A stretch of DNA of 64,000 bases from Mucispirillum schaedleri ASF457 (GTDB lineage: Bacteria > Chrysiogenota > Deferribacteres > Deferribacterales > Mucispirillaceae): positions 186,001-250,000 of the forward strand of contig NZ_CP097562.1 of NCBI RefSeq assembly GCF_000487995.2. The letters are read 5' to 3'. The translations under genes were made by a program, and so were the position numbers. The notes beneath the pieces were generated by a model. That model did no database searches, had not been told where the DNA came from, and worked only from the letters and a program-made list of their open reading frames with translations. Numbering within the stretch: the first letter of the stretch is position 1; each line of letters opens with the position of its first letter. This document shows positions 1-64,000 of this stretch, piece after piece.

Positions 1-254
1 CAATGAGTATGTTTATGATAATATTCCCAGTAATACTTCTTTCTGGCTTTGCATTTCCAATAGTAAATATGCCAGAAGTAATACAGTGGGTAACATATAT
101 TAACCCAATGCGGTATTATCTTGATATAATTGTAGGTGTATTTTTAAAAGGTCTTTATTTTGACAGGCTTCAAGACCCTGTATTTGCATTATTTATATTA
201 AGTGTGTTATATATTGGTCTTGCAGCTTTATATTTAAGAAAAAAATTAAATTAG
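1..254 (+). CDS. ABC-2 type transporter permease, C-terminal part (cut by window edge)
   Basis: The reading frame is open to the left edge, so this is the tail of a longer gene; the first Met at position 3 is internal. The visible 83 residues are hydrophobic, with the FP-x3-MP-x8-Y-x2-P pattern seen before the last membrane helix of ABC-2 permeases of the YhhJ/YbhR drug or polysaccharide exporter type, then a final helix (about residues 60-77) and a short basic tail. The protein would be an inner-membrane subunit working with an ATPase encoded upstream. The substrate cannot be told from this fragment. Confidence 0.75.
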   Translation, partial: MSMFMIIFPVILLSGFAFPIVNMPEVIQWVTYINPMRYYLDIIVGVFLKGLYFDRLQDPVFALFILSVLYIGLAALYLRKKLN

Positions 255-263
255 AGAGATTTT

Positions 264-578
264 ATGTCTTCATCAAAAGAATATCTTAATTTTATTTTAG
301 ACTGTTTATCAAATTTAGATAATATAACATATAAATCTATGATGGGTGAGTATCTTATATATTATGAAGGTAAAAATATTGCAGGTATTTATGATAACAG
401 ACTTCTTCTAAAAAATACTGATAATCTTTCATCTATTATGGATGAATTTATTCTTGAAAAACCTTATCCAAATGCAAAAGATATGGTAGTGGCTGATAAT
501 TTAGAAGATAGTGAATATTTAGCAAATATATTTAATTTTTTATATGACAGACTGCCATTTCCAAAAAAGAAAAAATAG
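264..578 (+). CDS. TfoX N-terminal domain protein
   Basis: A 104-residue protein nine bases after the permease, with an AGAGAG ribosome-binding site. The core MMGEYLIYYEGKNIAGIYDN and the following RLLLK match the TfoX_N (Sxy-like) fold. The C-terminal TfoX_C half of enterobacterial Sxy is absent, so it is the short stand-alone form common in Firmicutes and gut bacteria, whose function is not established. A direct role in competence should not be assumed. It may be cotranscribed with the permease and is followed by a strong hairpin. Confidence 0.75.
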   Translation: MSSSKEYLNFILDCLSNLDNITYKSMMGEYLIYYEGKNIAGIYDNRLLLKNTDNLSSIMDEFILEKPYPNAKDMVVADNLEDSEYLANIFNFLYDRLPFPKKKK

Positions 579-593
579 TTAAAAAGTAAACAT

Positions 594-627
594 AAACCTT
601 ATAAATTAATTAAAATTTATAAGGTTT
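594..627. terminator. Bidirectional intrinsic terminator
   Basis: A perfect 14-bp inverted repeat (594-607 with 614-627, six-base loop) lies between two convergent genes, the TfoX-N gene on plus and the nitroreductase gene on minus. A/T runs on both sides let it act for both strands. Confidence 0.75.
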
Positions 628-634
628 AAAATTT

Positions 635-1453
635 TTATATATAACTAATATTATTAGGTTTTCTTGATGTTATCTGGCGTGTTTTATATACAGGGTTACC
701 AAAAAGCTGTGCACCAGCAATATATTCATCATCTTTAATACCTAAAGCATCTCTTAATGGTTTATATACTCTTGCAACACTTGTAAAATAACCAGCCCAG
801 ACACAGCCAATATTGTGAGCATGGGTAGAAAGCTCAAAATATGCAAGTGCTGTGCTGCCATCTTCAGCTTTCCATTCATATTTATCTGGAAGAACTGCAA
901 CAATAATATGCGGTGCATCTCTCATAATAACATCTTTTCCACTTTGATATGCTCTGCATAAAAGTTTATAATGCAGTGCATGTTCTTCTGGCATTTCTAA
1001 TATATGTTCCTGCATATATTTAACAACTAAATCACCAAGTTTAACAGTTTCTTCTCTTGATTTAGTAATAATCCACCTGTTATTATGTGTATTTTTTGCA
1101 GAAGGAGCATATCTTACATTATCCATAATTTTATTAAGTGTTTCATCATCTACAGCATTTTTTCTAAAAATACGCACACTTCTTCTTGTTTTTATAAAAG
1201 TATCCAGCTGTTCAGATGAAGCAAGTGTATCTTTATTTACTTTACTGAATTGTGCAGGGTCTAAATTTTCTACATAACATGCTTCATGTGGGCAGAAAGC
1301 TACGCACAGACCGCAGGAAATACATTTATAAGCATTTTTTTCATTAATATATGGGGAATGATTATCATCATTTTTAATAATTCCTGTTACACATACTGCT
1401 GAACATATTCCATCTTTTTTGCATTTCTCTTTATCAAGGTGAAAAAATGGCAT
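635..1453 (-). CDS. Ferredoxin-domain nitroreductase family protein
   Basis: A fusion of a two-cluster ferredoxin domain (about residues 10-60; CKKDGICSAVC and CISCGLCVAFCP) with an FMN-dependent nitroreductase domain (from TRRSVRIFR to the end). Such proteins occur in anaerobes and probably pass electrons from the iron-sulfur clusters to flavin; the substrate is unknown. The start at 1453 is preferred because GGGAGG lies four bases upstream. A Met seven codons earlier (1474) has no ribosome-binding site. It is a single gene, convergent with TfoX-N. Confidence 0.85.
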   Translation of the reverse strand: MPFFHLDKEKCKKDGICSAVCVTGIIKNDDNHSPYINEKNAYKCISCGLCVAFCPHEACYVENLDPAQFSKVNKDTLASSEQLDTFIKTRRSVRIFRKNAVDDETLNKIMDNVRYAPSAKNTHNNRWIITKSREETVKLGDLVVKYMQEHILEMPEEHALHYKLLCRAYQSGKDVIMRDAPHIIVAVLPDKYEWKAEDGSTALAYFELSTHAHNIGCVWAGYFTSVARVYKPLRDALGIKDDEYIAGAQLFGNPVYKTRQITSRKPNNISYI

Positions 1454-1520
1454 AATTCCTCCCAAATGATACATATTTTTATCTTTTATATATAAAAAAT
1501 TAGTTTATTACAATAAAAAA

Positions 1521-2453
1521 TTATAAAAACGCAAAAAATAAACCTGTATTTCTTAAAAATCCAGACTTATAAAAGCTATTTTTTATAACACTATTAATAA
1601 AATATAAGTTTCTTTTATTTTTAAGGTTGATAAATTCATTTAATATTTTTTTGTTATTACTGTTTAATATGTTTTCATACTGGTTTAAAAAACTTTCTGC
1701 CTGAATAATATTGTTAAAAACAGCCTGCTGCATATTTTTTCTGCCTTCTTTTATTTTTTTAAAAGCATATTTCATTGAATATGTTTTTGCACCAAAAGTG
1801 TTATTATCATGCTGTCTGTAATACATCGTTGGTTTATCTATATAACTGATATGCCCAAAGGAAGCGGCAGTTAAAGCAAGCCAGTAATCATGCATAATTG
1901 CATTTTTATTAATATGACCGCATATTTTTTTTAATGATTTATTTATCATAACAGTGCAGCCTGAAACAACATTTCCCATTAAAAGCCTGCTAAAAGAAAT
2001 ATTTTTTGTATTAAGTTTTTCACTTTTATTATGTGATGGATTTATTACATTTAAATTAATATCTGTAACTTGTTTGTCTGTAAATACTAATAAAGGAACA
2101 GATGAAGAATATTTTTTTTCAAGAGCAGTCATTTCATTATATGTTATTTCTATTTTATTATTAAACCAAACATCATCGTGGTCAGAAAACATAATATAAT
2201 CAGCATTAGATTTATTCATTAAAGCAGAAAAATTTTCTTTAATGCCAAGTCTTTCATTATTTTGTTTAATGGAAAAAATATTATTATATTGCTTTTTATA
2301 ATTTTGTAATATATTTAATGTATTATCAGTAGATATGTCATCATTAATATATATATGATAATTATTGTATGTTTGGCTTAAAATAGAATTAATTTGGCTT
2401 TCTATATATTTTTCAGAGTTATATGAAGCCATTAAAATATCAATATTACTCAT
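1521..2453 (-). CDS. Glycosyltransferase family 2
   Basis: The 310-residue protein opens with the GT-A start IDILMASYNSEKYIESQI and has the metal/nucleotide-sugar motif FSDHDDVW near residue 90, typical of GT2 enzymes that add rhamnose or a related sugar to O-antigen or other surface glycans. It has no membrane helices, so it is a cytoplasmic or membrane-peripheral transferase. It stands alone rather than in a polysaccharide cluster, so the sugar and acceptor cannot be deduced. The ribosome-binding site is weak. Confidence 0.85.
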   Translation of the reverse strand: MSNIDILMASYNSEKYIESQINSILSQTYNNYHIYINDDISTDNTLNILQNYKKQYNNIFSIKQNNERLGIKENFSALMNKSNADYIMFSDHDDVWFNNKIEITYNEMTALEKKYSSSVPLLVFTDKQVTDINLNVINPSHNKSEKLNTKNISFSRLLMGNVVSGCTVMINKSLKKICGHINKNAIMHDYWLALTAASFGHISYIDKPTMYYRQHDNNTFGAKTYSMKYAFKKIKEGRKNMQQAVFNNIIQAESFLNQYENILNSNNKKILNEFINLKNKRNLYFINSVIKNSFYKSGFLRNTGLFFAFL

Positions 2454-2531
2454 AATATCTACTTTTAATTTTTTATTATATCAATTATACCATTTGATAT
2501 AAACTTGTCAATCATTTATAGGATGGTAGCT

Positions 2532-3233
2532 ATGAAAATTAATATATCAGAAGTATTTTATTCTACACAGGGTGAAGGAAAATATATTGGAACAGCTCAA
2601 GTTTTTATCAGGCTTTCACAATGTCCTTTTAGCTGTCCTTATTGTGATACTGATATACAGGATAAAGAGTATTTTAAAATAAATAATAAACAATATAATA
2701 ATCCAGTATCTGCAGAAGAATTATCAGAAATTGTTTTAAAAGAATTTGGAGTGGGGGATAATTTTCACAGTTATTCTATTACTGGCGGCGAGCCGTTAAT
2801 ACATTATGACTTTGTAAAAAAGCTGGCATATCTTTTAAAAAACAAGTCAAAGGCAAAGCTATTTTTAGAAACAAGTGGATTAATCACAAAATATTTCCAA
2901 GAGCTTGATAATATTTTCGATATTATGAGTATTGATATAAAAACTCATTCTGAAAAAGTATTAAAAAAACTTCCTGTTTTATTAGATGTTTTAAGTAGTT
3001 TAGAACATAGTGATTATTATTTAAAACTGCTGCTTCCAAAAGAAAATGCAAAAGAAATTATAGATTATACAGCACAGGAGTTAAACAAATATAATATAAA
3101 AAATATTATTATTCAGCCTGTGGACAGCATAATAGCAAAAGATACTATTGATTACTTATATAATATGTATTATAGTAAAAATATAGAAGCAAGAATAATT
3201 CCTCAAACACATAAAATTCTTGCGATACCATAG
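2532..3233 (+). CDS. queE: 7-carboxy-7-deazaguanine synthase QueE (radical SAM)
   Basis: QueE makes 7-carboxy-7-deazaguanine from 6-carboxytetrahydropterin in the queuosine pathway. The early motif VFYSTQGEGKYIGT and the radical-SAM cysteines CPFSCPYCD (CxxxCxxC), followed by ITGGEPL, are diagnostic. The start at 2532 is chosen because AGGATGG lies five bases upstream; a frame start at 2505 has no site. At 233 residues it has normal family length. It is divergent from the glycosyltransferase gene. Other queuosine genes are not in the window. Confidence 0.9.
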   Translation: MKINISEVFYSTQGEGKYIGTAQVFIRLSQCPFSCPYCDTDIQDKEYFKINNKQYNNPVSAEELSEIVLKEFGVGDNFHSYSITGGEPLIHYDFVKKLAYLLKNKSKAKLFLETSGLITKYFQELDNIFDIMSIDIKTHSEKVLKKLPVLLDVLSSLEHSDYYLKLLLPKENAKEIIDYTAQELNKYNIKNIIIQPVDSIIAKDTIDYLYNMYYSKNIEARIIPQTHKILAIP

Positions 3234-3262
3234 TTGACTTTTTACTTTAATAGTGATAAGAT
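3234..3262 (+). promoter_or_regulatory. Putative sigma-70-type promoter for zapB-like/zapA
   Basis: TTGACT at 3234-3239, a 17-bp spacer and TAAGAT at 3257-3262, directly after the queE stop and just ahead of the start at 3269. If used, the leader would be almost absent, consistent with the lack of a clear ribosome-binding site for the first gene. Confidence 0.45.
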
Positions 3263-3268
3263 TAGTTT

Positions 3269-3487
3269 ATGATGATACAAGATAAATTACTTATTCTTGA
3301 AGAAAAGCTTGATAAGCTGCTTGCAGAATATAATGCTGTTAAACAGGAAAGAGATTTATTGTATGAGAAGAATAATAGTTTATTAGTTCATATAGGTACT
3401 ATTGAAACAGAAAACAGTCTTTTAAAACAAAATAATGAGATTGTTAGAAAGCGTATAGAAACTATGCTTGCGAAGTTGGAATCTTAG
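3269..3487 (+). CDS. Small coiled-coil protein, ZapB-like cell-division factor
   Basis: 72 residues, nearly all predicted coiled coil with regular Leu/Ile heptads. Size and composition resemble ZapB, the FtsZ-ring-associated coiled coil. The gene directly precedes zapA (11-base gap), and ZapB works through ZapA, so context supports a division role. Short coiled coils are hard to assign by sequence alone, hence the moderate confidence. The start may be 3269 or the next codon, 3272. Confidence 0.6.
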   Translation: MMIQDKLLILEEKLDKLLAEYNAVKQERDLLYEKNNSLLVHIGTIETENSLLKQNNEIVRKRIETMLAKLES

Positions 3488-3498
3488 TTTGAGGAAAT

Positions 3499-3771
3499 AT
3501 GAGTTCTTTTGAATTAACAATATTAGGACAGCATTTGCTTCTTAATGTGCCAGAAGGAAAGGAGCAGTATTATCAAGATATTGCAAATGAGCTTTCTGAT
3601 ATGATGAATGAATTTTTAAAAAAATCTCAACTAAGGTCTGATGTTAAAGCAGCTGTTAGTGTTGCTTATAAATTGCTGCTTGAAAATAAGCAGTTAAAAG
3701 AAACTATATCTTATTATGAAAATATTGATAGTAAGATAGATGATTTAATTACAAAAGTGAATAATAACTAA
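3499..3771 (+). CDS. zapA: Cell division protein ZapA
   Basis: A 90-residue ZapA-family protein: an N-terminal FELTILGQHLLLNVPEGKEQYY strand region, then a long helix forming the tetrameric coiled coil. ZapA bundles FtsZ filaments at mid-cell. GAGGAAAT upstream gives a good ribosome-binding site. It is followed at once by 6S RNA, the same zapA-ssrS order as in gammaproteobacteria. Confidence 0.88.
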   Translation: MSSFELTILGQHLLLNVPEGKEQYYQDIANELSDMMNEFLKKSQLRSDVKAAVSVAYKLLLENKQLKETISYYENIDSKIDDLITKVNNN

Positions 3772-3772
3772 T

Positions 3773-3947
3773 CCCCTGCTGTGTTTGTAAAACTTTTTGA
3801 CATGCTGGAGCCAACACTTTTTTATTAATTGTCGTGATGCATGTTGTGGTGTGCAGGTCGGACTTGTATCCGAAAGCCTAAAGCAGCACAGAACGGCGCC
3901 TGTTTGTAACAGGCTACAGTGTCAGTTGTGAACGGCATATGCGGGGG
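3773..3947 (+). ncRNA. ssrS: 6S RNA
   Basis: About 175 nt between zapA and rarA. The ends pair as a closing stem (CCCCTGC at 3773-3779 with GCGGGGG at 3941-3947, one G-U). The interior has the typical GGTCGG...TCCGA hairpin followed by AAGCCTAAA, and long imperfect arms around a central bulge, as in 6S RNA, which binds the housekeeping RNA polymerase holoenzyme. Synteny (zapA upstream; the 5-FTHF cyclo-ligase gene two genes downstream) matches ssrS in proteobacteria. Exact ends could shift by several bases. Open frames inside it are not credible. Confidence 0.88.
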
Positions 3948-4013
3948 TTATAAAATAATTTCGTTGTTTGACTAAAACACGGATTTTTATAGATTTTATC
4001 GGATAATATTTTA

Positions 4014-5225
4014 ATGAATTTAGCTGATGCAATGCGTCCGCATTCATTTGATGATATAGTTGGTCAGGAGCATTTAACAAGTCCTGATGTATTATTAATA
4101 TCGTTAATAGAAAGCGCATCTTTTGATTCTATTATGTTTGTTGGTCCACCAGGAACAGGCAAAACAAGTATGGCAGAAGTGACAGGTAAACAAATGGACT
4201 GTCCTGTATACAAAATCCATGCTGCTGTTAGTGGTGCAGCTGATTTAAAGAAATTAGCTGAACAGGCAGTATATGAAAAAAATATAATAGTTTTTATAGA
4301 TGAAATTCATAGATACAATAAATCTCAGCAAGATATTCTGTTAAAATTAATTGATGACAGAAAAATCAAACTGATAGGTGCTTCTGCAGAAAATCCGTAT
4401 TTCAATTTAGTTCCTGCTTTGCGTTCAAGAAGTATTATGTTTAAATTTAAAGCTGTAAGTGATGAAGCATTTGAAAGGCTGTTTATTAAAGCCTGCAAAC
4501 ACATAAAAAGTATGCAAAATGTTTCTGAAATAGTAGAAAATGGAGCCTTAAAGCATATTATTTCTTTAGCTCAAGGAGATTGCAGAAGGTTTTTAAATCT
4601 TCTTGAAATATCTGCATTAACAGGAAACAGACAGGATAATACCCTTTATCTTTCTACAAAAGAAATGGAAAATATTATGCCTGTTAATCAATTTTCAGAT
4701 GACGAATTTTATGATATTTTATCTGCTATGATAAAAAGTATCAGAGGCAGTGACCCAGATGCAGCATTATTATGGTGTTTTAAACTAATTAAAAATGGGG
4801 CAGCTCCTGAAGCAGTATTTAGAAGATTAATGATTTCTGCTTCAGAAGATGTAGGTAACGCTTTTCCAGATGGGCAGATTTTTGTTAGTGCCTGTTATAA
4901 TTCTTTTATGAATGTGGGAGTTCCTGAAGGGTATATTATACTAGCTCATGCAGTTACTTTTCTTGCCTCATGTCCTAAAAGTAATAGAAGCTATAATGGG
5001 TATCATCAGGTTATGGATTATCTTAAAGACCATGACCCTGTTGTGCCAGAGAATATAAGGCAAAAACCAAAAGGGTATAAGTATCCTTTTGATTATGGTA
5101 ATTTTATTAAACAACGCTATATAAGTGATAATCTTTTGTTTTATAAACCATCTAATTTTGGCTTTGAGCAGAAGATTAAAGAAAGATTACATAATCTGTG
5201 GAATAATTTTAAAGATTATGAATAA
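4014..5225 (+). CDS. rarA: Replication-associated recombination protein A (AAA ATPase)
   Basis: RarA/MgsA acts at stalled replication forks. The 403-residue protein has the family start RPHSFDDIVGQEHL, Walker A GPPGTGKT (residues 44-51), Walker B VFIDEIHR (about 93-100), the sensor region IGASAENPYFNL, and the C-terminal MgsA tetramerisation domain (SASEDVGNA, then SYNGYHQVMDYL). It follows 6S RNA and overlaps the next gene by eight bases, so the two are translationally coupled. Confidence 0.93.
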   Translation: MNLADAMRPHSFDDIVGQEHLTSPDVLLISLIESASFDSIMFVGPPGTGKTSMAEVTGKQMDCPVYKIHAAVSGAADLKKLAEQAVYEKNIIVFIDEIHRYNKSQQDILLKLIDDRKIKLIGASAENPYFNLVPALRSRSIMFKFKAVSDEAFERLFIKACKHIKSMQNVSEIVENGALKHIISLAQGDCRRFLNLLEISALTGNRQDNTLYLSTKEMENIMPVNQFSDDEFYDILSAMIKSIRGSDPDAALLWCFKLIKNGAAPEAVFRRLMISASEDVGNAFPDGQIFVSACYNSFMNVGVPEGYIILAHAVTFLASCPKSNRSYNGYHQVMDYLKDHDPVVPENIRQKPKGYKYPFDYGNFIKQRYISDNLLFYKPSNFGFEQKIKERLHNLWNNFKDYE

Positions 5226-5763
5226 ACAAGATATTCGTAATAAAATAAAAGTTTTAAGAAATAATTATGATGTTAATGATTTGAAAACTAAATCATTAAA
5301 GATAACTAATGCTTTTTATAAAAAGTATTCTTGTTTAAACATTTTCTTATTATATTATCCTATAGAAAATGAGGTAAATACTATTCCGCTTATAGACAGG
5401 CTTTTTGTTGAAGGTAAAGAAATATATTTGCCAGTAGTATATGATAAATATATGATATTTAAGCAGTTTGAAGGCTTTGATAAATTAAAGGCTGGTAAGT
5501 TTGGTATTAATGAGCCAGCAGGAAAGGAGCTTGATAGTTTGCCAGATATTATGTGTATTCCTGGTATAGCCTTTGATGAAAAATGTAATCGCATAGGATA
5601 TGGTGGTGGTTATTACGACAGGTATTTAGCAGTAGAGAATACTATTATTAAATCAGCTTTTGCCTATGAATTTCAAATTATAGACAAAATTAAAACAGAA
5701 AACTTTGATAAAGCTGTAGATGAAATATTTACAGAAAATCGTATTATTATCAGGAGGGTGTAA
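5218..5763 (+). CDS. fau: 5-formyltetrahydrofolate cyclo-ligase
   Basis: Converts 5-formyl-THF to 5,10-methenyl-THF using ATP. The hallmark [13 protein letters not shown] and the upstream [15 protein letters not shown] are present near the C terminus, and an N-terminal basic segment ([12 protein letters not shown]) fits the family. The start at 5218 (181 residues) overlaps the rarA stop; a longer frame from 5125 reads through rarA and adds unrelated residues, so it was rejected. Next to 6S RNA this repeats the ssrS-ygfA (fau) linkage of proteobacteria. Confidence 0.9.
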
Positions 5764-7319
5764 TGAGCTATTATATTATAGTTGGGCTTGTTTGTGTATT
5801 GGCAGGTCTTGCAGCTGGATATTTAGTTGCTAAAAAAATGAAAGAAGAAGAAAATAAAAAATTAAACAATACAGCAGAAGATATAATTTCAAAAGCTAAA
5901 AAAGAGGGCGAAGAAATTATAAAAGAAGCAAAATTGGAATCCAAAGAAATTATTTTTAAAGGACGACAGGATTTAGAAAAAGAAATAAAAGAAAAGAAAA
6001 AAGATATCAGCCATATTGAGCGTAAACTTGAAGCCAGAGAAGAAACCTTAGAAAAGAAAATGGAATCAGCTTTACGCAAAGAAGAACAGCTTGTTAAAAG
6101 AGATCAGGAATATGACAGGCGTATGAAAGATATTGATGTTATTAAAGCTAAAAATGAAGAAATTAAACAAAGTTTAATTAAAGAAGTAGAGCGTGTTGCC
6201 TGCATGACTGGCGAAGAAGCAAAAAAAATGCTTATAGAACAAATGGTTGACGAAGCTAAAAAAGATTCTGCAAGAACTATAAGAGAGTTAGAAGAAGAAG
6301 CGAAAAATGAATCTGAAAAAAGAGCAAGAAGTATAATTTCTACTGCTATTCAACGCTGTGCTTCTGAATTTACAAATGATATTACTGTTACATTAGTAAA
6401 CCTGCCAAATGATGAAATGAAAGGTCGTATTATAGGCAGGGAAGGCAGAAATATTAGAACATTTGAAACTATTACTGGTGTTGATATTATTGTTGATGAT
6501 ACGCCAGAAGCCGTTATTTTATCAAGCTATGATCCATTTCGCAGAGAAACTGCTAAATTAACATTAGAAAAATTAATTACTGATGGCAGAATTCATCCTG
6601 CAAGAATTGAAGAACTGCACCAAAAAAGCAGGCAGGAAATGGATAAACATATTTTAGAACTTGGAGAAGAAACTGTATTTAACTTAGGTATTCACAATAT
6701 AAGCCATGAAATATTAAAACTTATTGGCAGGTTAAAATACAGAACAAGTTATGGTCAAAATGTATTAGGTCATTCAATAGAAGTTGCAACTATTGCAGGT
6801 ATTATGGCAGCAGAACTTGGACTTGATCCAAAAATTGCTAAAAGAGCAGGGCTGTTACACGATATTGGTAAAGCAATAGATTATGAAGCAGAAGGTTCGC
6901 ATACAACAATTGGTGTGGAAGTAGCTAAGAAAAATAAAGAAGACTGGCGTATAATTAATGCTATTGCCAGCCACCATGGTGAAGAAGAATTTAAATGTAT
7001 TGAAGCCATACTTGTTCAGGCAAGTGATGCTATATCTGCCTCACGCCCTGGTGCAAGACGAGAAGTATTAGAAAGCTATATTAAACGACTTGAACAGCTT
7101 GAAGAAGTTGCATCTTCTTTTGAAGGTGTTGCAAAATCATTTGCTATTCAGGCAGGAAGAGAAGTTAGAATTATTGTAGAGCCTGATAAAGTAAATGATG
7201 ATGGATTAGTTGTTCTTTCCAAAGATATTTCTAAGAAAGTAGAAGAAGAATTAACTTATCCTGGGCAGATAAAAGTTATGGTTATCAGGGAATCTAGAGC
7301 TATAGAATATGCTAAATAG
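5763..7319 (+). CDS. rny: Ribonuclease Y
   Basis: Membrane-anchored endoribonuclease that initiates mRNA decay. The order of parts is textbook: one N-terminal membrane helix (about residues 3-22), a long charged coiled coil (about 25-190), a KH RNA-binding domain ([15 protein letters not shown]) and an HD metal-phosphodiesterase domain ([22 protein letters not shown]). At 518 residues it is normal length. The start overlaps the preceding stop as TAATG, with AGGAGGG just upstream. A strong terminator follows. Confidence 0.96.
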
Positions 7320-7344
7320 TTATATATATTTATAATTTTTATAT

Positions 7345-7380
7345 AAAGCTGGATAGTTTTTTTACTTTCCAGCTTTTTTT
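7345..7380 (+). terminator. Intrinsic terminator after rny
   Basis: A 9-bp stem (AAAGCTGGA at 7345-7353 with TCCAGCTTT at 7368-7376) runs into a T tract. It closes the zapB-like to rny transcription unit. Confidence 0.85.
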
Positions 7381-7430
7381 ATAATGTTTTTATATATTTT
7401 CCCATAAAATGATGTATAAAAAACCATTAA

Positions 7431-7502
7431 GTCAAGCTCAGTATGACCTTCAGTTTTCATAGTATAAGTCATTTTGAGCCTGAATTTATAAGGCAAAAAT
7501 CT
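7431..7502. repeat. Decayed intergenic repeat of the GTCATTTTGAGC type
   Basis: The 327-bp gap between rny and the sigma-factor gene holds no convincing gene. It contains GTCATTTTGAGCCTGA... ending GCAAAAATCT on plus (7468-7502) and an opposed arm GTCATACTGAGCTTGAC on minus (7431-7447). These resemble the ends of the GTCATTCTGAGC...GCGAAGAATCT intergenic repeats common in many bacterial genomes. The copy is degenerate and its identification is tentative. Confidence 0.35.
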
Positions 7503-7646
7503 AAATTATCTATATTGCAGGAGTGCGTAACATATTTAAATTATCTTACTTTTTATATACTTTGCTTAAAAATCAAATCTTTATTTTCTTTAACAAGCTC
7601 ATTTATCAATTTTAGCAGTGCACTTGTTTATTTATAAAGTCTTTAT

Positions 7647-8573
7647 TTAGTTTAGATAGTCATTTAACTTTTTTTTGAGAGCTTTCTTTTTTAACTTTTC
7701 TAATGCTCTGTTTTCAAGCTGTCTTACACGCTCTCTTGACACTCCCATACTTTCACCCAGTTCTTCTAATGTTTGAGGCTGTCCGCCATCAAACCCATAT
7801 CTTTTAATAATAATTTCTGATTCACGAGGGTCAAGACTTGAGATTATTTCATCAATTGATGATTTTAATGCTTTTGCAATAATAACTTTTTCTACATTAG
7901 AATCTTCATCTTCTATAGAGTCAAGAAATGTTTTATCTTCACTATTGCCTATATAATTATCAAGAGAAAGATATGATTTAGAAGCCATTAATACTTCTTC
8001 AATTTCTTCCATTGGAATATCTGTAGCTTTAGAAATTTCTTCAATAGATGGAACTTTTCCAAGGTCTTTTGTAAGTTTTTCTGTTGCAGAGTTAATTTTA
8101 TAAAGATAAGCAGTATGTTTAACTGGCATTTTCACAGCACTGCCTTGCTCATTAACAGCCTGAATTATTGCCTGTTTAATCCACCATACAGCATAGGTAA
8201 TAAATTTTGTGCCTTTTGATGGGTCATATCGTTTTGCTGCCTCTAACAGACCAATATTACCTTGATTAATTAAATCAAGCAAAGGAATATCTTGATTTTT
8301 ATATTTATTTGCAATGGATACTACAAATTTTAAATTAGCAAGAATAAGATTTTTTAATGCTTCTTTATCTCCCTGTTGTATTTTATATCCAAGCTCCATT
8401 TCTTCTTCATGTGTATATGGTTTATATGCAGAAATATTTTTAAAATACTGCTGCATAGCATCTTCTGTTGCATTGTCATTAAGTTCTGTTACATGGTCAA
8501 TATTTAAATTTAATATTTCATCATCTAAGTTAGATACATTATCATTTAAATTATCATTTAATTTCTTTTCCAT
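7647..8573 (-). CDS. Sigma-70 family RNA polymerase sigma factor, group 2 (RpoS/RpoD-like)
   Basis: Regions 1.2 (AMQQYFKNISAYKPYTHEEE), 2.1-2.4 (NLKFVVSIANKY, DLINQGNIGLLEAAKRYDP, TYAVWWIKQAI), 3 and 4.1-4.2 (LDPRESEIIIKRYG, TLEELGESMGVSRERVRQLE) are all present in 308 residues. The large region 1.1 of primary sigma factors is missing, which points to a secondary (group 2) factor recognising primary-like promoters. The start at 8573 has AAGGT upstream; the frame from 8627 lacks a site. Which response it controls is not visible. Confidence 0.9.
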   Translation of the reverse strand: MEKKLNDNLNDNVSNLDDEILNLNIDHVTELNDNATEDAMQQYFKNISAYKPYTHEEEMELGYKIQQGDKEALKNLILANLKFVVSIANKYKNQDIPLLDLINQGNIGLLEAAKRYDPSKGTKFITYAVWWIKQAIIQAVNEQGSAVKMPVKHTAYLYKINSATEKLTKDLGKVPSIEEISKATDIPMEEIEEVLMASKSYLSLDNYIGNSEDKTFLDSIEDEDSNVEKVIIAKALKSSIDEIISSLDPRESEIIIKRYGFDGGQPQTLEELGESMGVSRERVRQLENRALEKLKKKALKKKLNDYLN

Positions 8574-8726
8574 ATTATACCTTGAAAAAATATAAAATAA
8601 TATATCACAAATTATATGTTTTGTCATTTATTACTTTTATAAAATTTAAAAATTATTTTTTATAATATGATTTAAGTAAATATTTAATAAAATTAATATC
8701 ATGACTTTTAAATTTTAATAATTAAA

Positions 8727-8749
8727 GAGCGGGTTTTTTAAGCCCGCTC
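8727..8749. terminator. Intrinsic terminator downstream of fccB
   Basis: GAGCGGG (8727-8733) pairs with CCCGCTC (8743-8749) around an A/T loop. It sits just past the 3' end of the minus-strand fccB-like gene, upstream of the sigma-factor gene. Confidence 0.7.
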
Positions 8750-8786
8750 ATTTATTTTATTACGAATATTTGTTATAAGTAATATT

Positions 8787-10127
8787 TTACATAAATGTAT
8801 CAGAGAGTATATTATTACCCCAGCTGTGACCATTTATTTTATTTTCAACTGATGCTGCTTTTGGTATACCATTTGCACCATTTCTTGTAACAATTTTATT
8901 TTTAGCTGCATCATATTCATACAATGTAGCTATCCATATACCTTCATTTTCGCTTACAAGGCTGTAGCATGTATTACCAACAAGTGGAACATAAGGCTCT
9001 TTACCTGCAAAAATACGCACTAAGTTTTCAGCAACAACTTTAGCTGTAGCATTTGCGATAGTTCCTGATTTTGGCATTTCTGTAACAGTTGCAGAATCAA
9101 TTGCATCACCAATAACATATACATCTTTAATTAATGTTGATTCAAAAGATTTAGCATCAACACTTGCCCATTTTTTACCTGATTCCACAAGTCCAAGAGT
9201 AAATACAAGTTCTCCTGCTTTTTGGTTAGGAACAAAGTTAATTAATGTCCCTTGAAAATCACCTTTATTAGTTTTAATAATTTTTTTATCATAATCTATA
9301 CCAGTAACTTCAACATCGGAATGATATGTTAATACATCTTTATAAAGGTTATTAAAAGCTGCTTCAAATAATGGTTTTTTGCTCATTATTTGTGGGTTAG
9401 GGTCAAGCACTACAACTTTTGCACCTTTTTTAAGAGCTTCATTTCCAAATAAACATGCTCTTTCATAAGGTCCAGGTGGACAGCGGTATAAAGCAAGAGG
9501 TGTTCTAAAAATTATAGTATCCCCAGCATTTATTTTGCTTACCATATTTTTAAGCTGTAATGTCTGTGGACCAGCAATCCAAGCATGTGGCATTTCTTTT
9601 TGTCTTTCTTCAGTAAAATTAAGAGCAGGGTCATAATCCATACTGATACCAGGGGAAACAATTAATTTATCATAGGCAAAGTCGCCTGCACTTGTTTTTA
9701 ATATTTTTTTATCGCTATCAAGTCCTGTAACTTCTGCCTGTTTAAATTCTATTCCATATTTTTCTGCCAGTTTTGTTAAAGGCATAGTAATTTCTGTAAT
9801 ATCTCTTAAACCAAAAATAACTTCGTTACTCATGGCACAAGATACATGTTTATCATTCCTATCTATAAGAATAACATTTATAGAAGGGTTTAATAATTTT
9901 AAATATTTAGCAGCAGTAGCACCACCATAACCACCGCCAGCAATAACGACAGTAATGCCTGCTTTTTTAGGTGCAGTAGTAGAAGCAGCTTCTGCAGATT
10001 TTGTGGTTTCAGCAGGTGTTGCAGCAGTTTCAGTTGATTTTTTGCAGCCAGACAGTCCTAATATAGATAAAGAAGCTGCAGAGATAACTGTTGTTTTAAC
10101 AAAATTTCTTCTTGAAAGTTTTTTCAT
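8787..10127 (-). CDS. fccB: Flavocytochrome c sulfide dehydrogenase flavoprotein subunit (FccB/SoxF-like)
   Basis: A periplasmic FAD protein that would oxidise sulfide and pass electrons to the cytochrome encoded just upstream. It has a twin-arginine signal (SRRNFVK, R6-R7) ending in a lipobox-like LSGC (C28), an FAD-binding GGGYGG (about 64-69), CPPGPYERAC (C216 and C225) and a C-terminal NTCYSLV segment (C387) typical of the FCSD flavin-binding domain. Conserved Cys residues fit the redox-disulfide mechanism known for FccB. It could instead act on another sulfur compound. Gap to the cytochrome gene: 13 bases. Confidence 0.85.
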   Translation of the reverse strand: MKKLSRRNFVKTTVISAASLSILGLSGCKKSTETAATPAETTKSAEAASTTAPKKAGITVVIAGGGYGGATAAKYLKLLNPSINVILIDRNDKHVSCAMSNEVIFGLRDITEITMPLTKLAEKYGIEFKQAEVTGLDSDKKILKTSAGDFAYDKLIVSPGISMDYDPALNFTEERQKEMPHAWIAGPQTLQLKNMVSKINAGDTIIFRTPLALYRCPPGPYERACLFGNEALKKGAKVVVLDPNPQIMSKKPLFEAAFNNLYKDVLTYHSDVEVTGIDYDKKIIKTNKGDFQGTLINFVPNQKAGELVFTLGLVESGKKWASVDAKSFESTLIKDVYVIGDAIDSATVTEMPKSGTIANATAKVVAENLVRIFAGKEPYVPLVGNTCYSLVSENEGIWIATLYEYDAAKNKIVTRNGANGIPKAASVENKINGHSWGNNILSDTFM

Positions 10128-10140
10128 ATAAGCACCTCAA

Positions 10141-10764
10141 TTATTTAAGTGAAGAAAAATATTCAGCTAATGCTCTTAATTCTTCATCACTAATATCTTT
10201 TACAACATCCATTTCAGGAGCTCTGCCTTCTGCATTTCTTTTGTCGTTTTTATATTCAAGTAATGCATGATATAAGTATGTAGGATTTTGACCATCAATT
10301 CTAGGAATACCAGTATCATCAGGTTTATTACCATTTGTTGTATGACATTCTGTGCATGTTGATAAGTTTGCACTTGCTTTGCCTTTATTAACAAGTTCTT
10401 GATTTAAAGGGTAGTTAGTAGGAACCCATGGTCTGCTGGAATACCAGTCAGCCATTGCTTTGATTTCATCTTCAGAATAGCCTTTGAAAAATATCTGCAT
10501 AAGTGTAGAGTATCTTTTTGGTGCCTGTTCTTTTCCATCCACTATTGCTGGTTTCATATCCATCATAGATGATATAAGAAAGTCTTTGTGTTGTCCACCA
10601 ATTGATGGAATAGCATCACTTACTGCAGCCCCAGCTGTTCCATGGCATGAAGAACAGAAATTGCCATATCTTCGGCCATCTTCGTTTTCTTGTGCCATTG
10701 CTACATTTGATGAAGCTGCAATCAGCAAAACAGCAAATGTAAACTTCATAATGCTTTTGTTCAT
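10141..10764 (-). CDS. Periplasmic dihaem cytochrome c (FccA-like)
   Basis: A Sec signal peptide (about residues 1-24, cleavage after VAMA) precedes two class I cytochrome c domains, each with a haem site: CSSCH (37-41) and CTECH (137-141). Later methionines (in SSMMDMKP and in PEMDV) are possible axial ligands. Gene order cytochrome then flavoprotein, with a 13-base gap, indicates the electron-accepting subunit of the FccB-like enzyme. AAGGAGG precedes the start. It is related to cytochrome c4/c553 families, so the partner assignment rests on context. Confidence 0.85.
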   Translation of the reverse strand: MNKSIMKFTFAVLLIAASSNVAMAQENEDGRRYGNFCSSCHGTAGAAVSDAIPSIGGQHKDFLISSMMDMKPAIVDGKEQAPKRYSTLMQIFFKGYSEDEIKAMADWYSSRPWVPTNYPLNQELVNKGKASANLSTCTECHTTNGNKPDDTGIPRIDGQNPTYLYHALLEYKNDKRNAEGRAPEMDVVKDISDEELRALAEYFSSLK

Positions 10765-10951
10765 AAAATCCTCCTTATTATTTACGGTTTAATATAACCA
10801 TACTAATAAGATTATTATAGTCTTATTTTTAAATAAGGCAAGTAAATAATAAGAATATTAGTGTTTTTAAAGAAATAATATTATATTGTATCATTGAAAA
10901 AAATTTTTAGTTGTGATATATATGTTTGAAACTAAAAATAAGGAGTATGAA

Positions 10952-12307
10952 ATGTTAGATTCAAAAGAGCGTATCAAATTAGAAAATGTAAAAAAACTTA
11001 TACGCCGTAATGCAAAAGTTCCTTTAGAAAAACTCCTTAATAAACTTCATCCTGCAGATTTAGCATTAATTATTACTAACTTATCAGATTTAGACAGGAA
11101 AAAAATATGGTCTTTTATTGAAGACCGTTCAAAAATAGCAAAGATTATTCTTGAAATGCAGGATGTGGATATAGTTAATATTATAGAAGAATTAAGTCCA
11201 CAGGAAGCTGCGACATTACTTTCTGAAATGGATAGTGATGATGCATCTTATGTACTTCGTATTATATCAAAAGAGAAACAGTATAGTTTACTGCAGTATA
11301 TATCAAAAGATGAATTAATAGATGTGGAAGAACTTCTAAACTATCCAGAAGACAGTGCAGGCTCAATGATGAATACATCTGCCTTTGCTTTGCATATGGA
11401 TACTTCTGTTAAAGATGCTACTAAACTTTTACATAAAGCAGAAGATTTAGAAATGGTTTTTTATCTTTATGTTGTAGATGGAGAAAACAGACTTACAGGT
11501 GTTCTTTCATTAAGGCAGCTTATACTTAACCCGCCTGAAAAAAAATTATCAGACATAATGATAAGAGATGTTATATCAGTTTCTGTTACAGATAATCAGG
11601 AATATGTGGCAGATTTAGTTGAAAAATATGACTTTTTAGCTCTTCCTGTTGTAGATGAACAGCATAAACTATGCGGTATAATCACTATTGACGATGTTAT
11701 AGATATTATTAAAGACCAAGCCTCAGAAGATATTTATGCTATGGCAGGTTTAACACAAAATGATATGATGTTTGATAAAAGCCCATATAAAGTTGCAAGC
11801 ACTCGTCTACCATGGCTTTTAATTACATTTATTGGTGAAATAATTGCAGGGCTTGTAGTAACATTTTTTCAAGGTAAAATTACAGATTTTGCAATATTAG
11901 TTACTTTTATGCCTATAGTTATGGCAATGGGTGGTAATGTTGGCAGCCAGTCTGCTACGGTTATCATCCAAGGTGCTGCATTAGGAAAAATAGATACAAG
12001 TAAATGGAGCAGGGTAATTTTAAAAGAATTAACTGTTGGTGCTTTAATGGGTATAGTTATAGGTCTGCTTTTAGGAATAGTTGCACCATTATGGGAAGGA
12101 GATGCTCAGCTTGGAATAATTGTTGGTGTTGCTATATTTTCTGCCATGCTTTTTGCATCTTTAACAGGCTCTATGGTGCCTATTACCTTAATGAAACTAA
12201 AATTTGACCCAGCTATTGCATCAGCACCATTTATTACAGCTTTAAATGATATTACAGGGCTTACAATCTACTTTTTAATATCTATGATACTGCTTATGAT
12301 AATGTAA
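10952..12307 (+). CDS. mgtE: Magnesium transporter MgtE
   Basis: Inner-membrane Mg2+ channel/transporter. It has an N-terminal helical domain (LLNKLHPADLALIITNL; LLSEMDSDDASYVL), a CBS pair (about residues 130-250), then five membrane helices with the conserved MAMGGNVGSQSATVI pore segment. At 451 residues it is normal length. The start at 10952 follows TAAGGAGT; an in-frame Met at 10913 has no ribosome-binding site. No M-box riboswitch is recognisable upstream. recO begins one base after the stop, so they are cotranscribed. Confidence 0.94.
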   Translation: MLDSKERIKLENVKKLIRRNAKVPLEKLLNKLHPADLALIITNLSDLDRKKIWSFIEDRSKIAKIILEMQDVDIVNIIEELSPQEAATLLSEMDSDDASYVLRIISKEKQYSLLQYISKDELIDVEELLNYPEDSAGSMMNTSAFALHMDTSVKDATKLLHKAEDLEMVFYLYVVDGENRLTGVLSLRQLILNPPEKKLSDIMIRDVISVSVTDNQEYVADLVEKYDFLALPVVDEQHKLCGIITIDDVIDIIKDQASEDIYAMAGLTQNDMMFDKSPYKVASTRLPWLLITFIGEIIAGLVVTFFQGKITDFAILVTFMPIVMAMGGNVGSQSATVIIQGAALGKIDTSKWSRVILKELTVGALMGIVIGLLLGIVAPLWEGDAQLGIIVGVAIFSAMLFASLTGSMVPITLMKLKFDPAIASAPFITALNDITGLTIYFLISMILLMIM

Positions 12308-12308
12308 T

Positions 12309-13019
12309 ATGGAAAGAGTTTTATCAGAAGGTATTATTTATAAAATCAGTAAATATGCAGATAATTCTGCAATAGCTTCTGCTTATACTTATGGTTATGG
12401 CAGAATAAAACTTTTTATGCCAAAAGCATATTCAAGCAAAGGTGGAGTGCAGACTTTTATCCCTGGTGAAATTGATTTTTTGAAAAAAGATACATCAGAG
12501 TTAAATAAGTTTTATAATTTTCGCCCAGATACAACTTATATGGAGTATGCTTCAATACCAGCTATTTCTCTGCGTTTAAGCCTGTATTTTGATATTTTTG
12601 ATAAATTTTATGAGCTTGAACAGTCAGATACTGTTATTTGGACTATTTTAAAAAAATATAAAACTTCAGATTACAGTAAAATAAATCTATTCAGTATATA
12701 TGCACTTATGAAAAATACAGGGTATATGTTTAATTTTAATGTATGCAGCAGCTGTGGTGCAAAAATATTAGAGCAGGGTGCATTAAATAATGGACTTTAT
12801 TTCTGTCATAAATGTGCTCCAGAAAATTCATTTTTTACAGAAAGTTATGTTAATACAATATTGCGAGCTTTTTCTAACCAAGAATTATATAAAAATATAA
12901 AGATGAATAAGTATGATGAATTATCTGTATTAGATTTATTTGCTTATCATATAGAAAATGTTACAGGCAGTTTTTTAAAAAGTTATAAATTATTTAAAGA
13001 ATTAATTATAACAATATAA
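12309..13019 (+). CDS. recO: DNA repair protein RecO
   Basis: RecO loads RecA onto SSB-coated DNA with RecR. The N-terminal OB-fold region (SEGIIYKISKYADNSAIASAYT, GRIKLFMPKA) and a four-cysteine zinc site (C146, C149, C166, C169: CSSCG and CHKC) in the C-terminal domain identify it. At 236 residues it is normal length. It is tightly coupled to mgtE and ends at a bidirectional terminator. Confidence 0.88.
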   Translation: MERVLSEGIIYKISKYADNSAIASAYTYGYGRIKLFMPKAYSSKGGVQTFIPGEIDFLKKDTSELNKFYNFRPDTTYMEYASIPAISLRLSLYFDIFDKFYELEQSDTVIWTILKKYKTSDYSKINLFSIYALMKNTGYMFNFNVCSSCGAKILEQGALNNGLYFCHKCAPENSFFTESYVNTILRAFSNQELYKNIKMNKYDELSVLDLFAYHIENVTGSFLKSYKLFKELIITI

Positions 13020-13036
13020 TATTTAAAAAATTGAAA

Positions 13037-13058
13037 GAGCCTGTGAAAAAGCAGGCTC
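13037..13058. terminator. Bidirectional terminator between recO and lysS
   Basis: GAGCCTG (13037-13043) pairs with CAGGCTC (13052-13058), flanked by A-rich sequence on the left and T/A-rich sequence on the right, between convergent recO and lysS. Confidence 0.8.
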
Positions 13059-13072
13059 TATATTATATAATA

Positions 13073-14530
13073 TTAGTCTTCACTTCTCATATAAGGGAAA
13101 AGTAATACATCTCGGATAGATACTTGATTTGTTAAAAGCATAACAAGTCTGTCTATACCCATACCAGCACCAGCAGTTGGCGGCAGACCATATTCTAATG
13201 CACGAATATAATCTTCATCCATCATGCAGGCTTCTTCATCTCCAGCATTACGAGAATCCACTTGTTTTTGGAAACGCTCTTCTTGGTCAACAGGGTCATT
13301 AAGCTCATTAAATCCATTAGAAAGCTCCATACCAGCAATAAAAAGTTCAAATCTGTCAGTTAATTCTGGATTTGATTCTTTTGATTTTGAAAGAGGTGAT
13401 ATTTCTTTTGGATAATCAATAATAAAAGCAGGGTTAATAAGTTTTTCTTCTGCAGTTATTTCAAATATTTCAGAAATAATTTTGCCATGTCCCCATGAAG
13501 AATCAACTTGAATATGGAGTTTTTCCGCTGCTGCTTTTGCTTTTTCATAGTCAGCAATTTCATCTTGAGAAATATTGCCATATTTTTCAATAGCTTCTGC
13601 CATTGTAAGTCTTGCCCATGGACGCTGCAGGTCAATATTTAAATCACCAAACTGTATTTGTAAAGTATTATTGATTTTTTGGGATATAGTTGTAACAAGC
13701 TCTTCAATCATATCCATTAATGTATGATAGTCAGCATAAGCCATATACCATTCTATCATAGTAAATTCTGGGTTGTGTTTTGTATCAACCCCTTCATTTC
13801 TAAAATTTCTGTTTAATTCAAAAACTCTTTCTATACCACCAACTACAAGTCTTTTTAAATAAAGTTCTGGTGCAATACGAAGATATAGCTGCATATCAAG
13901 TGCATTATGATGAGTAATAAATGGTTTTGCAGCAGCACCGCCAACAAGTGAGTGCATCATTGGAGTTTCTACTTCTACAAAGCCACAGCTTGTAAAAAAA
14001 TCACGAATTTCTTTTATTATCTGGCTTCTTTTGATAAATACTTCTTTTACATCATTATTAACAATTAAATCTAAATAACGCTGTCTGTATCTTGTTTCTA
14101 CATCTTTTAATCCGTGAAATTTTTCTGGTAAATCTCTTAATGTTTTAGTTAAAAGTCTGTAATGAAATGCTCTTATAGTCAATTCACCTGTTTTTGTGCG
14201 GAAAAGAGTGCCTTTTACCCCTATAAAATCACCAATATCAGTTAATGTATATACTTCAAATTCTTCTTCTGATAAAAGTGCTTTTTTAATATATACTTGT
14301 ATTATACCGCTTCTATCTCTGATAGTTAAAAATGCTGTTTTACCAAACTCCCTTTTTGCAAGAATTCTTCCTGCTGCACTAAATTCTTCACTTTCTGGAA
14401 GTTCTGTTTCGCTGCTGCTGTATTTTTCTAAAATATTAGCAATAGTAGATGTAATAATATGAGAATTTACATAAGGATTTAACCCCATTTCTCTAAGTTT
14501 GTTACATTTTTCTAGTCTGTGCTGCTCCAT
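13073..14530 (-). CDS. lysS: Lysyl-tRNA synthetase, class II
   Basis: Charges tRNA-Lys. The N-terminal OB-fold anticodon-binding domain (GRILAKREFGKTAFLTIRD) is followed by the class II catalytic core: motif 2 (FRNEGVDTKHNPEFTMIEWY) and motif 3 (GAGMGIDRLVMLLTN), ending SIRDVLLFPYMR. At 485 residues it is normal length. No T-box leader is seen. It lies 15 bases downstream of the formyltransferase-like gene and is probably cotranscribed with it. Confidence 0.96.
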   Translation of the reverse strand: MEQHRLEKCNKLREMGLNPYVNSHIITSTIANILEKYSSSETELPESEEFSAAGRILAKREFGKTAFLTIRDRSGIIQVYIKKALLSEEEFEVYTLTDIGDFIGVKGTLFRTKTGELTIRAFHYRLLTKTLRDLPEKFHGLKDVETRYRQRYLDLIVNNDVKEVFIKRSQIIKEIRDFFTSCGFVEVETPMMHSLVGGAAAKPFITHHNALDMQLYLRIAPELYLKRLVVGGIERVFELNRNFRNEGVDTKHNPEFTMIEWYMAYADYHTLMDMIEELVTTISQKINNTLQIQFGDLNIDLQRPWARLTMAEAIEKYGNISQDEIADYEKAKAAAEKLHIQVDSSWGHGKIISEIFEITAEEKLINPAFIIDYPKEISPLSKSKESNPELTDRFELFIAGMELSNGFNELNDPVDQEERFQKQVDSRNAGDEEACMMDEDYIRALEYGLPPTAGAGMGIDRLVMLLTNQVSIRDVLLFPYMRSED

Positions 14531-14545
14531 TTCTGCTCCATTAAA

Positions 14546-15292
14546 TTATAGTTGTTTTATAAAATTTATACTTTCATTGTCACAAGTATTTTTTACAAGA
14601 AAATCTTTTTCTTGAATTAATTTCTCAATATCATTTTCTTTTAAATCATCATAGTTGTAAAATCTGCCGCCTGAATTTTCATAATATTTTACTGCATTAT
14701 TATTATACAATTCTATAATTTTTTCCATATCAAATATCATTTTTCTAAGGCTTCTATATTCTGCATCAGTAATAGTATCTTCCTGCCTGTAATTTGCAGG
14801 TGTCTGGTGGATTATCCTGCCGTTATATGAATTATCTTTAAATTCAATTAAAGATGAACATATAGACTGTGCCTTATTGTTTAATGCTGCATGTATATTG
14901 CAGTAGTATCCTTTATAATACTGAGTATATCCAAATGTCAGTTTCCAAATATCACTTTTTATTAAAGATAAAGTATTATTATTAATATTATTTACATCAT
15001 AAATAATAGTTAAATCTGCACCAGTGCTGTTAATAAAGTCTGGTAGTTTTTCACTGTTTATATTATTTTCATTAAATGTCAATGTTTTTATTCTTGAAAT
15101 ATTATTAAACTTATTGCCAAAAAACTTATGCTCAGAATTAATATAATATTGATTTAGTTTATCTATAATACTGCTTGTATTATCTTCATCTATAACCATA
15201 GCTGCACACTTTAAGTATCCAGTTTCCATTAACGATACAATAAAATCAAAATGTCTTGGAAAGTTTTTTGTTATAACTGCAATTTTTGACAT
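14546..15292 (-). CDS. Formyltransferase-fold protein, catalytic residues apparently lost
   Basis: 248 residues. The layout follows sugar/methionyl formyltransferases: NFPRHFDFIVSL at the start, EHKFFG (54-59), DLTIIYD, then a segment W116-KLTFGYTQYYKG-128 aligning with the family's N-x-H-x-G-x-S-P-Y-Y-R-G, and GRIIHQ (158-163). In this alignment the catalytic Asn and His are Lys117 and Thr119, and the Asp before GxIIHQ is not conserved (Tyr156; Asp153 is nearby). An enzyme of this family could hardly work without them, so a binding role is possible. GGAGG precedes the start. Cotranscribed with lysS. The family assignment is by eye. Confidence 0.55.
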   Translation of the reverse strand: MSKIAVITKNFPRHFDFIVSLMETGYLKCAAMVIDEDNTSSIIDKLNQYYINSEHKFFGNKFNNISRIKTLTFNENNINSEKLPDFINSTGADLTIIYDVNNINNNTLSLIKSDIWKLTFGYTQYYKGYYCNIHAALNNKAQSICSSLIEFKDNSYNGRIIHQTPANYRQEDTITDAEYRSLRKMIFDMEKIIELYNNNAVKYYENSGGRFYNYDDLKENDIEKLIQEKDFLVKNTCDNESINFIKQL

Positions 15293-15432
15293 TTATCCTC
15301 CACAAAAAAAGACAGATTATATTTTTAATCCAAATAAAATAAAAAAACAAGTTTAATATTTAATAATTTCATTGATTTTTCATAAATTTATATGTTAATA
15401 CAATACAGTCATAAAATATAGAGGATTTTTTA

Positions 15433-16344
15433 ATGTTAAAAGGTGGTATATATATAACAGCTGCTGTTTTTTTATTTATTGGTTTTCTCTATATGTTTGT
15501 AATAGATATTGATACTTTTGATTTTATTACTAATAATCAAATAAAAAAAGCTGAAAAAATTCATCATATTAATGATTATTTAATCACAAATGATTTTAAT
15601 CTTAAAACATTTACTCATAAAATTACTTCATCATGCTTAAATGAAGATAAAGCATGTCAGGTATTAGAAATATATAAATATGTCCGTTCAAGTTTTATTA
15701 TAGATAATGTAACAAATAATTTATCCATACCAAACCCTTTAAATGCATTTAGAAACAGACAGGGCACATATCTTGATATTACTCTTTTATACTCTTCATT
15801 ACTTTTACACAGCGGTATTTCTACATATATAAAAAAGGACGGCAGTAAATATTACAGCTATGCATGTGGAATAAATAATTTTGATATGTATAATACAATT
15901 AAAACTGATTTACACTCTAAACCATTGGCGTATAAAGATATAATGTTAAGAAATGGTCAGGTATGGGCATTTGATTTATCAAGAGAAGCAAATGATAATT
16001 TAATTATAGATATTGAATTTTTTTCAAAATATCCAGTAGATATTGTGCTTTTTCCTAATAGACATGAAATGAATGCTCATTTAAAAGGGCAGTATGGCAG
16101 ATATAATGCAGACTGTTCATTATTTAATGTTAATGAAGCGAACATAAGCTGTCATGCACCGCAAAAAACTGGTATTATAATATTTAAATCATTAAGTGAT
16201 GATAATAAATTTAAAGCAGGAATATATAGGGGTGGAATATTAGCTGGTGATATAAAAAGTGAAAAAAGCAGGCAGGGCAGCAACTGTATAAAAATAGATA
16301 TTAATAGTCATGGTGATTTCATATATCCCGGCATCATATATTAA
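15433..16344 (+). CDS. Membrane-anchored transglutaminase-like protein lacking the catalytic cysteine
   Basis: 303 residues with one N-terminal membrane helix (about 5-25); the rest is probably periplasmic. The segment at 78-133 (EIYKYVRSSF, then RQGTYLDITLLYSSLLLHSGIS) resembles the core of bacterial transglutaminase-like proteins, where G-x-C-x-D-x-A-x-L-L-x-x-L-L is usual. Here the Cys position holds Tyr113 and the downstream His is not obvious. Function is unknown. GAGGA lies upstream of the start. Divergent from the formyltransferase-like gene; the barrel genes follow on the same strand. Confidence 0.45.
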   Translation: MLKGGIYITAAVFLFIGFLYMFVIDIDTFDFITNNQIKKAEKIHHINDYLITNDFNLKTFTHKITSSCLNEDKACQVLEIYKYVRSSFIIDNVTNNLSIPNPLNAFRNRQGTYLDITLLYSSLLLHSGISTYIKKDGSKYYSYACGINNFDMYNTIKTDLHSKPLAYKDIMLRNGQVWAFDLSREANDNLIIDIEFFSKYPVDIVLFPNRHEMNAHLKGQYGRYNADCSLFNVNEANISCHAPQKTGIIIFKSLSDDNKFKAGIYRGGILAGDIKSEKSRQGSNCIKIDINSHGDFIYPGIIY

Positions 16345-16403
16345 TCTTAAAAATAGAATATGTATAAAATTTTATTGTTCCTATATTTTTTTAGTATTAT
16401 ATC

Positions 16404-16443
16404 ATAATTGTCAACTATAATATAATATTTAGTTGACAATTAT
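16404..16443. promoter_or_regulatory. 14-bp inverted repeat overlapping a possible -35 box upstream of the first barrel gene
   Basis: ATAATTGTCAACTA (16404-16417) and its exact reverse complement (16430-16443) are separated by 12 bp. The right arm contains TTGACA (16433-16438), the left arm the same box on minus. There is no T tract, so an operator or paired promoter is more likely than a terminator. The -10 for the barrel gene is unclear. Confidence 0.45.
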
Positions 16444-16490
16444 AATTATATGCTGTAACTGTATTGATACTAAAATTATAGGAGAATTTT

Positions 16491-17687
16491 ATGCAAAAAA
16501 TTTTATGGGTTATAATAATAACTTTATTTTCTCAATATCCTTTATATGCTAAAGAGTTCATATTTGGTGATTTTAAAACAGATATTTTTGGAACTTTATA
16601 TGTAGATGGTTTTTATACTTATTCTTCAGAAAATTTTGAACCAATGTATTCAAGCATGAAGATAGAAAATGGAAGACACTCTTTTGGCTCTTATGCTTTT
16701 GCAGGTTCATCAAAGTTTGGTATAACTCTGGCTTATAGAAATATTTCAGGAACAATAGAAGCAGGTATTTCAGATCCTGTTAGAAAATTTTATTTAAAAT
16801 ATAATATTGGTGGAAGTGCAAATCATTATCTTTTAGCAGGAAAAGATAATAATATAGCATATTACAATTTTGGTCAAATGTCTAATGATAATCAGGCATT
16901 AATTGATTATGGAACAGTATCTAATATGAGAAGACTGCAAATTCGTTATGGAATAAATGGTTTTGAAATCGCAGTAATATTTCCATATATAGGATTTGGT
17001 GCTAGTAATGATATGGCATATAAAGGTTATTATATTAATGATAATATAGAAAATACATTTATAAAACATTCTGACTATATGTTTAAATATATTCCTAGGC
17101 TAGAGTTTGCTTATACTGTTATAAAGAATAATTTTAATATTAAATTTTTTGGTTCTTATGGTATTTATATGTATGAAAATACTGTGCTGACAGATGAAAT
17201 GGATAAATTTAACAGCACAGCACATGTATTTAATGCAGGTTTTGGCGGTCAGGCAGATTTTGGCAATAATTTTATTAACTATACATTTTATATAGGACAG
17301 AATATGTATTTGAATGATTCTAATGGAGTATGTTTTGGTAACAATTCTTTTTTAAATCCTGTATTTTTGAAGAAAAACGATAGTAATTTATATAATATAG
17401 ATATAAAAAACATATTAAATACTGGTGTTGCTTTTGGATATGGTTATAAAGCTTTTAATGGTAAAATGGTTATTCAAACAGGTGCAGGATACAGTTTAAA
17501 TATTGCAAACCATTATAAAAATTCAAATAGAAATTTAGGTGCATTTTTCAATACAAGATATTATATAAATGACTATTTTTCACTTATACCAGAGCTTGCT
17601 CTTCTTTATAATATTAGTGGAGCAGAAGAAAAATTTAATAATGGATTTTCAATAACAGCAGGAATAATGGCAGTCCTTTCTTTTTAA
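16491..17687 (+). CDS. Outer-membrane beta-barrel protein, paralogue 1
   Basis: 398 residues with a Sec signal peptide (cleaved near YPLYA/KEF) followed by alternating short strands rich in Tyr, Gly, Asn and Phe, ending in a Phe (VLSF), as expected for a porin-like barrel inserted by BamA. It shares FGDFKTDIFGTLYVDGFYTYSSE, DPVRKFYLKYNIGG and GFGGQADFGN with the two downstream paralogues. GGAG precedes the start. I cannot assign a substrate or a named porin family. Its signal peptide is the most divergent of the three. Confidence 0.7.
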   Translation: MQKILWVIIITLFSQYPLYAKEFIFGDFKTDIFGTLYVDGFYTYSSENFEPMYSSMKIENGRHSFGSYAFAGSSKFGITLAYRNISGTIEAGISDPVRKFYLKYNIGGSANHYLLAGKDNNIAYYNFGQMSNDNQALIDYGTVSNMRRLQIRYGINGFEIAVIFPYIGFGASNDMAYKGYYINDNIENTFIKHSDYMFKYIPRLEFAYTVIKNNFNIKFFGSYGIYMYENTVLTDEMDKFNSTAHVFNAGFGGQADFGNNFINYTFYIGQNMYLNDSNGVCFGNNSFLNPVFLKKNDSNLYNIDIKNILNTGVAFGYGYKAFNGKMVIQTGAGYSLNIANHYKNSNRNLGAFFNTRYYINDYFSLIPELALLYNISGAEEKFNNGFSITAGIMAVLSF

Positions 17688-17728
17688 TACATTTACAGCT
17701 GTTTTTTTAAAAAAATATTAATATTAAA

Positions 17729-17757
17729 TTGACAAATATGTAAAAATTATGTATTTA
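17729..17757 (+). promoter_or_regulatory. Promoter of the second barrel gene
   Basis: TTGACA (17729-17734), exactly 17 bp spacer, TATTTA (17752-17757). The near-consensus -35 and an AGGAGG ribosome-binding site suggest a highly expressed gene. Confidence 0.65.
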
Positions 17758-17808
17758 TATTTTTTAGTGTGAGAAAATCATACTTAGTTTAGGATATAGG
17801 AGGATTAC

Positions 17809-19020
17809 ATGAAAAAATTATTACTCTCATGTGTGATTGCACTTTTAGCAGTGCCTGCATTTGCAGTAGAGTTTACTTCTGGTGATTTTAAAGCAAACAT
17901 CTATGGTAATATTTATGCAGATGGTTTTTATACTTATTCTTCAGATAAGGCTGAACCACTTTTTTCATCTTTATCAATGAGTAATGGTAAGCATTCTTTT
18001 GGCTCTTATGCTTTTGTTGGTTCTTCAAATTTTGGTGTAACTATGAGCTATCAAAATGTTTCTGGAACAATTGAAGCAGGTCTTGGAGACCCTGTAAGAA
18101 AATTTTATTTAAAGTATAATATTGGTGGAAGGGCAGATCACTACATATTAGCTGGTAGAGATAATAATATTGCATTTTATAATTATGGTCAAATGTCAAA
18201 TGATGGTCAGTGCATGATAGACTATGGAACTCTGGCAAATAAAAGAAGACTACAGCTCCGTTATGGTATCAGTGGATTTGAAATGGCAATCATTATACCA
18301 CAAATAGGTTTTGGTTCAGGTGACGATAAAGCATATACTGACAGTTTTGGTTATTCATATACAGATAATAATGGAAATAATGTTGATGATACTATTAAAT
18401 CTTCAGATTATATGTTTAACTATCTTCCTAGATTAGAGCTTGCATACACTATAACTCAAGATACTTTTAACTTTAAAGTATTTGGCTCTTATGGTGCTTA
18501 TATGTATTACAATAACAGTGCATCAGCAAATATTGATTCATTCAACAAGACAGCTCATATGTTTTATATAGGTTTTGGTGGTCAAGCAAATATAGGCAAT
18601 TCATTCCTTAACTATGTAGGATATTTTGGTCAAAATATGTATTTGAATAATGCTCAAGGTGATTATCGCACAGGTTTTTCAAAATCAGCTTTAAATCCAA
18701 TAAGTCTTGTATCATCTAATGGTAAATATACTATTGATATTAATGATATTTATAGTGCAGGTGGTTCATTAGGTTATGGTTATAGTGCATTAGATGGTAA
18801 ACTTGTTTCTCAAATTGGTATTGGTTATAGTGCCAGCTTTGCAGACCACTATGTTAATGCTGACCAAAATATAGGTGCATTTTTAAACACTCAATATTTT
18901 GTAACAGACTGGTTTTCTATAATTCCAGAAATTGCACTTCTTTATAATATAGATGGTGCAAATGGAGAAAACCAAGGCTTTTCTATAGTAGCTGGTTTAG
19001 TTTTTGCTCTTAATTTTTAA
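17809..19020 (+). CDS. Outer-membrane beta-barrel protein, paralogue 2
   Basis: 403 residues: a classical signal peptide (MKKLLLSCVIALLAVPAFA/VEF), then a porin-like barrel ending in Phe (FALNF). It is very similar to paralogue 1 along its whole length (DGFYTYSSD, DPVRKFYLKYNIGG, SNDGQCMIDYGTLANKRRLQLRYG) and shares its signal peptide style with paralogue 3. It has its own promoter and AGGAGG site. Its original terminator has been split by an insertion sequence, so transcripts probably run through the transposase gene. Confidence 0.75.
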   Translation: MKKLLLSCVIALLAVPAFAVEFTSGDFKANIYGNIYADGFYTYSSDKAEPLFSSLSMSNGKHSFGSYAFVGSSNFGVTMSYQNVSGTIEAGLGDPVRKFYLKYNIGGRADHYILAGRDNNIAFYNYGQMSNDGQCMIDYGTLANKRRLQLRYGISGFEMAIIIPQIGFGSGDDKAYTDSFGYSYTDNNGNNVDDTIKSSDYMFNYLPRLELAYTITQDTFNFKVFGSYGAYMYYNNSASANIDSFNKTAHMFYIGFGGQANIGNSFLNYVGYFGQNMYLNNAQGDYRTGFSKSALNPISLVSSNGKYTIDINDIYSAGGSLGYGYSALDGKLVSQIGIGYSASFADHYVNADQNIGAFLNTQYFVTDWFSIIPEIALLYNIDGANGENQGFSIVAGLVFALNF

Positions 19021-19035
19021 TATATATAATGATTT

Positions 19036-19061
19036 GTAAATAAATAAAGGGAATAGAGTAA
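19036..19061. repeat. Left target-site duplication of insertion sequence copy A
   Basis: 26 bp repeated exactly at 20157-20182. It contains the 5' arm of the terminator hairpin of the preceding gene. Confidence 0.85.
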
Positions 19062-20156
19062 TGTAAGATTATGAGACATATGTTACAAAAATAAGTATAA
19101 AAAAATACCTCTTAGTATATAGTATAAAATTAAGCAAAAAACTAAACTAAACTAAGAGGTATCACAATGAATAAAGTGATAATAACAGAAGAAATGCGAT
19201 TTCGTCAACGGTTATGTGAGTATGCATTAAAAAAAGGAGCAACGAAAGCAGCCCGCAAATATCAAGTGAACCGTATGTTTGTATACAGGCATTTAAAGAA
19301 ATATGATGGAACAGTTCAGAGTTTATCTTTTAAAAGTCGTAGACCAAGAAACAGTCCAAATAAGCATAGTAAAGAAGAGCTTGATTTAATATTTAACACA
19401 TATGCCGAGCATGGTTTGTATGGTAATGCGGAGGTATATGTCAGACTTCTAGAAATTGGTTATAATCGTAGTTTTGGCAGTATGTGTATGCAGATAAGGA
19501 AGAAAGGCTTAAAGTCATTAAACAAGTCAAAAAAGAGCTATACAAGATATGAACCAATAACAGGTCAGTATATAGGCGACAAGGTTCAGATAGATATAAA
19601 ATATGTTCCACAGGAATGTATAATGTTTTCCAGCTATGGTAAAAAATATTATCAGATAACAGCGATAGATGAATACAGCAGAATGAGAGTATTAGAAATA
19701 GTAGAAGAAAAAAGCACATTTGAAACAGGTAAGTTTTTAGACGAACTGGAAAGTAAATTTGGCTTTCCACTAAAAACAATTCAAGTGGATAATGGCTATG
19801 AGTTTGTAAATGATAAGGAAGTTACAAACAAGAAAAGCTATTTTGAAGAGACAGCTGAAAAGAAAGGATATACTATTAAACGAATAAGACCTTATTCACC
19901 TTGGCAGAATGGAAAGGTGGAAAGAAGTCATAGAGAGGATGGAAAAATTTTATATGCAAATAATAAATTCTATTCCAAAGATGAATTAATTAAGGCTCTT
20001 AAACAGCATGAAGATAGATATAATAATACTGCTAAAACATGCTTAAATTTTAAATCTCCATATGAGATTGTTATTGAAAATAAATTATTGCTTGATTTAT
20101 ATTAAGTTAAGATTTATTTTTTACTAAAAGTGTAACATTTGTCCTGTTAGTTAAGA
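19062..20156 (+). mobile_element. Insertion sequence copy A (1,095 bp, IS481/IS1202-like)
   Basis: Ends were set by comparison with copy B at 59791-60885, which has the same length and nearly identical sequence. Imperfect 26-bp terminal inverted repeats (19062-19087 and 20131-20156) share the inner ATGTTACA. A single DDE transposase gene fills the element. The flanking direct repeat is 26 bp here and 27 bp at copy B. Most IS families make 2-15 bp duplications; 24-29 bp is the published range for the IS1202 subgroup. That assignment is inference. Confidence 0.9.
19167..20105 (+). CDS. DDE transposase, IS481/IS1202-like (copy A)
   Basis: 312 residues in one frame: an N-terminal helix-turn-helix (about 13-45, KKGATKAARKYQVNRMFVYRHLKKY), a linker, and an integrase-core domain with catalytic D143 (VQIDIKY), D208 (QVDNGYEF) and E252 (KVERSHRED). 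No frameshift or second ORF is needed, unlike IS3. Residue 62 is Asn (Thr in copy B), the only difference I found. It is probably transcribed from within the element, and also by read-through from the barrel gene upstream. Confidence 0.93.
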   Translation: MNKVIITEEMRFRQRLCEYALKKGATKAARKYQVNRMFVYRHLKKYDGTVQSLSFKSRRPRNSPNKHSKEELDLIFNTYAEHGLYGNAEVYVRLLEIGYNRSFGSMCMQIRKKGLKSLNKSKKSYTRYEPITGQYIGDKVQIDIKYVPQECIMFSSYGKKYYQITAIDEYSRMRVLEIVEEKSTFETGKFLDELESKFGFPLKTIQVDNGYEFVNDKEVTNKKSYFEETAEKKGYTIKRIRPYSPWQNGKVERSHREDGKILYANNKFYSKDELIKALKQHEDRYNNTAKTCLNFKSPYEIVIENKLLLDLY

Positions 20157-20182
20157 GTAAATAAATAAAGGGAATAGAGTAA
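20157..20182. repeat. Right target-site duplication of insertion sequence copy A
   Basis: 26-bp direct copy of 19036-19061. The following T also matches the first base of the element, so 27 bp cannot be strictly excluded. Confidence 0.85.
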
Positions 20183-20197
20183 TCTATTCCCTTTTTT
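20167..20197 (+). terminator. Terminator of paralogue 2, rebuilt downstream of the insertion sequence
   Basis: AAAGGGAATAG (20167-20177), loop AGTAAT, CTATTCCCTTT (20184-20194), then T residues. The element inserted in the loop; the target duplication restored the full hairpin on this side only. Confidence 0.85.
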
Positions 20198-20328
20198 ATG
20201 TTTATAGTATATATTAATATAATATAATTTTTAGTCTAAATAAAACTTTATATTTTTGTATATAATTGATAATATATAATATTTAATAATATTGATATAT
20301 TTTTATTGAAATTTAATATCAATAAGTA

Positions 20329-20355
20329 TTGACTTTTATGTAAAATTAGTATAAG
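20329..20355 (+). promoter_or_regulatory. Possible promoter of the third barrel gene
   Basis: TTGACT (20329-20334) and TATAAG (20350-20355) with a short 15-bp spacer, about 55 bp ahead of the start. The rest of the 226-bp gap after the terminator is plain A/T-rich sequence. Confidence 0.4.
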
Positions 20356-20409
20356 GTTATATAGTGTTGTATATCACATAAATATTTATTTTAAGTTTTA
20401 GGAGGTTCA

Positions 20410-21558
20410 ATGAAAAAAATTTTATTTTCATTAATTATGGCACTTGTTACTGTGCCAGCATTTGCCGTAGAATTTGAGAGCGGTGATTTTAAAGCCAATA
20501 TATATGGTGAAATATATGGAGATGCTTTCTATACATACAGCGAAGGATATGGCGAAAGTTCAAATTCTTTTGGCTCACAAACATTTGTTGGCTCATCTCT
20601 TTTAGGTGTAGAGCTTTCATATGGCAGTGTTTCTGCAACATTTGAAGCAGGTATTGGGGATCCTGTAAGAAAATATTTTTTAACATACCGCATTGGTGGA
20701 GCAGATGACCACTATGTAGTAATTGGTAGAGATACTACTATTGCAGCATATTCTTTTGGTATGGTATCAAATGATTTTCAGGCATTAAATGATTTGGGAA
20801 CATTAGCAGATAATAGAAGACTTCAGCTCCGTTATGGTATTGGCGGCTTTGAACTTGCGATTATCATTCCTACTCTTGGTGGGGGATGGAATGCTGATAA
20901 TACAGATGATACTGGCTATCAATTAAGCCAGACAGATACTGATGGAAATAATATTGTTACAGCATTTAATGTATTACCAAGAGTTGAATTAGCATATACT
21001 TATTCAACTGATTATATAGAATTTAAAGTATTTGGTGCTTATGGAGCTTATTTATATTCAGATAATAATAATATTGCTAATGATAAAGTATTTCATTCTT
21101 ATAATGCAGGCTTTGGTGGTCAGGCAAACTTTGGCAATTCGTTTTTACAATTTACTGGCTGGTATGGTGCGAACTTAGATTTAATGGATGCATTAGGAAA
21201 TTATAAAAGCCGTGCAGTTGGTGTCAGTCCATCAAATAGTAAAAAAATCAGTATGTTTTTAGATGATGGTGTTACAAAAGCAGAAAATATTCAGTCTGCA
21301 GGTATTGCAATAGGTTTAGGTCATACATTTAATGAAAAATACACACCACAAATAGGGATAGGTTATACACTTAATTTTGGTGATGGATATGATAAAATTG
21401 ATGACAGTCTTGGTGCATATTTAAACTGTTTTATTCAGATTAATGACTGGTTTGCAATTACTCCAGAGATTGCATATATTAATAAAATGCAGGATAGTGC
21501 TGGCGAAAAAGAAGGCTATGATTTTATAGCAGGAGTAATGGCTTCTGTTATATTCTAA
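20410..21558 (+). CDS. Outer-membrane beta-barrel protein, paralogue 3
   Basis: 382 residues with signal peptide MKKILFSLIMALVTVPAFA/VEF and a C-terminal Phe (ASVIF). The same barrel family as the two genes upstream (FESGDFKANIYGEIYGDAFYTY, GDPVRKYFLTYRIGG, RRLQLRYGIGGFELAIIIP) but more diverged in the loops, with shorter and different inserts, as expected for surface-exposed regions. AGGAGG upstream. Its own transcription unit. The substrate is not known. Confidence 0.72.
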   Translation: MKKILFSLIMALVTVPAFAVEFESGDFKANIYGEIYGDAFYTYSEGYGESSNSFGSQTFVGSSLLGVELSYGSVSATFEAGIGDPVRKYFLTYRIGGADDHYVVIGRDTTIAAYSFGMVSNDFQALNDLGTLADNRRLQLRYGIGGFELAIIIPTLGGGWNADNTDDTGYQLSQTDTDGNNIVTAFNVLPRVELAYTYSTDYIEFKVFGAYGAYLYSDNNNIANDKVFHSYNAGFGGQANFGNSFLQFTGWYGANLDLMDALGNYKSRAVGVSPSNSKKISMFLDDGVTKAENIQSAGIAIGLGHTFNEKYTPQIGIGYTLNFGDGYDKIDDSLGAYLNCFIQINDWFAITPEIAYINKMQDSAGEKEGYDFIAGVMASVIF

Positions 21559-21708
21559 AAAATAGTTAATAAATAATATACAGCAGTATTAAAAGAGCGG
21601 ATGAAAACCTGCTCAGTAAATAAACCAATAAACTTTTTTATTTATATAATGATACAGCCTGTAATAATTATTATGAGTATAAAATTAATATTATACATTA
21701 TACAAAAA

Positions 21709-21733
21709 ATGGCAGGTTATAACACCTGCCATT
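21709..21733 (-). terminator. Intrinsic terminator after nrdJ
   Basis: AATGGCAGGT (21709-21718) pairs with ACCTGCCATT (21724-21733); reading the minus strand, a T-rich run follows. It lies just past the minus-strand nrdJ gene. Confidence 0.85.
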
Positions 21734-21757
21734 AATTAAATTATATATATTTTATAT

Positions 21758-24049
21758 TTAGCTGCATTTAGAATAGCCACATGACTGACATGTAAGGCAT
21801 CCCTCTATATATTCAACAGGGGCACCACATTCAGGGCATGCACCATTTGACATAACTTTTTTACCATCTTTTTTATCAATATCTGCAAGTAGAGAATCTA
21901 CAGTAATACTGTCATTTCTAACAACCTGCACATTTAATGGATTATTTATAGCTTCTTCTAAAGCTTTACCAACTGCATCAGCACATGAAAGTATTCTTTG
22001 AGAGCCAAATCCATGAGGAGTATGGCATGAAATACCTTTAAGCTGTCTAATGATAAATTCAGGTTCAACACCGCTTCTTAAATTAAGTGAGATTAATCTT
22101 CCAATAGCTTCTGCCTGACTTTGAGCACATCCACCAGCTTTACCAATGCTTGTAAATACTTCAAATACTTTACCATCTACATCCTGATTAATTGTTACAT
22201 ACATTTTGCCGCAGCCTGTAGTTTTTTCAATAGTTTTACCAATTAATATAGCAGGTCGTTCTTTTGGTTTAGCAGGCATAGTAACAGCAGCAGTTTCTAG
22301 TTTTTCTTCTTTAACAGAGCCAATATTTAATACCTGTCCTAAACGGCTGCCATCTCTATATATTGTAATACCTTTACAGCCTAAATCATAAGCAAGCATA
22401 TATGCTTTTTCTACATCTTCAATAGTAGCAGTGTTTTGAAAGTTAACTGTTTTACTAACAGCATTATCTGTATATTTTTGGAAAGCTGCCTGCATTTTCA
22501 CATGCCATACTGGTTCTATTTCATGAGAAGTAACAAATACTTTTCTAATATCTTCAGGAACTTCTGTTAAATCATGAGCATTACCAGCATCAGCTAATTT
22601 ATTCATTAAGCTTTCAGAATAAAATTTACTTTCATGAGCTTTTTCTAAAAAGTATGGATTAACTTCTGGAAGTTTATTATTATCCATAACATTTCTATAA
22701 TATGCAAGAGCAAAATATGGCTCAATACCGCTTGAGGCTCCAGCAATAATTGAAATAGTCCCTGTTGGTGCTATTGTAGTAATAGTTGCATTACGCATAG
22801 CTTTAAATCCAAGAGCAGGGTATATACTTTTATCAAAGCTTGGGAAGCTGCCGCGTTTTTCTGCCAGCTCTACACTCATTTTTCTTCCTTCATCTCTGAT
22901 AAATTTCATTACTTCTTCAGCTAACAATGTAGCTTTATCAGAATTATAAGGAATATTTAACATAACAAGCATATCAGCCCAGCCCATTATACCAAGACCG
23001 ATTTTCCTGTTTTTCTTAGTCATTTCATCTATTTGTTTAATAGGGTAGTTATTCATTTCAATAACATTATCTAAAAAGCGAACAGCTATATTGCATGTAT
23101 TTCTTAAATCATCCCAGTCTATTTTTCCATTTTTTACAAACTTTACAAGGTTTATAGAGCCTAAATTGCATGATTCATAAGGCAATAATGGTTGTTCACC
23201 ACAAGGGTTTGTGCTTTCCATTTCTCCTTCAGCAGGTGTTGGGTTTGTATTATTTATTCTATCTAAAAAGATAATGCCCGGGTCACCTCCTTCCCATGCA
23301 AGCCTGACCATTTCATTAAAAACTTCTTTAGCATTTTTAGAGCCAGTTTTTTTACGGTCCCTAGGAGTAAGTATATCATACTCAGTGCCGTTTTTAACGC
23401 TTTTCATAAACTCTTCTGTAATACCAACAGAAAGGTTAAAGTTAGTTAATTTTGTTTTGTCTTGTTTAGCATATATAAATTCCATAATATCTGGATGGTC
23501 TACACGAAGTATACCCATATTAGCACCACGACGCATACCGCCTTGTTTGATTGTTTCTGTAGCAGCATCAAATACTGACATAAAAGAAACAGGACCAGAA
23601 GACACACCTTTTGTTGTTTTTACAGTATCATCTTTTGGACGAAGTCTTGAAAAAGAAAATCCTGTTCCACCACCAGATTTATGAATTAAAGCAGTATGTT
23701 TTACAGCTTCAAAAATACCTTCTAATGAATCTTCTACTGGTAATACAAAACATGCAGATAATTGTTGGAGAGAATTACCAGCATTCATTAAAGTAGGAGA
23801 GTTTGGTAAAAATTTTAATGAAGCCATTTGATTATAGAAAATATCAGCAACAGAATCAACATCAGCATTAGAATCAAATTTTAATTCTGCCTCTGCAATA
23901 TTTTTTGCTACTCTGATAAACAAATCTTTTGGGCTTTCTATTTGCCCTGATTCCTTTTTGCGAAGATAACGCTTTTTTAATACAGTAACAGAGTTTGCAA
24001 GCAATTCTGGCTCTGCTTGAAAAAGTTGCTTATTACTATTTGATGCCAT
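21758..24049 (-). CDS. nrdJ: Adenosylcobalamin-dependent (class II) ribonucleotide reductase
   Basis: Reduces ribonucleotides to deoxyribonucleotides without oxygen, using B12. The 763 residues include an N-terminal FLPNSPTLMNAG, SACFVLPVEDS, the GGGTGFSFSRLRP loop, the active-site NPCGEQPLLPYESCNLGSINL, TIAPTGTISIIAG, a TSCPD-type domain (TTGCGKMYVTIN) and a C-terminal zinc ribbon (CPECG and CQSCGYSKCS), whose final cysteines can re-reduce the active site. No cobalamin riboswitch is visible upstream. No class I or III genes are in the window. Confidence 0.95.
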   Translation of the reverse strand: MASNSNKQLFQAEPELLANSVTVLKKRYLRKKESGQIESPKDLFIRVAKNIAEAELKFDSNADVDSVADIFYNQMASLKFLPNSPTLMNAGNSLQQLSACFVLPVEDSLEGIFEAVKHTALIHKSGGGTGFSFSRLRPKDDTVKTTKGVSSGPVSFMSVFDAATETIKQGGMRRGANMGILRVDHPDIMEFIYAKQDKTKLTNFNLSVGITEEFMKSVKNGTEYDILTPRDRKKTGSKNAKEVFNEMVRLAWEGGDPGIIFLDRINNTNPTPAEGEMESTNPCGEQPLLPYESCNLGSINLVKFVKNGKIDWDDLRNTCNIAVRFLDNVIEMNNYPIKQIDEMTKKNRKIGLGIMGWADMLVMLNIPYNSDKATLLAEEVMKFIRDEGRKMSVELAEKRGSFPSFDKSIYPALGFKAMRNATITTIAPTGTISIIAGASSGIEPYFALAYYRNVMDNNKLPEVNPYFLEKAHESKFYSESLMNKLADAGNAHDLTEVPEDIRKVFVTSHEIEPVWHVKMQAAFQKYTDNAVSKTVNFQNTATIEDVEKAYMLAYDLGCKGITIYRDGSRLGQVLNIGSVKEEKLETAAVTMPAKPKERPAILIGKTIEKTTGCGKMYVTINQDVDGKVFEVFTSIGKAGGCAQSQAEAIGRLISLNLRSGVEPEFIIRQLKGISCHTPHGFGSQRILSCADAVGKALEEAINNPLNVQVVRNDSITVDSLLADIDKKDGKKVMSNGACPECGAPVEYIEGCLTCQSCGYSKCS

Positions 24050-24130
24050 ATTTACTCCTAGAATTTATAAATTAGAGTGTTATATTATCAGAGATTTAAA
24101 ACTAATCAAGAGAAAATATTTTAAAAATTT

Positions 24131-24174
24131 ATAAGTGCTTGTATTCTTTAATAAAAAAAATTACAAGCACTTAT
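24131..24174 (-). terminator. Terminator after the ornithine-cyclodeaminase-family gene
   Basis: A 13-bp perfect stem (ATAAGTGCTTGTA at 24131-24143 with its complement at 24162-24174) lies between the minus-strand gene ending at 24192 and nrdJ. Confidence 0.8.
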
Positions 24175-24191
24175 TTTATAAACTTTTTGAA

Positions 24192-25151
24192 TTAAAATGG
24201 TAAGATTATTCCTAAATTTTCAGCAACTGCTTTTCTATATATATATTCAGCACACATAATATCCTGCAGTCCCATACCTTGAGATTGAAATACAGTTATG
24301 CCGTTTTCAGAAAGTCTGCCTTTACGGTATCCACATGTTATTTCTCCAAGTTCTAATATAGAATTCCAGTGCAGTCTTCCTTTTTCAAGAGATGGCAGAA
24401 TATCACCACATTCAATTTCTGCAACATCTTTATTATCTACTGCTAAAACTTCTGCTGCTTCTAATGTTTTTTCAGGCACTTCTGTTCTTATTAAGGCATT
24501 TGAGCCTGCAGCATTAATATGAACACCATCAGGGTTAATCATTGTATGTTCAAATAATGGTTTAACAGATGTTGTTATAGTAATAATTGTATCTGCCTTA
24601 GGTAAATCTTCTGCAATATTTAGTGTTGGTATAATCTCAATATTTAATAATTTACTCATTTTTTCAGCAAAAGCTGCTGCATTTTCTATTTTTCTTGTTG
24701 CAGCATAAACTTTTTTCAGTGGTGTAGTTTTATGGACAGCTTCAAGCTGTGCTTCTGCTTGAAATCCACCACCAAAAATAAATGCAATATTTGTATCTTT
24801 TTTAGACATATATTTTGATGCTATACCGCTTGCAGCACCAGTTCTAAGTCTTCCTATTTCATTAGCATCAATAATTGCAAGAGGGCTGCCAGTTTCTGCA
24901 TCATATAAATGAACTTTAAAAATAAGACCTGCACGGAAAGATGTATATGCTTTAAACCCTATAACACCTTTATATGGAACAGCACCGGGAAGCATGTGTA
25001 ATGCACCTTTACGAATTCTCATTCTCTGGCGTGTCATATTAAATGCTTCACCTTTTGAGAAACTTGAAAATGACTCTTCTACTAATTTTAAAGCATCATC
25101 CATATTAATAAGTGATGCAGCTGTCCGTTCGTCTATATATAAAGCACTCAT
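24192..25151 (-). CDS. Ornithine cyclodeaminase / mu-crystallin family dehydrogenase
   Basis: 319 residues with a Rossmann NAD(P) site (FIFGGGFQAEAQLEAV, about 124-139) and the family features MLPGAVPYKGVIGFKAY, GRLRTGAASG and TITTSVKPLF. Known members deaminate ornithine to proline, reduce ketimines or act as alanine dehydrogenase; sequence alone does not decide which. It is encoded 26 bases downstream of an Rrf2 regulator and probably under its control. The proBA genes nearby make an ornithine-to-proline role unnecessary. Confidence 0.85.
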   Translation of the reverse strand: MSALYIDERTAASLINMDDALKLVEESFSSFSKGEAFNMTRQRMRIRKGALHMLPGAVPYKGVIGFKAYTSFRAGLIFKVHLYDAETGSPLAIIDANEIGRLRTGAASGIASKYMSKKDTNIAFIFGGGFQAEAQLEAVHKTTPLKKVYAATRKIENAAAFAEKMSKLLNIEIIPTLNIAEDLPKADTIITITTSVKPLFEHTMINPDGVHINAAGSNALIRTEVPEKTLEAAEVLAVDNKDVAEIECGDILPSLEKGRLHWNSILELGEITCGYRKGRLSENGITVFQSQGMGLQDIMCAEYIYRKAVAENLGIILPF

Positions 25152-25177
25152 ATTAACACTCCTTATTTATATAATTA

Positions 25178-25585
25178 TTACTGACATCCTTCAGAAATAT
25201 CTGCTAATGAATATTTTTTCAGTTTTTCTATTAAATCAGCCTGCACATCTTTCCACATTTTATGGGCACAGCATGACTGGTCATAACAGCAGTCAACCTG
25301 CTCGTCAAGGCAGTTATTAATGTTTAATGGTCCATCTACTGCAACAATTACATCATACATACATATTTTATTAGGTTCTTTGCCAAGTCTAAAACCACCT
25401 TTTTTTCCTCTTTCACTAACTAAAATATCTGATTTTGCAAGATTTTGTAATATTTTACCTAAAAAACTGTCAGGCACATTACATTCTTTTGCTATGTCAG
25501 AACGCATAAATGCTGTTCCCATAGGATGTTGAGCCATATAAACCAATGCTCTAATAGTATAATCACAGGCACGCGTTATTTTCAT
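25178..25585 (-). CDS. Rrf2 family transcriptional regulator with Cys-rich motif
   Basis: 135 residues: a winged helix (KITRACDYTIRALVYMA, VPDSFLGKILQNLAKSDILVSERGKKGGF) and a C-terminal cysteine cluster NNCLDEQVDCCYDQSCCAHKMW, which could bind an Fe-S cluster as in IscR/NsrR/RsrR. AGAAAGGT lies ahead of the start at 25585; a longer frame from 25636 has no site. First gene of an operon with the ornithine-cyclodeaminase-family gene, so probably autoregulatory. The signal (iron-sulfur status, NO or redox) is unknown. Confidence 0.88.
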   Translation of the reverse strand: MKITRACDYTIRALVYMAQHPMGTAFMRSDIAKECNVPDSFLGKILQNLAKSDILVSERGKKGGFRLGKEPNKICMYDVIVAVDGPLNINNCLDEQVDCCYDQSCCAHKMWKDVQADLIEKLKKYSLADISEGCQ

Positions 25586-25618
25586 ATAAAACCTTTCTAT
25601 ATAATTTTTGTAATCACT

Positions 25619-25647
25619 AATATAATATAATTTCATTTTAATATCAA
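25619..25647 (-). promoter_or_regulatory. Putative promoter of the Rrf2 operon
   Basis: On the minus strand TTGATA (25647-25642), 17 bp, TATATT (25624-25619), about 35 bp ahead of the start. The remaining stretch to the tRNA promoter (25648-25879) is A/T-rich and shows no gene. Confidence 0.45.
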
Positions 25648-25879
25648 TAGATTTATTTTGTTTATTATTTCAAAAGTTAAATATATGTTTAGAATTTTAT
25701 ATTTTTCCTGATTTTTTTATATTATATATTAGAAATAAGATATATTTTTATATTATATATAATACTGAGTAGAAAACTCATATTATGATTATTTTAGAAA
25801 AACTTAGAGTTAAAATAGGTCATAAGTAATTAATCAATAAGAATTTTTAAACATTTTTTAAAAAATATAAAAAAAGTTC

Positions 25880-25908
25880 TTGACGAATTAAAAAAAATAT
25901 ATTATTTA
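25880..25908 (+). promoter_or_regulatory. Promoter of tRNA-Gln
   Basis: TTGACG (25880-25885), 17 bp, TATTTA (25903-25908), ending 16 bp before the mature tRNA. Confidence 0.6.
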
Positions 25909-25924
25909 TTCCTACACACAATGC

Positions 25925-25999
25925 TGGGGCATCGCCAAGTGGTAAGGCAGCGGGTTTTGGTCCCGCCATTCGGAGGTTCGAATCCTTCTGCCCCAGCCA
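25925..25999 (+). tRNA. trnQ: tRNA-Gln (anticodon TTG)
   Basis: 75 nt with CCA encoded. Acceptor TGGGGCA pairs with TGCCCCA; the D arm is GCC...GGC; the anticodon stem GCGGG/CCCGC encloses TTTTGGT (anticodon TTG); the T arm is GGAGG-TTCGAAT-CCTTC. proB starts 39 bases later and may be on the same primary transcript. Confidence 0.97.
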
Positions 26000-26038
26000 T
26001 TTTTTTATCTATTTTTCATATATACAGGGTCTAAAAAT

Positions 26039-27160
26039 ATGCATTCTAAAACAGATGTAAAAACATTAATCATTAAAATAGGCAGCTCTATTTTATCAGG
26101 TAATGATCTTGGTCTTAACAGTGCTAGAATTGCATCATTAGTTTATCATATTGCAAAATTAAAACAGACTATTCCAAACATTGTAATAGTATCTTCTGGA
26201 GCAGTAGCATCAGGATTTAAGCTGCTTGGGTTTCCATCTCGTCCAAAAGATATTGTTGATAAACAAGCTTCAGCTGCTGTTGGGCAGGCAAGGTTAATAT
26301 GGACTTATGAACAGGCTTTTGCTCAGTATAATATTAATGTAGCACAAGTTCTGCTTACAAAAGATGATTTATCAAACAGAAAACGGTATCTTCATGCACG
26401 CTCTGCACTAAAAAGACTTTTAGAGCTTGGAGTTATCCCTATAATTAACGAAAATGATACAATTATAGTTGATGAATTAAAATATATAGAGTCATTTGGC
26501 GATAATGATAATCTTGGTGCTCTTGTTGCAGGTATTGTTGATGGAGATTTACTGCTTATTTTATCAGATGTAGATGGTCTTTATACAGCAGACCCTTCAA
26601 AAGATAAAAATGCAGAAATAATACATAAAGTTGAGTATATAAATGATGATATTATGGATAGTGCAGGAGGCAGCATATCTTCTGTTGGCACAGGAGGTAT
26701 GAAGTCAAAAATACAGGCTGCTAAAAAGGCACTTGAAGCAGGGTGTGAAGTAGCTATTATAAGGGGAATGGAGCCTGAAAATATAGAGAAATTCTTTAAG
26801 GAAGATAATATAGGCACATATTTTTATCAAAGTGTTTCTTCTATTAAAAAACGAAAATTCTGGATAGGTTATGCAGCTATTCCAAAAGGTGCTGTTATAA
26901 TAGATAATGGTGCAGATAATGCACTTTTAAATAATAAATCACTGCTTGCAAAAGGTATAATTAATATTAATGGTAAATTTCAGGCAGGAGCTGTTGTTTC
27001 TATTATAAACAATAATAGAGAAATAGCACGAGGAAAAATAAGATATTCTTCTGCTGATTTATTAAAAATTATGGGGAAAGCATCATCAGAAATATATGAT
27101 ATTTTAGGTTATAAAATATCAGATGAAGTTATACATAAAGATGATTTGCTTTTAATTTAA
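26039..27160 (+). CDS. proB: Glutamate 5-kinase
   Basis: First step of proline synthesis: phosphorylates glutamate at the gamma carboxyl. The amino-acid kinase domain (IIKIGSSILSG, VSSGAVASGFKLLG, QVLLTKDDL, LLILSDVDGLYTADP, VGTGGMKSKIQAAK) is followed by a PUA domain (about 280-373), as in the long form. At 373 residues it is normal length. Heads the run proB-proA-nadD-rsfS-trmL, just after tRNA-Gln. Confidence 0.95.
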   Translation: MHSKTDVKTLIIKIGSSILSGNDLGLNSARIASLVYHIAKLKQTIPNIVIVSSGAVASGFKLLGFPSRPKDIVDKQASAAVGQARLIWTYEQAFAQYNINVAQVLLTKDDLSNRKRYLHARSALKRLLELGVIPIINENDTIIVDELKYIESFGDNDNLGALVAGIVDGDLLLILSDVDGLYTADPSKDKNAEIIHKVEYINDDIMDSAGGSISSVGTGGMKSKIQAAKKALEAGCEVAIIRGMEPENIEKFFKEDNIGTYFYQSVSSIKKRKFWIGYAAIPKGAVIIDNGADNALLNNKSLLAKGIININGKFQAGAVVSIINNNREIARGKIRYSSADLLKIMGKASSEIYDILGYKISDEVIHKDDLLLI

Positions 27161-27175
27161 ATAAGGATAAAGAAT

Positions 27176-28417
27176 ATGGATTTAATGGCTCAGCTTGCAA
27201 AAACAAAAAAAGATGCTCATATATTTGCTGTATCACCAGCACCAAAAAGACATGCAGTATTATCAAATATTGCTTTGCTGCTTAATGAAAGAAGAGAAGA
27301 AATAAAAAAAATCAATAAGATAGATATTATTAATGCAGAAAATATGGACTTAAGCTCTGCAATGATAGACAGGCTTAGATTAACAGATAAAGAAATAGAT
27401 AGTATGATAAAAGCTGTTAATGAAATATCTATGCAGAAAGAAGTAATAGGGGAAGTAATATCTGGATATACCCGTCCTAATGGTTTAAAAATAAGAAAAG
27501 TCAGAGTTCCACTTGGTGTTGCAGGTATTATTTATGAATCACGACCTAATGTAACTATTGATAGTGCTGCTTTATGTATAAAATCAGGTAATGGTGCAGT
27601 ATTAAGAGGCGGAAAAGAAGCAATAAACTCTAATAAAATACTTGCTGAAATTATTACTGATTCACTTGAAAAGGCAGGGTTTTCTAAAGATATTATTTAT
27701 TTTATTCAAGATACTGATAGAAATATTATAAAATATATGGCTCAAGCTAAAGGGTTAATTGATGTAATTATTCCACGAGGAGGAGAAGGGCTTATTAACT
27801 TTGTTGTAGATAATGCCTGTATTCCTGTTATAATGCATGATAAAGGGGTATGCCATGTATTTATTGATGAAAGTGCAGAATATCAGCAGGCTTTATCTAT
27901 TGCTTTTAATGCAAAAGTGCAGCGTCCTAGTGCATGTAACTCTATGGAAACACTGCTTATTCATAAAAATATTTCAGACAAAATGCTGCCTGAAATAGCA
28001 GAAATATTTCAAGATGTAGATGTGGATTTAAGAGGCTGTCCTGAAACATTAAAATATGTAGACTGCAGACCTGCTATTGAAGAAGATTATTATACTGAAT
28101 ATCATGATATGATACTTTCTATAAAGGTAGTTGAAAATATTCAGGAAGCTGTTGCACATATTAATAAATATGGTTCAGGTCACAGCGACGCAATAGTTAC
28201 TACTGATTATAATAATGCAGAAAAATTTTTAAATGAAGTAGATTCTGCTGCTGTATATGTTAATGCGTCTACAAGGTTTACTGATGGCGGTGAATTTGGT
28301 CTAGGTGCAGAAATAGGTATCAGCACACAAAAACTTCATGTAAGAGGTCCTATGGGTGCAGAAGATTTAACTACTACCAAATATTTAATATATGGAAGCG
28401 GACAGCTGCGTGGATAA
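27176..28417 (+). CDS. proA: Gamma-glutamyl phosphate reductase
   Basis: Reduces glutamyl phosphate to glutamate semialdehyde with NADPH, the second proline step. Aldehyde-dehydrogenase fold with VPLGVAGIIYESRPNVT, KSGNGAVLRGGKEA, the Cys region QRPSACNSMETLL and STRFTDGGEFGLGAEIGIST. 413 residues. It starts 15 bases after proB with AAGGAT upstream and overlaps nadD as TAATG. Confidence 0.96.
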   Translation: MDLMAQLAKTKKDAHIFAVSPAPKRHAVLSNIALLLNERREEIKKINKIDIINAENMDLSSAMIDRLRLTDKEIDSMIKAVNEISMQKEVIGEVISGYTRPNGLKIRKVRVPLGVAGIIYESRPNVTIDSAALCIKSGNGAVLRGGKEAINSNKILAEIITDSLEKAGFSKDIIYFIQDTDRNIIKYMAQAKGLIDVIIPRGGEGLINFVVDNACIPVIMHDKGVCHVFIDESAEYQQALSIAFNAKVQRPSACNSMETLLIHKNISDKMLPEIAEIFQDVDVDLRGCPETLKYVDCRPAIEEDYYTEYHDMILSIKVVENIQEAVAHINKYGSGHSDAIVTTDYNNAEKFLNEVDSAAVYVNASTRFTDGGEFGLGAEIGISTQKLHVRGPMGAEDLTTTKYLIYGSGQLRG

Positions 28418-29025
28418 TGGATATTTGTATTTTTGGAGGAGCTTTTGACCCTATACATAAAGGACATATTGCAATAGCTATGTCAGCTGTTAAAAAGTTT
28501 CATTTTGATAAGCTGCTTTTTATGGTATCAAACGAGCCACCCCATAAGTCAAGCCATACTGCACCTTTTATGCACAGGCTGAATATGGTTAATCTTGCAT
28601 TAAGTGAACTTGGTGATAAGTTTGGTGTTACAGATATAGAAGCAAAACTAAATGATTTATCATATACTTATAATTCATTATATGCTTTAAAAAAAATATA
28701 TACTGATGATAATATATTTTTTTTAGTAGGAAGTGATATATTTGCAAGCATTAAACAATGGTATAATTATAAAAAATTATTTGATTTAGCACATTTTATT
28801 ATAGGATGCCGACCGGGTATTTCTTTTTCAGATATGATAGAAAGTGTCCCAGATGATATTAAGAAAAAAATTGAAGATAAAGATAAAATTGAGCTTTTTG
28901 AAATAGATTCATTTAATATTTCAAGCAGTGAAATTAGAAAATGTATAAAAAAATATCTTGAATATTTGCCTTCAAATGTTGCAAAATATATTATTAATAA
29001 TAATTTATATAATAAAGAGGTATAA
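28417..29025 (+). CDS. nadD: Nicotinate-nucleotide adenylyltransferase
   Basis: Makes deamido-NAD from nicotinate mononucleotide and ATP. The nucleotidyltransferase motif GGAFDPIHKGH (about 6-16), VGSDIFASIKQWYNYKKL and the C-terminal ISSSEIRK are diagnostic. 202 residues. Coupled by one-base overlaps to both proA and rsfS; nadD-rsfS is a widespread pairing. Confidence 0.94.
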   Translation: MDICIFGGAFDPIHKGHIAIAMSAVKKFHFDKLLFMVSNEPPHKSSHTAPFMHRLNMVNLALSELGDKFGVTDIEAKLNDLSYTYNSLYALKKIYTDDNIFFLVGSDIFASIKQWYNYKKLFDLAHFIIGCRPGISFSDMIESVPDDIKKKIEDKDKIELFEIDSFNISSSEIRKCIKKYLEYLPSNVAKYIINNNLYNKEV

Positions 29026-29357
29026 TGGGAACAAAAGAATTAGCAATAAAAATTAAAAAACTGCTGGATGATAAAAAAGGTGAAGATATAGTATGTTTTT
29101 TTATTGGAGAAAAATCTACTGTTGCAGATTATATGATAATTGCAACAGGTAATGTTGATACTCATGTTAAAGCATTAGCAGAATATGTAAGTGTTGAACT
29201 TAAAAAAGAAAATATTAATCCAATATATCATGAAGGAACAGCACATGGTGTATGGGTTTGTATTGATTATGGCGATATTATAGTGCATGTAATGCGTAAA
29301 AATGAAAGAGTATTTTATAATCTTGAATCTATTTGGGGCGGCTTCCCTAAAATATAA
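29025..29357 (+). CDS. rsfS: Ribosome silencing factor RsfS
   Basis: Binds ribosomal protein L14 and blocks subunit joining under starvation. The 110-residue protein has the conserved core ADYMIIATGNVDTHVKALAEYV, the EGTAHGVWVCIDYGDIIVHVM strand and the W in the SIWGGFPKI tail. It directly follows nadD, as in many bacteria. Confidence 0.93.
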   Translation: MGTKELAIKIKKLLDDKKGEDIVCFFIGEKSTVADYMIIATGNVDTHVKALAEYVSVELKKENINPIYHEGTAHGVWVCIDYGDIIVHVMRKNERVFYNLESIWGGFPKI

Positions 29358-29385
29358 ATAAAATATATTAAAAAGAGGTGTTTAT

Positions 29386-29847
29386 ATGTTTAGAATAATT
29401 TTATTAGAGCCTGAAATACCTCAAAATACAGGTAATATTGCACGGCTTTGTGCATCAACTGGTATAGAGCTTGTATTAGTTGGCAGGCTTGGGTTTTCAA
29501 TTGATGATAAACATTTGAAAAGAGCTGCCATGGATTACTGGGAATATGTAAATGTTAAACATATTAAAACTTTAGATGAATATTTTGAAGAAAATAATAA
29601 TTTTTATGCAATAAGCACAAAAGGACATAAAAACTATACAGAAATTACAATAAATATTAATAGTAAGATAGATATACTTTTTGGAAGTGAAGGGGCAGGA
29701 TTTCCTAACTTTGTATATGAAAAATATACAGACAGGCTTTATAGAATACCTATGAAAACAGAGTCTAGAAGTTTAAATCTGTCTTCATCTGCTGCTATTG
29801 TATCATACCATTTACTGTATAAATTAAATTTTCCAAATTTATTTTAG
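29386..29847 (+). CDS. trmL: tRNA (cytidine(34)-2'-O)-methyltransferase TrmL
   Basis: SPOUT methyltransferase acting on the wobble base of certain leucine tRNAs. Motifs LLEPEIPQNTGNIARLCASTG, KRAAMDYWEYV, LFGSEGAGFP and RSLNLSSSAAIVSYHLLYK match TrmL/YibK. 153 residues. Last gene of the proB run; AGAGGTG lies upstream. No obvious intrinsic terminator follows. Confidence 0.92.
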   Translation: MFRIILLEPEIPQNTGNIARLCASTGIELVLVGRLGFSIDDKHLKRAAMDYWEYVNVKHIKTLDEYFEENNNFYAISTKGHKNYTEITININSKIDILFGSEGAGFPNFVYEKYTDRLYRIPMKTESRSLNLSSSAAIVSYHLLYKLNFPNLF

Positions 29848-29935
29848 TTTTATTTTTGTAATGGGTATAGAAAAATAAAAAGATTATTATAAGGGTATGA
29901 GATAAAAATAGTGGAATAGTGAGATAAGTATGTTG

Positions 29936-30052
29936 CAGGACAATACAACTACTATACAATGACTATGCAGTTTTTAAAACTTAAAACGATTTTAACTTTT
30001 TTGGCGGGTATTTTTTAGCATTTATTATGCACTTATTATACACTAACTATAC
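29936..30052. repeat. Two blocks of three 11-bp tandem repeats
   Basis: On plus, block 1 (29936-29968) reads CAGGACAATAC, AACTACTATAC, AATGACTATGC; block 2 (30020-30052) reads ATTTATTATGC, ACTTATTATAC, ACTAACTATAC. Consensus is A-N-Y-N-A-Y-T-A-T-R-C. Units are contiguous, one helical turn each. Between the blocks lies TTAAAACGATTTTAA, itself a palindrome. The array sits in the 280-bp gap between trmL and the Mor-like pseudogene, with no adjacent promoter target. Protein-binding iterons are a possible reading; the function is unknown. Confidence 0.6.
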
Positions 30053-30127
30053 AAAAATTTTAAAAGGTGAACTTTTCATCACACCCACCATCATTTAATC
30101 TTTATCTTAATAATCTTTCACAATAGT

Positions 30128-30426
30128 TTACTTGATATTAATACGAGATTGTGAGCAAATAACTATTATATGGTTTGAACTTATATTATATTTTTTTGCT
30201 AAATCTATAAAAAATAACCCGTTTTTATAATCATCTTGAATATTTTTATGACGAATCCTTGTTGTTAAGCTGTCTGTTTTTGGGATATATATGGAGAGAC
30301 CACCATAAAACTCACATAATTTATATTCCGCTTCAATTACTATTATTTCAGCAATATCTTTAAACTTTTCCGTAAAATCATCATTGGTAAGCAGGGATAA
30401 ATTATACTTATTTTTTTGTCATTCAT
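30128..30426 (-). pseudogene. Mor-type transcription activator, frame broken at an A7 run
   Basis: GGGAGGAAGTTGT precedes ATG at 30426 (MNDKK...), but the frame stops early. One extra A in the A7 run (30413-30419) would join it to a 90-codon frame ending at 30128. Its C-terminal part carries FYGGLSIYIPKTD, RHKNIQDDYKNG and LAKKYNISSNHI, the YGG-x-x-x-YIP plus helix-turn-helix pattern of the Mor/phage Mu C family, of normal length (about 99 residues). It could be a real pseudogene, a slippage-controlled gene or a sequencing error. It lies next to the 11-bp repeats. Confidence 0.7.
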
Positions 30427-30643
30427 ACAACTTCCTCCCAATAAATATTTAATTTTATACTTATCCGCTGGATTTATAATCATAATACTAATAAATTTTA
30501 TATAATATCTTTACTTTTAATAAAAGAAAACAGTGGAAAAGTTATTTTATTTATACTATAGAAATAATAAAAATATTACTGATGTTAAATAACATAAACA
30601 CAGCAGCTTTATTTGTTATAACTATCATAAAATTTGAAATTTA

Positions 30644-31750
30644 TTATTTATCTTTAAATATAATAGTTCTTGAAATTATAAAAGTAATAAAGAATGTGAT
30701 TAATTCTGTAATAAGTTTAGTAATTTCTAAAAATATTGTTCCTAACCCTGTTATATCCTGCAAGGCATCATTATTTAAAAGAAAATAAAATACTGAATTA
30801 TTAATAATAAGCACATATATAACTAAAACAAAATATTTTTTATATTCATCAAAAATATTGGCATTTGATTTAAATACAAATCTTCTGTTTAAAATAAAAT
30901 TAAAGGTAGAAGAAACAAGCCGTGCTAAAATATTAGCACTAATTACAGTAAGGCTGATTTGTGCAATTTGACTATCACTTTGTGCATCAGGCACATGAAG
31001 CATTTTCATAAATACTTCAAGCATTGTAAAATCTATAATAAAAGATAAAATTGCAACCCATAAATATCTAAAAAATACAAAATATATTCTTAATGAATCT
31101 AATACAGGATTAAAGTGAGATGATGAGTTGCCATTTTCATATACTGTTGTAATAGGTATCTCTTTAATTGCATAGTGTTTTTCTTTTGCAAAGATAAGCA
31201 TATCAAGCTCAAAATCATATCCTGTTGTTTTAAGTTTTATTAAATCAGGTAAAAGAGATGCAGGTATTCCTCTAAGCCCAGTTTGAGTATCATTAATTTT
31301 AACACCAGAAAACAGTCTGAAAATGATTTTAGTAAATTTATTTCCAAATCTGCTTCTAAGTGGTATATTTTTATTATCAAAAACTCTGCCGCCAGTAATT
31401 AAAACATTATTAATATTTAACAAATTCTCTGCAATATTGATTACATCTTTACTTAGATGCTGTCCATCAGCATCTAAAGTAACAACACCACAGCTTTCTG
31501 GAAAATAATGTAGTGCAGCATTAAAGCCAGTTTTTAAAGCTGTCCCTTTTCCTAAGTTTACAGCATGGGTTTCTACTACTACCCCTAATGTTTTAAGCTC
31601 TGAAAATATATAATCAAATTCTTTACCGCTGCCATCATTTACACATACAATACCCTGAAATGCATTAGAATTCATTAATTCTTTTGCAATATTAATAACT
31701 ATAGGAAGTGGTTTATATGCTGGTATAACAGCTACTGGAAGTTTATTCAA
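30644..31750 (-). CDS. Glycosyltransferase family 2 fused to a GtrA-like membrane domain
   Basis: Residues 1-225 are a dolichyl/undecaprenyl-phosphate mannosyl- or glucosyltransferase-like GT2 domain (VAVIPAYKP, VCVNDGSG, NLGKGTALKTGF, LDADGQH, DTQTGLRGIP). The remaining 140 residues hold four hydrophobic helices and LVSSTFNFILNRRFVFKS, typical of GtrA. Such fusions load a sugar onto lipid carrier and may flip it for cell-envelope decoration. Last gene of the minus-strand leuS-lptE-holA run, 18 bases after holA. Confidence 0.85.
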   Translation of the reverse strand: MNKLPVAVIPAYKPLPIVINIAKELMNSNAFQGIVCVNDGSGKEFDYIFSELKTLGVVVETHAVNLGKGTALKTGFNAALHYFPESCGVVTLDADGQHLSKDVINIAENLLNINNVLITGGRVFDNKNIPLRSRFGNKFTKIIFRLFSGVKINDTQTGLRGIPASLLPDLIKLKTTGYDFELDMLIFAKEKHYAIKEIPITTVYENGNSSSHFNPVLDSLRIYFVFFRYLWVAILSFIIDFTMLEVFMKMLHVPDAQSDSQIAQISLTVISANILARLVSSTFNFILNRRFVFKSNANIFDEYKKYFVLVIYVLIINNSVFYFLLNNDALQDITGLGTIFLEITKLITELITFFITFIISRTIIFKDK

Positions 31751-31767
31751 AATATCCTCAATGTATA

Positions 31768-32670
31768 TTATAATTTATCTGCTGAAGTAATTGCTGATAA
31801 AACTGCATTATCTATACTTTTTAAACCAATTTTTATATCTTTGTCAAGTTCTGAAATAATATCAATAGCTTTTACTATTTCTTTTATTTTCCATTTTTTT
31901 TGTTGTTCTTTTATTTTTGAAAGTTGAAAAGGGTGAACTTGTTTTAAATAATCTTCATCAATATTTAATAAATAAAGCTGCATTATTCGTTTTGAAAGAG
32001 CAAAAAATATTTTAAAATTGCTATCATAACTATTATCCATAGTGCTGTATACTTTAAGAGCAGTTTTTATATCACGCATACCAAAAGCATCTGTCAGGGC
32101 AAAAATAGTTTCTTCTTTTTCACCAGAAAGCTGGTCTAAAAGGGTAGAAACAGATATTTTTTCTTTTTTACCCAGTATATATGTTTCAAGTTTTTCTGAT
32201 TCATGTAATACCATACTTAAATTATTTAAACATTTGCTTAGCATAATTTCTGCCTGTTCTTGACTTAACTTTATATTTTTTTCTTTAAAAATATCTATTA
32301 CATCATATATGGTTGCTTTTGCTTTTTTCTGCTCTTCAACAAATACTTTAAAATTTTTATTTTTAAATATTTTTACTAATGACTGGTCAATTTTGTCCTT
32401 AACAGGTGCAGTTATTATTAATGTTGTTTCAGAACATTTAGACATTATCTCTGCAAGATGCTCAATATCTTTTATTCTGCCTGCATTTCTAATAATCGCA
32501 GCTTTTGGGCTTCCAAATAAATCTACAGAATTTATATAGCTTAAAAAATCTTCTTTATTAAGCTCATCTCCAAAAAAAATTTCTAAATCTAAATTATCAT
32601 CTTTTGGAGTAAATAACTTAATATTTTTATCAATAAAATAACTAGAACCAGTTATAAAGTATTTTTCCAT
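31768..32670 (-). CDS. holA: DNA polymerase III subunit delta
   Basis: Clamp-loader subunit that opens the beta clamp. Sequence conservation is low, as usual for HolA, but the YFITGSSYFIDKNI start, the LIITAPVKDK region, VLHESEKLETYI and the C-terminal KWKIKEIVKAIDIISELDKDIKIGL helices fit, and the leuS-lptE-holA order is that of Escherichia coli. ATG at 32670 follows GGTG; a GTG two codons earlier is possible. Confidence 0.85.
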   Translation of the reverse strand: MEKYFITGSSYFIDKNIKLFTPKDDNLDLEIFFGDELNKEDFLSYINSVDLFGSPKAAIIRNAGRIKDIEHLAEIMSKCSETTLIITAPVKDKIDQSLVKIFKNKNFKVFVEEQKKAKATIYDVIDIFKEKNIKLSQEQAEIMLSKCLNNLSMVLHESEKLETYILGKKEKISVSTLLDQLSGEKEETIFALTDAFGMRDIKTALKVYSTMDNSYDSNFKIFFALSKRIMQLYLLNIDEDYLKQVHPFQLSKIKEQQKKWKIKEIVKAIDIISELDKDIKIGLKSIDNAVLSAITSADKL

Positions 32671-32679
32671 ATACACCAG

Positions 32680-33174
32680 CTATTTATAAACCTTACGGCT
32701 TATATTTAATCTAAAAGTTGTTAAATCATCTTCTATATTACTTTTTAGCTTACCATCTCTTGTTTGTAGTGTGATACCTGCATCTGAAGTAATAGAAAAG
32801 TTTGTTGATGTTTTAGTATTCCATGTATATATTTCTTTTCCGTCAATATCTGTTACTATAATAGTTAAATTATATGCAATATATGTAGAAGTTGCCTGGT
32901 CTGTGGCTGTTAAAACAGGATTAATATATTCTAAATTAGAAATTATTATATCCATAAAATATGTAGCCTGTTTATAAGAAGCAAGCTCATTATATTTTAA
33001 AAAAAAACGTTCTGCTTCTAACTGCATTATATCACCAATAGTGGAATCAATAGTGTCATTATGGACAGTATTAATATAATACTTAACAGGTATTTCATTG
33101 TTTAATCCAGCCATAGTATATCCGCAGGAAGATAATATTAGTAATAATAATGCAGCAAGCAGAAATCGTTTCAT
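32680..33174 (-). CDS. lptE: LPS-assembly lipoprotein LptE
   Basis: Outer-membrane lipoprotein that plugs the LptD barrel during LPS export. A lipoprotein signal with lipobox LSSC (C17), then a 147-residue domain with the opening GYTMAGLN common in LptE. The rest is poorly conserved. Position between leuS and holA, as in E. coli, makes the call firm and implies the cell has LPS. Start overlaps the leuS stop (TAATG). Confidence 0.85.
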   Translation of the reverse strand: MKRFLLAALLLLILSSCGYTMAGLNNEIPVKYYINTVHNDTIDSTIGDIMQLEAERFFLKYNELASYKQATYFMDIIISNLEYINPVLTATDQATSTYIAYNLTIIVTDIDGKEIYTWNTKTSTNFSITSDAGITLQTRDGKLKSNIEDDLTTFRLNISRKVYK

Positions 33175-35729
33175 TATTTTACCACAAGGCTTACAAGTTT
33201 GTTTTTAATAAATATTTTTTTAACAAGTTCTTTTTCTTCAAGATAAGATAATACTTTACTGTCTTTTAAAACAGTATCAAGAACAGTATTTTCTTCTGCA
33301 TCTCTAGGGAAAGTAAAGTTTGCTCTTACTTTGCCATTTATCTGAACAACAATAACTATTTCATCAGATATTGTATATTTTTCATCATATTCTGGCCATT
33401 TGCTTTCTGCAATAAAAGAAGTTTTGCCAGCAAGTTCATGAAGTTCTTCTGCCACATGTGGTGTAAATGGTGCTAAAATAGTGATTAATGTATTTAAGCT
33501 GAATGAAAATGCTGCTTTGTCATTATCATTTTCAAGTTTTTCTGCTGCAAGATAAAGAGTATTTACCATTTCCATAATAGCTGATACTGCAGTATTTAAC
33601 TGAAATCTTGCAATATCATTTGTTACTTTTTTAATTGCCGCATGAGTTGCTCTAATAATAGTTTTTGATGTTTCACCTTCAAATTCAGGGATATTATTAT
33701 AAACTTTTAATATATCTATATTAGATACAACAAGTCTAAATACACGGTTAATAAACCTGTAACATCCTTCAACACCATTTTCAGACCATTCTATTTCATT
33801 TTCTGGTGGTGCTGCAAAAACAGAGAAAAGCCTGATAGTATCTGCACCATACTGGTCATTTAATATACCAGGGTCTACTACATTTTTCTTAGATTTAGAC
33901 ATTTTTTCTACTCTGCCTTTTACAGCTATACTGCCGCATTTAGAACATTTACCATCTTTTACTTCATTAGGTAAAAGCCAGCCATCATTTTCACATTTCC
34001 ATGTTTCTTTGCAAACCATACCTTGAGTTAAAAGATTAGTAAATGGTTCGTCAAAAGAAAGATATCCCATATCTCTTAAAACTTTTACAAAAAACCTTGC
34101 ATATAAAAGGTGCATAACAGCATGTTCTATACCACCAATATACTGGTTCACAGGCATCCAGTAATCTACTTCTTTTTTATCAAACATATTTGTATCACAT
34201 TTTGGAGAGCAGTAACGCAGAAAATACCATGATGATTCCATAAAAGTATCCATAGTATCTGTTTCTCTTTTTGCTTTTCCACCACATACAGGGCAGGTAG
34301 TGTTTACAAAATCTTCTACAGTATCAAGTGGGTTGCCTTGACAATTAAAATTTACATTTTTAGGAAGTGCAACTGGTAAATCTTCTTCCTTAACTGGCTG
34401 CATACCACATTTTTCACAATATACAAATGGGATAGGTGCACCCCAGTAACGCTGCCTTGAAATACCCCAGTCTCTTAATCTAAAATTAACAGATGCTTTT
34501 GCTGCATTATCTTTTGCAAGATTTTCTATTACTTTCTTTTTAGCTTCATCATAATCAAGACCATTTAATTCACATGAGTTTACAAGTTTTCCAGCTCCGG
34601 TATATGCTTCTGTCATTGTATCAGGATTTAATTCTTCACCTTCTGGCTGAATAACTATTTTAATAGGAAGGTTATATTCTTTTGCAAATTCAAAGTCTCT
34701 TGTATCATGTGCTGGAACTGCCATAACAGCACCTGTGCCATAATCCATTAATACATAGTTTGCAATGTATACTGGAAGTTTTGTATTATTAACAGGGTTA
34801 ATTACATACCTGCCTGTAAAAAAGCCTTTTTTCTGTTTATTATCTGTTCTATCTGCTTTATCCTGCTTTACTATATCTGTAATAAATTTTAAGCCGTCAT
34901 GTTCATATTCTGTGCCTTTAATCAAATCTTTTACCATAGGATGTTCAGGTGCTAAAAGCATAAATGTTGCACCATAAAGAGTATCTGGTCTTGTTGTAAA
35001 AACAGTAACTGTTTTATCGCTTTCTGTAAATTTAAAAATGATTTCTGCACCAATAGATTTACCTATCCAGTTTCTCTGCATAGTTAAAACTTTTTCTGGC
35101 CAGCCTTTTAATTTATATGTATATTCTAATAATTCATCTGCATATTCTGTAATTTTTAAAAACCATTGTTCCAGCTCTTTCATTTCTACAATTGAAGAGC
35201 ATCGCCAGCAGTGCCCATCTTCCACTTGTTCATTTGCTAAAACTGTTTCACATTCAGGGCACCAGTTTACAAGAGATTTCTTTTTATATGCTAAACCTTT
35301 TTTCCATAATTCTATAAATATTTTCTGCTCCCATTTATAGTATTCTGGGTCACAAGTTGCTACTTCTCTTGACCAGTCATAAGAAAAACCTAGTTTTTTA
35401 AGCTGTTCTTTCATATTTGCAATATTTGAATATGTCCAGTCAGCAGGGTGTCTGTTATTTTGTTTTGCAGCATTTTCTGCAGGCAGACCAAAAGCATCCC
35501 AGCCCATAGGGTGAATAACATTTAGTCCCTGCATAAATTTAAAACGGGAAACAACATCACCAATAGAATAGTTGCGAACATGTCCCATGTGAATATTTCC
35601 TGATGGATATGGAAGCATTTCTAAACAATAATATTTTTCTTTACTATTATCTACTTCTCTTTTAAAAACATCATTTTCTTCCCAGCGTTTTTGCCATTTT
35701 GATTCAAATGCAGATGGATTATATTTCAT
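33174..35729 (-). CDS. leuS: Leucyl-tRNA synthetase
   Basis: Class I synthetase, 851 residues. HIGH motif as HMGH (in PSGNIHMGHVRNYS), zinc cysteines (CPECETVLAN and CWRC), editing domain (TTRPDTLYGATFM, AVPAHDTRDFEFA), a second C4 cluster after ENDGWL, KMSKS (KMSKSKKNVVDP) and an anticodon-binding C terminus. The start at 35729 follows GAAAGATTT; the longer frame from 35774 lacks a site. No T-box leader. Leads leuS-lptE-holA-GT2. Confidence 0.96.
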   Translation of the reverse strand: MKYNPSAFESKWQKRWEENDVFKREVDNSKEKYYCLEMLPYPSGNIHMGHVRNYSIGDVVSRFKFMQGLNVIHPMGWDAFGLPAENAAKQNNRHPADWTYSNIANMKEQLKKLGFSYDWSREVATCDPEYYKWEQKIFIELWKKGLAYKKKSLVNWCPECETVLANEQVEDGHCWRCSSIVEMKELEQWFLKITEYADELLEYTYKLKGWPEKVLTMQRNWIGKSIGAEIIFKFTESDKTVTVFTTRPDTLYGATFMLLAPEHPMVKDLIKGTEYEHDGLKFITDIVKQDKADRTDNKQKKGFFTGRYVINPVNNTKLPVYIANYVLMDYGTGAVMAVPAHDTRDFEFAKEYNLPIKIVIQPEGEELNPDTMTEAYTGAGKLVNSCELNGLDYDEAKKKVIENLAKDNAAKASVNFRLRDWGISRQRYWGAPIPFVYCEKCGMQPVKEEDLPVALPKNVNFNCQGNPLDTVEDFVNTTCPVCGGKAKRETDTMDTFMESSWYFLRYCSPKCDTNMFDKKEVDYWMPVNQYIGGIEHAVMHLLYARFFVKVLRDMGYLSFDEPFTNLLTQGMVCKETWKCENDGWLLPNEVKDGKCSKCGSIAVKGRVEKMSKSKKNVVDPGILNDQYGADTIRLFSVFAAPPENEIEWSENGVEGCYRFINRVFRLVVSNIDILKVYNNIPEFEGETSKTIIRATHAAIKKVTNDIARFQLNTAVSAIMEMVNTLYLAAEKLENDNDKAAFSFSLNTLITILAPFTPHVAEELHELAGKTSFIAESKWPEYDEKYTISDEIVIVVQINGKVRANFTFPRDAEENTVLDTVLKDSKVLSYLEEKELVKKIFIKNKLVSLVVK

Positions 35730-35878
35730 AAATCTTTCACCATTAATAATTTTAACTTTTATGTCATATACCACAATATATATAATTTAAGCAAGTAAAA
35801 TGTAATATTTTTAAGTTCAGATTATTATATATTAAGAGATTAAATTGAAAGGGTAAGTCTGTCTTTTAAAAGCAGCCT

Positions 35879-38005
35879 TTATATTCTCATAGAAAGGCTT
35901 ATTCTGCCTCTTTCTTTATCAATATCTATAACCATAACCTGCACTTTCTGACCAACTTTTACAACTTCACTTGGATGTTTAATATAGCTTTCAGAAAGCT
36001 CAGAAATATGGACAAGACCATCATTTTTTAAACCAATATCTACAAAAGCACCAAAATCTACAATATTAGTTACTTTGCCAGATATTACCATACTTGGTTT
36101 TAAATCATCAAGGTTTACAATACTTTTCTTAAATATTACAGGGTCTATACTGTCACGCACATCTCTGTCTGGTTTTTCTAAATTTTCTATAATATCATTA
36201 AAAGTATATATTCCAAGACCTGTTTCTTCTGCAAGTTTATTTAGGTTGTTTGTTTTTGCAACTTTTCTAATTAATCCCACTTCTTTAACAGTCAAATTAA
36301 ATCTATTTAATAATGTATGGACAGCATCATAAGTTTCTGGGTGAATAAACATACTGTCTAACATTTCGTCACCACCATAGATTTTTAAAAACCCTGCACA
36401 CTGTTTAAAGATAGATTCTCCAATTCCTGCTATTTTTAAAAGCTGGTTTCTATTAATAAAAATGCCATTATCTTCTCTAAATTTAACTATTTTTTCAGCA
36501 ATAGAGTAGTTAAGACCTGATACATACTGTAAAAGGGAAGGGCTTGCTGTATTTAAATTTACACCAACATTATTTACCACATCTTCCACAACTGTCTGTA
36601 GTGTATTTTCAAGTTTTTTCTTATTTACATCATGCTGATACATTCCAACACCAATAGAACGCGGTTCAATTTTTACAAGCTCTGCAAGCGGGTCAATAAC
36701 TCTGCGGGCAATAGATATAGCCCCCCTTATGGTAACATCTAAATCTGGAAACTCTTTTGCAGCTACTTCACTTGCAGAATATACACTAGCACCTGCTTCA
36801 TTTACAATGGTATATTCCACATTTAACTGGATTTCGCTTAAAACTTTTGCAACAAATTCTTCTGTTTCTCTGCTTGCTGTGCCATTGCCTATAGATATGG
36901 CATTAATATTAAATTTATTTATTATTTCAATAACTTTCTTTTTACTGCCTTCATAATCACTTTGTGGTGGAGTAGGGTATATAACTCCATAAGTTAATAA
37001 CTTGCCAGTTTCATCAACTGCTGCATATTTACAGCCTGTTTTATAAGCTGGATCAAGCCCTAAAACTGACCTGCCTTTTACTGGCGGCGTCATTAAAAGG
37101 CTTTTTAAATTATCACCAAAAACATGAATAGCTCTTTCTTCAGCATTCTGTCTTAATTCACTTCTTATTTCCAGCTCAATAGAAGAAGAAAGCATTGTTT
37201 TAAATGCACGACCTGCACATTTTTCTATAATTTTATTATGCTTGTATCCTTCTTCATATATTATAGCAAGCACAGTATTTATACATGTTTCTTCATCAAT
37301 ATTCAGTTTAACTTTTAATACATGTTCTCTTTCGCCTCTAAAAATTGCTAAAACTCTATGTGGTGGCAGTGTTTTTATTTTTTCTTCAAATTCATAATAT
37401 GCTTCATAAGGAGTTCTTTCTTGAAAATCCTCTGCTGCAGCTGATGAAATAACTGCATTTTTATTATATATTTCTCTTAATCTGTTTTTTATATTAATAT
37501 TATGTCCAATATCTTCAGTAATAATATCTCTTGCCATAGAAAGAACTGTATCAATATCTGCAGCTTTTTCATTGATATAGTCTTTTGCAAAATTTTCTAA
37601 TTCAGATAAGTCATTATGGGTTTTAATATATTCTGCAACAGGCTCTATACCAGCTTCTCTTGCAATATCTGCTTTTGTTTTCTTTTTGGATTTATATGGA
37701 GCATATAAGTCTTCCACTTCTGTAAGAGTAGCTGCTTTTTGTAATGCAAGTTTTAATTTATCAGTCAGCTTTCCTTTTTCATCAATATTTTTGATAACTT
37801 CTTCTTTTCTTTTATTTAAATTTTCAAGATACTCATATCTTTCAAGAATATTTCTTATTTGGATTTCATCCATTGCTCCAGTCTGCTCTTTTCTATACCT
37901 TGCAATAAATGGAACAGTGTTGCCGTCAAGATAAAGTGCTATTAAATTTTCTACATTTTTTTTTGGAAAAGTAAATTCTTTAATAAGTGAGTCTAAATCT
38001 ACCAT
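35879..38005 (-). CDS. tex: Tex-family S1 RNA-binding protein
   Basis: 708 residues. N-terminal Tex helical domain (VPFIARYRKEQTGAMDEIQIR, EDLYAPYKSKKKTKADIA), YqgF-like RNase H fold (SVLGLDPAYKTGCKYAAVD, SIGNGTASRETE), helix-hairpin-helix pair (LNTASPSLLQYVSGLNYSIAEKIV), and a C-terminal S1 domain (GKVTNIVDFGAFVDIGLKNDGLVHISE). A conserved transcription accessory protein that binds nucleic acid. Single gene, about 150 bp upstream of leuS. Confidence 0.95.
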   Translation of the reverse strand: MVDLDSLIKEFTFPKKNVENLIALYLDGNTVPFIARYRKEQTGAMDEIQIRNILERYEYLENLNKRKEEVIKNIDEKGKLTDKLKLALQKAATLTEVEDLYAPYKSKKKTKADIAREAGIEPVAEYIKTHNDLSELENFAKDYINEKAADIDTVLSMARDIITEDIGHNINIKNRLREIYNKNAVISSAAAEDFQERTPYEAYYEFEEKIKTLPPHRVLAIFRGEREHVLKVKLNIDEETCINTVLAIIYEEGYKHNKIIEKCAGRAFKTMLSSSIELEIRSELRQNAEERAIHVFGDNLKSLLMTPPVKGRSVLGLDPAYKTGCKYAAVDETGKLLTYGVIYPTPPQSDYEGSKKKVIEIINKFNINAISIGNGTASRETEEFVAKVLSEIQLNVEYTIVNEAGASVYSASEVAAKEFPDLDVTIRGAISIARRVIDPLAELVKIEPRSIGVGMYQHDVNKKKLENTLQTVVEDVVNNVGVNLNTASPSLLQYVSGLNYSIAEKIVKFREDNGIFINRNQLLKIAGIGESIFKQCAGFLKIYGGDEMLDSMFIHPETYDAVHTLLNRFNLTVKEVGLIRKVAKTNNLNKLAEETGLGIYTFNDIIENLEKPDRDVRDSIDPVIFKKSIVNLDDLKPSMVISGKVTNIVDFGAFVDIGLKNDGLVHISELSESYIKHPSEVVKVGQKVQVMVIDIDKERGRISLSMRI

Positions 38006-38128
38006 ATACCATCCTTATAAACTATTTCGTTATGATATTACTGTATTTCATTATGATTATCAAGGAATATCTAATAATATTTGACATTATTTATAGATTT
38101 TATTAAAATATTCAAAAAGGATATGATT

Positions 38129-38347
38129 ATGGTAAGTATAATATTATTTGTTACAGCATGTGTTGTGCTGGTTGCAGCTGCATTACTGCTTGCAAAAAGT
38201 CATAAAAAGGAAAGTGAAATACAGGCTCCCAAAGAGCATAAAGAACAGGCTTTTAACACAAAATATGATGAGCTTATTTATCTTTATAAAAGTGGTGCAA
38301 TTAAAGAAGAAGAGTATAAAAGTCAGATGAAAAATATTATTAATTAG
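38129..38347 (+). CDS. Small membrane protein with SHOCT-like C-terminal motif
   Basis: 72 residues: one N-terminal membrane helix (about 3-22), a short polar linker, and a C-terminal YDELIYLYKSGAIKEEEYKSQM, matching the short SHOCT oligomerisation motif (L-x-x-L-x-x-x-G-x-I-x-x-E-E-Y/F). The start at 38129 sits eight bases after AAAGG; an ATG at 38123 is too close. Function unknown. It is convergent with the DUF445 gene, ending two bases from it. Confidence 0.6.
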   Translation: MVSIILFVTACVVLVAAALLLAKSHKKESEIQAPKEHKEQAFNTKYDELIYLYKSGAIKEEEYKSQMKNIIN

Positions 38348-38349
38348 TT

Positions 38350-39783
38350 TTATACTCCCGTAAAAAATACAATTAATGCTTGAGTAAGCCCAATTACAAA
38401 CCCTATAAAAAAGCCTAAAATATTTATCCATTTAAAATGCTCTTTCATGAAAGAAAATAATATATTTTCTACTTCAGGTAAAGGAAGGGCATTAATTTTA
38501 TCTTTTACAATTTTTTCAATATTTACAGCATTAAGTGCATATTTTAAATTACTTTTAATAAGTTTAACAGCCACTTCTGTAATAACATCAGCTATTTTAT
38601 TATAATTACTGCTTATAAATGCAGTAAATTTATTTATCATATTTGATTTCATTGTTTTATAGTTTTCAGCATTCAAAATATCCATAACATCTATTTTTAT
38701 AAATTTATAAATATCAATATTTAAAAGCACTAAAATTTCTTTTATGCTTAAATTGCTGTATTGGTATAACTTATCTAATATTAAAGCAGAAACTTTATCT
38801 AATATGTTAGTGTTTGTAACAAAATGATTTTTTATATATAAAACTATATCGTGATTATCACTAAAGCCTAATTTAACCATTACTTCATTTACTGGCTTTT
38901 TAAGAAGATTATCAATTTCATCTTCAATTGTTTTATAAATATTTTTATAAATCACAGGGTTAGTAGATAAATCTTCAGTTATATGTGGAAGTTCATTTTC
39001 TACAATCTGCTCTATTTTTTCATTACTTAAAAACAGGTTAATAAATCCAGCTTTTAACACATCCATACCAGTTGCAGAAGAAAGCATACTGTCTTTAAAG
39101 TTCACTACCTTTTGAGCTAAAACAGCTTTTATCATATCATTTTTACCAAGCCTTCTTATATTAGCCATAATAGTGATTGTTAAGTATTCAACTAAATCAT
39201 TTTTTCTATTTAAAATATCCTGTGGAAGTATATCCTGTAATGTTTTATCTTCTGATAGAAATGAATTTATTGTATTTTCAAGCTGGTTATCTATTGCTTT
39301 TTCCAAATTGAAATTTTTAACTAGCTGAAATACTGGCTCTCTAAAATTATTAATATTTATTTGCCTATTAAGAAAAATATCAACTACTGAAATGGCAGTA
39401 TTATTTAAAATATTATTAATTGTATCTTTATTATCAATAATTTTATCTTCTAAGCTGGAAAGCCTTATAACAGCATGAATATCTTTTGCATTAAGGCTTT
39501 TAAGTTTATCTGCAATTATACTGTGAATTTTGGTTTTTATATCATTATTTTCAAGTGCATATAAAAAATCATCATGTGCTAAAAGTTTCTGCCCAACAAT
39601 TTCAGAGATTTTAACTGCTAATTTTGGCCTTGTTTTAGGGACAATACCCTGCCAGCCTAATGTATACCATTTAGGTTCATAAGGTCTGAAAAGCATTTTT
39701 ATTGCTATTTTGTTTGTTATATAACCAACTACACCTGCAACAAGCGGGGTAGTTACAAGGCTAACTATTGGCTGCTCTAACAA
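38350..39783 (-). CDS. DUF445 family membrane protein
   Basis: 477 residues. N-terminal PLVAGVVGYITNKIAIKMLFRPYEP, then TLGWQGIVPKTRPKLAVKISEIVG, and a C-terminal hydrophobic segment (WINILGFFIGFVIGLTQALIVFF) are characteristic of DUF445 (YheB/YjiN-like) proteins of unknown function. The start is TTG, with GAGGGAG four bases upstream. It overlaps the ppx gene by 23 bases; third gene of mltG-ppx-DUF445. Confidence 0.88.
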   Translation of the reverse strand: MLEQPIVSLVTTPLVAGVVGYITNKIAIKMLFRPYEPKWYTLGWQGIVPKTRPKLAVKISEIVGQKLLAHDDFLYALENNDIKTKIHSIIADKLKSLNAKDIHAVIRLSSLEDKIIDNKDTINNILNNTAISVVDIFLNRQININNFREPVFQLVKNFNLEKAIDNQLENTINSFLSEDKTLQDILPQDILNRKNDLVEYLTITIMANIRRLGKNDMIKAVLAQKVVNFKDSMLSSATGMDVLKAGFINLFLSNEKIEQIVENELPHITEDLSTNPVIYKNIYKTIEDEIDNLLKKPVNEVMVKLGFSDNHDIVLYIKNHFVTNTNILDKVSALILDKLYQYSNLSIKEILVLLNIDIYKFIKIDVMDILNAENYKTMKSNMINKFTAFISSNYNKIADVITEVAVKLIKSNLKYALNAVNIEKIVKDKINALPLPEVENILFSFMKEHFKWINILGFFIGFVIGLTQALIVFFTGV

Positions 39784-40681
39784 CGGCTCCCTCTCTTAAA
39801 CCAAAATCTGAAACAGTAATAATATTAAGGTTGGTTTTCTTTAATATTTCTAATATAATTAAAATACCAGGTATTATTAAATCTTCTCTGCCTTTATCCA
39901 TACCTTTAATTTCAAGCCGTTTATTATATGGTGTAGAGTAGACTTTATTAAGTATTTCTATTACTTTTTCTTTTGTAATTTTATAACCATTAACTTTATT
40001 GTAATCATATTCAGTCATTTCCATATCTATTGCTGCAAGAGTTGTAGCAGTGCCTGCTGTTGCAATAAAATTCTGGATATTATTTGGAATAGTAACATCC
40101 TTAAAGAATTCTTTTATATATGCACTGCATTTTTCAAGTATTTCTGTGCTGCTTTTTTGAAAATCAAACATATCTGCCATTTTTACTACACCTATTTTAT
40201 GGCTTTCTGTATGCAGCTCATTATTATCCTGCATATATATTATTTCTGACGAGCCACCTCCAACATCAAGTATTAATGGCTGCCTGCCTGCATCAAACCC
40301 AGAGCACACCCCAAGATATTCAAGCATACCTTCTTCTTTTCCGCTGATAATAGATATTTCAATACCTGAATTTTTAGCTGCATTAATAAATTCTTTCCCA
40401 TTTGCTGCTTCACGAACTGCACTTGTTGCAACAGTTTTAATCTTTTCAACATTATATTTATTAAGAGCTTTTCTAAACCCAGCAAGCACATTTATAGATT
40501 TATTAAATGGTTCTTCTTGTAATATTCCAGTTTTATTAATATTTGCAGCAAGTCTTGTAGTTGCTTTTTCCTGATAAATAATATTTTTTATTTTATTATT
40601 TTCAACTTCAGCAATAATCAACCTTATAGAGTTACTGCCTATATCAATACCTGCTGCAATATTATTTTTTTTGGTGCTCAT
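39761..40681 (-). CDS. ppx: Ppx/GppA family phosphatase (exopolyphosphatase-like)
   Basis: ASKHA-fold phosphatase acting on polyphosphate or pppGpp. The phosphate loops AAGIDIGSNSIRLIIAEV, VATSAVREAANG and LILDVGGGSSEIIY are intact. At 306 residues it is the short form without the C-terminal HD-like domain, so either substrate is possible. Overlaps both neighbours (mltG by 20 bases, DUF445 by 23), which implies translational coupling. Confidence 0.88.
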   Translation of the reverse strand: MSTKKNNIAAGIDIGSNSIRLIIAEVENNKIKNIIYQEKATTRLAANINKTGILQEEPFNKSINVLAGFRKALNKYNVEKIKTVATSAVREAANGKEFINAAKNSGIEISIISGKEEGMLEYLGVCSGFDAGRQPLILDVGGGSSEIIYMQDNNELHTESHKIGVVKMADMFDFQKSSTEILEKCSAYIKEFFKDVTIPNNIQNFIATAGTATTLAAIDMEMTEYDYNKVNGYKITKEKVIEILNKVYSTPYNKRLEIKGMDKGREDLIIPGILIILEILKKTNLNIITVSDFGLREGAVVRAANS

Positions 40682-41675
40682 TTACATACCTTCTATGCAC
40701 ATCATAAGTTTCTGAAAATAAGTGTTCTCCATCTTTACTTGCTACAAAAAATAAATAATTAGTTTTTGCAGGGTTTGCAACAGCTTCTAATGCAATTAAT
40801 GAAGGGCTGCATATAGGAGTAGGGGTAAGCCCCTTATGTTTATATGTATTATATATGTTTGTTTCATCTCTTAAATCAGCTTTGCCAATTTTTATTTCAT
40901 ATTCGCCTCTTAAAAATTTACCATAAAGTATAGTAGGGTCAGCTTGCAAAATCATATCAATATTAAGCCTGTTATAATAAACAGAAGCAACGATTGGTGC
41001 TTCAAATACATTATATGTTTCTTTCTGCACAATGGATGCTAAAATAATGGCTTCATATTCAGTTAAACCTTGAGCTGCTGTTTTTTCTTTAAAATCAGCA
41101 GGAAGATATTTTTTAAAATCAGCATACATTGTATCTACTACATATTCTGGTTTAAAGTTTTTTGGAAATTTATATGTTCCGGGAAATAGGAAACCTTCTA
41201 AACTTTTATAGTCATATCCTGTTACTTTTTTTGCATACTCATTATTAAATACAAGAGATAAAAACTCATCTTTTTTTGCAACGCCTGCTTTTTCAAGAGC
41301 ATTAGCAATATCAAACACATTGAACCCTTCTGGGACTGTTACTTTTACAGTGGACTGAACACCATTCATAATGTTTGATAAAAACTCGCTGTATGAAATA
41401 TTATCTGCCATATAATAGCCAAATTTCATATTTTGTGGCAGTTTAATGATTTTTCTAAGGTATATATCAAGCCCTGCAGGAGTATCTGTGTCTTGAAAAA
41501 TTTCATTATAAAGTTTTGAATAACTTTGACCTTTTTCAATAAATAATTCTGTAGATACTCTATTACTATCTAAAAAAGATTTAGATGATGAATAAAGATA
41601 AAAAGCTGTTGCCATAACTGCCATAGATGCTAAAATAACTAATGATACTAATGATATAATAATTTTCTTTTTCAT
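40662..41675 (-). CDS. mltG: Endolytic murein transglycosylase MltG
   Basis: Membrane-anchored lytic transglycosylase that releases nascent glycan strands. One N-terminal helix (about 5-28), a LysM-like part (VTVPEGFNVFDIANALEKAGV), then the YceG domain with LEGFLFPGTYKFP, the catalytic Glu in ASIVQKET, DMILQADPTILYG and PTPICSPSLIALEAVANP. 337 residues. First gene of the mltG-ppx-DUF445 operon. Confidence 0.93.
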   Translation of the reverse strand: MKKKIIISLVSLVILASMAVMATAFYLYSSSKSFLDSNRVSTELFIEKGQSYSKLYNEIFQDTDTPAGLDIYLRKIIKLPQNMKFGYYMADNISYSEFLSNIMNGVQSTVKVTVPEGFNVFDIANALEKAGVAKKDEFLSLVFNNEYAKKVTGYDYKSLEGFLFPGTYKFPKNFKPEYVVDTMYADFKKYLPADFKEKTAAQGLTEYEAIILASIVQKETYNVFEAPIVASVYYNRLNIDMILQADPTILYGKFLRGEYEIKIGKADLRDETNIYNTYKHKGLTPTPICSPSLIALEAVANPAKTNYLFFVASKDGEHLFSETYDVHRRYVNEHQKK

Positions 41676-41855
41676 AATACCAACTTTAATATATGTTTTT
41701 TATAATATTATCAGCAAACAATGTGTATTTCAAGCAGTTTGTAGCTTTTATTCATTTTTTTTATATAATATCTTGACAATATATATATATAAAAGTTTAC
41801 AAAACATATTAATTTTGTTATATTATAATATATACTAAATTTGGAGGTATTCCTT

Positions 41856-42728
41856 TTGAGCTGGAGTAAAAAAGCTATAGTTTCATATCATTTTATAGAA
41901 GCAGCTACAGATAATTACTTTGATGAATTAAAACTTTCTTTTAATTCATTACTTAAAAGTGAAGATAGTTCTGGCACTTTTGATGCAGGGCAGTCACATT
42001 TTTTTTGGAAAATAAACAGTAAGGTGGATATTGCTGCAACAGATACTTATTTTATTTCAGTAGTAAAAGAAAAAAGTGCATGGCCTGTATGGTTTCGGGA
42101 AGATGAAGGCATTGCAGAAATCCCATTAAATGATGGTGCTCTTGGTGAGCTTTATTATGCAATAGTCAATCCTGAATCTCGTTTTATTTTATCTCTTGCA
42201 GCTCTAGGTGGCGGACCTGCAGGAGCATTTAAAAAATTTCTTAATGAATTTTCAAAAGATGGCAGTGCTAAACTAACACCTTTATTTGAAGATAAAATTG
42301 ATTTAACTACATTATCATGGGATTTTTATAAAAAAATAGCTATATCAGTTAATTTCCCAAGTTATGAATACAGTGCAGAGTTTATGACAACAAAAGAAGG
42401 CACATTATTAGGTATTATAGATGAACTTGGTGGTTTAAAAGCAGATATTACAATTTCTGCTCCAAAACAAAAACAAAATTTAAATACGAGCCAGACAAGA
42501 GAAATTGCAAAAGCACTGCTAGTTAATGATTTTTGCAGTAAACTTGTTTTAAAAGGCTCTGATAATGATGGAGAAGAAATTCAAGAATTTGATTTAAAAA
42601 ATGCTCAAGTAAAATATAAAGAAATGGTTGAGATTTCTGGCAGTTATATGGTGGAAGATGAAGCTCTTCCAATCCTAAAAAGAGCATTTAATGATAGAAG
42701 TCATGATTTAATACATTTATCGGAGTAA
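41856..42728 (+). CDS. Unrecognised cytoplasmic protein
   Basis: 290 residues; I do not recognise the family. The start is TTG at 41856, eight bases after a strong GGAGG; an earlier TTG at 41841 overlaps that site. No signal peptide or membrane helix. Segments that stand out are WPVWFREDEGIAEIPL near residue 80, a Gly-rich AALGGGPAGAFKKFL, and an acidic C-terminal half with alternating hydrophobic strands. It ends three bases before the acyl-CoA ligase start, so they are cotranscribed, but this gives no clear function. Confidence 0.7.
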   Translation: MSWSKKAIVSYHFIEAATDNYFDELKLSFNSLLKSEDSSGTFDAGQSHFFWKINSKVDIAATDTYFISVVKEKSAWPVWFREDEGIAEIPLNDGALGELYYAIVNPESRFILSLAALGGGPAGAFKKFLNEFSKDGSAKLTPLFEDKIDLTTLSWDFYKKIAISVNFPSYEYSAEFMTTKEGTLLGIIDELGGLKADITISAPKQKQNLNTSQTREIAKALLVNDFCSKLVLKGSDNDGEEIQEFDLKNAQVKYKEMVEISGSYMVEDEALPILKRAFNDRSHDLIHLSE

Positions 42729-42731
42729 GAT

Positions 42732-44321
42732 ATGATATTTAGACGCAAACAAGAAGAGGTTGCAAAACCTAAAACTATTGCTGATATTTTAACATATCAG
42801 TCATACAAAAATGGCAGTAAAAAATATATCTTTTTTAAAGATATTATTTATACTTATTCGCAGGCTGAAAAAATATGTAATAAAATATCCCGAGTGCTTG
42901 CTTTTTCTGGTATTCGTAAAGGTGATAGAGTTGCCATAATGATGGAAAACTCACCTTATTTTATTTTTGCTGCTTTTGCAATAGCTAAAGCAGGTGGCAT
43001 AATTGTGCCTGTAAATACTTTTTTAAAAGATAAAGAAGTAAGCTATATAATTTCTAACAGCGAAGCAGCAGCAATATTTACTTCTGAAAAATTTAAAGGA
43101 ATAATAAGCAAAGTTAAAGAAGACTGCTCTTGTTTACAGTCCATTTTTTCATTTGATGACAGTGCTGCAAACTGGGGTGCTGAGAATGTATTAGTAAAAG
43201 ATAAAAATATGAGCGAGCTGCCGCTTGAAATAGGTATAAAACAGGAAGATACTGCAGTTATTATTTATACATCTGGCACAACAGGTGCTCCAAAAGGTGC
43301 AATGCTCTCTCATGGTAATTTAATAAGTATGGTGGAAATGGCTGCTATATCTTATAAAATGACACATAAAGACAGATTTTTACTGTTTTTACCAATGTTT
43401 CATATATATTCTTTTGAAGTAACTATAATGTTTCCATCATTTTTAGGTGCATCTATTGTTATTTTAGAATCAGTTATGGATTTAAAAACTAAAAAATTCA
43501 GAGATATATTAATATTTAAACGGCCTACTGTAATGGCAGCAGTGCCAACAGTTTATTCTGCTCTTGTAAAAGCAAAAATGCCAAAACTTTTTATTAAATT
43601 TATCTATCCTATAAAAATACACTTATGCAGCGGCTCAGGTCTGCCTGTTGATATTTATAATAAATTTTATCAAAAATTTGGCATTCCTTTAATTGAAGGT
43701 TACGGGCTTTCAGAAGCTTCTCCAGTTGTAGCAGGCAACACTCTTGATGACCCTAGAGCTGGCACAGTTGGCAGAGCATTTTATGGGGTATCTGTTAAAA
43801 TTGTTGATAAAGATGATATGGAAGTGCCAAGAGGTGAAGTTGGAGAGATTATAGCTAAAGGTCCTAATATTATGCAGGGATACTGGAAAATGCCAAAAGA
43901 AACTGCTGAAGCTGTAAAAAATGGCTGGTTTTTTACAGGCGATTTAGGAACTATGGATAATGATGGCTTTATCACCATTGTTGATAGAAAAAAAGACTTA
44001 ATATTGGTTAAAGGGATGAATGTTTATCCTAGAGAGATAGAAGAACATATCCATCATATAAAAGGTGTAGAAGCTGTTGCTGTTATCAGTGTGCCTGATG
44101 AAGATGGTGATGAAACTATACTTGCTTATATTAAAAAAGACCCAGATGTAAATATTACAGAAAAAGATATTAAAGCATACTTGAAAAAATATATAGCTAA
44201 TTTTAAAATACCTAAATATGTATATTTCCCAAATGAACTTCCACTAACAACTATTGGTAAAATTTTAAAAAGAAAATTAAAAGAAATGGTAATGAAAGGG
44301 GAAATAGAAGGTATAAAGTAA
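42732..44321 (+). CDS. Long-chain fatty acid-CoA ligase (AMP-binding enzyme)
   Basis: Activates a carboxylic acid, probably a fatty acid, as acyl-AMP then acyl-CoA. Of 529 residues, the P-loop-like TSGTTGAPKGAMLSH, YGLSEASPVV, the adenylate site GWFFTGDLGTMDNDGFITIVDRKKDLI and the C-terminal lysine in TTIGKILKRKLKE are conserved. No membrane helices. The substrate range is inferred from the family only. Cotranscribed with the unknown gene upstream. Confidence 0.88.
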   Translation: MIFRRKQEEVAKPKTIADILTYQSYKNGSKKYIFFKDIIYTYSQAEKICNKISRVLAFSGIRKGDRVAIMMENSPYFIFAAFAIAKAGGIIVPVNTFLKDKEVSYIISNSEAAAIFTSEKFKGIISKVKEDCSCLQSIFSFDDSAANWGAENVLVKDKNMSELPLEIGIKQEDTAVIIYTSGTTGAPKGAMLSHGNLISMVEMAAISYKMTHKDRFLLFLPMFHIYSFEVTIMFPSFLGASIVILESVMDLKTKKFRDILIFKRPTVMAAVPTVYSALVKAKMPKLFIKFIYPIKIHLCSGSGLPVDIYNKFYQKFGIPLIEGYGLSEASPVVAGNTLDDPRAGTVGRAFYGVSVKIVDKDDMEVPRGEVGEIIAKGPNIMQGYWKMPKETAEAVKNGWFFTGDLGTMDNDGFITIVDRKKDLILVKGMNVYPREIEEHIHHIKGVEAVAVISVPDEDGDETILAYIKKDPDVNITEKDIKAYLKKYIANFKIPKYVYFPNELPLTTIGKILKRKLKEMVMKGEIEGIK

Positions 44322-44336
44322 AAAAAGGAGCAGATA

Positions 44337-44942
44337 TTGATTAATGCTATATTTGGAGCAGTAACAGGGCTGAATGCAGCAGCTGCTGTTTCTGCTGTAA
44401 CAGCCAATAATATTGCAAATGTAAAAACATCAGGTTATAAATCTAACAGTGCATTTTTATCTGAACTTAGCACTGGTGGAGTAAAACTTAGTGCTATAAG
44501 ACCTGATAATAATCAAGGTAGTATTATTCCCACGAATATCCTATATGATATTGCAGTTTTTGGTAATGGCAGTGAAGAAGATTTATTAAATACATACAGC
44601 TATGCAGCAGGGAAGTTTGCTGTAGATGATTTTGGTAATTTCAGAGGTCCTTCAGGCGAACTGCTTTTTACTGGTGCTGGTGGTAATGTTCGGCTTGATG
44701 ATAACGGCAATTTATACAGTAATGGCAAACTGCTTGGAATAATTACTCCAACAGGAGCAGAAGGGCAGGAATATGAACCAACTGGTTTCAGTATATTATC
44801 AGGTTATATGGTTTCATCAAATGTAAATATTGCTGATGAAATAGTAAATAATATTATTAATAAAAGTTTTTTTGAGGCAAATGCTGTAATGATAAGAACA
44901 AGTGATGAAATGCTTGGAACAGTAGTCAATTTAAAGGCATAA
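44337..44942 (+). CDS. Short flagellar basal-body rod-like protein
   Basis: 201 residues beginning at TTG (44337) six bases after GGAG. The N-terminal helix (AVTGLNAAAAVSAVTANNIANVKTSGYKS) and the C-terminal helix (ADEIVNNIINKSFFEANAVMIRTSDEMLGTVVNLKA) are the paired rod/hook domains of FlgB/C/F/G/E. The middle is shorter than in FlgG (about 260 residues), so it is either a reduced FlgF/FlgG or a specialised rod protein. It is isolated from other flagellar genes, next to an acyl-CoA ligase gene. Confidence 0.78.
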   Translation: MINAIFGAVTGLNAAAAVSAVTANNIANVKTSGYKSNSAFLSELSTGGVKLSAIRPDNNQGSIIPTNILYDIAVFGNGSEEDLLNTYSYAAGKFAVDDFGNFRGPSGELLFTGAGGNVRLDDNGNLYSNGKLLGIITPTGAEGQEYEPTGFSILSGYMVSSNVNIADEIVNNIINKSFFEANAVMIRTSDEMLGTVVNLKA

Positions 44943-44945
44943 AAA

Positions 44946-45560
44946 GTGATATTTACTGATAAACAGTTAAGATGTATAAATGAGCCTGAAAAATACTCTA
45001 TTAATAATAATGAAATAGTTATTACTACATCTCCACATACTGATTTATGGCAGAAAACTTATTATAAGTTTATAAATGATAATGCTCCAATGCTGCTGGC
45101 AGAAACGGACGAAAAATATTTTTCATTTATTGTTAAAGCATCATTTAATACAAGCCATAGATTTGACCAGTGCGGTATAATAGTTTATTTAGATAGTGAA
45201 AATTGGCTTAAAGCTTCTATAGAGTATGAAAACCAAACATTTCAAAATTTAGGAAGTGTAGTTACAAACTTAGGTTATTCAGACTGGGCAACTTCCAATA
45301 TATCTGCAGAGATAAAAGAAATATGGTATAGATTAAGCCGCAGAGAAAGTGATTTTAAAATAGAATATTCACTTAATGGAAAATACTACAGCCAGATGAG
45401 AATATGCCATTTACATAAAGCAGATAATACAATATCTTTTGGCATATATGCCTGCAGTCCAGAAAATTCTTCATTTGAAGCTGTTTTTTCAAATATGAAT
45501 ATTATAGAATGTTTATGGTATGCTCATGATGGTCAGCAGCCAGACAGCAGTTTATTATAA
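44946..45560 (+). CDS. DUF1349-like concanavalin-fold protein
   Basis: 204 residues starting at GTG three bases after the rod-like gene stop. The pattern TSPHTDLWQKTYY, FDQCGIIVYLDSENWLKASIEYE, WYRLSRRESDFKIEYSLNGKYYSQMR and FGIYACSPE matches the DUF1349 jelly-roll family. Such proteins have a glycan-binding-like fold without a proven reaction. No signal peptide, so cytoplasmic. Cotranscribed with the rod-like gene; a hairpin follows. Confidence 0.75.
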   Translation: MIFTDKQLRCINEPEKYSINNNEIVITTSPHTDLWQKTYYKFINDNAPMLLAETDEKYFSFIVKASFNTSHRFDQCGIIVYLDSENWLKASIEYENQTFQNLGSVVTNLGYSDWATSNISAEIKEIWYRLSRRESDFKIEYSLNGKYYSQMRICHLHKADNTISFGIYACSPENSSFEAVFSNMNIIECLWYAHDGQQPDSSLL

Positions 45561-45566
45561 TTTTAT

Positions 45567-45608
45567 AAGCTCATATATTAAAGTATATTGAAATTTATGG
45601 GCTTTTTC
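45567..45608 (+). terminator. Terminator after the DUF1349-like gene
   Basis: AGCTCATA (45568-45575) pairs with TATGGGCT (45596-45603) with one G-U pair and runs into TTTT. Confidence 0.55.
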
Positions 45609-45756
45609 TATTTTAATCCTATTATCCATAAAGTATTTTTCTTTATTAAATGATAAAATGTATGGAAAGGGAAAAGGTCATTATATGCTGCTTTTTTTAA
45701 AGTTTAAAAACTAAATTTAGTAAGCATTTAATATTATAGTATATATTCCATAATTT

Positions 45757-45792
45757 AAAAGCCTGTTACTAAGTATGAATAACAGGCTTTTT
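45757..45792 (-). terminator. Terminator after the Cache chemoreceptor gene
   Basis: AAAAGCCTGTT (45757-45767) pairs with AACAGGCTTTT (45781-45791). A/T runs flank both sides, so it may serve both strands; it ends five bases from the minus-strand chemoreceptor gene. Confidence 0.75.
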
Positions 45793-45797
45793 TATAT

Positions 45798-47549
45798 TTA
45801 AAATTGTTTACTGTTTACATCATCAAGAATATCTTTTGCAACCTGAGATACTCGTGCACTAATATCTGATGATATATTTGCTATTCTTACATTTTCACTT
45901 GTATCTGATTCCAGCTGTGAAATGGTATTACTGATATACTTGATACCTTCTGTTTGTTTAGTAATGGAAATAGTTATTTCATTTATACTTTCCACCAGTT
46001 CATTTATACTTGTTTCAATATCTTCTAATGAATGCTGGGTATTTTCAGCAAGTTTACGAACTTCATCTGCTACAACAGCAAACCCTCTTCCATGTTCTCC
46101 AGCTCTTGCTGCTTCAATAGATGCATTTAAAGCTAAAAGAGTAGTTTGGTCGGCAATAGTTTTTATTATTTTTATTATTTCTCTTGAATTTTCACTTTTC
46201 TTAACTACTTCTGTTGTCTGGTCTTGAATGCTCTGCATAAAATCTGCAATTTGTGTTGTTGAGCTTGCTGTTTTTTGCAGTGTAGAAGCTTGAAAATTAG
46301 TATGCTTATTCAGATTATCAACTGCTTCCGTTAATGCTTTCGCATCATTTGATAAAGATTCAGCAAACTTACAGCTTGTATTAAGCATTTTACGGATTTC
46401 AGTTCCTAATGCATTAGTCACCATTCCTACACGACCATCTGCATTCACAACCTCTGTTGTAAAATTCAGTTGTGTATATGAATCAAATACACGCATAATA
46501 TCTGTTAAGTCACCGCCAACAGAATTAGTCAATAAATCCAAAAGTTCATTCATAGAATCTTTTAATCTATTCAATTCTGGATTTATCCCCATAAGTTGTA
46601 TTCTATTAGTGCTGTCTCCGTCTTTTACTTTTTGGATAACATTAATTGCACTTTGCACTAACGCACTGTCCTGTTCAGTATCACTTTTTGTTCTTTTTAT
46701 ATCATTTTCTATAAGTTTTGATATTGAACCAAATTCATCTTTTGAGTTTATAGGTATAAAATCAATATCTTTGCTTTCATGATGAAGATATGCAAAAAAT
46801 CTTTTGAAATTATATTCCAAAGCTTTCATACTTTTAATGATATTTGCATAAAAAAGGTATACAAATGGGAAGAATATTATACAGAATACTACTACCCCTA
46901 TAAATAATGATTTAGCAATAATACTTTTAAATTTGCTTATAATATTTATAGAGTTATTATCAACATATTCCTGCAATGTGTCTATATATACACCTGTTGA
47001 TATCCATATATTTTCTGTATTTGGAATAATTACCGCATAACCTATTTTATCTGCTATTCCTAAACTTCCATCTGGTTTAGGTTTTGAAAATACAAAATAA
47101 ACGAATTTACCTTCATTATTTTGTGTTTTTGCGGTTTCAAACAATTCTCTTACATAATAAATACCATTATCATCTTTTGTATCATAAAGAGATTTACCAA
47201 TTAAATCTTTTCTAGTAGGGTGAGCTACTGGAGTGTGTTCTTTATAAACAAAGAAATATCCGCTTTTATCTTCTTCAAAACGAAATTTATCAATTGCATT
47301 ATCTATAATTTTTATTTGTTCATCTTCAGGTAGTCCTTTTACTAATTCTCCTAAAGATGCCGCCATAGAGTCTGTTGCAAGTTTTATTTTTTGCTCCACT
47401 TCTTGTTTAAGCAATACATGAATTTGACTGCCTGTTTCTTTTGTCATTTTTCTTTCATGCAACATAACTATCATTAATATAGCAATAATGCCTATAAATA
47501 CACTGCATACCAATACAAATACTTTAAATTTCATAGAAAGATACTGCAT
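45798..47549 (-). CDS. Methyl-accepting chemotaxis protein with a single Cache sensor domain
   Basis: 583 residues: membrane helix 1 (about 8-28), a periplasmic sCache_2-type sensor (about 45-205, with [23 protein letters not shown]), helix 2 (about 213-238), and a cytoplasmic signalling hairpin with the tip [30 protein letters not shown]. Sensor and tip style resemble receptors of Campylobacterota. The ligand is unknown; related Cache receptors bind small organic acids. GGAG lies eight bases upstream of the start. No CheA or CheW genes are in the window. Confidence 0.9.
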
Positions 47550-47597
47550 ATATCAATCTCCATTATAATATATAATATGATTTAAAATATTAATATT

Positions 47598-47627
47598 CAC
47601 GACTTTTCAGCATAAGGAAAAGTCGTG
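47598..47627 (-). terminator. Terminator after the phosphofructokinase gene
   Basis: An 11-bp perfect stem (CACGACTTTTC at 47598-47608 with GAAAAGTCGTG at 47617-47627), 12 bases past the minus-strand gene. Confidence 0.75.
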
Positions 47628-47638
47628 AGTTTAGCATA

Positions 47639-48853
47639 TTAATAAATCCTGTCTTGTAATGATTCTATTTTTGAACTTTTTGGACTTGATGGCTGTGGTT
47701 TTCTGCCAAAACATACACCTAAATTTTCATGTAATGCAAGAACACCTAAATCAACATGTCTTTGAATGATAGCATCTTTAGTTACCATATAGCGTATTTC
47801 ACCATTGCCTGTAATATGTGATACAGTCACACCATGAATATTATCAATTAAAAGCTGAACTGCTGCTGCACCAACTTCTTTACCAAAGTTTGCATCATAA
47901 GCAGAGCTTTCTCCACATCTTACAATATGACCAGGGTTGACATCTCTAACTTCAGGTATTTCAAGAAGTCCTTCAACATACATACCAGTTTCTTTCATAA
48001 ATTTTTTAACATCAGGATCAGCTTTCAGCATTTCTTCTATTTTATTTTTTACAAATTTACCAGCACCTGCAAGTTTAACATGACCAAAAGCATCTTTTGC
48101 TCCTCCTTCAGAGAAAAGGTTGCCATGTTCATCTTTAACACCTTCTGCAACTACTATTGTATAAGTGCCAGCTTTAACATCGCTTGCTAAAATTCTTCTC
48201 ATATAAGTATTTTTAATGTGTTCATATACTGCATTAAAATCAACTGGAACTTCTGGTATCAAGATACAGTCAGCATCTGCTGCAATACCGCCGCGAAAAG
48301 CTGTATGACCAGCATATCTGCCAAAAACTTCCATAACCATTATTCTATTGTGAGTCCTGCCTGTTGTTTTTAAATCTTCAAGTATAGTTGCGATTTTATT
48401 AATAGTAGAATCACCGCCAACAGAGTATGTTTGTAAATCTAAATCCATAGTTTTAGGAGCATGAACAACAGGAATACCATTTTCATGAAGGTCAACAACA
48501 ACACTGCCTGTATCATCACCACCAGATATCACAAGACCATCAATATTAAATTTTTTAAGTCCATCAACAATTCTTTTATATTTATTGTCATCTTTAATTT
48601 TAGAAATTTTTACACGCGAATGACCTGCTTCACTTCCTGCTCTGATAGATTTAATATCTTCGCTTCTAGCACAATTTAAACTTGTCAGGCTTTCAAAATC
48701 AACTAAATTATAAAGACCAGCATAACCATTAGGTATAACTAATGCACCAATGCCTTTTGATTCTGCCATTAATGCAGCACCCCTGACAACTGCATTAAGA
48801 CCACCACAGTCTCCCCCTGCTGTAATAATTCCAATATTACGAATGTTACCCAT
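47639..48853 (-). CDS. pfp: 6-Phosphofructokinase, probably PPi-dependent
   Basis: Phosphorylates fructose 6-phosphate. 404 residues with GIITAGGDCGGLNAVVRG, GLVISGGDDTGS and APKTMDLDL. GGDD rather than GGDG, and PKT rather than PGT, are the substitutions known to switch phosphofructokinases from ATP to pyrophosphate. Both catalytic Asp of the T-x-D-x-D motif remain, although the usual Asn between them is Leu. MEVFGRYAGHTA and the C-terminal GHIVRCGE fit the family. GGGGG lies upstream. Donor preference is inference. Confidence 0.87.
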   Translation of the reverse strand: MGNIRNIGIITAGGDCGGLNAVVRGAALMAESKGIGALVIPNGYAGLYNLVDFESLTSLNCARSEDIKSIRAGSEAGHSRVKISKIKDDNKYKRIVDGLKKFNIDGLVISGGDDTGSVVVDLHENGIPVVHAPKTMDLDLQTYSVGGDSTINKIATILEDLKTTGRTHNRIMVMEVFGRYAGHTAFRGGIAADADCILIPEVPVDFNAVYEHIKNTYMRRILASDVKAGTYTIVVAEGVKDEHGNLFSEGGAKDAFGHVKLAGAGKFVKNKIEEMLKADPDVKKFMKETGMYVEGLLEIPEVRDVNPGHIVRCGESSAYDANFGKEVGAAAVQLLIDNIHGVTVSHITGNGEIRYMVTKDAIIQRHVDLGVLALHENLGVCFGRKPQPSSPKSSKIESLQDRIY

Positions 48854-49039
48854 AAAACCCCCTGATTTTAGTTTTTTTATTGATTTATAAAATTATAGTA
48901 TGAAGAATAAAAAAAGTCTATATTTATCTTAAAAAAATATTTACATTATTTTTTTATATTATATACTTCTAAAATCTAACTTGTTATTATAGATAATATA
49001 TGATAGAAAAATAATTTAAAAAAATACAGGGTAGTAAAA

Positions 49040-49804
49040 TTGTTTGATAAAGCTCTTTTTTATAATTCATTGAAAACTTTAAGTTTTGGTAAAAATATTT
49101 ATATTTATGATACTGTTACATCCACAAATAATGTTTTGCTTAATGGGGATTTTTCTTATGGCTCTGTGATAACGGCATCTAGTCAGACAAAAGGCAAAGG
49201 CAGAAATGGGAGAATATGGATAGATACAGGCTCATCGTTGCTTTTTTCTATTTTATTAACAGGGCTTTCTACGGAAATGCTTATGCCTTTTAATATTATT
49301 GCTGGTTATGCTGTATGCAGTGGCATTTCACTATATGCTGAAACAAAATTAAAATGGCCGAATGACTGTGTTATAAATGATAAAAAAGTAAGTGGTATGC
49401 TGCTTGAAGCATCTTTTACTGGCAATAAGGCTGCTAAAATAGTTTTTGGAGCAGGTATCAATGTGTTTAATAAAGAATTTCCTGAAGATATTGCTTATAG
49501 AGCCACATCAGTTTGTTTAAACACAGATAAGGAAATAAAAAAAGAGCTTATTTTAGCTGAAACTTTAAATACTATGGAACAAATGCTTAACCAGTATAAA
49601 GAAGGTATTTTAAAAATAGAAGATTTATGGCAGGAGTATTCTGCAAATTATAATAAAAAAATTTATGTTCATATAAATGGTGTAAAAAAAGAAATGATAG
49701 AAAAGGGTATACTGCCTACTGGAGAACTAATTGTGCAGGATATTAATACAAATCAAATATCAAATATAAATATTGGAGAAATAGGATATGATTTTAACAG
49801 TTGA
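49040..49804 (+). CDS. birA: Biotin-[acetyl-CoA-carboxylase] ligase
   Basis: Attaches biotin to carboxylase carrier protein. Catalytic domain with TVTSTNN, the biotinyl-AMP loop KGKGRNGRIW (GRGRxGR type), LKWPND and KVSGMLLE, plus a small C-terminal SH3-like domain. 254 residues; the N-terminal DNA-binding domain of E. coli BirA is absent, so it is not a repressor. The start is TTG at 49040, with AGGGTAG upstream. It overlaps coaX by 17 bases. Confidence 0.9.
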   Translation: MFDKALFYNSLKTLSFGKNIYIYDTVTSTNNVLLNGDFSYGSVITASSQTKGKGRNGRIWIDTGSSLLFSILLTGLSTEMLMPFNIIAGYAVCSGISLYAETKLKWPNDCVINDKKVSGMLLEASFTGNKAAKIVFGAGINVFNKEFPEDIAYRATSVCLNTDKEIKKELILAETLNTMEQMLNQYKEGILKIEDLWQEYSANYNKKIYVHINGVKKEMIEKGILPTGELIVQDINTNQISNINIGEIGYDFNS

Positions 49805-50558
49805 TATTGGTAATACAAATACTGTTTTAGGAATATATAATGATAACAAATTAATATATAAATTTAGGATACAGTCTATACATGACAAAACTACTGATGA
49901 GTATGCAAGCCTTTTATTAACTTTATTAGAAAGAAATAATGTAAATGTTGCTAAAATTGAAGGAGCAATTATAGGCAGTGTTGTTCCGCAGCTGCAGTAT
50001 ACATTTATAAGAATGATAAAAAAATATTTCAAAATAAATACTTTAGTTGTTAACAGTGAACTAAAAACAGGTATTACTATGCAGGTAGATAATCCTAAAG
50101 AAGTAGGGGCAGACAGAATTGCTAATGCTGTTGCTGGAGTAGAAAAATATGGTAAACCATGTATAGTGATTGATTTTGGAACAGCTACTACATTTGATAT
50201 TATTAATAAGTATGGAGCATATATTGGTGGTATTATATGTCCCGGAATAATGCTTGCTTCAAAAATGCTTCGCTCAAATACTGCACAGCTTCCAGAAGTA
50301 AGCATAAAAAAACCTTCTTCTGTAATTGGTAAAAATACTGTTCATCATATACAGTCTGGTATTTATTTTGGATATTTAGAAATGATTAATGGCTTATTAA
50401 GAAGAGTATTAAAAGAAGAGTTTCTTGATAATAATGTGAATGTTATTATTACAGGTGGACTAGGCAATGATATATCAAATGATATGGAGTTTAAAGCAGT
50501 ATATGAGCCAAATCTTACATTAGACGGTCTTATGATACTTTATAAAAATAACATATAA
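49788..50558 (+). CDS. coaX: Type III pantothenate kinase
   Basis: First step of coenzyme A synthesis. ASKHA fold with VDIGNTNTVLGIY at the N terminus, NPKEVGADRIANAVAG, IDFGTATTFDII and GLGNDIS. 256 residues. Overlaps birA, a common pairing, so the two are translated together. Confidence 0.94.
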   Translation: MILTVDIGNTNTVLGIYNDNKLIYKFRIQSIHDKTTDEYASLLLTLLERNNVNVAKIEGAIIGSVVPQLQYTFIRMIKKYFKINTLVVNSELKTGITMQVDNPKEVGADRIANAVAGVEKYGKPCIVIDFGTATTFDIINKYGAYIGGIICPGIMLASKMLRSNTAQLPEVSIKKPSSVIGKNTVHHIQSGIYFGYLEMINGLLRRVLKEEFLDNNVNVIITGGLGNDISNDMEFKAVYEPNLTLDGLMILYKNNI

Positions 50559-50701
50559 CTTACTAATAAATAAAGTAACATATGTAATATTCTATATAAA
50601 ATATGAATTTTTTTCAATGTAATTAAAAAAATATGTTGAAAAAATATAGAAAAATAGTAGACTAATCTGTGATAAGCTATGAAATAGTTATGGAGAGCAT
50701 A

Positions 50702-51640
50702 ATGAGCGAATTAGGAAATCTTTTAAAATCAACTAGAGAAGAGCAGAAAAAGTCAATGCAGGATGTAGTTGATGACACAAGAATTAGAGAAAATTTTATT
50801 AAAATAATAGAAGAAGGAAGATTTAAAGATTTACCATCATATTTACATGCTTATGGATTTGTAAAAAAATATGCAGAGTTTTTAAATCTGGATTATGAGA
50901 ATGTTGTATGGCCGCTTTTTGCTGAAGAATGTCCAAAAGAAGGAGCTCCAGCACAGCCAAAGGATATTACAAAAGAAGAGTATACTCCACCTACTACAGA
51001 AACAAATTTTTTAGAAAATGAGACAAAAAGTGGTAAAAAACCTGTAACAGTAATCATGCTTATTATTGTGCTGCTTATCATTGGCTATGGTGGTTATTAT
51101 GTGTATTCAAGCAATATACTAAATGATGCAGTTACTATTGGCAGCAATAATGCACCAGCAAATACTCCAGTTCCTGCTGCAGTTGTAGAGTTAGAACCTT
51201 CAGTAACTTTTGCAGGTGATAACACAAGTGATAATAGTTCATATTTTAATTATTACGGCACATCAATTTATGCTGATAATAATACAGATAATATGACTAT
51301 TAATGATAATACTGCAGAGCCATCTTATATTGACCCATTATTTGCTCAGACTATTCCAACACCTGTTGTTTTAGCGCCAGAAAAAGTTAAAGTGAGATTT
51401 TCTGAAAACTGCTGGTTTAAATACAGCACAGATAAAGGCGAAAGAAATGAAGTTAATGCAAGACGAGGCACAGAAATAGAAATAGAATTTGATAAAACAT
51501 TTAGAATAGAAATAGGTAATGCTGTTGCAGTATCAATGGAGTATAATGGACAAGAATATTCTAACTTTGGTAATAGAAATGTTGTTCGTATATTAAATTA
51601 TGAAGCACAAGACGGCAAACTGGAATTAGTTGGAAGATAG
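50702..51640 (+). CDS. rodZ: RodZ-like helix-turn-helix membrane protein
   Basis: 312 residues: a cytoplasmic HTH_25 domain (LGNLLKSTREEQKKSMQDVVDDTRIRENFIKIIEEG, SYLHAYGFVKKYAEFL), a charged linker, one membrane helix (about 118-138), a Pro/Asn/Thr-rich periplasmic linker and a DUF4115 domain (KVRFSENCWFKYSTDKGE, ARRGTEIEIEF). RodZ links MreB to the envelope and helps set cell shape. The start at 50702 follows GGAG six bases upstream; the frame from 50669 has no site. It heads the run continuing to nfu. Confidence 0.87.
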   Translation: MSELGNLLKSTREEQKKSMQDVVDDTRIRENFIKIIEEGRFKDLPSYLHAYGFVKKYAEFLNLDYENVVWPLFAEECPKEGAPAQPKDITKEEYTPPTTETNFLENETKSGKKPVTVIMLIIVLLIIGYGGYYVYSSNILNDAVTIGSNNAPANTPVPAAVVELEPSVTFAGDNTSDNSSYFNYYGTSIYADNNTDNMTINDNTAEPSYIDPLFAQTIPTPVVLAPEKVKVRFSENCWFKYSTDKGERNEVNARRGTEIEIEFDKTFRIEIGNAVAVSMEYNGQEYSNFGNRNVVRILNYEAQDGKLELVGR

Positions 51641-51646
51641 ATTATA

Positions 51647-52447
51647 ATGTTAAAAACAGCAATTTTTATTAATGACTATTTATTATTATTAGATTTTATA
51701 TCTAAAATAGAAGAGGAATTTCCACTTTTGGAATATACTGTATTTGGAGATAAAGAGTTTGCGTCATCATTAGAAGATAGTGCAGAAGGTTATGTAGAAA
51801 CTGATTTGTCTCTTTTAAAAGATGCAGAGCTTTTAATTATGCTTGCAAAACCAATGCAGGATGAAAAAGTTATTAAAAATTTTGATGGAACTATTATAGA
51901 TATTACTGGATATGATTTTGCTCAAGATGCTGAAATATTTAAAGTTTATGAGCCTGTTAGAAAAATTTTAAGAAATATTGCAGTGCCTGTATCAGATGTT
52001 TCTGTCGTTTTATCTCTTCCTGTTTGTATTTATGGCAGGCAGGGGGTTGAAGATTTAATGCAGCAGACAAGAAGTATTTTTACTTTTGATGAGACAAAGA
52101 GTTTAGTTTTTCACAACAGAATAGATTTTAATAAGCATTTTAATCCTGTTACAGCAGGTCTTCAAGTAGGTAAAACTGTTGATGATTTTGCTTCTTCAGG
52201 TGGTGATATATCTATTAGAATATCTCCATTATCTACTGTTTTTGAGATGGATGTTTTTGCAAAAGATATGTTTGGCTTAAAAAATGACGAAGGATATTTT
52301 CCAACTGAAAGTTTTTTTACAGCATCAGATGTTTCTGAACGCAGTGATATTACTGTGATACCACGAAAAAATGGTCTTACTTTTGTTGGAGATTATGTTA
52401 GGGTATTAATAGAAGATATTATTAAACAAATGAAAGAGGTAATTTGA
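51647..52447 (+). CDS. Aspartate-semialdehyde-dehydrogenase-like paralogue, probably not catalytic
   Basis: 266 residues. The segment VSVVLSLPVCIYGRQGVEDLMQQT and the later NRIDFNKHFNPVTA recall the dimerisation/catalytic domain of aspartate-semialdehyde dehydrogenase (V-x-x-x-Q-A-x-S-G-x-G-x-x-x-L-x-Q-T, and F-N-x-I-P). The glycine-rich NADP site and the active-site NPNCST are not recognisable. This recalls Usg, an E. coli paralogue of unknown function. Six bases after rodZ, two bases before the NifS-like start. The assignment is by eye and uncertain. Confidence 0.5.
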   Translation: MLKTAIFINDYLLLLDFISKIEEEFPLLEYTVFGDKEFASSLEDSAEGYVETDLSLLKDAELLIMLAKPMQDEKVIKNFDGTIIDITGYDFAQDAEIFKVYEPVRKILRNIAVPVSDVSVVLSLPVCIYGRQGVEDLMQQTRSIFTFDETKSLVFHNRIDFNKHFNPVTAGLQVGKTVDDFASSGGDISIRISPLSTVFEMDVFAKDMFGLKNDEGYFPTESFFTASDVSERSDITVIPRKNGLTFVGDYVRVLIEDIIKQMKEVI

Positions 52448-52449
52448 TA

Positions 52450-53649
52450 ATGAATCCGATTTATTTAGATAATATAGCTGGAACGAAACCGGATACACGA
52501 GTTGTTGAAGCTGTTATGCCTTATTTAACAGACAAATATGGCAATCCAGCAGCTCATTTTTATCCATTAGGAAGAGAAAGTTATAGTGCATTAAATCAAG
52601 CTAGAAAACAAGTTGCTGATTTAATTGGAGCAGAAAAAGCTGAAAGTATAATTTTTACATCTAATGGCACTGAATCAAATAATATTGCAATAAAAGGTAT
52701 TATGGCAGCAAGCAGTTATAAAAAACATATTATTATAAGCGAAATAGAACATTATTCAATTCAAAATCCTGTGTTAAAGTTAACTAATTATGGTTATACT
52801 TTTACGAAACTGCCTGTTGATAAAAATGGCAGAATTTCACCAGAAAGTGTTGCAAATGCAATAAAAGAAGATACTGCTCTTGTTGCTGTTGCACATGCAA
52901 ATTCTGAAATAGGTGTTATACAGGATATTGAAGCTATTGGCAAACTATGCAAAGAAAAAGGTGTTCATTTTCATGTAGATGCAGTTGCATCATGCGGATT
53001 TATAGATATTGATGTAAAAAAAATGAATGCATCAACATTAACTATTGCAGCACAAAATTTTTATGGTATTAGAGGTGCCGCAGCATTATATGTTGCACCT
53101 GAAGTAAAACTTGTTCCACTTTTTGATGGTGGGTTTCAAGAAAAGGGCATTAGGTGCGGCAGTGAAAATATTCCTGCTATCGTAGGGCTTGGAAAAGCAT
53201 GCGAAATCGCTAAAAATGAAATGGCAGAATACACTGTAAAACTTACAAAATTAAGAAATAAATTAATTGATGGTTTAACAAAACATTATGATTTTCTGCA
53301 TATTACAGGTGATAGAGAAAACAGACTTCCATATCATGTGAGTTTTTGGGTAGAATATATAGAAGGAGAATCACTTTTAATGTGGTATGCTCAAAAAGGT
53401 GTATATTGTGCCAGCGGTTCAGCATGTTCATCTAATATATTAGCAGAAGATGAAGAAGATTTGCAGGCTTCCCATGTATTAACAGCAGTTGGTGTGCCTA
53501 CAGATATTTGTGCAGGTTCAATAACTATGAGTCTGTCAAAATATATTGAAGAAGAAGATATTGACCATGTGTTAAAAGTAAGTCCGGAAATTATTGATAA
53601 ACTTTGTGCAATGAGCCCGGCATTTGACTCGTCAAAAATAAAAAAATAA
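52450..53649 (+). CDS. NifS/IscS-like cysteine desulfurase homologue lacking the PLP lysine
   Basis: 399 residues, full length. Present: YLDNIAGTKPD, TSNGTESNNIAIKG, EIEHYSI (His), HVDAVAS (Asp), GIRCGSENIPAIVGLGKA, and the mobile loop Cys326 in SGSACSS. The PLP-binding motif S-x-H-K-x-Y-G-P-K-G reads AAQNFYGIRG, so His and Lys are Gln202 and Asn203. The family's Gln after HVDA is also Ala. It is followed by iscU and nfu, which argues for an Fe-S role. The Archaeoglobus fulgidus IscS also lacks this lysine. ATG at 52450 follows AGAGGT. Confidence 0.88.
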   Translation: MNPIYLDNIAGTKPDTRVVEAVMPYLTDKYGNPAAHFYPLGRESYSALNQARKQVADLIGAEKAESIIFTSNGTESNNIAIKGIMAASSYKKHIIISEIEHYSIQNPVLKLTNYGYTFTKLPVDKNGRISPESVANAIKEDTALVAVAHANSEIGVIQDIEAIGKLCKEKGVHFHVDAVASCGFIDIDVKKMNASTLTIAAQNFYGIRGAAALYVAPEVKLVPLFDGGFQEKGIRCGSENIPAIVGLGKACEIAKNEMAEYTVKLTKLRNKLIDGLTKHYDFLHITGDRENRLPYHVSFWVEYIEGESLLMWYAQKGVYCASGSACSSNILAEDEEDLQASHVLTAVGVPTDICAGSITMSLSKYIEEEDIDHVLKVSPEIIDKLCAMSPAFDSSKIKK

Positions 53650-53669
53650 ATATATACAGGAGTATAAAA

Positions 53670-54107
53670 ATGGCAGCAGGACCATATAGTGATACTGTAA
53701 TGGATCACTTTACAAACCCAAGAAATATGGGGGAAATTGAAGATGCAAATGGTGTTGGCGAAGTAGGCAACCCATCTTGTGGCGATGTTATGAAATTATA
53801 CTTAAAAGTGAATAACGATGGTGTTATTGAAAATTCAACTTTTAAAACTTTTGGCTGTGGAGCAGCTATTGCGTCAAGCTCCATGACTACAGAAATGTTA
53901 AAAGGAGCAAAAGTAGAAGATGCATTAAAACTTACAAATCAAGCTATTGTTGATGCTTTAGGTGGTTTGCCTCCTGCAAAAATTCACTGCTCAGTTATGG
54001 CTGAAGAAGCAGTAGAAGCAGCTTTAAAAGATTATTATACGAAACAAGGCAAAGATGCATCAATTGTAGACAGCATGAAAGCTGAATTAAAAATAGATGC
54101 TGAATAA
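53670..54107 (+). CDS. iscU: Fe-S cluster assembly scaffold IscU/NifU N-domain
   Basis: Scaffold on which Fe-S clusters are built. 145 residues with the three ligand cysteines in GNPSCGD, TFGCGAAIASSS and KIHCSVMAEEA, and the family start YSDTVMDHFTNPRNMG. The Asp next to the first Cys is present. CAGGAG precedes the start. It follows the NifS-like gene by 20 bases and precedes nfu by 18. Confidence 0.94.
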   Translation: MAAGPYSDTVMDHFTNPRNMGEIEDANGVGEVGNPSCGDVMKLYLKVNNDGVIENSTFKTFGCGAAIASSSMTTEMLKGAKVEDALKLTNQAIVDALGGLPPAKIHCSVMAEEAVEAALKDYYTKQGKDASIVDSMKAELKIDAE

Positions 54108-54125
54108 TCATATATGGAGTGGAAA

Positions 54126-54350
54126 ATGGAATTAAAAGAAAAAGTTCAACAAGTTTTGGATAAAGTTCGTCCAGGTTTGCAGGCTGATGGTGGCGATGTA
54201 GAGCTTATCAGTATTGAAGATGGTGTTGTAAAAGTTGCTTTAAGAGGTGCTTGTGGCAGTTGTCCTTTTAGTCTTATGACATTAAAACAAGGTATTGAAG
54301 CACGCATTAAAGAAGAAATTCCTGAAATTAAGGAAGTTGTTTCAGCATAA
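54126..54350 (+). CDS. NifU C-terminal domain (Nfu-type) Fe-S carrier
   Basis: 74 residues: the complete Nfu domain (VQQVLDKVRPGLQADGGDVELISIEDGVVKVALRG) with its cluster-binding CGSCPFS (CxxC). Probably delivers clusters built on IscU. The start at 54126 follows GGAG six bases upstream, whereas the earlier Met at 54114 has no site. Split from IscU as a separate gene, unlike full NifU. Ends at a strong terminator that closes the rodZ-nfu run. Confidence 0.92.
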   Translation: MELKEKVQQVLDKVRPGLQADGGDVELISIEDGVVKVALRGACGSCPFSLMTLKQGIEARIKEEIPEIKEVVSA

Positions 54351-54380
54351 TATAACATCTTTTAGATTTAAAATTTATCA

Positions 54381-54417
54381 AAAGGCATACATAATATAGA
54401 AATGTATGCCTTTTTTT
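54381..54417 (+). terminator. Terminator after nfu
   Basis: A 12-bp perfect stem (AAAGGCATACAT at 54381-54392 with its complement at 54402-54413) followed by a T tract. Confidence 0.9.
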
Positions 54418-54505
54418 ATTGAAAAAAATATAAAAAAATGATATATATTAATATATATAACTATACATTCATTTTTTATTAGGTGTATATGTGGGAGAAG
54501 ATATT

Positions 54506-56140
54506 ATGGGATTGGGAATTTTAAAATTCAAATTTAATAATTTCTTGTGGATTATTGTTATTGGTATGATGGTAATGATTGTTTCTTTTTTGTTTTTTAT
54601 GACCTTGATTTATAAAGCAACAAAAGAAAATGAACAGCTTACATTTGATAGTATTGATATGGTATCTTATGGGTTTGTGGTATCAAAAGCATCAGATTAT
54701 TTAACGGCTCAGGCAAGAGTATATGCAGCTACTGGCAACAAAGAGTATTATGATAATTACTGGAATGAAGTTAATAGTAATAAAACAAGAGATAAAGCTA
54801 TTGATGCATTAGTAAAATTACAGATTCCTGCTAATATCCTATCTTATGCTGAACAGGCAAAAAATAGTTCAGATTCTTTAATCAAATTAGAGGAAGCATC
54901 TTTTGAAGCTGTTGCTGCAGGTGATTTGCAAAAAGCAACGCAGATTATGAGCAGCAAAGAGTATGAATCTGGAAAAGAAAAAATTTCTGCTTTTTTAACT
55001 ACTTTTGAAAATGAAATAAAAGCATTTTCAGCTAATGAAGCAAAAAAATCTGCTTCTGAAACAGTAACCATAATAATTATGTCCTTAATATGTATAGCAA
55101 GTGTTGCTGTTTTATTTTTAATTTTCTTATCTTTTTTTATAAGCAGTTTAAAAAAAGCATTAAATATTTTAGATAAGTTATTTATATGTATAGCTGATGG
55201 TGATATGACTGTTAAAGCTCCAGAATTAGCAGGTAAATCAGAAATATGTACTACATTTAAAAATATAAATATATCACTTGAAAGTATCAGGGAAATATTA
55301 CAAAATGTTACAGAAGCAACAGAAGATGTGGCATCAAGCAATAATCAGCTTGCTTCAACTATGGAAGAGTTATCTTCTACTTTTTCAGAACAGGCACATC
55401 AGGTAAGTGATACTGCTGTTAGTTTAGATTCTATTAATTCTACAGTAAAAGGGACTGTTGATTCATTGAAATCAAATCAAGAAATAGTTGATAATACAGT
55501 TATTTCTGCAAATGATGGTAAAAAAGAGCTTACAGATTTAAAATTAAGTATGGAAAAAATACATACAGATGCAGATTCTCTTTCAGATACTATTACTAAT
55601 CTTGCTAATTCTTCCAGTGAAATAGGTAATATCGTAACGGTGATTAATGATATTGCAGAACAAACTAATCTGCTTGCCTTAAATGCTGCTATTGAGGCAG
55701 CAAGAGCAGGAGAAGCAGGCAGGGGTTTTGCAGTAGTTGCTGATGAAGTAAGGAAACTTGCAGAAAGAACACAGAAAGCAACAAGCGAAGTTACAACTAT
55801 TGTTTCTACATTACAGCAGGAAGCATTAACTGCATCTTCTGCTATGGGTATGGAAGCAGAAAAAGTTAAAGAAGGTGTTAATAATATTGAAAGAACAGAA
55901 GATGTATTCAATAAAATATTTACAGGTATTGATGGTATAAATAGTGTTATGAGCAGTATTCGTGATGATATGGATAATGAATATTCCACAGTGCAGACTG
56001 TTCATCAAACTTCAACAAGTATTGCTGCAGGTATTGAACAATCAAGCAATGCTGTAAATGAAGTAGCACAAACTATAGAGCATTTACAACAAAGGGTAGA
56101 AAACCTTAAAATGATGCTTACAAGATTTAAAGTAAAATAA
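54506..56140 (+). CDS. Methyl-accepting chemotaxis protein with a four-helix-bundle sensor
   Basis: 544 residues: membrane helix 1 (about 12-35), a helical periplasmic sensor (about 36-185, 4HB/HBM-like, with no Cache motifs), helix 2 (about 188-215), a HAMP region ([19 protein letters not shown]) and a signalling hairpin with the tip [38 protein letters not shown]. Ligand unknown. The start at 54506 follows GGGAG by eight bases; an upstream GTG at 54491 overlaps that site. A single gene with its own terminator. Confidence 0.92.
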
Positions 56141-56202
56141 TTTCAGCCTGTTTATAATAAACTTTATTATTTTAAGCAGATTCAATATTTTTAAAATATC
56201 TA

Positions 56203-56229
56203 ACTGGTGGTGTGAAATTAACCACCAGT
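56203..56229 (+). terminator. Terminator after the second chemoreceptor gene
   Basis: ACTGGTGGT (56203-56211) pairs perfectly with ACCACCAGT (56221-56229). The T tract is weak. Confidence 0.65.
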
Positions 56230-56873
56230 GATAAGTTTTATAATAAGCCAATATTTATTCTTTGGCAGATTAAGTGTAAATAAAAATATTATAGTATAGT
56301 CCATAAGAGAAAGAATATTTTAAAAGATATTTTAGGCTGTTTAATAATATATTTTTATCTATATATTTATGACTTGGTTTATTCTATACTGTCAGCAATA
56401 TTTGTTTGTTGTTTTATTACAAAAGAGCAGGTTATTTAAACAGAATATAAGTAAATATATGCAGTTAAGCGAAGCAAGTTTAAATTATACTTTTACTTGT
56501 GGATGAATACAGCAAGAGAATTTAAGCTGAATTAAATCTTACTTAGCTTGAAATATAGCGAAGTATCTAAAAAACAGATAATTTATATATATTATTCACT
56601 ACTGTAATATATAGTTTATATTTTCTCCTTTAAAATCAGGTTCAAAATGACTGACACTCAAAATTTTTGTGGTAAGCCCAGAATAAAATCATAAAAAAAT
56701 ATTATTTTTTGAACTTTGTGGCAGCATTTTTTTTGCAAGGATAAATATTTCCTGAGTGAGCAGCCAGCAATAAGAAATATTAATTTTAATAGTGTTAAAT
56801 AAAACAGATTAATACAAATTGCAAACTTATTAAAACATTATCCTTTTTAAGATATAATCTATATAATCAACAA
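56230..56873. other. Long intergenic region without a recognisable gene
   Basis: About 640 bp, A/T-rich, with stops in all frames and no ribosome-binding site followed by a usable frame. Possible remnants of the same intergenic repeat as at 7431-7502: GCTTGAAATATAGCGAAGTATCT-like sequence at 56546-56568, a GCGAAGCAAG stretch at 56469-56478, and TCAAAATGAC at 56642-56651 (the complement of GTCATTTTGA). I see no tRNA or structured RNA. Confidence 0.4.
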
Positions 56874-56896
56874 GGGTCATTGAAATTCAATAACCC
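56874..56896 (-). terminator. Terminator after pyrC
   Basis: On minus, GGGTTATTG (56896-56888) pairs with CAATGACCC (56882-56874), with one G-U pair, 30 bases past the pyrC stop. Confidence 0.6.
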
Positions 56897-56926
56897 TGAT
56901 TATATTTACAAGATGAAATTATTAAT

Positions 56927-58192
56927 TTAAGCCATGTAAACTAATATTCCATTTTTAAAAGTATATATTGCTCTTCCTTTTAATTGTTTATTTAAAAATG
57001 GAGTATTAAATGATTTAGATTTATTTATTTCTTTTGTATATGTATATTCAACATCAGCATCAATAACTACAATATCAGCCTGTCTGCCTTTTGCAATAAC
57101 CCCTAAGTTTTCTTTCTTAAGTATTTTAGATGGATTATAAGACATTAGCTTTGCAAAATCAGTCCATGAAAGTCTGCCTTCATCAATTTTTTTAATAGTT
57201 AATGGAACTGCTGTCTGGTAGCCAATAATGCCAACTGGAGCAAGCCCAAATTCTACAAACTTTTCATCATCCTGATGTGGTGCATGGTCTGTAGAAATAC
57301 AGTCTATTGTGCCATCTTTAAATCCTTGTAAAATAGCTTCAATATCTTCTTCTTCTCTTAAAGGAGGACTCATTTTATAATTTGTATCATAAGTTAAGCA
57401 GTTTTCATCTGTTAATGTAAAATGATGTGGTGTAGCTTCTGCAGTTACATTAATGCCCTCATTTTTTCCCCAGCGTATAATATCAACAGATTCTTTTGAG
57501 CTTACATGGCTTATATGAACTCTTGATTTTGTAAGGCGTGCCAGCATAATATCTCTTGCAATAATAACAGATTCTGATTCTGAAGGAATACCATTTAATC
57601 CATTAATTGTAGAAATTCTGCCTTCATTCATATATCCTGAACCCTGCAGGTTAGTATCAATTGCATGGACTGAAATAAAAGAATCAAAATATCTTACATA
57701 TTCTAATGCTCTACGCATTACTTCTGCATTCATAATAGTGTATCCATCATCAGAAAAACCGCATACACCATTTTCTATTAAATCACCCATTTCTGTAAGT
57801 TCTTCGCCTTTTAATCCTTTTGTAACAGCACCATAGGGAAGAGCATCAAAAAGCCCGTCTTTTTTTGATTTATTAATAATAAATGCCGCTACAGGAGCAT
57901 TATCTATGACAGGTTTAGTATTTGCCATACAGCATGCAGTAGTAATACCACCAGCAATGGCTGCCTGACCTGCACTTGTAATATCTTCTTTATATTCAAA
58001 TCCTGGCTCTCTCATGTGAGAGTGTATATCTATAAGTCCGGGAAGAACATATTTTCCAGAGCAGTCATATACATTATCAGTATATACATCTTCATTTGTA
58101 ATATCTTCAATAATATTACCATTTATTAAAATATTACCTTCAGTTATTTTATCATGATTTACTATTTTGCAGTTTTTAAGTAATGTTTTCAT
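56927..58192 (-). CDS. pyrC: Dihydroorotase
   Basis: Closes carbamoyl-aspartate to dihydroorotate in pyrimidine synthesis. Amidohydrolase of the long (type I, PyrC/AllB) form, 421 residues: zinc ligands in DIHSHMREPG, the HISHVSSKES and ATPHHFTL histidines, and the catalytic Asp in STDHAPHQDDEK. GGTGA precedes the start. Last gene of pyrR-pyrB-pyrC, 18 bases after pyrB. Confidence 0.94.
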   Translation of the reverse strand: MKTLLKNCKIVNHDKITEGNILINGNIIEDITNEDVYTDNVYDCSGKYVLPGLIDIHSHMREPGFEYKEDITSAGQAAIAGGITTACCMANTKPVIDNAPVAAFIINKSKKDGLFDALPYGAVTKGLKGEELTEMGDLIENGVCGFSDDGYTIMNAEVMRRALEYVRYFDSFISVHAIDTNLQGSGYMNEGRISTINGLNGIPSESESVIIARDIMLARLTKSRVHISHVSSKESVDIIRWGKNEGINVTAEATPHHFTLTDENCLTYDTNYKMSPPLREEEDIEAILQGFKDGTIDCISTDHAPHQDDEKFVEFGLAPVGIIGYQTAVPLTIKKIDEGRLSWTDFAKLMSYNPSKILKKENLGVIAKGRQADIVVIDADVEYTYTKEINKSKSFNTPFLNKQLKGRAIYTFKNGILVYMA

Positions 58193-58210
58193 ATATAATT
58201 CACCAATTTA

Positions 58211-59131
58211 TTATTTTGACATCGCAAGAAAACTTAATACTGCCATTCTGACAGCAACTCCATTTTCCACCTGGTCTAATATTGCAGAATTTGCACTGTC
58301 AGCTACAACGGAAGAAAGTTCTACACCTCTGTTAATTGGTCCTGGGTGCATAACCATAACATCACTTTTAGCTTTCTGCATTACAGCAGGAGTAAGCCCA
58401 AAAAGTTTTGAATATTCTCTTTCTGATGGAATAAGAAGCTTTGCCATTCTTTCTCTTTGAATTCTAAGCATAATAATAACATCAGCATTTGAAACAGCTT
58501 CATCCATATTTTTGGCTATATTTACACCAAATGCTTCAACACCAACGGAAAGCATAGTAGGGGGAGCAAAAAGTGTTACATTCATACCATAAGTTTTCAT
58601 AGCCCATATATTACTTCTTGCAACTCTTGAATGAGCAATATCGCCTATAATTGTTACATTTAAACCTTCAAGCCTGCCTTTTTGCAGTTTAATTGTTAAA
58701 AGGTCAAGCATACATTGAGTAGGGTGTTCATTAAGCCCATCTCCAGCATTTACTATATGAGCATCTGTATTATCTGATACAAATTTTACTGAACCTGAAT
58801 AACTGTGCCTTATAACAATAATATCAGAAGCCATTGCTTCAATATTTTTAACAGTATCCATTAATGTTTCGCCTTTTTGAGTGCTGGAAGTAGATGAACT
58901 TATGTTAATAACATCTGCTCCTAATCTTTTACCAGCTATTTCAAAAGAAGTTCTTGTTCTAGTAGAAGCTTCAAAAAATAAGTTGACAATAGTTCTTCCT
59001 TTTAATGTAGGAATTTTTTTAACTTCTCTTTGATTTATTTCTCTAAAACTCATTGCCTGATTTAAGATATAATCTATCTGCTCTCTTGTTAAATCCTGAG
59101 TAGATATAAAATCTTTTTTATCATAAGTCAT
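58211..59131 (-). CDS. pyrB: Aspartate carbamoyltransferase catalytic subunit
   Basis: Joins carbamoyl phosphate and aspartate. Motifs FFEASTRTRTSFE (carbamoyl-phosphate site), HPTQCMLD, the R-x-Q-x-E-R element RIQRERM and MHPGPINRGVE. 306 residues. No pyrI regulatory subunit gene is adjacent. The start at 59131, with GAGAGG upstream, overlaps the pyrR stop; a GTG six codons earlier lies inside pyrR and lacks a site. Confidence 0.95.
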   Translation of the reverse strand: MTYDKKDFISTQDLTREQIDYILNQAMSFREINQREVKKIPTLKGRTIVNLFFEASTRTRTSFEIAGKRLGADVINISSSTSSTQKGETLMDTVKNIEAMASDIIVIRHSYSGSVKFVSDNTDAHIVNAGDGLNEHPTQCMLDLLTIKLQKGRLEGLNVTIIGDIAHSRVARSNIWAMKTYGMNVTLFAPPTMLSVGVEAFGVNIAKNMDEAVSNADVIIMLRIQRERMAKLLIPSEREYSKLFGLTPAVMQKAKSDVMVMHPGPINRGVELSSVVADSANSAILDQVENGVAVRMAVLSFLAMSK

Positions 59132-59132
59132 A

Positions 59133-59681
59133 TTAAGCCTCTCTATCACTTATAGTAACGCAATCATCATCTACATTATCTATTTCTTTTACTTTTACAT
59201 GTATAACTTCGCTTTTTCTTGTAGGAATATGTTTCCCTGTAAAATCAGCATGTATTGGCAGTTCTTTATGACCTCTGTCTACAATAACTGCAAGCATAAT
59301 TTTTGATGGTCTGCCATAATCAAGCAAAGCATCTATTGCAGAGCGGACTGTTCTTCCAGTAAAAAGAACATCATCAACTAAAATAATAGTTTTTCCATTA
59401 ACATCAAACCCTATATTTGATGATTTTACTTCAGGCATATTTGCAATTTCTGATAAATCGTCTCTATATAATGTTATATCTAAAACACCAGATTTTAGTG
59501 GTTTTTTATTATTACGACTAATGCTGTCTATAATACGGTTTGCAATATATTCGCCTCGTCTTCTTATTCCAACTATATAAGTATTATCATAATCTATTAC
59601 TTTTTCAATAATTTGAAAGGTCATACGCTCAATAATTGCATACATTTCTGAACTATTAATTAAAATTTTCTCTTTATCCAT
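59133..59681 (-). CDS. pyrR: PyrR bifunctional regulator / uracil phosphoribosyltransferase
   Basis: 182 residues, type I phosphoribosyltransferase fold with the PRPP loop ILVDDVLFTGRTVRSAIDAL, YIVGIRRRGEYIA and LYRDDLSEI. In Gram-positives PyrR binds UMP and attenuates pyr mRNA. Heading pyrR-pyrB-pyrC implies a similar job, but I see no clear antiterminator/terminator pair in the short leader. The start at 59681 follows GGAGGT; the frame from 59738 has no site. Confidence 0.92.
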   Translation of the reverse strand: MDKEKILINSSEMYAIIERMTFQIIEKVIDYDNTYIVGIRRRGEYIANRIIDSISRNNKKPLKSGVLDITLYRDDLSEIANMPEVKSSNIGFDVNGKTIILVDDVLFTGRTVRSAIDALLDYGRPSKIMLAVIVDRGHKELPIHADFTGKHIPTRKSEVIHVKVKEIDNVDDDCVTISDREA

Positions 59682-59709
59682 AAATAACCTCCATATATAT
59701 CTATTGTAA

Positions 59710-59738
59710 ATAGTAAAAGTTATATAATAATAAGTCAA
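59710..59738 (-). promoter_or_regulatory. Putative promoter of the pyr operon
   Basis: On minus, TTGACT (59738-59733), 17 bp, TACTAT (59715-59710), about 30 bp ahead of pyrR. The insertion sequence stops 53 bp upstream of the -35, so the promoter is intact. Confidence 0.55.
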
Positions 59739-59763
59739 TCATTTTATGACAAAGATTAATAAT

Positions 59764-59790
59764 ATATTCATTTATATAATATTTAAGTTG
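59764..59790. repeat. Left target-site duplication of insertion sequence copy B
   Basis: 27 bp repeated exactly at 60886-60912. Confidence 0.88.
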
Positions 59791-60885
59791 TGTAAGATTA
59801 TGAGACATATGTTACAAAAATAAGTATAAAAAAATACCTCTTAGTATATAGTATAAAATTAAGCAAAAAACTAAACTAAACTAAGAGGTATCACAATGAA
59901 TAAAGTGATAATAACAGAAGAAATGCGATTTCGTCAACGGTTATGTGAGTATGCATTAAAAAAAGGAGCAACGAAAGCAGCCCGCAAATATCAAGTGAAC
60001 CGTATGTTTGTATACAGGCATTTAAAGAAATATGATGGAACAGTTCAGAGTTTATCTTTTAAAAGTCGTAGACCAAGAACCAGTCCAAATAAGCATAGTA
60101 AAGAAGAGCTTGATTTAATATTTAACACATATGCCGAGCATGGTTTGTATGGTAATGCGGAGGTATATGTCAGACTTCTAGAAATTGGTTATAATCGTAG
60201 TTTTGGCAGTATGTGTATGCAGATAAGGAAGAAAGGCTTAAAGTCATTAAACAAGTCAAAAAAGAGCTATACAAGATATGAACCAATAACAGGTCAGTAT
60301 ATAGGCGACAAGGTTCAGATAGATATAAAATATGTTCCACAGGAATGTATAATGTTTTCCAGCTATGGTAAAAAATATTATCAGATAACAGCGATAGATG
60401 AATACAGCAGAATGAGAGTATTAGAAATAGTAGAAGAAAAAAGCACATTTGAAACAGGTAAGTTTTTAGACGAACTGGAAAGTAAATTTGGCTTTCCACT
60501 AAAAACAATTCAAGTGGATAATGGCTATGAGTTTGTAAATGATAAGGAAGTTACAAACAAGAAAAGCTATTTTGAAGAGACAGCTGAAAAGAAAGGATAT
60601 ACTATTAAACGAATAAGACCTTATTCACCTTGGCAGAATGGAAAGGTGGAAAGAAGTCATAGAGAGGATGGAAAAATTTTATATGCAAATAATAAATTCT
60701 ATTCCAAAGATGAATTAATTAAGGCTCTTAAACAGCATGAAGATAGATATAATAATACTGCTAAAACATGCTTAAATTTTAAATCTCCATATGAGATTGT
60801 TATTGAAAATAAATTATTGCTTGATTTATATTAAGTTAAGATTTATTTTTTACTAAAAGTGTAACATTTGTCCTGTTAGTTAAGA
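59791..60885 (+). mobile_element. Insertion sequence copy B (1,095 bp, IS481/IS1202-like)
   Basis: Same length and ends as copy A (19062-20156), with the same imperfect inverted repeats (59791-59816 and 60860-60885). The only difference found is A at 19351 against C at 60080. It is inserted between the divergent pyrR and lipoprotein genes. A clean 27-bp duplication surrounds it. Near identity means recent transposition, and the element is probably active. Confidence 0.92.
59896..60834 (+). CDS. DDE transposase, IS481/IS1202-like (copy B)
   Basis: Identical to copy A except Thr for Asn at residue 62, in the linker between the helix-turn-helix and the integrase core, so it should be equally functional. 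D143, D208 and E252 are present. In this location no strong upstream gene points into it; transcription would start inside the element. Confidence 0.93.
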   Translation: MNKVIITEEMRFRQRLCEYALKKGATKAARKYQVNRMFVYRHLKKYDGTVQSLSFKSRRPRTSPNKHSKEELDLIFNTYAEHGLYGNAEVYVRLLEIGYNRSFGSMCMQIRKKGLKSLNKSKKSYTRYEPITGQYIGDKVQIDIKYVPQECIMFSSYGKKYYQITAIDEYSRMRVLEIVEEKSTFETGKFLDELESKFGFPLKTIQVDNGYEFVNDKEVTNKKSYFEETAEKKGYTIKRIRPYSPWQNGKVERSHREDGKILYANNKFYSKDELIKALKQHEDRYNNTAKTCLNFKSPYEIVIENKLLLDLY

Positions 60886-60912
60886 ATATTCATTTATATA
60901 ATATTTAAGTTG
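60886..60912. repeat. Right target-site duplication of insertion sequence copy B
   Basis: 27-bp direct copy of 59764-59790. It ends in AAGTTG, followed by ATTATT; TTGATT (60910-60915) and TATAAT (60931-60936) could be a promoter for the lipoprotein gene preserved by the duplication. Confidence 0.88.
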
Positions 60913-60943
60913 ATTATTGTAATTAAATTTTATAATATGCAAA

Positions 60944-61348
60944 ATGATTAATTTTAAAGTGAAACATTTTGTGTTTAAATTAATTGTAGTTTTTACTATT
61001 CCACTGTTTTTAAATGGGTGTGCATGGATAGCTGGAATAGCTTTAGCCGGAGCTTTTTCCACAGTAGTTTTTACTGCAGGCTCAGTATCAGATATTGATA
61101 AAACAGAAAAAGCACTTGCTGTAGAAAAATTAATATATGCTTTTGAAGCAAACAATGGTATTATTAATGATTTAAGTTTTGTTGATGGATATGTAGAAGG
61201 CATTGTAGATAATTATACAGTAACTGCTTATATTTATACAAGGAGAGATGGTGTGCTTGACATAAATGTAAGAGCTTCAAAATATTTAATTTCTAATGCA
61301 GATATTGCACAGAAAGTAATTGATAAATATAGGAACTATGTAAGATGA
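60944..61348 (+). CDS. Small lipoprotein (DUF3568-like)
   Basis: 134 residues. A signal peptide ending in lipobox LNGC (C26), a Gly/Ala-rich stretch (IAGIALAGAFSTVVFTAG), then an alpha/beta domain with ALAVEKLIYAFEAN, DGYVEGIVDNYTVTAYIY and DINVRASKY. This layout resembles DUF3568-type lipoproteins of unknown role. There is no Shine-Dalgarno sequence, and a TATAAT lies only seven bases before the ATG, so the mRNA may be leaderless. Overlaps the next gene by four bases (ATGA). Confidence 0.7.
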   Translation: MINFKVKHFVFKLIVVFTIPLFLNGCAWIAGIALAGAFSTVVFTAGSVSDIDKTEKALAVEKLIYAFEANNGIINDLSFVDGYVEGIVDNYTVTAYIYTRRDGVLDINVRASKYLISNADIAQKVIDKYRNYVR

Positions 61349-61794
61349 TTAGACATGCTAAGATTAATGATGCACCAGTTATTCAGCAGATAATAAACCA
61401 GTATGCAACAAAAGGGCAGATGCTTCAAATAAGCAGGAATGAAATATATGAGAAAATATATGAATTTATTATCTGGGAAGATAGCGAAGCCATTAAAGGT
61501 GTTTGTGCATTACACCCAACATGGAGTGATACTGCAGAAATTCGTTCTTTGGCTGTGGTTGAACAGTATAAAAGACAGAAGATTGGGCATTCAATGGTAG
61601 AATATTCTTTAAAAAGAGCAAAAGAAACTGGCTTTAAAAAAGTTTTTGCACTTACATATATGCAGAATTTCTTTGAAAACTGTGGTTTTAAAGTTACAGA
61701 GCTTGATAGTCTGCCAAAAAAAATATGGACTGACTGTTTAAAATGCCCTAAATATCCTGACTGTGATGAAACTGCAGTGATTATTGATATATAA
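61345..61794 (+). CDS. GNAT acetyltransferase, short N-acetylglutamate synthase-like (ArgA type)
   Basis: 149 residues with the acetyl-CoA motif IRSLAVVEQYKRQKIGHSMVEYSL and the tail LPKKIWTDCLKCPKYPDCDE. The Cys-containing IWTDCLKCPKYPDCDE tail is characteristic of the short, stand-alone ArgA-like enzymes that acetylate glutamate in arginine synthesis. No other arg genes are here, so the assignment rests on the tail. ATGA overlap with the lipoprotein gene; it lies 23 bases before prfB. Confidence 0.8.
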   Translation: MIRHAKINDAPVIQQIINQYATKGQMLQISRNEIYEKIYEFIIWEDSEAIKGVCALHPTWSDTAEIRSLAVVEQYKRQKIGHSMVEYSLKRAKETGFKKVFALTYMQNFFENCGFKVTELDSLPKKIWTDCLKCPKYPDCDETAVIIDI

Positions 61795-61817
61795 TATAAA
61801 AATATATAAAGGACAAT

Positions 61818-62915
61818 ATGTTAGAAGATATACTTCAAGAAATAGATGAATTAAATAATAAAGTTAAAAGTTTTGCTCCAGCAGTAAAAGAAGATGTATT
61901 GCAGAAAAAAGTAGATGATATAGAAAATATGTCTATTACTGATAAAGACTTCTGGTCTAAAAAAGAATCAAAGCATCTTTTAAAAGAGCAGTCTGCAATT
62001 AAGAAATTTCTAGAATCATACAGAAGTCTTTTACAAACAAAAGAAGATTGTGATGTGCTTATAGAGCTTTATAAAGAAGATGAAACTTCTGTAGAAAAAG
62101 ATATAATAGATATTTTTTATCAGTATAAAAAACAGACTACAGATTTTGAATTAAAACTTATTTTAAGTGACCAGCATGATATTAATAATGCTATTGTAAC
62201 AATACATTCTGGAGCAGGAGGCACAGAATCAGATGACTGGGCTTCTATGCTTTTTAGAATGTATTCAAGATGGGCAGAAAAAAATAACTTTAAACTTGAA
62301 ATATTAGACCAGCTTGACGGAGATGAAGCAGGGATAAAATCTATTACATTTAATATTATTGGTGAGTATGGTTTTGGTTATTTAAAAGGTGAAAGTGGTG
62401 TTCACAGACTTGTCCGCATATCGCCATTTGATTCACAAAACAGACGCCATACTTCCTTTGCTTCTGTATTTGTTCTGCCTGAAATTGATGATGATTTAGA
62501 AATAGAAATAAATGAATCAGATTTAAGGATAGATACATACAGAGCAGGCGGAGCAGGCGGACAGCATATTAATACAACAGATTCTGCTGTTAGGATAACA
62601 CATATACCAACAGGTATTGTAGTATCATGCCAGAATGAAAGAAGCCAGCATAAAAATAAAGCTTCTGCTATGAAAATTTTAAAATCTAAGCTTTATGAAT
62701 ATGAAATGGAAAAACGAAGCGAAGCTAAAGAAAAACTGGAAGACAGTAAAACAAACATTGGCTGGGGCAATCAAATACGCTCTTATGTTATGCATCCATA
62801 TAAAATGGTTAAAGATTTACGCACAAGATATGAAACTGGAAATGTTGATAATGTTATGGACGGAGAATTAGAGCAGTTTATCAGACAGTATTTACTTTTT
62901 GCTGCAGGAATATAA
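61818..62915 (+). CDS. prfB: Peptide chain release factor 2
   Basis: Terminates translation at UGA and UAA. 365 residues with the stop-reading tripeptide SPF ([15 protein letters not shown]) and the catalytic GGQ ([21 protein letters not shown]). A single uninterrupted frame from 61818: the programmed frameshift found early in many prfB genes is absent, so RF2 is not autoregulated that way. AAGGACA lies upstream. alr starts one base after the stop. Confidence 0.96.
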
Positions 62916-62916
62916 A

Positions 62917-64000
62917 ATGAAAATAAATAGTCTAGACAATATGGGTATTATACCTCGTCCAACTTATGCAGTTATTGATATGAAAAGGTTTGGCAGTAAT
63001 ATTGATATAGCTAGAAACCTTTCAAAATCAGATATTATTGCAGTAGTAAAAGCAGATGCTTATGGACACGGGGCAAAAGTTTTGGCAAAATATGCTTATG
63101 AAGAAAAAAATATTAGAAACTTTGCTGTTGCTACAATGATTGAAGGCATAGAGCTTAGAAAAGTATTATCTTCTAAAGATACAAAAATTGTAGTGCTTGG
63201 TTATGTCAGTGATTCTTTTGTTAAAGAAGCATTACAGGCATCACTTACTCTGCCAGTTTTTGATTACAGATATGCAGAAATAATCTCTAAAGCTGCCAAA
63301 GAGTTAGATATAGAAGCTCATGTTGCATTAGAAATAGATACTGGTATGAGCAGGCTTGGTTTTTCATACGAAATACAGCTTTTGGAGTTATTAAAACAAT
63401 ATAAAAATATTCATGTGGATTTTGCAATAAGCCACCTTGCAACTTCAGACTGTGATAACAGCTATGCACATATACAAACAGAAAGGTTTGATAAATTTTT
63501 AGAGATTAATAAAGGTTATACTTTTGCTACAAGTTTTTTAAATTCATCAGGCATAGCTAATTTTGAAAACAGGTGGACTTTTACCCGACCAGGATTATTT
63601 TTATATGGATATGAATCTACAAATGTGATAAAAGATTTACAGCCTGTTATGAGCTTATGGAGTGAGATAGCTCATGTAAAATTTCTTAAAAAAGGTGAAT
63701 CTGTTGGATATGGCAGAACATTTTTTGCACCTAAAGATATGATAATAGGAGTTATACCAATAGGTTATGCAGATGGTTACAGGCGTTCATTTTCAAATAA
63801 AGGGTATGTGCTGGCAGGAAATATTAAATGTCATGTAATAGGTAATGTTTGTATGGATATGACAATGATAGATGTTACAGAGCTTGGCAAAAACTGTATT
63901 GGTCAAAAAGTTCAGATAATGGGTGATGATATTACAGCTTCCACATTAAGCAGATGGGCAGATACTATTGAGTATGAAATATTATGCGGCATTTCAGACA
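62917..64000 (+). CDS. alr: Alanine racemase, cut by the window edge
   Basis: The frame stays open to the right edge (361 codons visible). PLP lysine in VVKADAYGHGAKV (about residue 46), LEIDTGMSRLGF, TRPGLFLYG, SVGYGRTFFAP with the catalytic Tyr, GVIPIGYADGY and GNVCMDMTMIDVT identify it. It makes D-alanine for peptidoglycan. The start at 62917 has CAGGA upstream inside prfB. Only a short C-terminal piece is missing. Confidence 0.95.
   Translation, partial: MKINSLDNMGIIPRPTYAVIDMKRFGSNIDIARNLSKSDIIAVVKADAYGHGAKVLAKYAYEEKNIRNFAVATMIEGIELRKVLSSKDTKIVVLGYVSDSFVKEALQASLTLPVFDYRYAEIISKAAKELDIEAHVALEIDTGMSRLGFSYEIQLLELLKQYKNIHVDFAISHLATSDCDNSYAHIQTERFDKFLEINKGYTFATSFLNSSGIANFENRWTFTRPGLFLYGYESTNVIKDLQPVMSLWSEIAHVKFLKKGESVGYGRTFFAPKDMIIGVIPIGYADGYRRSFSNKGYVLAGNIKCHVIGNVCMDMTMIDVTELGKNCIGQKVQIMGDDITASTLSRWADTIEYEILCGISD

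What the first reader, a model, noticed from the sequence alone, without database searches (positions are those of the whole stretch)
52450..53649. NifS/IscS-like protein without the PLP-binding lysine, in one run with iscU and nfu
Seen: in a full-length cysteine-desulfurase homologue, the S-x-H-K-x-Y-G-P-K-G motif reads A-A-Q-N-F-Y-G-I-R-G, so Lys is Asn203 and the preceding His is Gln202. The Gln that usually stacks on PLP is Ala. The persulfide Cys326 and the EH histidine remain. Known: Archaeoglobus fulgidus IscS also lacks the lysine and was studied with IscU. Inference: this protein may be a sulfur-carrier or cluster-holding partner of IscU that takes sulfur from elsewhere, for example free sulfide, rather than from cysteine. 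A sulfide-rich gut niche would suit that.
Basis: partly seen in the sequence, partly recalled or inferred. Interest (0 to 1): 0.75.

Follow-up and report, generated by a model that had tools for sequence, protein, structure and literature searches.

The report
Catalytically dead IscS paired with IscU
A gut bacterium and nearly its whole bacterial class build iron-sulfur clusters on a scaffold protein whose usual sulfur-releasing partner enzyme has lost its catalytic residues but kept its sulfur-holding cysteine, so that partner probably works as a docking and cluster-holding protein instead of an enzyme.

Summary
The 399-aa NifS/IscS homologue at 52450-53649 has Asn203 at the PLP lysine. It has also lost other cofactor ligands (Gln183Ala, Ser203Ala, His205Gln, Asn155Ser, E. 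coli numbering) and the Arg354 position, which I take to be the substrate arginine (Thr). Cys326, His101 and Asp177 remain. It is not a sequencing error: Asn is present in all 44 Deferribacteres genomes that hold the gene (9 families), with dN/dS 0.07-0.11, equal to the intact paralogue. The gene is followed directly by iscU, usually then nfu. SufB/D is absent from 49 of 51 genomes of the phylum, A-type carriers from all, and IscU is single-copy, so this is the only dedicated Fe-S scaffold system found in most of the class. An intact NifS sits elsewhere in the genome, with cysE and an Rrf2 regulator. Archaeoglobus fulgidus IscS, a published non-desulfurase that donates a cysteine ligand to the cluster on IscU, lost the same lysine, glutamine and arginine. 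Reading 88 more loci gave 13 further lysine-less IscS proteins, seven beside iscU. Best reading: a non-catalytic IscU partner; sulfur comes from NifS or from sulfide. A new, class-wide variant of a known rarity; function is untested.

The parts
52450..53649 (+). iscS* : full-length type I cysteine-desulfurase homologue without PLP lysine (Asn203) and without the putative substrate Arg (Thr359); Cys326 kept; 7-residue acidic insertion in the Cys loop (SGSACSSNILAEDEEDLQASHVL)
53056..53058 (+). codon of Asn203 at the position of the PLP Schiff-base lysine
   Evidence: sequence
53425..53427 (+). codon of Cys326, equivalent of E. coli IscS Cys328 and A. fulgidus IscS Cys321 (cluster ligand there)
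   Evidence: PMC9769115
53670..54107 (+). iscU, scaffold; Tyr3, Cys37, Asp39, Cys63, His105, Cys106 (E. coli numbering) all present
54114..54350 (+). nfu (NifU C-terminal-domain cluster carrier)
51647..52447 (+). USG-1/aspartate-semialdehyde-dehydrogenase-like degenerate protein directly upstream; in most but not all families of the order
50669..51640 (+). rodZ-like gene heading the run; conserved neighbour across the class

Best explanation
IscS* is a non-catalytic descendant of a NifS/IscS-type cysteine desulfurase, kept as the structural partner of IscU. It cannot form the internal aldimine with PLP or hold cysteine in the usual way. It keeps the dimer-type fold and the mobile Cys326 loop, which is lengthened and acidic. 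It most likely docks IscU and offers Cys326 as a transient ligand or persulfide relay while a [2Fe-2S] cluster forms, as A. fulgidus IscS does with Cys321; Nfu then carries clusters on. Sulfur comes from outside: from the intact, cysE-linked NifS elsewhere in the genome, or from free sulfide. Shown here: loss of the catalytic residues, conservation, synteny, absence of other scaffold systems, presence of intact NifS. Inferred: complex with IscU, role of Cys326, sulfur source.
For: Asn203 fixed in 44/44 genomes with the gene. The PLP ligands and the Arg354 position are lost together while Cys, His101 and Asp177 stay invariant. Purifying selection: dN/dS 0.07-0.11, and 0.085 against 0.088 for intact NifS in the same genome pair. 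Directly upstream of iscU wherever the contig continues, with all IscU ligand residues invariant. SufB/D absent in 49/51, A-type carriers 0/51, IscU single-copy. Intact NifS conserved with cysE and Rrf2. A. fulgidus IscS shows the same losses (K->D, Q->A, H->N, R->L), is reported to lack desulfurase activity and to provide a cysteine ligand to the cluster (PMC7585200; PMC9769115). AF2 model aligns over 372 residues to 4eb5 (Z 48.9). The two g11 genomes replaced this gene with an intact clostridial-type IscS next to IscU.
Against: No biochemistry. PLP may still bind non-covalently; the 4EB5 A. fulgidus complex is drawn with PLP (PMC9769115). The A. fulgidus protein may be a separate loss of Lys: the tree places it apart, although one clade is not rejected (AU p 0.22). 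The longer Cys loop is absent from the A. fulgidus protein and is modelled with low confidence.
Confidence: 0.72

Rival explanations
1. Division of labour with persulfide hand-over: intact NifS makes persulfide from cysteine and passes it directly to Cys326 of IscS*, which relays it to IscU. IscS* is then a sulfur carrier rather than only a ligand donor.
For: Intact NifS is conserved throughout the class with cysE and Rrf2; most other lysine-less genomes also hold an intact paralogue; Cys326 is invariant. In g11 the clostridial-type intact IscS beside IscU is the only close type I desulfurase found, as if it took over both roles.
Against: NifS is not next to iscU and may mainly serve tRNA thiolation (MnmA is present) and other thio-cofactors. 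A TusA relay is absent from Mucispirillum. No direct evidence of contact.
Confidence: 0.4
2. Sulfide-fed assembly: free sulfide plus iron forms the cluster directly on the IscS*-IscU complex, with no cysteine-derived sulfur needed.
For: The residues that hold cysteine and PLP in active homologues are lost. E. coli without IscS builds clusters from sulfide on IscU under anaerobiosis (PMC13015791), and a methanogen is reported to use sulfide rather than cysteine (cited in PMC12442378).
Against: The intact NifS is universal, so cysteine sulfur is available. The E. coli result shows that IscU can take sulfide without any IscS, which leaves IscS* unexplained.
Confidence: 0.35
3. IscS* uses PLP in another way (non-covalent, or a substituted Lys) and is still a desulfurase or a different PLP enzyme.
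For: His101, Asp177 and Thr74 of the PLP pocket are retained; PLP is drawn in the A. fulgidus complex (PMC9769115).
Against: No alternative conserved Lys; the Arg354 position and Gln, Ser and His contacts are gone; the A. fulgidus homologue is reported inactive (PMC7585200).
Confidence: 0.08
4. Decaying pseudogene product or sequencing artefact.
For: None beyond the missing residue.
Against: Same residue in 44 genomes; dN/dS 0.07-0.11.
Confidence: 0.01

Closest known systems
Archaeoglobus fulgidus IscS (PDB 4EB5, 4EB7, 4HVK, 4R5F)
   Same: Lysine-less IscS studied with IscU; loses Lys (D199), His->Asn, Gln->Ala and Arg->Leu and keeps the loop Cys (Cys321); reported without desulfurase activity, Cys ligates the cluster (PMC7585200).
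   Different: Asn instead of Asp; the 7-residue acidic Cys-loop insertion is absent in A. fulgidus; placed in a different part of the tree; here it is the only Fe-S scaffold partner found in nearly a whole bacterial class, with an intact NifS alongside.
Methanosarcina acetivorans IscS1
   Same: Reported to lack the catalytic lysine and to lie in an iscSU gene cluster (PMC7585200).
   Different: Sequence not compared here; that organism also has two IscS with the active-site residues conserved.
Bacterial ISC system (E. coli IscS-IscU)
   Same: Fold, IscU partner with all cluster residues, persulfide Cys, adjacent genes.
   Different: Catalytic Lys, other PLP contacts and the Arg354 position lost; no IscA-type carrier found.
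MIS minimal system (MisS-MisU) of methanogens
   Same: IscS-IscU pair; here too without SUF or A-type partners.
   Different: Known here only through PMC12442378; this run adds Nfu, and the desulfurase residues are gone.

Membership tests
Type I PLP-dependent cysteine desulfurase (NifS/IscS), as an enzyme | Lysine forming the PLP Schiff base | tested here: not met
   Asn in 44/44
Type I PLP-dependent cysteine desulfurase (NifS/IscS), as an enzyme | Arginine at E. coli position 354 (read as the substrate-carboxylate site, own knowledge) | tested here: not met
   Thr359 in window; T/G/M in the class
Type I PLP-dependent cysteine desulfurase (NifS/IscS), as an enzyme | Mobile-loop persulfide cysteine | tested here: met
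   Cys326 invariant
Type I PLP-dependent cysteine desulfurase (NifS/IscS), as an enzyme | Curated NCBIfam cut-offs (NifS 530.75, IscS 643.2 bits) | tested here: not met
   418.6 and 335.8 bits
Type I fold (Aminotran_5) | Full-length class V fold | tested here: met
   PF00266 228 bits; VIA Z 49-51 to IscS/NFS1
A. fulgidus-type non-desulfurase IscS | Lysine absent, loop Cys kept, Arg absent | tested here: met
A. fulgidus-type non-desulfurase IscS | Common descent with A. fulgidus IscS within the lysine-less set | tested here: inconclusive
   ML tree separates them; AU p 0.22 does not reject one clade
A. fulgidus-type non-desulfurase IscS | Complex with IscU, Cys as cluster ligand, no activity | not testable with these tools
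   only gene adjacency and residue conservation
MIS minimal Fe-S system | IscS/IscU pair as a minimal machinery | tested here: inconclusive
   SUF and A-type carriers absent, but the original definition paper is not held

The most novel reading that the evidence does not exclude
A recurrent ISC variant exists in which the IscS subunit is not an enzyme but a fixed structural and ligand-donating half of the IscU assembly site. It is the sole Fe-S scaffold machinery of nearly all Deferribacteres and recurs in many other bacterial lineages that mostly lack SUF, with desulfurase activity moved to a separate NifS or replaced by sulfide.
Probability: 0.5. Interest if true: 0.82.

Novelty: new variant of a known kind. 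Interest (0 to 1): 0.68.

Why it matters
Fe-S cluster assembly is essential, and textbooks describe the IscS-IscU step as a PLP enzyme handing persulfide to a scaffold. Here nearly a whole bacterial class appears to depend on an IscU whose partner cannot be that enzyme, with no SUF or A-type backup found. That makes the question left open by A. fulgidus directly testable in a cultured gut bacterium: whether IscS has a structural role separable from sulfur release, and where the sulfur comes from. The further lysine-less IscS proteins found across lineages suggest that annotation by family name alone overstates where cysteine desulfurases are.

Tried and rejected
Sequencing error: rejected by 44 genomes. 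Pseudogene: rejected by dN/dS. Relocated lysine: K13 is not conserved in the sister order or L133, and K82 is shared with active homologues. NifS as a dedicated tRNA-thiolation gene by linkage to MnmA: the neighbours are an MFS transporter and endonuclease III, not MnmA. TusA relay: absent in Mucispirillum. Gut-specific adaptation: rejected by presence in non-gut genera. Single origin of all lysine-less IscS: five changes on the wide tree, two forced by strong branches; one clade not rejected in the smaller tree. IscU adjacency as a feature specific to lysine-less proteins: in the wide sample it is not clearly commoner than for intact ones. The original A. fulgidus papers and the MIS paper could not be read.

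Full report
OBSERVATION. The window lies in a 2.35-Mb single-contig genome whose same-genus relatives match named Mucispirillum records (Deferribacterota, Deferribacteres, Deferribacterales). ORF 52450-53649 encodes a 399-aa NifS/IscS homologue (NifS model E 1.9e-125, but 418.6 bits against a curated cut-off of 530.75). The roles I assign to these residues (Schiff-base Lys, stacking His, PLP contacts, substrate Arg) are my own knowledge of the family, not tested here.

CONSERVATION. The gene was found in 44 of the 48 Deferribacteres genomes held (46 of the order, 2 of a sister order). The site was read in all 44 and is Asn in every one, with Gln before it in the order and Thr in the sister order. 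Cys326, His101 and Asp177 are invariant. Two draft genomes (G005, G025) have the gene split in two frames, probably assembly errors. The four genomes without it are G014 (neither iscS* nor iscU found, draft), G037 (iscU at a contig end), and G024 and G035 (genus g11), in which iscU sits beside an intact Lys-bearing IscS that groups with a clostridial one, next to an Rrf2 gene: this looks like a horizontal replacement. dN/dS between Mucispirillum species is 0.07-0.11; for one genome pair it is 0.085, against 0.088 for the intact NifS of the same pair. So the protein is under normal purifying selection without its catalytic residues.

CONTEXT. The order is rodZ-like, a USG-1/Asd-like degenerate protein (most families; profile hit to 2hjs, E 4e-5), iscS*, iscU, usually nfu. 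IscU keeps Tyr3, Cys37, Asp39, Cys63, His105 and Cys106 in 42 of 42 sequences compared, which include some from outside the class. IscU is effectively single-copy per genome (a second weak 22-bit hit in some Mucispirillum). SufB/D is absent in 49 of 51 genomes of the phylum, with all 14 control genomes positive. A-type carriers are absent in 51 of 51, with 9 of 14 controls positive. So iscS*-iscU is the only dedicated scaffold system detected in most of the class. TusA is absent from Mucispirillum. The intact type I NifS (SGHKIYAPKG, all PLP residues, Arg kept) lies elsewhere in a cysE-rrf2-nifS run conserved across much of the order.

RELATIVES. A. fulgidus IscS, verified letter for letter against 4eb5, has lost the same positions: Lys->Asp199, His->Asn, Gln->Ala, Arg->Leu; 4r5f is its D199K form. 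It is reported to lack desulfurase activity and to give a cysteine ligand to the cluster on IscU (PMC7585200; Cys321 in PMC9769115). Cys326 aligns to Cys321. In a tree of 59 proteins the Deferribacteres proteins and one labelled Nitrospinae (L133, Lys->Ser, beside iscU) form a clade with 100/99 support. A. fulgidus groups instead with L149, a bacterial Lys->Asp protein that I had first labelled as intact. One clade for all lysine-less proteins is not rejected (AU p 0.22).

WIDER SURVEY. Of 88 loci read there, 13 lack the lysine (Gln, Asp, Ser, His, Thr, Arg, Leu or Gly). Eleven of the 13 also lost the Arg354 position (L203 and L249 keep it), all 13 keep the loop Cys, and 7 lie beside iscU. Most of these genomes also hold an intact paralogue. 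On a 147-row tree with the active-site columns removed, lysine absence needs five changes and is strongly clustered, with two changes forced by strongly supported branches (quick method, many weak forks). In 40 of these genomes SufB/D was absent from 13 of 14 lysine-less and 14 of 26 lysine-bearing ones (one-sided Fisher p 0.012); genome completeness is unknown and the set was chosen by similarity to the query, so this is suggestive only.

STRUCTURE. The AF2 model (mean pLDDT 80.5; low at 226-238 and 325-341, the Cys loop) aligns to NFS1, E. coli IscS and A. fulgidus IscS with Z 49-51 over 372-382 residues. The fold is therefore that of IscS; the shared fold says nothing on activity. The Cys loop carries a 7-residue insertion (SSNILAEDEEDL region) present in the class and in L133 but not in the lysine-bearing homologues read here or in A. 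fulgidus.

MECHANISM. Shown: catalytic residues lost and the loss fixed; a conserved Cys; synteny with an intact IscU; no alternative scaffold found; an intact NifS elsewhere. Inferred: IscS* docks IscU and lends Cys326 as ligand or relay; sulfur comes from NifS or from sulfide. E. coli without IscS can use sulfide on IscU under anaerobiosis (PMC13015791), so sulfide feeding is chemically reasonable, but the data here do not choose between the two sources. The gut niche does not explain the trait, since it is shared by Calditerrivibrio, Denitrovibrio, Seleniivibrio and MAGs named after hydrothermal vents.

NOVELTY. A lysine-less IscS is known from A. fulgidus and M. acetivorans. I found no paper in the held library that joins Deferribacter with IscS and IscU, or that treats cysteine desulfurase pseudoenzymes; subscription papers are not held. 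What appears new is the class-wide fixation as the only scaffold partner, the replacement event in g11, the lengthened Cys loop, and the recurrence across lineages.

Noticed in passing
window 51647-52447: Degenerate USG-1/aspartate-semialdehyde-dehydrogenase-like protein upstream of iscS*, fast-diverging between families and missing in some: possibly a second pseudoenzyme in the same run.
   Followed up: partly
L078, L079 (G024, G035, genus g11): Intact clostridial-type IscS beside iscU, next to an Rrf2 gene, replaces the lysine-less gene: a natural replacement experiment.
   Followed up: partly
L002 (own genome, G000:C1:1842225-1843334): A third class V aminotransferase-like gene (Lys kept) lies between an FdhE-like gene and a formate-dehydrogenase iron-sulfur subunit.
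   Followed up: no
L143, L144 (G018, G025, family f5): A single SufB/D-like gene occurs only in this family of the phylum.
   Followed up: no
L162-L249 set: Lysine-less IscS with a loop of the form C[TS]SK.LK.SHVL and Arg354->Leu recurs in several unnamed lineages, often with an intact paralogue in the same genome.
   Followed up: partly
L086 5124-5378: An 85-aa protein without a known family follows the cysE-linked NifS and is conserved across the order.
   Followed up: no
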